Shown here: piece by piece, positions 1 through 20,426 of the stretch
Layout: every line of letters begins with the position of its first letter
Position numbering within the stretch: the first letter of the stretch is position 1
From: a virus
Strand: one strand, 5' to 3'
DNA: 20,426 bases
IMG/VR virus record: IMGVR_UViG_3300031607_000027
Location: 1 to 20,426 of that record
The notes under the pieces: generated by a model
Told to the model about the DNA's origin: nothing
What the model saw: the letters and a program-made list of their open reading frames with translations, nothing else
Database searches by the model: none
Made by a program: the position numbers and the translations under genes

Positions 1-2
1 CC

Positions 3-101
3 AGGCCGAAGCCCTTCGTCTGGAGCAAGACCGCCGAAGACATCATCGCCCGTGAGCGGCGCGCGCTTGACGCACTCGATGAAATTAGGGGAAATCGGTA
101 A
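3..101 (+). pseudogene. IS630-family transposase, C-terminal end (runs off left edge)
   Basis: An open frame enters at the left edge and ends at TAA 99-101. It encodes about 32 residues containing RPKPFVWSKTAEDI, followed by a charged helical tail. A KPFxWxKTAxxI motif just before the stop is typical of the C-terminus of IS630-type DDE transposases, which catalyse cut-and-paste movement into TA dinucleotides. The catalytic residues lie outside the window, so it cannot be said whether the whole gene is intact. It is followed within about 25 bp by a probable insertion boundary and then by a truncated pglZ-like frame, which is what an IS sitting inside a host gene would give. The family call rests on one short motif. 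Confidence 0.6.
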
Positions 102-103
102 CA

Positions 104-124
104 TGCGTCAGACTCAGAACACTA
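104..124. repeat. Putative right end of the IS630-type element with TA target
   Basis: The bases after the transposase stop end in CAGACTCAGAACAC followed by TA at 123-124. The PglZ-like frame becomes readable directly after that. IS630/Tc1-type elements insert at TA and duplicate it, and their terminal inverted repeats begin beside the TA. The partner repeat and the second TA copy lie outside the window, so this boundary is inferred from position and from where the downstream homology starts. Confidence 0.35.
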
Positions 125-424
125 GCGTCATCCGTTCCGCCCGAAATCGATGCATTTCAATTTGGCGGACCCGGGCTTCCGACTGATTTCTTACCACTCT
201 ATGCAAGTGATCGGGGCGCGTTTGTACCCAAAGGAAATAAGATTGTCGCTCATGGAGGCATGGCGTTAGAGGAACTGATTGTGCCGTTTGTGAAGATAAG
301 AATGAAGAGAGAAGAACATGCGACCGACAGCACCTCAAATAGGATTGGACCGCTTCATCCGCCTCGAATGGGCAACAAAAGCGCTAGAAGTCAGGGCGGG
401 TCTCGCGGAGATCGGCGAACTTGA
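125..424 (+). pseudogene. PglZ-domain protein, 3' remnant interrupted by the IS
   Basis: The frame starting at 125 runs open to TGA 422-424 with no start codon of its own. Its first 60 or so residues include FGGPGLPTDFLPLY, then FVPKG, then IVAHGGMALEELIVPFVKI. The H-GG-(M/L)-x-LEE-(L/V)-IVPFV block is the characteristic C-terminal signature of PglZ-domain proteins, alkaline-phosphatase-fold proteins that are core parts of BREX and related phage-defence systems. Everything upstream, including the metal-binding catalytic core, is missing in this window and replaced by IS630-type sequence. The remnant overlaps the next gene by 107 bp in another frame. The last 40 or so residues are low-complexity and not recognisable. 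The family call is from the motif alone. It is probably not expressed as a functional protein. Confidence 0.55.
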
Positions 425-1034
425 AACCATCTTGGATCAAGCCCATTCAGGACCTGCGGCCAGGAAAAAGACCAGAACGGTACTGAACCGGCTTTGGCTG
501 GAGCCGCGCAAGGACCTCGAGCCGTTTGCTCAAAGTGCCGTAGCGCTTTTTCAAACGGCCCAAGATACGTCGCCGGCTGCTCTCACATGGGGTATGGCTA
601 TTGTAACATACCCCTTCTTTGCCAAGGTTGCTGAGATCATCGGTCGACTGACTTCACTTCAGGGCGACTGCACCACCGCTGAGGTGCATCGTAGGATGGC
701 GGAAATCTACGGTGAGCGTGAGGGGACAAGAAGGATGACCAACATGGTCCTTCAATCCCAGATCGACTGGGCAATACTCGACCGCAGTGAAAACGGAAAA
801 ACGCTGACCCGAAAGCAGACCGTAATCCTGGACGGACCGGATCTGGTGCGTTGGATGACCAAGGCCGTTCTTGAGTGTTCGGGTCGCCCAATTGGTCTTG
901 GGACGTTAGAAGCACAGCCGGTGATTTTTCCATTTGGTCTTGGCAAAAGCCTCGGATTCATCCTGTCGTCTGCACCTGACCTAGACTTGCGGGCTGATAG
1001 TTCGGGAAGTCAGTACGTTTCCTTAATTGTATAG
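318..1034 (+). CDS. Uncharacterised protein downstream of the PglZ remnant
   Basis: This 238-residue protein has no family I can name. No signal peptide or clear membrane segment is visible. The N-terminal half is mostly helical and charged. The middle (about residues 85-165) has a pattern seen in winged-helix-like proteins: an aromatic-rich YPFFAKVAEIIGRL helix, then EVHRRMAEIYG, a basic helix, and DWAILDR, after which strand-like segments follow. The ATG at 318 has only a weak purine-rich GAGAGAAGAA upstream. It overlaps the PglZ frame by 107 bp, which suggests it was co-translated with the intact pglZ gene as part of the same defence cluster. Its GC content is clearly lower than that of the phage genes. 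It ends at TAG 1032-1034, running 25 bp into the 3' end of the convergent outer-spanin gene. A defence accessory role is inferred from position only. Confidence 0.65.
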   Translation: MRPTAPQIGLDRFIRLEWATKALEVRAGLAEIGELETILDQAHSGPAARKKTRTVLNRLWLEPRKDLEPFAQSAVALFQTAQDTSPAALTWGMAIVTYPFFAKVAEIIGRLTSLQGDCTTAEVHRRMAEIYGEREGTRRMTNMVLQSQIDWAILDRSENGKTLTRKQTVILDGPDLVRWMTKAVLECSGRPIGLGTLEAQPVIFPFGLGKSLGFILSSAPDLDLRADSSGSQYVSLIV

Positions 1035-1288
1035 CGGTACTGCCAACAGGCGTGAGCTTGATCCCGCAGCACCGCATAATCGGCTAACCAACCCACTATC
1101 ATGGCCCCATCCGGCAGCGCTGCCACCTCCGCCGCCACGCTCATTTGCTCAGCTCTACTGTACTCCACAACAGGTGGGCAGGTGCCGTCTGAAGTGTCAG
1201 AATCTGCCGTCGCGCAGCCGGTCAACCAGCTCGTCGCGATTACGAGGACGGCGAGCCGCCGCTTCCAGCATTCGGCGTTGGACATCAT
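1010..1288 (-). CDS. Outer-membrane spanin lipoprotein (Rz1-like)
   Basis: A 92-residue protein. The start was chosen at the first of two adjacent ATGs (1288), because GGAG lies 7 nt upstream; longer frames have no hydrophobic leader. A basic N-terminus (KRR at 9-11) and hydrophobic segment lead to a lipobox L22-T-G-C25, so it should be lipidated and sorted to the outer membrane. The mature part contains CPPVVEYS, then LPDGAMI and LADYAVLRDQAHAC, a pattern I associate with small lipoproteins that follow Rz-like genes in alphaproteobacterial phages. It overlaps the inner-spanin gene by 92 bp in a different frame, the classic Rz/Rz1 nesting. In lysis the pair fuses inner and outer membranes. 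The last few residues (YTIKETY) lie in DNA shared with the convergent defence gene and may be junction-derived. Confidence 0.7.
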   Translation of the reverse strand: MMSNAECWKRRLAVLVIATSWLTGCATADSDTSDGTCPPVVEYSRAEQMSVAAEVAALPDGAMIVGWLADYAVLRDQAHACWQYRYTIKETY

Positions 1289-1454
1289 TGGCTTTCTCCA
1301 TGGTTGCGAGACGTTCCGCGAGTCGCCCGACGCGCTCTCCAGCGCGGCGGATCGATAGCAGGAACAGCAGGATGGCAAGGGCAATGGCTCCGTAGCGCAG
1401 CGTGATCCGCGCCCATGGACTGGCGAGAACCCCACCGAACAACGCCCCGATCAT
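1197..1454 (-). CDS. Inner-membrane spanin (Rz-like)
   Basis: An 85-residue protein with one transmembrane segment near the N-terminus (about residues 19-36, AIALAILLFLLS) followed by a basic, coiled-coil-like helix (RAGERVGRLAERLATMEK) and a C-terminus rich in Arg/Asp. That is the topology of an i-spanin: anchored in the inner membrane with a periplasmic coiled coil that meets the outer spanin. The start ATG at 1454 overlaps the endolysin stop as ATGA, so translation is coupled. Its 3' end overlaps the outer-spanin frame. A small holin is a possible alternative because no other obvious holin is present, but the long charged C-terminal helix and the nested lipoprotein favour the spanin. Confidence 0.65.
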   Translation of the reverse strand: MIGALFGGVLASPWARITLRYGAIALAILLFLLSIRRAGERVGRLAERLATMEKANDVQRRMLEAAARRPRNRDELVDRLRDGRF

Positions 1455-2137
1455 CGCTGCCCCCGCTTCCAGTCATCGAGCCGCGCATGGATCGTGACCG
1501 CAATCCCCACGAGCACCACTGCGATGAACACCCATCGCAGCGTATCGAGATACGGCACCAGCGGCAGGATCGCCCCTTGCGTCTCTGCCATGATGTCCTG
1601 CGCCACCTCGACGCCCGCAGCACCCAGCGTTGCCACACCGGCCGCCCCGCCACCTTGCATGGTGCGACTCTGAGCCAGTACTTCGCGCGCCAGCGGCGTT
1701 TCCCCGGCGAAGGCGGTTGCCCTGACCGGGAAGCGCACGCCCCATTCGCGCGCAGGGCCCAGATCAACATGAATAAATCCCGAGCGCGGATAGAACCCAA
1801 ACCCAAGGAACCCCACGGCCCGCGCCGCCGCCTCAAACGCAACGGGATCGTGGTTCGACATGGCGATATCGAACGCTGTGCCATTCATGTGCTTCGATTG
1901 CGGGGCACCGTCGACAGCGCGGTTGTGCTCCGGACTGCGATAGGCCGAGCGCAAGATCAGCGGCTTGCCAAGCCGGTTGCGCAGGGCCTGCAGCTTGTCC
2001 AGCGCGGGCGCGTTGATCAGCAGCTTGTCGGTGCCGCGGCAGGCGATCTCGGCGGGCGAGAAGTTCGGCCAACGCCAGATGCCGTCCGGCACGTCGCGCC
2101 AATGGTCGTAGAAGGTCCTGGTGGACGTTGTGGTCAT
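1451..2137 (-). CDS. Endolysin, M15A-type peptidase with C-terminal membrane anchor
   Basis: A 228-residue protein with a D-Ala-D-Ala peptidase M15 domain over about residues 25-130. The zinc ligands are visible as H83 and D90 in SKHMNGTAFDIAM and H123 in GFIHVD, and the RSAYRSPEHNRAVDG substrate-side block precedes them. It should cleave peptide cross-links of peptidoglycan. There is no N-terminal signal. Instead residues about 199-217 form a hydrophobic transmembrane helix, followed by a short charged tail, so the protein may be tail-anchored in the inner membrane. The start ATG has AGGAG 6 nt upstream. It is the first gene of the lysis cassette, followed by the spanin pair with an ATGA overlap. 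Confidence 0.88.
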   Translation of the reverse strand: MTTTSTRTFYDHWRDVPDGIWRWPNFSPAEIACRGTDKLLINAPALDKLQALRNRLGKPLILRSAYRSPEHNRAVDGAPQSKHMNGTAFDIAMSNHDPVAFEAAARAVGFLGFGFYPRSGFIHVDLGPAREWGVRFPVRATAFAGETPLAREVLAQSRTMQGGGAAGVATLGAAGVEVAQDIMAETQGAILPLVPYLDTLRWVFIAVVLVGIAVTIHARLDDWKRGQR

Positions 2138-2278
2138 GACGGTCTCCTGAACTGTGGATGAGAGGATGCAACTGAGCCCGCGGCCGAGATGGCGACGGGA
2201 TCGGATGGCTGGGGGTTCGGATGGCTGGGGAGGCAGGTAACCGGATGAGGATGCGCGCTGGGCAGCGGACGCGGGACG
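2138..2278. other. Intergenic gap before the lysis genes
   Basis: This 141-bp gap is one of the few real breaks in the late operon. It contains a 14-bp direct repeat (listed separately) and the endolysin Shine-Dalgarno. I see no clear -35/-10 pair on the minus strand and no strong terminator with a T-run. It could hold a regulatory site or be the scar of a lost small gene. Confidence 0.5.
2201..2230. repeat. Two copies of a 14-bp direct repeat
   Basis: TCGGATGGCTGGGG occurs at 2201-2214 and again at 2217-2230, separated by 2 bp (period 16). It lies in the gap between the DUF6127 gene and the endolysin, outside any credible gene. A 16-bp period is not a whole number of helical turns, so cooperative operator binding is not strongly suggested. 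A slippage duplication is equally possible. Confidence 0.7.
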
Positions 2279-2569
2279 TCAGCCGCCCGGGCCGAAGACC
2301 TTCAGCTTCAGGGCGATGCCTGCGAGCAGCGCCAGGATGATGCCGGTGGTGATCAGGCGCACCGTGGTCTGCACGGCGGTGCGGCGCACGAAGCGGATCG
2401 AGGCCAGCAGGGAGCGCAGATCGCGGATGTCGAGCGCGGCCTCTGTACCATCGAGCCCAACATCCGCCAGCGCGCGCCGGGCCCCTTCCTCGGCGGCCCG
2501 CGCAAGCAATTCCTCGAACTCGGCATCCGGCATGCGGACATGGCCCTCTCCGGAACGGCGCGGGCTCAT
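2279..2569 (-). CDS. DUF6127-family small membrane protein
   Basis: A 96-residue protein. The N-terminal two thirds are acidic and helical (FEELLARAAEEGARRALADVG, split by an A/G-rich stretch, then LDIRDLRSLL). The C-terminus is a single hydrophobic helix at about residues 72-90 (LITTGIILALLAGIALKLKV). This matches the DUF6127 family, found in alphaproteobacterial prophages near tail and lysis genes, whose function is unknown. Its ATG overlaps the stop of the preceding tail gene as ATGA. The position just before the endolysin and the single membrane helix make a holin-like or lysis-modulating role possible, but that is inference. Confidence 0.65.
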   Translation of the reverse strand: MSPRRSGEGHVRMPDAEFEELLARAAEEGARRALADVGLDGTEAALDIRDLRSLLASIRFVRRTAVQTTVRLITTGIILALLAGIALKLKVFGPGG

Positions 2570-3564
2570 GCGGACAGGATCCCGGTTTCGGTCGGCAGGG
2601 TCAGATCGCTCCAGGGACTGTTATCGACGGGATTGAGCGCCCACGTCGAATATACCGACTTTGGGGCGACGATGGGCACCGTTACAGCCGCCGCATCATG
2701 ATCAACGCCACCCATGCGCAGGAACCCTGCCGTCGCTTGCGGCCCGTTGGTGCCTGCCTGCGCGATCTGCTTGAGATGCACGCCTGCCACGGCCGATATG
2801 GCAGTCGGGCCCGTGGGGCCGCTGAGGGAAAAGGAGAGACGCTGACCTGCCAGAGTGCTGGCAACGCGGGATGCGAGATTGCCATCCTTGAGCGCATCGA
2901 TGCTGCCGATCATCTCACTATAGGTTGCCAGAGTATTGGGAACACGGCGGACGAAGCGCCGCCCAATGGTGGAAACACCATCGAGGATTGCGATATGGGC
3001 GTAATACCAGGCATGATTGGAAAACGTGCCATGCAGACCACCATTCCCGAAAACCAGATGTGCCGGCTTACCCTTGCCACCGGTGTTGGCCGCCGTGGCC
3101 GTGCTCTGCAGCACACCGTCGACGAAAAACTCGATGGTGATATCGGTATCGACCGCCAGCCGGACATCGACCCATTGCGGCTGGCCGCTGGTGGCAAAGT
3201 AGCTCGATGATCCTTGTTCGATCGTGTCGCCATGGGCTTCGGCATGATAGCGGTTGGTGCTGCTTAGGGGTCGGACCCGGGCAAGCAGGGCATTGCTGGC
3301 GCTGAAGAAGTCGAGGAAGGTCGCACCGGATTCAGTGATGGTATGCGCATCTCCGCTGGGCGGCACATAACGAAAGCCCAGCCAGAGATCCCCTGTTGGC
3401 GGGGCATGCGGTATTCTGAACGGCGTATAAACGCTACGCGCGCCGGTGAACCGTAGCGCATTGACGTCCAGGGTTGCGTCAAACCCTGCCGTGACTGTGC
3501 TGAGATATCCCGAGATGCCGGAAATATCCGTGGGCTGATGGCCCAGATGCAGGATGTGTGTCAT
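2566..3564 (-). CDS. Tail protein with concanavalin A/LamG-like lectin fold, putative receptor binding
   Basis: A 332-residue protein. Residues about 25-215 look like a beta-rich concanavalin-like jelly roll. It begins with a strand around FDATLDVNALRFTG, continues with DLWLGFRYVPPSG, and then WVDVRLAVDTDITIEFFVDGVLQST. The last block is the 'x-V-x-(I/V)-x-x-D-G-x-x' strand pair typical of LamG/pentraxin modules. The C-terminal 120 residues end with YSTWALNPVDNSPW, a pattern common at the end of phage tail-fibre proteins. It is the last of three coupled genes downstream of the J-like tip protein (ATGA overlaps on both sides), so a receptor- or glycan-binding role at the tail tip is likely. 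No exact family is recognised. Confidence 0.65.
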   Translation of the reverse strand: MTHILHLGHQPTDISGISGYLSTVTAGFDATLDVNALRFTGARSVYTPFRIPHAPPTGDLWLGFRYVPPSGDAHTITESGATFLDFFSASNALLARVRPLSSTNRYHAEAHGDTIEQGSSSYFATSGQPQWVDVRLAVDTDITIEFFVDGVLQSTATAANTGGKGKPAHLVFGNGGLHGTFSNHAWYYAHIAILDGVSTIGRRFVRRVPNTLATYSEMIGSIDALKDGNLASRVASTLAGQRLSFSLSGPTGPTAISAVAGVHLKQIAQAGTNGPQATAGFLRMGGVDHDAAAVTVPIVAPKSVYSTWALNPVDNSPWSDLTLPTETGILSA

Positions 3565-4430
3565 GGCAGTTCCACTTCGATATAGAGGGTTGCATGCGCA
3601 GCGGTGAGCAAGCTGCTGCCGCCATGCTCGATAAAGATTGATGCGACAGAGGTGGTCAGGCGGGTATCGCCGCCCAAGTCGATCCAGAGATCAGCCGCCC
3701 CAATGGTAAGGTCCTTGTCCCAAGCGAACTCGATGAAGGCATGGGCCTCAAAAATGCGTAGGTCGGGTTCCTCAAAGCCAAGCGCGCGCACGCCGGGCGG
3801 GACCGGATAGCTGAACTGCGAGGGCTGCGAGCGCATGGTGCCGCCGTCGCCGGGATTGCGTCCCTGGATCTGTGGGTAGAAGGCAGCGCTGCCACCGGCG
3901 GTCCATGTTGGCGCCCCGCTCACAGGGTCGTCGCGCCAGATGCCGTTCTTTCCGATCCAGAGACTGGCGGCAGCTGGGTCAAGCACGAACATCAGCACAT
4001 CGCCTGCGCCATAGGTTGGCATGCCGGTGATGCGCTGGGATGCGGTGGAGGTGTCGGACGACCAAAGTGATCCGTTGCCGCGATAGCCGATCGAGCCAAG
4101 CGTGATCGGGTTGTTGCCGGTATTGAACTCCTCGCGCTGCGCGGCCGAGACGACGCCCATATACCCGTCGAAGCTGGCGGCCCCGCTGGCCGCGCAGAGC
4201 ACCTCCCAATAACGTCGCCCATCCGAGGGCAGGATCGCCTTCGTGGTGGGCACCCAGCGCTGATAGTTGGTCCCGCCCGAGGTATTCACGGCGGTCTGGT
4301 TGCCATCCGACAGCGTGTAGCCCGGAGGGCGACGGGTTGTGTCGAGTTGCCAGACTGAGCCGATGTCGACCGGCGGCGCGCTATCGCCACCCTGCGCCAG
4401 GATTGCTGCGCGCATCATGAAAAGGCTCAC
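3561..4430 (-). CDS. Tail protein with SPRY (B30.2-like) domain
   Basis: A 289-residue protein. The start was taken as the GTG at 4430, which overlaps the previous stop as GTGA; an in-frame ATG at 4418 is the alternative. Residues about 36-215 read as a SPRY domain: RRYWEV near 72, a DGYMGVV strand near 88-94, GSIGYRGNGSLWSSD, then PTYGAGDVLMFVLDPAAASL and WIGKNGIW, and finally AFYPQIQG. The YWEV ... GD-x-(I/L)-x-x-x-(L/V)-D ... (W/F)-x-x-NG ... YP order is the SPRY hallmark. The C-terminal 75 residues contain repeated beta units (FIEFAWD, LWIDLGGDTRL, IFIEHGGSSLL, LYIEVEL). SPRY folds bind proteins or glycans; in this position the likely job is host or virion recognition. Confidence 0.7.
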   Translation of the reverse strand: MSLFMMRAAILAQGGDSAPPVDIGSVWQLDTTRRPPGYTLSDGNQTAVNTSGGTNYQRWVPTTKAILPSDGRRYWEVLCAASGAASFDGYMGVVSAAQREEFNTGNNPITLGSIGYRGNGSLWSSDTSTASQRITGMPTYGAGDVLMFVLDPAAASLWIGKNGIWRDDPVSGAPTWTAGGSAAFYPQIQGRNPGDGGTMRSQPSQFSYPVPPGVRALGFEEPDLRIFEAHAFIEFAWDKDLTIGAADLWIDLGGDTRLTTSVASIFIEHGGSSLLTAAHATLYIEVELP

Positions 4431-5104
4431 GTCACGGCCCCCGCCAGCGCACCCTGAATGACCCAGGCATCGGCCCCGCGCTTCACGAGTGCTGCGCCCG
4501 ACCATTGGCCATCGAGCGCGACGGAGCCGCCGGTCACCCCATTGAGCGACACACCCGGTGCCGCCGCGACCGTGGCGATCCCAGCGCCGACTTGCGTGAC
4601 ATTGATCAGCGTGCCGATCTCGAAAGGTGCCGATGATTCAGGCTGGATCGTTACGGTGACGGCCGAGGAGCCAGTCGTCTCTAGGATGCTGCCCAGATCA
4701 TCGGCTTCCAGCGTGTGACTGGTGGCCGTCAGCGTCCGGATCCGCACCACCCCGGGCCGGGGCACCTCGACCCAAGCCCCTCCGGTGAACCGCACATGCT
4801 GCGCCTCGTCGGCGATCCAGATCTGCCAGCCCTCCTCGGGGGTGAGGTAGACCCATGCCGGGGCACCGGCTGGCGATTGGTCCCATAGCGCCAGCGCATT
4901 GGCATTGGCACCTGCCGTGGCGGGCACAATGGCGATCTGGCCCGCGGTGCCGGTGGCAGGCAATGGGGCGGTCCGCGATGTGGCGCGCCCTTGAACCAGT
5001 GCCGAGAGGTGACGCAGGTCTTCGCTGAGGCTGGTGCCCCAGTTGCGCTGGCCGGGGTCATAGAAGGCGCGCAGCCCCAGTCCCGGCATGATCCGTTCGG
5101 GCAT
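4427..5104 (-). CDS. DUF2793-domain tail protein
   Basis: A 225-residue protein if started at ATG 5104; a GTG at 5116 and an ATG at 5089 are also in frame, and no strong ribosome site decides between them. The first 20 residues (GLRAFYDPGQRNWGTSLSED) resemble the opening of proteins carrying DUF2793. Residues about 50-115 contain the domain itself, with APAWVYLTPEEGWQIWIADE and then HVRFTGGAWVEV. The rest is a beta-rich, glycine/threonine-rich region (LEADDLGSILETTG, VTVTIQPESSAPF), typical of phage fibre or baseplate accessories. The gene sits between the J-like tip gene and the SPRY gene and overlaps the latter, so it is probably a structural component of the tail tip. Confidence 0.7.
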   Translation of the reverse strand: MPERIMPGLGLRAFYDPGQRNWGTSLSEDLRHLSALVQGRATSRTAPLPATGTAGQIAIVPATAGANANALALWDQSPAGAPAWVYLTPEEGWQIWIADEAQHVRFTGGAWVEVPRPGVVRIRTLTATSHTLEADDLGSILETTGSSAVTVTIQPESSAPFEIGTLINVTQVGAGIATVAAAPGVSLNGVTGGSVALDGQWSGAALVKRGADAWVIQGALAGAVT

Positions 5105-5179
5105 GCTTGGTCTCACTTGTCGTTGTGAAGGTGGTGGTAATGCTGGCGCTCGCGACAGCGTCGAGCCGAATGATCGTGG
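5105..5179. other. Gap after the tip-protein gene
   Basis: About 75 bp separates the J-like stop codon from the chosen start of the DUF2793 gene, unusual in an operon where most genes overlap. One minus-strand frame stays open through the gap (TTIIRLDAVASASITTT) and beyond, but it has no credible start codon, so it is not called as a gene. It may be the remnant of a small gene. Confidence 0.4.
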
Positions 5180-8100
5180 TCAGGTGCCCCAGAGAAAGCC
5201 CCAGCCGCGATCCCAACCGGCAGCGAAGGGTGCGGTCAACTGGTACCGGCGCGCTTCCTGGTCGATGAGCCATGTGCCTCCGACCAGCCGGCGCGACCGG
5301 ACGGCAATATCGATCTCGGCGGTGCGCTCGGGCGCGCCACTCTCGGGGATGTCCTCGGGCGTCAGCGTCCAGTTCGTCCCTATGCCAGCGTCGATGACGA
5401 TGCCGGGCGGCATCAGGGCCACACCCGTATCCGGATCGACCCAGCGCACCTCAATTGCATAGCCGACGCTCGGCTCAGGCCCAACGGAGCCACCCGTATG
5501 ATCGACGATGACCGGGCTGGTCTGCGTCAGGCGGTCGCGATGGGTCCAGGTGAGGACGAGATCATCTGCGATCAGCGCATCGACATCCGGCGCGTAGCTG
5601 CCGTTGGCTTGCACCCGCCCGGGTGGCAGGGGGCGGATGGCACGCCTGTTCAGCGTCACGCTGTCTTCCGGGGCGAGCGCAAACGCCAGCGTGCCACGCC
5701 CGGTCTCAGGCAGCAGCCGGACCGCGAGGGTCTCACCCGCCGCCCAGGAGTCTTCGGTGATCCGCGCGCCCTCGTCGAAGAAGATCACCGGAGTTCCCGC
5801 CGTATGGACGCGCGGCACGGTGTCGAGGCAACCCCGGCCCACGGTGATGGCCGTGGCGGTGATCCCGTCGACGCGAACCAGTTCGCCATCGATGCTGGCC
5901 AGCGTGCCGATGCCAACCTCGCCAATGTCGCGCCAGCTGGTGACCGGGATGACGCGCGCCTCCGGGTGGTCCGACATATCGGCCGACAACAACGCCGTGG
6001 GCGCAAAGGCGACTACGCCTTCCTGCGCGGGACCGGTGCCGGGATCGATCCAGAGCTCGGCCGCCAGCGCGTCGGCGCTGGGTCGTTCGCCGGTGGCGAC
6101 CAGCGCGCCCGCGTCCGGATCCTCCGCAAGAATGCGGTCAGCCTCAGAGTGACCCAACTCGCGAACCAACAGCCAGTATGGGGCTTCTTTGACCATACGG
6201 CGCGTCAGCGCCCGTGGCGGTGCGGCGACTCCAGTGCCGGTTGGCATGCGCCCGCCAGCAATGGCGGTGGCACCCATCGCAAACACATCCTCAGCGAGCT
6301 TCAGCCGGATGCCGTTGTCGCGACCGTCGCCCTGACCGATCTCGGAGATGCGCATGACTACGTCATTGAGTCCCAGCCGACCTGACCGCAGCCGGATCAC
6401 ATCGCCAGGCCCGAGGTCCGCGCCTTGCCGGTTCACCACGATCTCACCTGACAGCAGCGGAACCGAAAGGGCGCGCAGGTCGCGCTCGGCCACGCGGATT
6501 GCCAGCCCCTGGTAGCGGATGCCGGGATAATCGAGCGTGGTCGCGATGACCTCGCCCATGGCCTGTACCCGCGCCGTGTCGGTGACGCTGACAGCGCCCG
6601 TATCGTCCGTCCAGGCGTCCGTGAAGCGCACGGTGACGCTGTTGACGAGGTCCGAGGGCGCGCGCCGTCCGAGGCGGCCCCAGTCCACGACATTTGCTTC
6701 ATCAAAGAGTGGCAGGTTTGCTGCCACATAATCCGCCCGGATCAGCTTCAACTCCCAAAGCCCGGTGCGGCGGTCGATGAACAGCGTGGCGTCGATGTGG
6801 TCGAGAACGCTGCCAATGAACTCCTCGATCGAGCTGTCCTGCTGCCAGATCAGCGACAGCCCGAAGCCTTCGATGTAAAGCGCATCTGCCGCGCCCATGA
6901 AACTCGCCCCGATCTCGACTGTGGAATAGCCCAGACCCCAATCGCGGTTGGTGAGGCACTCGCGGATGATATGAGCCGGGTTCATGTCCGGCCCGTTGCC
7001 GAAGGCCCCGCGCAGAGAGGCCACCAGCGCTTGCGGGTTCCCAGGTGGGATGACCGGCACACCGTCGACGGGCGTGTTGTCGATGCGCGCGGTGAAGGTC
7101 GTATTGGCCAGTGCGATGTTGAATCCAAAGATATCGGCAGGCGGCAGGGTGGCGATGGTGGCGAGTGCTGCATCAACCGAAGAGACTGGCGATGGCTCGC
7201 CATCTGTTACGAAGATGACGATCCTGCGCTTGGACCCGCCACCGGCAAAAAAGGTCGCCGCTTGCGAGAATGCTGCGTTGAAGCTGGTGCCGCCTGAGGT
7301 GCTGTTCGACAGCGCAAGCATCCAGGCCTCGAGCGCCACATAGTCCTCTGGCCCCATGTCGCGTCGTTCAATTGCACCTGCGACGCCCGCATTCCACAGC
7401 ACGAGGCGCATATCATTCGGCCTGTCAGGATCGACCCCCGCCCCGATCTCGCGGATCAGCGCCGCGACGCCTGCTTTTTGCGCCGCCATGCGGGTTCCCG
7501 ACATCGAGCCTGAGACGTCAAGCGCGATGTAGATCGCCGCATCCGAGATATTTGCCTCAGGCACGATGGGTGCCTTGTCCGGATACCATTGTACTGAGCC
7601 CGCTTCACCGATCAGCACCCGGGTCACGCGGACCGCCCATGGCTTCAGATAAGGATTGATACCGAGGTACACCTGCCGCAGCACCAGGCTGCAGAGCCCG
7701 CGATAGCCGGGTACATCACCGCTCATGCGCGCTGCCAGATAGTCGTTCTGTCCCTGGCCCGGCCCGCCCATCAGCACATCGACATTACCGACGATCCCAC
7801 CCTCCCGGCTTTCTCCACCAAAGAGGTCCGGCTTGTCGATCCGGATGCGTCCGCCACCCGCACCGGCATTGCTGGCGGCAGTCGTGGCCTCAAACACCTC
7901 GACCGACTGCGCCGGGAAGCTCAGCCCCTCGGGCAGTACGGACCAGGAGGTGACATTTGTCACTGCACTAAAGGCCACACCGCGCAGTGTGATGCTCTGG
8001 CTCGAGCCATTCGCCAGTCGCAGCCGGTAGTCCCGGCCGATCCGCACCCCGGCCTGTGTACCGGAAAAGGTGATCGTGGCACTGGTATCGCCAGCGAGGG

Positions 8101-8311
8101 CCGCGGTGGCTGCCATGCCCGCAACCGTGCCGATGCGCGTCTCCACGGCCGCGCCCCCGCCCGAGACACCGCTGCCTGTGGTGACCGACCAGGCTGTGCG
8201 GCGGTCGACAAGGATTTCGCGGATGGCATCGATCGGCCCGTGGCAAAGGGCCATATGCATTCCGAGCGAATACCGAAAACCGACCGTCTGCGCCTTGCTA
8301 CGCCCGCCCAT
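5180..8311 (-). CDS. J-like tail tip / host-specificity protein with an inserted von Willebrand A domain
   Basis: A 1043-residue protein, the largest in the window. The start ATG has GGAGGT 5 nt upstream and overlaps the previous gene by 14 bp. Residues 1-250 form the N-terminal tip region (GGRSKAQTVGFRYSLGMHMA, HGPIDAIREI, LKPWAVRVTR, WYPDKAPI). Residues about 258-435 are a complete VWA domain: DVSGSMSG with MIDAS residues D265, S267 and S269, T342 in SGGTSF, and D370 in IVIFVTDGEP. The tip-protein scaffold resumes at about 440 with DMNPAHIIRECLTNRDWGLGY, a hallmark of the 'phage-tail 3' type region, and continues with fibronectin-like and beta-rich segments to the end (WGFLWGT). In lambda-like phages this protein closes the tail tip and contacts the host receptor. 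The VWA insertion is not part of the usual architecture. Confidence 0.88.
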   Translation of the reverse strand: MGGRSKAQTVGFRYSLGMHMALCHGPIDAIREILVDRRTAWSVTTGSGVSGGGAAVETRIGTVAGMAATAALAGDTSATITFSGTQAGVRIGRDYRLRLANGSSQSITLRGVAFSAVTNVTSWSVLPEGLSFPAQSVEVFEATTAASNAGAGGGRIRIDKPDLFGGESREGGIVGNVDVLMGGPGQGQNDYLAARMSGDVPGYRGLCSLVLRQVYLGINPYLKPWAVRVTRVLIGEAGSVQWYPDKAPIVPEANISDAAIYIALDVSGSMSGTRMAAQKAGVAALIREIGAGVDPDRPNDMRLVLWNAGVAGAIERRDMGPEDYVALEAWMLALSNSTSGGTSFNAAFSQAATFFAGGGSKRRIVIFVTDGEPSPVSSVDAALATIATLPPADIFGFNIALANTTFTARIDNTPVDGVPVIPPGNPQALVASLRGAFGNGPDMNPAHIIRECLTNRDWGLGYSTVEIGASFMGAADALYIEGFGLSLIWQQDSSIEEFIGSVLDHIDATLFIDRRTGLWELKLIRADYVAANLPLFDEANVVDWGRLGRRAPSDLVNSVTVRFTDAWTDDTGAVSVTDTARVQAMGEVIATTLDYPGIRYQGLAIRVAERDLRALSVPLLSGEIVVNRQGADLGPGDVIRLRSGRLGLNDVVMRISEIGQGDGRDNGIRLKLAEDVFAMGATAIAGGRMPTGTGVAAPPRALTRRMVKEAPYWLLVRELGHSEADRILAEDPDAGALVATGERPSADALAAELWIDPGTGPAQEGVVAFAPTALLSADMSDHPEARVIPVTSWRDIGEVGIGTLASIDGELVRVDGITATAITVGRGCLDTVPRVHTAGTPVIFFDEGARITEDSWAAGETLAVRLLPETGRGTLAFALAPEDSVTLNRRAIRPLPPGRVQANGSYAPDVDALIADDLVLTWTHRDRLTQTSPVIVDHTGGSVGPEPSVGYAIEVRWVDPDTGVALMPPGIVIDAGIGTNWTLTPEDIPESGAPERTAEIDIAVRSRRLVGGTWLIDQEARRYQLTAPFAAGWDRGWGFLWGT
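7007..7540 (-). other. VWA (MIDAS) domain coding segment inside the tip-protein gene
   Basis: This segment encodes residues about 258-435 of the tip protein. It has the alternating strand/helix pattern of a Rossmann-type VWA fold, with IYIALDVSGSMSG, then MRLVLWNAG, then KRRIVIFVTDGEP and ADIFGFNIALANTT. All MIDAS elements (DxSxS, T, D) are present, so metal-dependent ligand binding is plausible. It is bordered by the tip-protein motifs WYPDKAPI and DMNPAHII. Confidence 0.85.
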
Positions 8312-8543
8312 TGCTGACCTCCATCGTCGCGGCCCGCGTTTCCGCGACCTGGATGACCGGTATTACCAGCGCGTCATCGGTCGCGCGCAAGCGATCAGCC
8401 TCGATGCCGTTGGCAAGGAAGTCCTGCCACGCAAACCCATGGCGGCGGAACCATGGCCGCACACCCGCGAGGCAATAGCGCGCTGTGCGCAGGTCCTGGA
8501 TCGTCACGCGCAACGGCGCGGGCCTGCTTTGGTGCGGATCCAT
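8298..8543 (-). CDS. Small conserved tail-module protein
   Basis: An 81-residue protein started at ATG 8543, which shares a base with the previous stop (TGATG); a GTG at 8546 is also possible. It contains LRVTIQDLRTARYCLAGVRPWFRRHGFAWQ split over a helix, then FLANGIEADRLRATDD. The RPWFxRHG-x-x-W-x-x-FLxxGI pattern recurs in small genes just upstream of the tail-tip gene in alphaproteobacterial and some other prophages, without known function. No membrane segment is seen. It overlaps the tip-protein start by 14 bp, so it is translated together with it and probably helps assemble the tip. Confidence 0.6.
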   Translation of the reverse strand: MDPHQSRPAPLRVTIQDLRTARYCLAGVRPWFRRHGFAWQDFLANGIEADRLRATDDALVIPVIQVAETRAATMEVSNGRA

Positions 8544-8791
8544 CACTTCTTACCACCTTTCTTCTTGATGGGGTCGACCCGCAGGTCCCCAGCCCAGACC
8601 ACATTGGGCCCGGTGATCAGCACGGTGCCGAAGATGACCGGGATTGGGCGGCCTTCCTCGGCCGTGGGCAGGCTGAAATCATCGAGCCCCGCAGCAAGAG
8701 GCTTTTCGACCTTCGGGCGCGGGCTCAGCGCATAGGAAATTGCCGAGAGCACCAGCCCGAGAACGAGCTGTGCGATGAAGTTCCAGACCAT
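8543..8791 (-). CDS. Small tail-tip protein with N-terminal hydrophobic helix
   Basis: An 82-residue protein. Residues 3-22 are hydrophobic (WNFIAQLVLGLVLSAISYAL), followed by PRPK. Then comes a conserved block, GLDDFSLPTAEEGRPIP with VIFGTV and GPNVVWAGDLRVDPI, and a lysine-rich end. The AEEGRxIPVxFGTVxxxGPNVxWxGD block is familiar from small proteins, and from N-terminal parts of tail-tip proteins, in the tail modules of proteobacterial phages. It occupies the place of lambda K/I between the L-like and J-like genes. Its exact role is unknown; a tip-assembly factor or minor virion protein is most likely. Confidence 0.6.
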   Translation of the reverse strand: MVWNFIAQLVLGLVLSAISYALSPRPKVEKPLAAGLDDFSLPTAEEGRPIPVIFGTVLITGPNVVWAGDLRVDPIKKKGGKK

Positions 8792-8830
8792 GGGGACATG
8801 CCGTTTGTGGGTTGGCGCCGCGTGGGCGCG

Positions 8831-9697
8831 TCAGACGATGGAGCCGCCGCCGAAGGGGTTGCGGCCGGGGATTTCAGGAAAGCCCCCGAAATTGAGGAGA
8901 TTGCCGAACTTCGCCGCACAGGTAGTGGCGCGCAGATCGCAACCTGGGGCGATGTCGGCGAGGACTGGAAGCGGGTCGCCCGTATCCGGGTCGAATTCCG
9001 GCATGGTGAGCGCTGCGGCCAGTTCTGGCATCGGGCGCGAGAGCGTTATGGCGGCGGCTGTATGGCCCGTGATGAAGCCCAGTTGCGCCCCGAACCGCAG
9101 CACCCCACCGCGATACCAGCCGTTCGGTTCACTGGCCGCCTCGGGGATCGTCACCATGGATCCACCATTTGCGGTGGCTGTTACTGTACCTGTCAGCCAA
9201 GAAAGCGCGATGTCGAGCCCGCAGCCCCGGCCGTAAAGCGCATGGCGGCACAGGCGCTGGTACTTGGCCCGCACGCCTGCGCGGCGCAGCGTGCTGAACA
9301 CGGATTCGCAATTCAGGATGATCCGCTGACCCTCGACCTCGGCCCCCACCACGCGCCCCTTCCAATGCGCGACCGTCTCGCCCAGCACCTGCTCATGACC
9401 GCGAAAGATCGTCAGCGTCACGGCTGCGTTCCCCATCGGTGCCAGAAACCGCCGCGCAAAGGGATGCGAGAGCGGCCAGGTCAGTTCCAGCCGCCCGCGC
9501 TCGATCTCGCTGGTCTGCACCACATCGCCATGCGCCACGGCGGCAGGGTCCCATGTGATCGTATCCCCGCCGCTGCTGGCGCTGATCCAGTCCTCGGCCC
9601 GGCTGGTGAAACGCCAGACCTGATCGCCCTCGACGAACTGATAGAGGAAGTAAGGGCGGCCCTCGGCGGTGGAGACCTCGATGATGTCATAGGTCAT
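8831..9697 (-). CDS. BR0599/DUF2163-type tail hub protein (gpL-like, probable Fe-S protein)
   Basis: A 288-residue protein matching the phage BR0599/DUF2163 family, whose best-known relatives are tail hub proteins of lambda-like phages and gene transfer agents. It has a two-part structure: an N-terminal beta-rich domain (TFSRAED-like TSRAEDWIS, then ERGRLELTWPLSHPF) and a C-terminal domain with CRHALYGRGCG and CDLRATTCAAKFGN, ending NFGGFPEIPGRNPF. The four cysteines C150, C159, C253 and C260 form pairs spaced C-x8-C and C-x6-C. That is the pattern that binds a [4Fe-4S] cluster in lambda gpL, so a cluster is expected here. The start overlaps the previous stop as ATGA. It should sit between the distal tail ring and the J-like tip. 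Confidence 0.85.
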   Translation of the reverse strand: MTYDIIEVSTAEGRPYFLYQFVEGDQVWRFTSRAEDWISASSGGDTITWDPAAVAHGDVVQTSEIERGRLELTWPLSHPFARRFLAPMGNAAVTLTIFRGHEQVLGETVAHWKGRVVGAEVEGQRIILNCESVFSTLRRAGVRAKYQRLCRHALYGRGCGLDIALSWLTGTVTATANGGSMVTIPEAASEPNGWYRGGVLRFGAQLGFITGHTAAAITLSRPMPELAAALTMPEFDPDTGDPLPVLADIAPGCDLRATTCAAKFGNLLNFGGFPEIPGRNPFGGGSIV

Positions 9698-10875
9698 TGT
9701 GGAACCTCGATAACCGGCAGGGTCAGTTCGCTTGCGACTGCCCCGTGCTGGATCTCCACCCGGTCGGCGTCGGCGCGCACTGCGTTCAGAAAATACACCT
9801 TCGCGCCGATTGGCACTGGTTCGCCAAGGTTTGAGGAAATTGTCAGCCGATGGTCCAGTCCGTCTGCAATGGCGGCGGTGATAGAGCGAAACCGTAGCGC
9901 ACCAGTCATCTCGAACATGATACGGCGGCCGACATAGGATGTGAGCGGTGCGATCGGCGCCACACGCATGATCACCGAGCCCGAGGTCATCGCTGCGCGC
10001 AACTGCAGCTCACGCCCCCATGTCGGCAGCCAGAAGCTGGCCTGGCGTCCGCGCAGCGACCATAGCCAGCGGCGCAGGGCGTCTCTTGCGGCGGGGCCCC
10101 GGGCCTTCAGTGTGATCGCCTCGCCGCGCTCGAACACATCGCGCATCGGTTCAACCATTACGGGCCCGAAGCCGTTGTCGACATACTCGACCGCGCGGCG
10201 CAGGCTGGCGCTCAGCGGGCCACGGACAAGGCTTGGGTCTGTCTGGACACGCCGATTCAGATAGGTCGGCAGCGTCGGAGCCGCGAGGTCGGGGGCGCCG
10301 CGCAGTAAAAAGCTGGCCGTCACCGTGCCATCGCCCTGCCTGCGCCGCGTGATCTGCACAGCCGAGGGCAGCAGACCTGGGCGGATCGGCATGATTGTGA
10401 TCCGGCGGGCCGATACCGCCTGATCGGGCAGGTGCAGATCGGGCAGTCCCATATCCAAAGGCGCTGCCAGGATCAGCCTGTCGGCCTCCACGGCTGCGAT
10501 CTCCACCAACCCGACCGCGCCGCCGTCTACAGCGATCCCGGCCAGCCCTACTGCCCTAAAATCCGAGACTGCCGTGTCCAGAGGGATCTGCGTCATCCCC
10601 GCTACCAGATCAGCGGCAGGCTGGAGCGCCATGTGCCACAGCGGCACCCGCCATTCCCCCGCAAAGCTCGCCCGCACCAGTTCCGCCGCGCGCGCCATGC
10701 CCAGTGCATCCAGCCGGTGGCGAAACGTGACGATCTCGCGTGGGCGGGGGCGGAGCGCGATGCGCTGTTCGTCGGCGCGCGATGACAGCACGTCGGTGCG
10801 CCATTCCAGCACCTCGGTGATTTCCTGCGCTGCCGGGAAGGGCCAGAGCGGTGGCGTATCTCCCACTTCAGGCAT
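9694..10875 (-). CDS. Putative distal tail protein
   Basis: A 393-residue protein conserved in position between the tape measure and the L-like hub gene; I cannot attach a named domain with certainty. It begins PLWPFPAAQEITEVLEWRTDVL and continues with repeated beta segments. Two similar halves may be present, each with an aromatic 'F/W-R-x-P-L/F-W'-like stretch (GEWRVPLWHMAL near residue 75 and RQASFWLPTWGREL near residue 290). GRQASFWLPTW resembles the 'FWLP(S/T)W/F' segment that I associate with distal-tail (Dit/gpM-like) proteins. The start overlaps the tape-measure stop by 8 bp and the end overlaps the hub gene as ATGA. A distal ring at the end of the tail tube is the expected role. Confidence 0.6.
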   Translation of the reverse strand: MPEVGDTPPLWPFPAAQEITEVLEWRTDVLSSRADEQRIALRPRPREIVTFRHRLDALGMARAAELVRASFAGEWRVPLWHMALQPAADLVAGMTQIPLDTAVSDFRAVGLAGIAVDGGAVGLVEIAAVEADRLILAAPLDMGLPDLHLPDQAVSARRITIMPIRPGLLPSAVQITRRRQGDGTVTASFLLRGAPDLAAPTLPTYLNRRVQTDPSLVRGPLSASLRRAVEYVDNGFGPVMVEPMRDVFERGEAITLKARGPAARDALRRWLWSLRGRQASFWLPTWGRELQLRAAMTSGSVIMRVAPIAPLTSYVGRRIMFEMTGALRFRSITAAIADGLDHRLTISSNLGEPVPIGAKVYFLNAVRADADRVEIQHGAVASELTLPVIEVPQ

Positions 10876-13324
10876 TCATGGCACTCCGGTTGCGGCGGAT
10901 GACATTCAGGATCGCGCGCTCGCCCGAGGGTGTGGCGAGATAGTCGCCGACCACCGAGGGGTCGAGCACGTTGATGATGCGCGTCGACATGTCGGCGGCC
11001 GATGACGGGCTGGCTGCACCATTCATCTCCACCCCGAGCCGCCCGTCGCGGCCGCGGCGCAGGGGCAGGATTGCCTCGGGTCCAGCCTCGCCCATCAGCC
11101 CGATGCCGCGTGAGAACGGAAACACTGTGGGGCGGTTGACGACGCCGCCGCGCGCGAAGGCGGTCAGTTCCTGGCCACCCGCAAAGACACCACCGCGTGC
11201 AAAGCCGAACAGGCTCGCGAGGAACCCACCGCCGCCACCCCCGCCGCCAGAGAAGGCATTGATCAGCGCATTCTCGATCGGCTTGAAGGCCAGATCGATC
11301 AGCCGGCCCGCGAGGTTCTGGGCAATGCGCGAAACCGCGCCCGCAAAGATCTCCCAGGTGAATTCGCCAGATTTGAGCGCCTCCTTGATGGGGCCGGTGA
11401 TGTCCTGCGCCAGACCTTCGGCGATCTCGCGCGAGCGTTCTTGAGCTGCCCGCACCGCCTCTGCCGTGGATTGCCAAGCCGTTTTGGCGGAGTCGGCGGC
11501 CTCGCTTAGGGCTCCGCCCGCAGCACGCCCGCTTTCACCCACGCGCGCCGCTGCTTCGCCAGTCGCATCGATTGCATCCTCGAGCCCCTCGGTAGCGACG
11601 CGCGCGCCTGTCAGCCCTGCCTCCGCCACCAGCCCGCTTGCAGTGACGGCCTCCCGAAGTGCCGCAACCGACTCGAGGGGAGCCGTCGCGGCACCGACCA
11701 CACCGGCCATCATCTCGCGCAGGGCATCTGCCTCGGCGCGGGCCTCAGTAGCATATTGGCCCAGCCCGAGATCGGGCAGTGCAATCGGCTCGGACGTGAA
11801 CGCCGCCTGAAACGCCGCGCGAGCTTGCGCACCTGCCTCGGTCGCGGAGCCTGCGAACGGGTTGTCGACCCGGCCAAGCTCCAGATTGCCGATCAGCGAG
11901 ATGCGGCGCTCCACACCCAGCGTCTCGAGCCCGGCGTTGATCCCCTCCAGAAACCCGTTGATGCGCTGGCCGACGCCGTTCAGCATCGCCTCGACGCCCG
12001 CGATCAGCGCATTCGCGGCCTGGAAGGTGAAATCCCCGATCGTGCCGGGCAGCGCGCCCCAGAGCACCTTGATGGCCTCGAACGCGCCCTGAAACGTGTT
12101 CAGCACGGCATTGCCAAAGCCGATCACGGCGACGAGTGAGGCCTGCAGCGCCTCGGCGATGGCGGCCTTGATCCGGGCCCAGCTGGCCATGATCGAAAGC
12201 CCCATCGCAACAGCGCCAAGCTGCATGCGCTGCCAGACCTCGCTGGCAAGATCGCCCAGCAGCGACAGCGCGGCGCCAAACCCGCCCGCGCCGCGCACCA
12301 ATCGAGCGAACCAGTGGATCAGCTCGCCCGCCGCCACGATCAGGCCGATGAACGGCAGGCGCAAGAGCGCGCCGCGCAGGATGACCAGCGCCATGGCGAG
12401 GCCCTGCACTGACACGGCGGCTGCGATCTTGGCTGCTACGAACCGCCCGGCCAGCAGTGCGGCGATGCCGGTTGCATAGGCTGTCAGACGACCAAGGTTC
12501 TCGAACAGTGTACGGATCGCAATCCCCAGCGGCCCGGTGGTGCGCGCAACAGCAGCCATGGCATTGGCCACGCCCTCCAGCGCAGGGGCTGCGGCGACCG
12601 CCAGCTGGTTCGAGAGCCCGCGCCAGATCAGACCTAACCGCGAGATCGCATCATTGGTACGCTCGATCTGCGCCGCGTCCTGATCGGACACCACCACGCC
12701 AAAGTCCCGCACGTCCTGCGTCGCCTGGCGCAGCGTCGCCGTGTCGATCCGCGTGAACATCAGCGCGGCCCGGTCCCCGAAAAGCTGCGACGCCACCGCC
12801 GCACGCTCGGCATCGGGCACGAACTCGGCCAGCCGGTCCTGAATGAGCGCGATGCGCTGATCGAGCGGCAGCGCCTGCAGCTCGGCAGCGGACAAGCGCA
12901 GCCGGTCGAGCGCGTCGACCGCAGGACCGGCTCCAGCTGCGGCCTGGCTCAGCCGCCGGGTCAGCTGCATCGTGGCCTGCTCGATCTGCCCCATCGACAC
13001 GCCCGCGAGATCGCCCGCGCGCGTCAGCACCTGAATGCTCTCGACCGTCGTGTCGAGCGAAGCCGCAAGCTTGGCCTGCGCGTCGACGGTCTGAAGCCCC
13101 GAGCGGATCATAGCTGTGGCCGCCGCCGCAATCGCGGCCGCCGCCGCCACCATCGCCACCCGCGCGCGTCGCGCAAAGGCCGCAAGCCGCGCATTCGCCA
13201 TTTCCATCTCGCGCGACAACCGGCCAAACCCGCGCGCTCCCGCCTCGCCAACGCCTTCCAGCTCGGCCTTCACTTGCCGCCCGCCAGTCGCGGACAGGCG
13301 GACAGAAACGCGTTTCTCGGTCAT
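10868..13324 (-). CDS. Tail tape measure protein
   Basis: An 818-residue protein. It starts VSVRLSATGGRQVKAELEGV, a typical opening for prophage tape measures, then has a hydrophobic alanine-rich helix at about 55-73, DTTVESIQVLTRAGDLAGVS (about 91-110), and a broad hydrophobic zone at about 280-340 that may enter the host membrane. The C-terminal part contains the usual glycine tract (eight Gly) followed by FLASLFGFARGGVF and GEAGPEAILPLRRG, the hallmark end of these proteins. The ATG has GGGAGG 6 nt upstream and overlaps the frameshifted chaperone stop as ATGA. If tail length scales at about 0.15 nm per residue, the tail should be about 120 nm long, which is an inference. Confidence 0.93.
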   Translation of the reverse strand: MTEKRVSVRLSATGGRQVKAELEGVGEAGARGFGRLSREMEMANARLAAFARRARVAMVAAAAAIAAAATAMIRSGLQTVDAQAKLAASLDTTVESIQVLTRAGDLAGVSMGQIEQATMQLTRRLSQAAAGAGPAVDALDRLRLSAAELQALPLDQRIALIQDRLAEFVPDAERAAVASQLFGDRAALMFTRIDTATLRQATQDVRDFGVVVSDQDAAQIERTNDAISRLGLIWRGLSNQLAVAAAPALEGVANAMAAVARTTGPLGIAIRTLFENLGRLTAYATGIAALLAGRFVAAKIAAAVSVQGLAMALVILRGALLRLPFIGLIVAAGELIHWFARLVRGAGGFGAALSLLGDLASEVWQRMQLGAVAMGLSIMASWARIKAAIAEALQASLVAVIGFGNAVLNTFQGAFEAIKVLWGALPGTIGDFTFQAANALIAGVEAMLNGVGQRINGFLEGINAGLETLGVERRISLIGNLELGRVDNPFAGSATEAGAQARAAFQAAFTSEPIALPDLGLGQYATEARAEADALREMMAGVVGAATAPLESVAALREAVTASGLVAEAGLTGARVATEGLEDAIDATGEAAARVGESGRAAGGALSEAADSAKTAWQSTAEAVRAAQERSREIAEGLAQDITGPIKEALKSGEFTWEIFAGAVSRIAQNLAGRLIDLAFKPIENALINAFSGGGGGGGGFLASLFGFARGGVFAGGQELTAFARGGVVNRPTVFPFSRGIGLMGEAGPEAILPLRRGRDGRLGVEMNGAASPSSAADMSTRIINVLDPSVVGDYLATPSGERAILNVIRRNRSAMNA

Positions 13325-13994
13325 GAGGGTCCTCCCACCTGCGTCTCCATCTGGTCATTGAGTTTGCGCACCATCACCGCCTCAAGGACGGGGAGGAGTT
13401 CGGCGGCAGCGCGGCGGTCCACGCCCAGTGCGTCGGCCATGGCCAGTGCCGCGCTCATATCCCAGCCGAGCACGACGCCGGGCACGGCACGGATCTGGCC
13501 GCCGAGGCGCCCGGCCAGATCCCAGACCTGCCAGCCCTCATGCGTGCGCGGCGCGTTCAGGACTTGCGGGCAGCCTTCGCAGCTTTGCGCGCAGGCTGCG
13601 CAGTAACCTTCGCCCCCGCCATAGACCCAATCGGCGAGGGCGCGGAGGCGTTTTTTTCCGCGTCCAGCTCCAGCCCCTTGGCGACGTAGCCCATCTGGAA
13701 CTTCTCAAAGATTGGCCAGATATCGAGCAGTGCAGCGATGCCTTCAGGCGTCACTGCCACTGGTGTGCCGCCGCCGTCGCCGACACCCTCCCAGTCGAGA
13801 ATGGCGCGTTCGGCGAGGACCTTGCCGAAGATCACGGCGATTTCGTCGTCGCTGGTGCCCTCAGGCAGGGTGCGCACAGCCGGGTCGCTGCGCGCCGCCA
13901 CCATCAGCGCGGTGGTCAGCGGCTCGACCCGGACGCGCACGCCAAGGCACAGGGCAAGCCAGTAGGGCTCGCGGGCGAGGTTCAGGCGCAGCAT
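13321..13994 (-). CDS. Tail assembly chaperone fusion (gpGT-like), made by -1 frameshift
   Basis: Translation starts with the shorter chaperone at ATG 13994, reads 115 codons to the slippery A AAA AAC at 13650-13656, slips back one base and continues in the -1 frame for 109 residues to TGA 13321-13323. The total is 224 residues. The -1 frame is open from the slippery site and encodes RLRALADWVYGGGEGY, then CAACAQSCEGC, then THEGWQVWDLAGRLGG and VLGWDMSAALAMADALGV with AAAELLPVLEAVMVRK. This is ordered, conserved-looking protein, unlike the Ala/Lys-rich end of the zero frame. The T part of the G/GT pair binds the tape measure or tube during tail assembly in lambda. The TGA overlaps the tape-measure ATG. 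The segment after 13557 has no good start codon of its own. Confidence 0.85.
13557..13994 (-). CDS. Tail assembly chaperone (gpG-like)
   Basis: A 145-residue zero-frame product. The start is ATG 13994 because GAGGAG lies 8 nt upstream; the TTG at 14000 is too close to that site. It begins MLRLNLAREPYWLAL and includes GVRVRVEPLTTALM, SDDEIAVIFGKVLAERAI and ALLDIWPIFEKFQMGY. Its end (about 115-145) is low-complexity Ala/Lys, reading VTAQPARKAAKAARKS. The place between tail tube and tape measure is that of lambda G. These proteins coat the tape measure during assembly and are absent from the virion. The coding sequence contains the slippery site and stem-loop that divert a fraction of ribosomes into the GT frame. 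Confidence 0.82.
   Translation of the reverse strand: MLRLNLAREPYWLALCLGVRVRVEPLTTALMVAARSDPAVRTLPEGTSDDEIAVIFGKVLAERAILDWEGVGDGGGTPVAVTPEGIAALLDIWPIFEKFQMGYVAKGLELDAEKNASAPSPIGSMAGAKVTAQPARKAAKAARKS
13611..13656 (-). promoter_or_regulatory. Programmed -1 ribosomal frameshift signal (slippery heptamer plus stem-loop)
   Basis: Read on the minus strand: slippery A AAA AAC (13656-13650) in register with the zero frame (GAA AAA AAC), a 7-nt spacer GCCTCCG, a 10-nt arm CGCCCTCGCC (13642-13633), a 12-nt loop, and the second arm GGCGGGGGCG (13620-13611). All ten positions pair, nine Watson-Crick and one G-U. The heptamer fits X XXY YYZ and the spacer is within the 5-9 nt range known for -1 sites. 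The -1 frame is open downstream. Confidence 0.88.
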
Positions 13995-13996
13995 GA

Positions 13997-14938
13997 TCAA
14001 TACTCCTCAATGGCGTTGATGAGGGTCACGGTGCACATCCGGCCCAAGATCGCGTCACGGGCGGCCTGCCAGTCGAAGGTGGCCTGCACGCCTTGGGGTC
14101 CAGAGATCTCGATGCGCGGGCGTGGCAGATAGACGGCATGGGCGGTGAGCGTCAGGCTTTCTCCCGAGGGCAGCGCGTAGCCGAAACTCAACGCGCAGGG
14201 ATCGCCGTTGATCGCCTGATCGACCAGCACCTGATCGGCAAAGCGCACCTCGATCCGGCCGGTAAGTGCAGCGATGGACGGGTCCGCCCCATCAATGCGC
14301 CCGTCTGAGCGGATGGTCTCGACCCGGTCTAGGGCGTTGGCATAGGTGATCTCGGCCGAGACGATATTGCCCAAGCTGCTGCCGTTGCGGGTAATCGATC
14401 CGTTGAAGTGGCCGAAGCGCTGCAAACCGAGATCGGCCAGCGTGCCCGCAGCGGATGCGGCGGCGATACTCTCGCCCTGCGCCACAAGGCTGGCGGTTGC
14501 GGTCAGCAGACCCGAGCGCTGCATTTGCCAAGACAGCGTATCAAGCACGCAGCCCGAGTACATTGCAAAGCGCGGGATCTCCGGCATGCCTGTCTCGATC
14601 GAGAGCGACGGCAACGTCCAGCCACCGGAGCGAAACTCGTGGGTCCAGGGGGTTTGCGCCCCGGTGGTGATCGGCTGGCCAAAGGCTGCCTTCAGCCAGA
14701 AGCCAAACGCCTCCGCATCGATAGGCACGACCAGATTGCCGTCCGCCGTCACCGCATCCTTGATCGGTGGCAGCGGGTCGCGGCCGTAGCCCAGAAGCTC
14801 GCTGTTCAGAAGCGGCTGTTCCGCCCCCAGCGTCGCGCTGGCGAAGGGCATGCGGGTAAAACCGCTGGCGGGCGGGGTGCCATAGGTCGTCTCGAACGCA
14901 AGCGCCATCTGCGCCCGCGCTCCTTGAGCTCGTGCCAT
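13997..14938 (-). CDS. Tail tube protein
   Basis: A 313-residue protein of the phage tail tube type (lambda V-like position). It begins with a basic ARAQGARAQMALAFETTYGTPP, the usual opening of this family, followed by GFTRMPFAS and a beta-rich body with LVVPIDAEAFGFWLKAAFG and WTHEFRSGGWTLPSLSIETGM. The central part carries VLDTLSWQMQRSGLLTATASL, typical of the tube beta-sandwich. The C-terminal third looks like an added Ig-like or second beta domain. The ATG has AAGGAG 7 nt upstream, and the gene begins after a 25-bp gap, so it has its own strong translation start as expected for a highly expressed virion component. Confidence 0.85.
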   Translation of the reverse strand: MARAQGARAQMALAFETTYGTPPASGFTRMPFASATLGAEQPLLNSELLGYGRDPLPPIKDAVTADGNLVVPIDAEAFGFWLKAAFGQPITTGAQTPWTHEFRSGGWTLPSLSIETGMPEIPRFAMYSGCVLDTLSWQMQRSGLLTATASLVAQGESIAAASAAGTLADLGLQRFGHFNGSITRNGSSLGNIVSAEITYANALDRVETIRSDGRIDGADPSIAALTGRIEVRFADQVLVDQAINGDPCALSFGYALPSGESLTLTAHAVYLPRPRIEISGPQGVQATFDWQAARDAILGRMCTVTLINAIEEY

Positions 14939-14963
14939 GTTGTTCTCCTTATTGTCGGGTGGG

Positions 14964-15383
14964 TCAGGCCAACGGGTCTGACGTTGAATAATGCAGAATG
15001 ACCGTGATGATCGCGGCCTTCAGGTTGGCCGCGCCCTCGACAGGTAAATCCACCGGCTGTGGTGCTTCCGCCTCGATCCAGTCGCAGCGTCCGCCCAGCG
15101 TTCTGTCGGCACGGATCACCGCGCCGATTTGGCCGCAAAGTGCAGCAAAGGCAATGTCGCGGTCTGCGCCCTGAACGATGCCTTCAAGCTCGCTGCGGTG
15201 CTGGTAATGGTATCGCAGCGGGGAGAGCGTCACCGCAGGATCGCCGGGATCGCCATCGCGCAGGATCATGAGGCCGACCGGTGGAATACGCTCGGGCAAA
15301 ACTTCACCGCGCAGCACTGGCACATACGGCACCGTGCGCAACAGGTCGGCCAAGGCGGTCAGTATGGTTTCGCGGGGAGTCAT
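14964..15383 (-). CDS. Tail terminator protein (gpU-like)
   Basis: A 139-residue protein started at ATG 15383, which overlaps the previous stop as ATGA; the open frame extends further upstream but that part belongs to the DUF6441 gene in another frame. It begins MTPRETILTALADLLRTV and continues with VPVLRGEVLPERIPPVGLMILRDG split over two strands, then YHYQHRSELEGIVQG and CDWIEAEAPQPVD. This is the profile of small alphaproteobacterial prophage proteins in the place of lambda U, sometimes named 'acyl-CoA transferase' in databases without reason. It would cap the tail tube at its head-proximal end. Confidence 0.7.
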   Translation of the reverse strand: MTPRETILTALADLLRTVPYVPVLRGEVLPERIPPVGLMILRDGDPGDPAVTLSPLRYHYQHRSELEGIVQGADRDIAFAALCGQIGAVIRADRTLGGRCDWIEAEAPQPVDLPVEGAANLKAAIITVILHYSTSDPLA

Positions 15384-16012
15384 CCGATCTTTCCTTCTAC
15401 CCAATTCGCCACGATCGCTGCCGGTATTTCCGCCTGCGCCCGCTCTGCATCCCGCGCTAAATCCAGCCGTTTCCGGAGCTTGACCTGCGGCACCAGCAGG
15501 AAGATCGGCACAGTCGCCACCCCGCGTCCGGTCTTCGACCGGCTCGCCACCGCGCGGCCCTTGGTATTCAGCCGCCCCTCGGCCACCAGCAGACTTGGCC
15601 CCCGGCGGCGATAGATAAACCGCAGACGCAACCCGGTACGACGTTCCCATTCGCCGGGGGTGATCCGGCCGCCCCTGGTGCTTTTGCCAGCGGCAGCAGT
15701 TGGGATCGCCAGCCAAAACCCATTCTTGGACCGGATCAGCGGTCCGGTGTCATGCGCGCCGATGATCACCGGCGCGTTGGACCAGACCAGCGCCGCCGCG
15801 TTCAAGCTGTCGCCGGATTTGGGGAAGCTGGCGAGGCGAATGGAGTTGCCAAGTCGGGAGCCCAGCCCCGCGCCGGTGATCTGCGTACGCCAGGCAGATT
15901 TTAGGCCCGTTCCAGCCTCGCGCATCGCGGCCGTCACCGCACGCTCCCCCGCCGCGACCTCCGCCGCCATCATGGCGACGATGTCGGGGGCTATTTGGAG
16001 CCGCAGTTTCAT
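15380..16012 (-). CDS. DUF6441-family head-tail/neck protein (gpZ-like position)
   Basis: A 210-residue protein, basic and mostly alpha/beta. The N-terminal helix MKLRLQIAPDIVAMMAAEV is followed by a long helix ERAVTAAMREAGTGLKSAWR. The middle contains NSIRLASFPKSGDSL, VIIGAHDTGPLIRSKNGFWL and GEWERRTGLRLRF. It matches the DUF6441 family of phage proteins. Its start overlaps the previous stop as ATGA, and so does its end. In lambda order this is the place of Z, the tail completion protein needed for joining; HK97 gp10-like proteins fill the same role. The function is inferred from family and position. Confidence 0.65.
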   Translation of the reverse strand: MKLRLQIAPDIVAMMAAEVAAGERAVTAAMREAGTGLKSAWRTQITGAGLGSRLGNSIRLASFPKSGDSLNAAALVWSNAPVIIGAHDTGPLIRSKNGFWLAIPTAAAGKSTRGGRITPGEWERRTGLRLRFIYRRRGPSLLVAEGRLNTKGRAVASRSKTGRGVATVPIFLLVPQVKLRKRLDLARDAERAQAEIPAAIVANWVEGKIG

Positions 16013-16320
16013 GCTGGCCTCAGGTCCACGGTCCAGACCAGCCGTTCGCGATCGCGGACCGGCTCGCCTTGAATGAGGAAGGCCTCACCGTCGATCTCGA
16101 TCCGGTCGCCGGGCCGCGGGTTCGGCACTTCAGCCACCTGCAGGTCGACACGGGTGGTTTCCGTCCAGAGCCGGGCATCGCCGAACTCAGTGACGTCATC
16201 GGCGCGTCGGGCAATGAGGCGCACCAGAACGGGCGCGCCGCCGTCGGCGATATAGACGGCATCGCGCCCGATGTTGCCATCGGCGAAGAGCGCGCCGACA
16301 GCGGCGGCGAAGGCGGACAT
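16009..16320 (-). CDS. Head-tail joining protein (gpFII-like)
   Basis: A 103-residue protein resembling the lambda FII / phage attachment family. It starts SAFAAAVGALFADGNIGRDA, then VLVRLIARRADDV, and ends with PRPGDRIEIDGEAFLIQGEP and DRERLVWTVDLRPA, the 'P-x-x-GD-x-(I/V)-x-(I/V)-DG-x-x-(F/Y)-x-(I/V)' pattern of this small beta barrel. It should form a ring between head and tail tube. ATG 16320 shares a base with the capsid stop (TGATG); a GTG at 16323 is an alternative, and neither has a strong Shine-Dalgarno, which fits translational coupling. The end overlaps the DUF6441 gene as ATGA. Confidence 0.75.
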   Translation of the reverse strand: MSAFAAAVGALFADGNIGRDAVYIADGGAPVLVRLIARRADDVTEFGDARLWTETTRVDLQVAEVPNPRPGDRIEIDGEAFLIQGEPVRDRERLVWTVDLRPA

Positions 16321-17333
16321 CACGTCCGCCGCGCCGAGCGGAGCACCTGAGGGCGGGTGCAGATTGGCAGCGGGTTGCTTTCAATCTCCAACCGTACCCA
16401 TTCGTCGCGATCCCGGTCCGGGATCATGCGGGCGTAGAGCGGCTGACCCAGCGTGTTGACCGTCTCAAACGTGTCGGCGGGGGCGTGGTAGATTTCGAAC
16501 AGCCCCTCGACGCCTTCAGGATAGAAATACGCCTTGTCGGTCGGCACGCCAAATCCGAGGCCGCCACGGTAGCGGTGGAAGCTGATGCCACCAAAGCTGA
16601 CCGCTTCCCCGACACGCCCCCGCAGATCAGCTGCAGCGGCCGTATTCAGATAAGTCTCTCGCACTTCCTTGTGGGCGACAAGATCAGCAAAGAAGGCCGA
16701 ACCGCATTCGGCGCGAAGTTGCACCTGTCCAGCGGCGAGCCCGCCAAGACTGTCCTCAACAGTTTCGATCAGGGCTTGGCAGCGTTTGCGCAGCGCCCCC
16801 GAGCCGGGGGTGGCATTGTCGAGGTCAAAATCCACTTCCGCCGCAGGGGTGATGCCAAACTCGGTGTAGTAGTTGATCACGGTCGCACCGTCCTTGGGGT
16901 CTTTCACCACCCCTTGAATCCCGTTGAAGAGATGGAACTCAAAGGTGGCCTCGGCGTCATTCCTGAGCCGCCCCATCTTGCGCGCCACCTCTGCCTGCAC
17001 CTGTTGAGTTGCGGTTTCCGAGCCAAAGTCACGGATGCCCTGGATCTCTGAGGCCCAGAGCACATCCTGCTTTTTAAACTGTCGGCAGACAAAGGCCCGC
17101 ATGTCGCGCCGTTCAGGGACCTGTTGTTCGTAAGCCGAGCCGCGCTCCGAGAACGGGATCAACGACAGCGTGCCATTGCGGCTCTCAATCATAATCGTAC
17201 GCGCCCGCACACCGCGCGCGCCAAACAGGTTTGCCCCCGACAGGATGGCAGGCTTGAAGGGGATGTTTTCGAGCGCGCGGGTCAACTCGATGATGCTGAA
17301 GGCGTCGCCTTCAAAGATGTCCATGGTGGCCAT
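16320..17333 (-). CDS. Major capsid protein (gpE family)
   Basis: A 337-residue protein of the lambda E family with an HK97-type fold. It opens DIFEGDAFSIIELTRALENI and continues with PFKPAILSGANLFGARGVRART, broken over two elements, and TIMIESRNGTLSLIPF. The E-loop region (SAYEQQVPERRDMRAFVC) and the long spine helix (ATQQVQAEVARKMGRLRNDAE) follow. The C-terminal part carries ADLRGRVGEAVSFGGISFHRY and the P-domain strand VPTDKAYFYPEG. The ATG has a perfect AGGAGG at 17341-17346, 7 nt upstream, the strongest ribosome site in the window, matching the high copy number of the capsid subunit. Confidence 0.93.
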   Translation of the reverse strand: MATMDIFEGDAFSIIELTRALENIPFKPAILSGANLFGARGVRARTIMIESRNGTLSLIPFSERGSAYEQQVPERRDMRAFVCRQFKKQDVLWASEIQGIRDFGSETATQQVQAEVARKMGRLRNDAEATFEFHLFNGIQGVVKDPKDGATVINYYTEFGITPAAEVDFDLDNATPGSGALRKRCQALIETVEDSLGGLAAGQVQLRAECGSAFFADLVAHKEVRETYLNTAAAADLRGRVGEAVSFGGISFHRYRGGLGFGVPTDKAYFYPEGVEGLFEIYHAPADTFETVNTLGQPLYARMIPDRDRDEWVRLEIESNPLPICTRPQVLRSARRT

Positions 17334-17340
17334 GAGCCGA

Positions 17341-17346
17341 CCTCCT
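17341..17346 (-). promoter_or_regulatory. Strong ribosome binding site of the capsid gene
   Basis: AGGAGG on the minus strand, 7 nt before the capsid ATG. It is a full match to the anti-Shine-Dalgarno core, while most other genes in the operon rely on stop-start overlap. Confidence 0.8.
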
Positions 17347-17380
17347 ATTCAGGTGGGGATGATGGGTCTGCGCCGATCGC

Positions 17381-17752
17381 TCAGCGCAAAATGATGCCAA
17401 GGGCTGCCAATGCCGTGATGGCAGCAGTGATCTGCGCCTCAGTGGCGCCCTCGGGCAGGATGATCTCGTGGCGGTTCACGATGGCAGGGCCGCGCAAGAT
17501 CACTACGCTGGCCGCGTCGGCGTCCGTTGCATCGATCGCAGCCCAGAGGATGCCGGCCGCGTTTTGGCTGCCATTTGTAGCTGCAGGTGCGAGGCCGGTG
17601 TATTTACCACCCGTGGTGATTTTGCCGAGCACTGTGCCGGGGGCAAGTTTGCCCGCGCCAGAAGCGACTGTGATGGTTTCACGGGTATAATCGCGCAGCA
17701 CTTCCCAGACGAGGAAGCCGCCCGGATGTGGGCCTTCAGTGAGCGTGGTCAT
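17381..17752 (-). CDS. Head decoration protein (gpD family)
   Basis: A 123-residue protein of the lambda D decoration family. The N-terminal GPHPGGFLVWEVLRDYTRET contains the conserved FxVxE-x-x-x-x-x-RE(T/K) motif, followed by TVASGAGKLAPGTVLGKITT and a beta-tulip body with AAGILWAAIDATDAD and VVILRGPAIVNRHEIIL. The C-terminus is a short Ala-rich helix. It forms trimers on the outside of the expanded capsid and stabilises it. The ATG has AAGGA about 10 nt upstream and the gene lies 6 bp after the protease stop. Confidence 0.88.
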   Translation of the reverse strand: MTTLTEGPHPGGFLVWEVLRDYTRETITVASGAGKLAPGTVLGKITTGGKYTGLAPAATNGSQNAAGILWAAIDATDADAASVVILRGPAIVNRHEIILPEGATEAQITAAITALAALGIILR

Positions 17753-17758
17753 GCAAGT

Positions 17759-18916
17759 TTATCCTTTCAACTTGAAGGTGCGGGCGATGACGTCGCCCCA
17801 GGGATGGGTGGAACCAGCCCGGCCCGGCTGGGCATGGGCGTTGCTGATATCAGGATCGGTATCTGCCGTGGCAGCCAGAAGGGCTGCGCGAATGTCATCA
17901 AGACCTCTGTCCTCTTCCAAGAACCGTCCCGCCATTTGCGGCTGACCGGCGAGGCGGCACAGATCAATCACAGAGCGCGCATGCGCGATGGCTTCAGCGC
18001 GGATGGCGCTGGCGTCGGGAGCAGTGTTGGCAACTCCAACAGTGCTCCGTCCCTCAGAGGGGGGAGCTGGTTCTGGACCCAGATCAAAAGTCTTGTCAGC
18101 CGCAAGAGTTTCTGGATCCGGCGCGGGTTCCGCGTCTGGACCTGCTTCAAGGTGAGCCCCAGAAGCTTCGACGCTCTCATTGGGTTCCGTAACGGTGGAA
18201 CCGGCCTCACGCGACGGCGGATCGCTGATCTGAATACCGTCGTGACTATCAACAGTTTCACCCACTCCAGCCTCTGCCGCCTCGACGGCCTCGACGGCCT
18301 CGACAAGCACTGGCGGTGCATTGCGGAAGCGTCCGATGTCGAAGCTGGCGGCAATACGGACTGGCTCTGCCATGCGCGTGGCCAGTCCCAGATCCAACGC
18401 ATCCTGTGCATCGAACCACGTCTCAGCGGCCATCAGCGCTGCAATTTCAATCTCGGGCTTGCCAGATTTGGCGGCATAGCCCCGGGTCATGCTGCCCGCG
18501 ATCTTGTCCAGTGTTTCGGCCATTTCACGCATGTCAGTGGCCGTGCCCATGACAATGCCAGAGGGATCATGGATCATCAGAAAAGCGTTCTCAGGCATGA
18601 TGATCTCGTCACCTGCCATAGCGATGTAGCTGGCAGCTGAAGCCGCAATGCCGTCTATCCAGACCGTGACGGTGCCGGTATGACGCTTCAGCGCATTGTA
18701 GATCGCCACCGCGTCGAAGACTGAACCGCCCGGGCTGTTGATCCGCAAGGCCAGAGGCGTGGTATCCGGCAGCGCGCCCAGCTCCGCCAGAAACCCCTTG
18801 GCCGAGACGCCATAGGCTCCGATTTCGTCGTAGATCAGCACCTCCGCGCCCATCGCTTGGGTTTGGGCTTGGGTTTGGGCTTGGGTTTGGGCCCGGATCG
18901 TGTACCAGCTGTTCAT
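17759..18916 (-). CDS. Prohead protease, S49/ClpP-like, with probable scaffold tail (gpC-like)
   Basis: A 385-residue protein. ATG 18916 was chosen because AGGAG lies 8 nt upstream; the in-frame ATG 69 bp earlier has no ribosome site. Residues 9-21 are an (AQTQ)3 repeat, absent from related proteins as far as I know. The ClpP/SppA domain spans about 24-185: LRINSPGGSVFDA (oxyanion Gly-Gly), GIAASAASYIAMAGD with probable nucleophile S93, and MIHDPSG with H116, then ETWFDAQDALDLGLAT. From about 200 to 345 the chain is acidic, Pro/Ala/Glu-rich and probably disordered, containing the VEAVEAVEA repeat; the last 40 residues are helical and end WGDVIARTFKLKG. In lambda-type phages the C-terminal part serves as the capsid scaffold and the protease removes it during maturation. 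Confidence 0.9.
   Translation of the reverse strand: MNSWYTIRAQTQAQTQAQTQAMGAEVLIYDEIGAYGVSAKGFLAELGALPDTTPLALRINSPGGSVFDAVAIYNALKRHTGTVTVWIDGIAASAASYIAMAGDEIIMPENAFLMIHDPSGIVMGTATDMREMAETLDKIAGSMTRGYAAKSGKPEIEIAALMAAETWFDAQDALDLGLATRMAEPVRIAASFDIGRFRNAPPVLVEAVEAVEAAEAGVGETVDSHDGIQISDPPSREAGSTVTEPNESVEASGAHLEAGPDAEPAPDPETLAADKTFDLGPEPAPPSEGRSTVGVANTAPDASAIRAEAIAHARSVIDLCRLAGQPQMAGRFLEEDRGLDDIRAALLAATADTDPDISNAHAQPGRAGSTHPWGDVIARTFKLKG
18281..18307. repeat. 9-bp tandem repeat in the protease gene (VEA units)
   Basis: CTCGACGGC at 18281-18289 and 18290-18298 followed by the partial copy CTCGACAAG at 18299-18307. It is in frame and encodes VEAVEAVEA-type sequence in the acidic scaffold-like linker. 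Length changes by one unit would keep the frame. Confidence 0.75.
18855..18891. repeat. 12-bp tandem repeat with G-quadruplex motif
   Basis: Three exact copies of GCTTGGGTTTGG (18855-18866, 18867-18878, 18879-18890). On the plus strand this gives six GGG tracts (starting at 18859, 18865, 18871, 18877, 18883 and 18889), each separated by exactly 3 nt. It lies 25-57 bp downstream of the protease ATG and encodes (AQTQ)3 on the minus strand. The G-rich strand is the template strand for this gene. Confidence 0.9.
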
Positions 18917-18993
18917 GATGTTACTCCTGTTCTGTGGCGGGATCGGACGCCGTTGCGCCATCGTCCCGGTAATCACCGTTGCCATTGCCCGGG

Positions 18994-20403
18994 TCAGGAC
19001 GGGTGGCGGGCGTGGCGCGCGCCTTGCGTCTCGCCAGGGCTGGTGCGGTACTGCAAACCCAATGCTGCAACGCGGGCCGCATCCGTTGCGTTTTCGCGGT
19101 CAATTTCCTCGACGTCGTAGCCCGTCGCCTCAACAACCTTGCGGCGCGAGACGATCCCGGCCTCCATCGCCAGAACCTGCGCCTGGATGTCCTTCAGCGG
19201 ATCGACCCAATCCCAGCGTGGTGGGATCCAATTCACCGCACGGTACCGCGCAGGCGCGCCCGCAAAGTCTGGCAAGTCCAAGGCGCCCGACAGCACCGCC
19301 GTTTCCAACCAGCGGGCCCAAACCCTGCGACAAAGCTGATGCGCAACAACACCGTGCTGCAGCTGTTCAACCCTTCGGCGGAACTCGACCAATTCAGCGC
19401 GCAGGCTGGAATAGTTCGCTTGGCGCACGTCGCCCGTGACCAGATGGTAGGGCAGACCGAGCGAGGCTGAGACCGACAGCAGTGTCCGGTATTGAAACGC
19501 CTCATAGCCGCCGCCAACATCGGCAGGGCTGGAGAACTTGACGTCTTCGCCGGGCAACAACACCTGCAGAGTGCCGGGTTCCAGACTGACGGTGGCCCCA
19601 CTATCGTCGGTCGCCTCGATTTCGCCCATCAGCTGCTCTTCGGGTGCTGTTTTGGTGATGAAGCCTGCGAACATCGCAGCCGTTTTCTTGCGGTCCAGTT
19701 CGGCGTCATCATATTGGTCGAGCAGAAACAACCGCACCATGGCAGGTGCCATGTGGGGCAACCCCCGGATTTGCCCCGCGTCAATGGGGCGGTAGATGTG
19801 CAGAACATCCTCGGCTGGCACCCGGGTCGTCAGCGGCACTGGCATGGTCTGGTCTGTGCTGTCGCCGGGGTGACGGCGCCGGAAGTGATAAGCCACACGC
19901 CGTCCGATCAGGTCAAACTCAATCCCGCAACGGATTGGGTTGCCGTTGGCGGCGGTCTCTGTCTTCTCGAAGGGAAGCATCTCAGACTGCAATAGCTGCA
20001 GCTGGATCGGCACCAGCAGGCCATCCTCGGACCGGCGCGGGCGCATCCGCACAAAGCATTCGCCAGCAACGAACATCTCGCGCGCCACCATCGCTTGCAA
20101 CCCGTAGAAGTCGGTCAGACCGTCAGCATCCGCCTCATCGGTCCAGGCAAGCCACAACCGCTGCACCTGATCACGCAGCGCCGGATCCTCAATCAGCGAC
20201 GACGGCTTGATCCCATCGCCCACCAAGTTCGACGCAAAAGCCTCACAGGCATTTGCCGCATAGCCATTGGTCACCACCAACTCACGCGACCGCGCCAGCA
20301 GACGCGGGCCGCCCGAGGCGACCAGCGAGTTGATATTCTCCAAGGGCGGTTGCCAGCCCCGCAAGCGCCGCTGCGACATTGCCCCTTCCAGTCGCGCACG
20401 CAC
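18994..20403 (-). CDS. Portal protein (lambda gpB family), probably truncated by the right edge
   Basis: At least 469 residues of a lambda-type portal. The portal ring is the dodecameric DNA gate at one capsid vertex and the nucleus for head assembly. Visible hallmarks are LRGWQPPLENINSLVASG near the start, LVVTNGYAANACEAFASNLVGDGIKPS split by the usual loop, MVAREMFVAGECFVRMRPRR, VLHIYRPIDAGQIRGLPHM and LPYHLVTGDVRQANYSSLRAELVEF, all in the normal family order. The frame is open to the window edge without a stop. The GTG at 20403 and ATG at 20379 are possible starts but lack a clear ribosome site, so the true N-terminus may lie outside. The stop falls 77 bp before the protease start. Confidence 0.9.
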   Translation of the reverse strand: MRARLEGAMSQRRLRGWQPPLENINSLVASGGPRLLARSRELVVTNGYAANACEAFASNLVGDGIKPSSLIEDPALRDQVQRLWLAWTDEADADGLTDFYGLQAMVAREMFVAGECFVRMRPRRSEDGLLVPIQLQLLQSEMLPFEKTETAANGNPIRCGIEFDLIGRRVAYHFRRRHPGDSTDQTMPVPLTTRVPAEDVLHIYRPIDAGQIRGLPHMAPAMVRLFLLDQYDDAELDRKKTAAMFAGFITKTAPEEQLMGEIEATDDSGATVSLEPGTLQVLLPGEDVKFSSPADVGGGYEAFQYRTLLSVSASLGLPYHLVTGDVRQANYSSLRAELVEFRRRVEQLQHGVVAHQLCRRVWARWLETAVLSGALDLPDFAGAPARYRAVNWIPPRWDWVDPLKDIQAQVLAMEAGIVSRRKVVEATGYDVEEIDRENATDAARVAALGLQYRTSPGETQGARHARHPS

Positions 20404-20426
20404 GTCTTTTGGGCCGCCAGTTCCCC

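Follow-up and report, generated by a model that had tools for sequence, protein, structure and literature searches.

The window analyzed here (i.e., the whole stretch of 20,426 bases) is a virus record whose minus strand carries a siphophage structural cluster, comprising portal, head protease, decoration protein, major head protein, tail tube, tape measure, distal tail, upper baseplate, and hub (Table 1). The hub gene follows the tape measure, distal tail, and upper baseplate genes, as is the case for hubs of the JBD30 gp53 type, and its product contains a von Willebrand A (VWA) domain with a MIDAS. Neither the upper baseplate protein nor the distal tail protein of the window carries a VWA, although each of them bears one in some relatives. 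In addition, no fiber genes lie between the tape measure and distal tail genes of the window, in which both the homologs of the JBD30 fiber proteins gp47 and gp48 and the fiber-holding N-terminal extension of the distal tail protein are absent. The three genes past the hub (2566-5116) encode a DUF2793 protein, a SPRY-like protein, and a LamG-like protein (the latter two being weak Pfam matches), and these could be additional receptor-binding or tail-fiber proteins. Since the nearest relatives of the hub in bacterial genomes (~78-91% identity) are from Rhodobacteraceae, such as Tabrizicola, Pseudotabrizicola, Rhodobacter, Roseovarius, and Pararhodobacter, this phage very probably infects a member of that family.

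Table 1. Features of the tail tip encoded in the window
Feature	Position	Strand	Evidence
Tail-tip hub (J-like) protein, 1043 aa	5180-8311	-	Phage-tail_3, 37.5 bits; homology to the JBD30 and Chi hubs
VWA domain in the exchangeable slot, hub residues 250-441	6989-7564	-	Pfam, slot alignment, predicted structure
MIDAS motif D265-V-S267-G-S269	7505-7519	-	D, S, and S each conserved in 53/54
MIDAS residue T342	7286-7288	-	Conserved in 52/54
MIDAS residue D370	7202-7204	-	Conserved in 53/54
Upper baseplate protein, 288 aa	8831-9697	-	Phage_phiJL001_Gp84_N and Phage_BR0599
Distal tail protein, 393 aa	9694-10875	-	Aligns to JBD30 gp49 (8rk3_U) only from residue 184
Tape measure protein	10868-13324	-	Distal tail gene directly next

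The hub is homologous to the solved hubs of phages JBD30 (8rk3; E = 6.5e-83) and Chi (8vjh; E = 7.7e-98), and the part of it that surrounds the VWA superimposes on the JBD30 hub (8rk3_b) with a VIA Z-score of 37.9 over 706 residues. The residues that flank the VWA map to positions 143 and 159 of the Chi hub and 139 and 147 of the JBD30 hub, and because they lie only 8-16 positions apart in these two proteins, the VWA is an insertion relative to both. The initial annotation had placed the domain between two conserved segments of a J-like protein, and the VWA-free JBD30 and Chi hubs now define the borders of that insertion. The VWA adjoins the initial stretch of conserved core that follows the slot.

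VWA domains serve metal-dependent adhesion in animal cells, parasites, and bacterial pili. Pfam VWA_2 matches hub residues 261-372 with a score of 32.5 bits (cut-off, 27; E = 1.5e-7). Our final AlphaFold model of the hub, built from a 70-sequence alignment, has a mean pLDDT of 87.7, with most of the VWA at 90 or above; an earlier model from 16 sequences (pTM, 0.32) rendered the hub poorly, a defect mended by the deeper alignment. In VIA-align comparisons, the VWA of the final model, which spans residues 255-439, matched ANTXR2/CMG2 and the VWA of an Aeromonas large adhesin with a Z-score of ~20 (rmsd of 2.3-2.4 over 169-177 residues) and integrin I domains with Z-scores of 18-19, and the VWA of the first model matched the pilus-tip protein Mfa5 with a Z-score of 18.1. 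The nearest solved structures are mostly adhesins and receptors; a baseplate chain of phage Milano (8fqc) appeared in the first Foldseek list and is not among the VIA-align matches listed. The initial annotation had read a full VWA with the MIDAS D265-x-S267-x-S269, T342, and D370 at 7007-7540. The Pfam score and the structural matches bear out the full domain, the predicted structure adopts the VWA fold, and the MIDAS residues occupy exactly those positions; the location also holds, with the domain itself slightly larger than first drawn. Among 54 nonredundant VWAs drawn from all three tip-protein locations described below, each MIDAS residue is kept in 52 or 53 (Table 1). One distal-tail VWA (locus L295) has lost the MIDAS (E, T, and A at key sites) and might offer a natural control for metal dependence.

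A VWA occupies the hub slot in 20 of the 758 phage records that have this hub, and the 13 phages behind these 20 records infect Bordetella, Erythrobacter, Xanthomonas, Stenotrophomonas, Variovorax, and Pseudomonas. In Rhodobacter phages RcSpartan and RcHartney (three further records), the domain lies in the distal tail protein. Most members of the hub family lack it, so it is not a constant part of J-like proteins. Slot contents were assessed in an alignment-based set of 57 nonredundant representatives, adopted in place of a regular-expression delineation that had missed many loci. In this set, the slot measures 3 aa in all 11 fiber phages and 11-16 aa in the 4 phages whose only VWA is in the distal tail protein, holds a VWA of 186-222 aa in 26, and holds other sequence of 120-341 aa in the remaining 16. 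One of these other domains is a LamG according to Pfam, and the rest have no Pfam name. The hub slot is fixed in position and exchangeable in content, being either empty or occupied by a VWA or another domain, and its content has changed at least 15 times on a hub tree built without the inserts. None of the representatives with a resolved slot lacks every module.

Several further features of these loci emerged from the survey. The non-VWA slots of loci L211, L212, and L304 and of L137, L215, L280, and L297 look like several unrelated beta-rich folds, and the slot domains of ~340 aa are perhaps beta-propellers. A single bacterial genome can contain as many as four loci of this phage family, all with VWA hubs, as in Roseovarius autotrophicus (L149, L164, L175, and L185) and likewise Alterinioella nitratireducens (L147, L172, L173, and L190). 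The hub gene is broken into several reading frames in L176 and L250 (Pseudorhodobacter aquimaris), L185, and L101, which points to decaying prophages or assembly errors.

The VWA is also found outside the hub. In the Rhodobacteraceae relatives Alexandriicola, Ruegeria PrR005, and Seohaeicola, with hubs of 58-61% identity, the hub slot is empty and the VWA resides in the distal tail protein, and Wenxinia marina hosts one VWA in each of the two proteins, the copies being 70% identical to each other. In alignments, the site of the distal-tail VWA corresponds to the border of domains III and IV of JBD30 gp49, and the site in RcSpartan is identical. A third location is the upper baseplate protein, and all 12 loci with a VWA there have one in the hub as well. 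In a tree of the VWAs, the distal-tail and upper-baseplate copies branch among the hub copies, which requires at least five changes of location. The sequences thus show a VWA that is not tied to the hub and moves among the hub, distal tail, and upper baseplate proteins. The initial annotation, which had called for a survey of independent swapping, is supported on this point by the changes of slot content on the hub tree and of host protein on the VWA tree; it was right in assigning the window's VWA to the hub and overlooked both the VWAs of the remaining tip proteins and the exclusivity with fibers described below. The long distal tail proteins of AAT-1 and Ab19 were also considered as VWA carriers and rejected, their extra part being the N-terminal fiber-holding region.

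Lateral fibers or separate tip proteins have previously been the explanation for how phages with this hub recognize their hosts. JBD30 attaches to type IV pili by its gp47/gp48 fibers, for which the distal tail and upper baseplate proteins serve as holders (PMC11445458). In AAT-1, homologs of gp47 and gp48 are encoded between the tape measure and distal tail genes, and the distal tail protein is longer; PaMx28, a phage of the same genus, has neither the fiber genes nor the distal-tail extension and carries two VWAs. Among the 233 loci with enough upstream sequence, a count that includes many near-copies, 51 have fibers together with the distal-tail extension and none of these has a VWA, and fibers are likewise absent from all 168 loci that have a VWA. 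A whole-genome search of eleven VWA phages found no fiber homologs, and the fiber-bearing controls were matched in 4 of 4 cases; phage Lucius, whose slot holds another domain, gave a weak fiber A match restricted to residues 88-165. Collectively, members of the hub family with JBD30-type fibers have an empty slot and no VWA, and the others have a VWA or another domain. In all four of the independent pairs on the hub tree, another module is present where the slot is empty (P = 0.125). This exclusivity of fibers and VWA is consistent and weakly replicated, since the hub tree has only two changes of the fiber trait. An initial version of that tree, in which the fiber phages formed one weak group, has been superseded.

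Within the clade of the window, the sequence entropy of the VWA is 0.44, in comparison with 0.30-0.34 for the hub core, 0.50 for the fibronectin type III (FN3)-like parts, and 0.72-0.77 for the C-terminal tail and an N-terminal insert. The variability of the VWA here is close to that of the FN3-like part and is not what would be seen in a classic host-range domain; a host ligand that is itself conserved, or docking of a virion partner through the MIDAS, would each account for it. The N-terminal insert is a second, smaller, all-beta insertion (window 7856-8188; hub residues 42-152) that is present in the Rhodobacteraceae clade, where no other part of the hub varies as much, and is reduced to 3-4 aa in nearly all other hubs compared.

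Given the company that the VWA keeps in the slot, its conserved MIDAS, its presence on three neighboring tip proteins, and the absence of fibers, we consider it probable (roughly 60%) that the VWA is a mobile, metal-dependent adsorption module that stands in for fibers and would bind the host directly. The domain would be plugged into the slot of a trimeric hub, and its three copies would face outward near the cell, an orientation suggested by the slot being a loop in the solved hubs and by the JBD30 trimer. A divalent ion, presumably held by the MIDAS, would bind a putative ligand on the host surface, such as pilin or another surface protein, and this grip would keep the virion in place up to the opening of the hub. 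In relatives, this task might be performed by a distal-tail VWA, by hub and upper-baseplate VWAs together, by another domain in the hub slot, or by lateral fibers of the JBD30 type. The exchange of the VWA with other domains resembles that of a phage receptor-binding domain; against this reading, other candidate receptor-binding proteins are encoded downstream of the hub. The metal-dependent adhesin proposed in the initial annotation is retained as the best explanation of the fold, the MIDAS, and the swapping, with host binding itself kept as a putative function. More tentatively, and with somewhat less than an even chance of being correct, we propose an integrin-like mode of siphophage adhesion, in which a MIDAS-dependent VWA moves among three tip proteins and replaces pilus-binding fibers, and each phage of the hub family draws from a small set of exchangeable devices.

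The MIDAS might instead grip an acidic residue of another virion protein, e.g., a receptor-binding protein encoded downstream, and so anchor that protein to the tip, in which case the VWA would replace not the fibers but the segment of the distal tail protein that holds them. The conservation of the VWA within the clade would suit such a docking port, as would the use of the distal-tail extension as a holder in fiber phages and the modular proteins of ~300 aa encoded downstream of the hub in several VWA phages. That downstream family is nevertheless present in only some VWA phages, on which ground the gene was rejected as an obligate companion of the VWA, and lectin-like domains fill the same slot in relatives; we regard docking as unlikely. 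The modular proteins beside the hub (~300-400 aa; L130:7849-8748, L131:7873-8760, L133:7823-8716, L134:7874-8791, L139:7836-8768, and L129:12676-13884) differ in their N-terminal parts and have a C-terminal domain of ~70 aa in common, and the two that were searched against Pfam matched no family. Less probable still is a purely structural or triggering role, whereby the VWA would steady the baseplate, or sense contact and aid hub opening, without binding the host. Its rather high conservation and its place in the hub beside the first core segment after the slot are in keeping with such a role, but hubs with empty slots exist in the same family and the VWA can sit on the distal tail protein instead. 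The initial annotation had also raised a force-sensitive switch for DNA release; a module that can be mounted either on the hub or on the ring of the distal tail protein would be better suited to gripping than to gating.

A further alternative bears on the replacement of fibers and not on the VWA itself, namely that the exclusivity reflects common descent only, with one fiber clade and one slot-domain clade and no functional substitution. The two changes of the fiber trait and the clustering of the labels on the hub tree are compatible with this, and tip genes may be swapped as a cassette. We nonetheless find it doubtful, as slot content itself has at least 15 changes, the empty slot is accompanied by another module in each of the four independent pairs, and every representative with a resolved slot has some module. 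If the adsorption reading is true, the VWA would represent a distinct mode of host gripping, in the form of a swappable plug on several tip proteins. It also yields a testable rule, i.e., fibers or a slot domain and not both, which PaMx28 and AAT-1 fit within one genus. Moreover, the slot would mark a place where tail hubs naturally accept inserted domains, and structures of related hubs have been solved.

The VWA label itself is already present in databases: a tail protein of Bordetella phage MW2, of the same family or domain as that of the window, is named "von Willebrand factor type A" in GenBank, and the annotated PHROG tail families 1101 and 15205 contain the domain. These entries are labels only, with no account of the slot, the copies, the MIDAS, or fiber replacement, and in the open-access papers searched we found no description of a siphophage tip with a VWA, of the domain moving among proteins, or of fibers being replaced. 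To that extent, the slot, the movement among tip proteins, and the proposed fiber replacement appear to be new.

Among known systems, the JBD30 baseplate (hub gp53, upper baseplate gp50, distal tail gp49, and fibers gp47/gp48; PDB 8rk3; PMC11445458) resembles the window in its homologous hub and distal tail proteins and its gene order, but it has fibers and an empty hub slot, whereas the window has a VWA in the slot and no fiber genes. The tail tip of phage Chi (PDB 8vjh) likewise has a homologous hub and distal tail protein, and its hub slot is short and lacks the VWA found in that of the window. Integrin I domains, ANTXR1/2, TRAP, the Aeromonas large adhesin (9das), and the Mfa5 pilus tip have the fold and MIDAS residues of the window's VWA; these domains are on cells or pili and are only ~10-20% identical to it, whereas the predicted VWA of the window is inserted in a phage tail hub. 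VWA domains have also been listed among the tail-fiber domains of eCIS (PMC12923769), where they are likewise on the targeting part of a phage-tail-like particle. Those particles are contractile injection systems that carry the domain in fiber proteins, whereas here it is carried by the hub, distal tail, or upper baseplate protein of a siphophage.

Follow-up and report, generated by a model that had tools for sequence, protein, structure and literature searches.

In phage lambda, the gene that precedes the tape measure gene encodes two tail assembly chaperones, gpG and gpGT, by means of a -1 frameshift near the end of G at the slip site G GGA AAG. Tail chaperones made by frameshifting are well known (Xu, Hendrix and Duda 2004, as cited in PMC5009743 and PMC3711429), and the usual tail-chaperone frameshift is mentioned for a set of Rhodobacter capsulatus phages (PMC8601537). 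AAAAAAC and GGGAAAC sites are found in the tail-chaperone genes of the Caulobacter phages phiCbK and Colossus (PMC3556154), and an AAAAAAC site in that of the Acinetobacter phage Loki (PMC5313236).

We analyzed a viral record of 20,426 bp (IMGVR_UViG_3300031607_000027, positions 1 to 20,426; this whole stretch of DNA is called the window below), in which a G/GT frameshift cassette had been predicted from the sequence alone. The locus resembles lambda gpG/gpGT in its position before the tape measure gene, in the -1 frameshift predicted near the end of G and in its two putative chaperone products. As judged from the sequence, it is almost certainly a programmed -1 ribosomal frameshift cassette of the lambda G/GT type, encoding the tail assembly chaperone of a long-tailed phage.

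Gene order, gpG and the slip site

On the minus strand, genes for a portal protein, a ClpP-like protease, a capsid E protein and head-tail attachment and minor tail proteins are followed by a tail region in the order tail tube protein, G, T, tape measure protein and tail-tip genes. The tail tube gene (13997-14938, minus strand; Pfam Phage_tube_2, E=1.9e-56) is located directly upstream of G, and the tape measure gene (10868-13324, minus strand; phrog_8462, E=2.7e-169) directly downstream of T. G and T are thus found between tail tube and tape measure genes, as expected for the tail assembly chaperone of a long-tailed phage.

Gene G (13557-13994, minus strand) encodes 145 amino acids from an ATG at 13994 to a TGA at 13559-13557. 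The protein matches the PHROG family of tail assembly chaperones (phrog_313 'Tail assembly chaperone', E=9.3e-19). The AlphaFold model of G (pLDDT 88) bears a resemblance to tail chaperones that is supportive, but not proof. Tail chaperones lead its BFVD list (best E 1.3e-4), and its list of PDB entries, two in all, includes the HK97 chaperone 2ob9, which is weakly similar (Z 4.2 over 93 residues, rmsd 5.5, 8% identity), at a Z value that alone proves nothing. Comparison of the G and T profiles revealed no relation between the two.

Outside the tail chaperone locus, the ClpP-like head protease (17759-18985, minus strand; PF00574, E=5.3e-31) contains a QAQTQAQTQAQTQ repeat near its N terminus, so that its true start codon is uncertain. 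A tail-tip protein of 1043 amino acids (5180-8311, minus strand) has a von Willebrand factor A-like domain at residues ~257-383 (PF13519, E=1.5e-7). As phrog_15205 spans both this domain and the neighbouring 288-aa protein (8831-9697), the two may be fused in other phages. Four long ORFs between 318 and 4505 (318-1034 and 1415-2161 on the plus strand, 2566-3564 and 3561-4505 on the minus strand) have no Pfam match, and no Rfam match was obtained in the window.

The slippery heptamer A AAA AAC is located at 13656-13650 on the minus strand, within the zero-frame codons GAA AAA AAC (13658-13650). It is therefore an X XXY YYZ heptamer in the register needed for simultaneous slippage, as the original prediction had stated, and AAAAAAC occurs only this once in the 20.4-kb window when both strands are counted. 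The predicted spacer of 7 nt between heptamer and hairpin is present as well (13649-13643, minus strand).

Relatives were gathered by similarity of the G and T proteins, and not by the heptamer, from viral contigs, genomes, isolates and cultured phages, plasmids and metagenomes. The named genomes among them are mostly from Rhodobacteraceae and kin, and some are from Rhizobiales. At the alignment position of T residue 1, a slippery heptamer was present in every one of the 251 distinct relatives (AAAAAAC in 240, GGGAAAC in 10, AAAAAAT in 1), and homologs without it, which would have spoken against the prediction, were not encountered in this set. The zero-frame codons at the site are accordingly GAA AAA AAC (or AAT), or else GAG GGA AAC. 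This codon choice is contrary to background usage: GAA AAA is found at the site in 241 of the 251 relatives, whereas elsewhere in G only 32% of the Glu codons are GAA and 26% of the Lys codons AAA. On a maximum-likelihood tree of 88 relatives, GGGAAAC requires at least two changes. That one working heptamer has been exchanged for another, which takes three coordinated base changes, strongly indicates selection for slipperiness itself.

A Shine-Dalgarno-like stimulator upstream of the heptamer was also considered and rejected as a shared element, since the four-base motifs shift in place and are missing in 95 of the 251 relatives. A wide search with the WWWH pattern was uninformative.

The hairpin downstream of the slip site

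A stem of 10 bp with one U-G pair and a 12-nt loop had been predicted to follow the spacer, and is found there, with CGCCCTCGCC as the 5' arm (13642-13633, minus strand) and GGCGGGGGCG as the 3' arm (13620-13611, minus strand). The fold of the window's own RNA is not of exceptional stability: compared with dinucleotide shuffles, z was -1.37, and 19 of 200 shuffles folded equally well. As the single-sequence fold is unexceptional, the case for the hairpin derives from comparative evidence, namely from the conserved site and from a synonymous null.

For this null, the T protein was kept and synonymous codons were drawn from the family's own usage. The fold of the natural 48-nt stretch was more stable than the null in nearly all of 190 distinct sequences (mean z -2.40), with 180 of them below -1. 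Control windows farther along T gave values of -0.50, -0.19, -0.30 and +0.24. Within the 3' arm, 228 of 251 relatives use GGG for codon 12 of T, compared with a share of 14% for GGG among the Gly codons elsewhere in T.

Covariation was assessed in 46 distinct stems. Changes on both sides with pairing kept were counted in 14 cells, compared with 5.4 in shuffles, and the outer pair had switched from C-G to G-C in 9 stems and from C-G to U-A in 4. The covariation score exceeded that of all 500 shuffles, and the structure was better than all slid versions of itself in pairing and covariation score. A clear case of compensatory pairs is seen in RcKemmy (CGCCCUUGC/GCAAGGGCG). Pairs with a two-sided change in any stem numbered 3, no more than in shuffles, since most pairs show little variation.

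RNAalifold did not return the 10-bp stem from the mixed alignment of the 46 stems, probably because distant relatives pair in shifted registers. Their stems are displaced by one column or contain a bulge, and several stem positions are unpaired under the window's register. In place of RNAalifold, we relied on counts for the named structure, on individual folds and on the synonymous-codon null. With a mean z of -2.40 and the covariation, the structure that starts a few nucleotides past the heptamer is conserved beyond coding need. Alignment of the homologs thus agrees with what had been expected of them, as a slippery heptamer is present in 251 of 251 and the stem arms carry compensatory changes.

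The T frame and its protein domain

On the minus strand, the open -1 frame extends from 13650 to 13321 and encodes 109 amino acids after the slip. Its TGA (13323-13321) overlaps the ATG of the tape measure gene (13324-13322) in the sequence ATGA, as had been claimed. In the T-only region beyond the usual stop of G, the median dN/dS was 0.24 in the T frame versus 1.71 and 1.99 in the two alternative frames. These values indicate purifying selection on T, rather than the random substitutions that would have spoken against the prediction.

T does not have an independent start near its beginning. Between the upstream stop and codon 55, the T frame of the window contains no ATG, GTG or TTG, and the possible internal starts are GTG55, GTG59 and ATG64. 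Nevertheless, invariant residues begin at R1 and include, among others, A6, W8, C17, C20, C24 and C27, which implies that T must be reached by frameshift. A -1 frame under purifying selection and without a start of its own is what a frameshift site should be followed by. In the window, the zero frame continues for 30 codons after the slip to the TGA of G (13559-13557, minus strand). Of the 251 relatives, 162 have a G tail of 30 codons and 59 one of a single codon, which argues that the extra G tail is dispensable and that T is not.

According to the original prediction, automated annotation would probably miss T. The lack of an early start was correct, but T has not been overlooked altogether. 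Its C-terminal half is found in databases, labelled as of unknown function, under Pfam DUF7697 (PF24752, E=1.5e-25; T residues 56-104, 13339-13485, minus strand) and PHROG 11212 (phrog_11212, E=5.3e-24; T residues 53-103), and the existing annotations of RcKemmy, RcKai and other R. capsulatus phages include a joined frameshift CDS named 'tail assembly chaperone'. Both models match T in all 19 relatives tested. As their extent coincides with the stretch of T that a gene caller would find from an internal start, the members would be truncated copies of gpT. DUF7697 and PHROG 11212 therefore appear, from the sequences, to be C-terminal fragments of a gpT encoded by frameshift, and not proteins in their own right.

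The N-terminal half of T contains a Cys4 motif, CxxC-x3-CxxC (T residues 17-27, 13570-13602, minus strand), with cysteines that are invariant in 26 aligned relatives and a spacing that is variable. The motif is a probable zinc site and, to our knowledge, not a feature of lambda T. In some relatives (L037, L028 and L179), the stretch between the cysteines is expanded with more Cys-rich repeats (CEPCEGGGPCEGCEPRGATCKDC in L037). The AlphaFold model of T (pLDDT 91.5) is mostly helical, with the four invariant cysteines in a loop. Its best viral matches are named tape measure chaperones, at weak E-values of 0.018 and above. The best match among solved structures, chorismate mutase with Z 5.1, is not meaningful for a small helical domain, and a PDB sequence search with the T profile gave only chance-level matches to cytochrome c.

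The A-site codon of the slip site is Asn (AAC or AAT) in 251 of 251 relatives and AAG in none. In E. coli, A AAA AAG is far more slippery than A AAA AAC (PMC5009743). The constant Asn codon may be explained in part by the C of the heptamer, which is also the first base of the codon for the conserved Arg1 of T. It was also considered that AAG might be avoided on account of a second lysine tRNA, tRNA-Lys(CUU), that would read it. This had no support in the one host genome checked: 41 tRNA matches in the Rhodovulum genome that holds one of the relatives, an incomplete draft, include Lys-UUU and no Lys-CUU. A search of anticodon loops with a guessed pattern gave no matches. A tentative and rather doubtful generalization would be that phages of Alphaproteobacteria have a distinct type of tail-chaperone frameshift, with a Cys4, probably zinc-binding T domain, catalogued until now only through the fragments DUF7697 / PHROG 11212, and slip sites that take only Asn, and never AAG, as the A-site codon. 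If this were true, the tRNAs or the ribosome of the host would seem to determine frameshift preferences.

Proposed mechanism, alternatives and known systems

Together, the heptamer, the hairpin, selection on the T frame, the missing start and the gene order agree with one another and support the predicted G/GT frameshift. A ribosome translating G would have the hairpin at its mRNA entry on arriving at A AAA AAC. A minority of ribosomes would slip back by one base, with tRNA-Lys in the P site and tRNA-Asn in the A site re-pairing on AAA AAA, and would produce gpGT (115 + 109 amino acids), while those that do not slip would add 30 more codons up to the TGA and produce gpG. We infer the occurrence of slippage, its rate and the chaperone roles of the products from these features. 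By analogy with lambda, G would coat the tape measure protein, the T extension would recruit tail tube subunits, and a low ratio of gpGT to gpG would matter.

The change of frame could in principle also be carried in the mRNA population, if RNA polymerase slipped on the run of seven A (13657-13651, minus strand). Some bacterial genes use such transcriptional slippage (PMC5009743), and the A7 homopolymer is invariant in most relatives. However, the run remains A7 in register and is not lengthened, and ten relatives keep T and the hairpin with GAG GGA AAC, without a long homopolymer, which argues for slippage of the ribosome rather than the polymerase. The selected downstream hairpin is moreover a requirement of ribosomal frameshifting, and we consider transcriptional slippage very improbable. 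Homopolymer runs are also common sites of indel errors, and a formerly continuous GT gene might have been broken by a frameshift mutation, natural or due to sequencing. It is extremely unlikely that such damage explains the locus, since the 251 distinct relatives, whether from isolates, plasmids, cultured phages or metagenomes, all have G and T in different frames and in the same relation.

There is equally little probability that T is a separate gene with its own internal start and that the A run is coincidental. The restriction of the DUF7697 and phrog_11212 models to T residues 53-104 looks as if the gene had been called from GTG55, GTG59 or ATG64. This interpretation is already contradicted by the N-terminal half, as residues 1-52 are conserved in the T frame, including the invariant R1, A6, W8 and the four cysteines. 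Constraint in the T frame is visible directly after the slip, and the window does not offer a start codon before codon 55.

The mechanism of programmed ribosomal frameshifting is known, and the locus is an unusually clear and very well conserved example of the frameshift of long-tailed phages. As the mechanism is textbook knowledge, the value of the example is mostly in annotation: two public family libraries list the C-terminal half of gpT as a domain of 'unknown function', and the complete frameshifted gene is present in many phages and prophages of Rhodobacterales and Rhizobiales. The family, which is large and deeply conserved, is also a good natural panel for -1 frameshifting outside E. 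coli, with two heptamers, a strong hairpin and a stop of G either one or about thirty codons after the slip.

Among known systems, phiCbK and CcrColossus have the same two heptamers in the chaperone genes before the tape measure gene, but are otherwise unlike the phage of the window. A Colossus protein is among the matches to both models, weakly for T (E 5.7) and with E 1.2e-3 for G. RcKemmy, RcKai and other RcC phages of R. capsulatus (gp15/gp16) share 48-50% identity with the window in T and 38-39% in G. Their heptamer is G GGA AAC where the window has A AAA AAC, and the C-terminus of T is longer in them. As in the window, the slippery heptamer is in the same place and followed by a hairpin, with compensatory pairs, and RcKemmy and RcKai also have the order tube, G, GT and tape measure.
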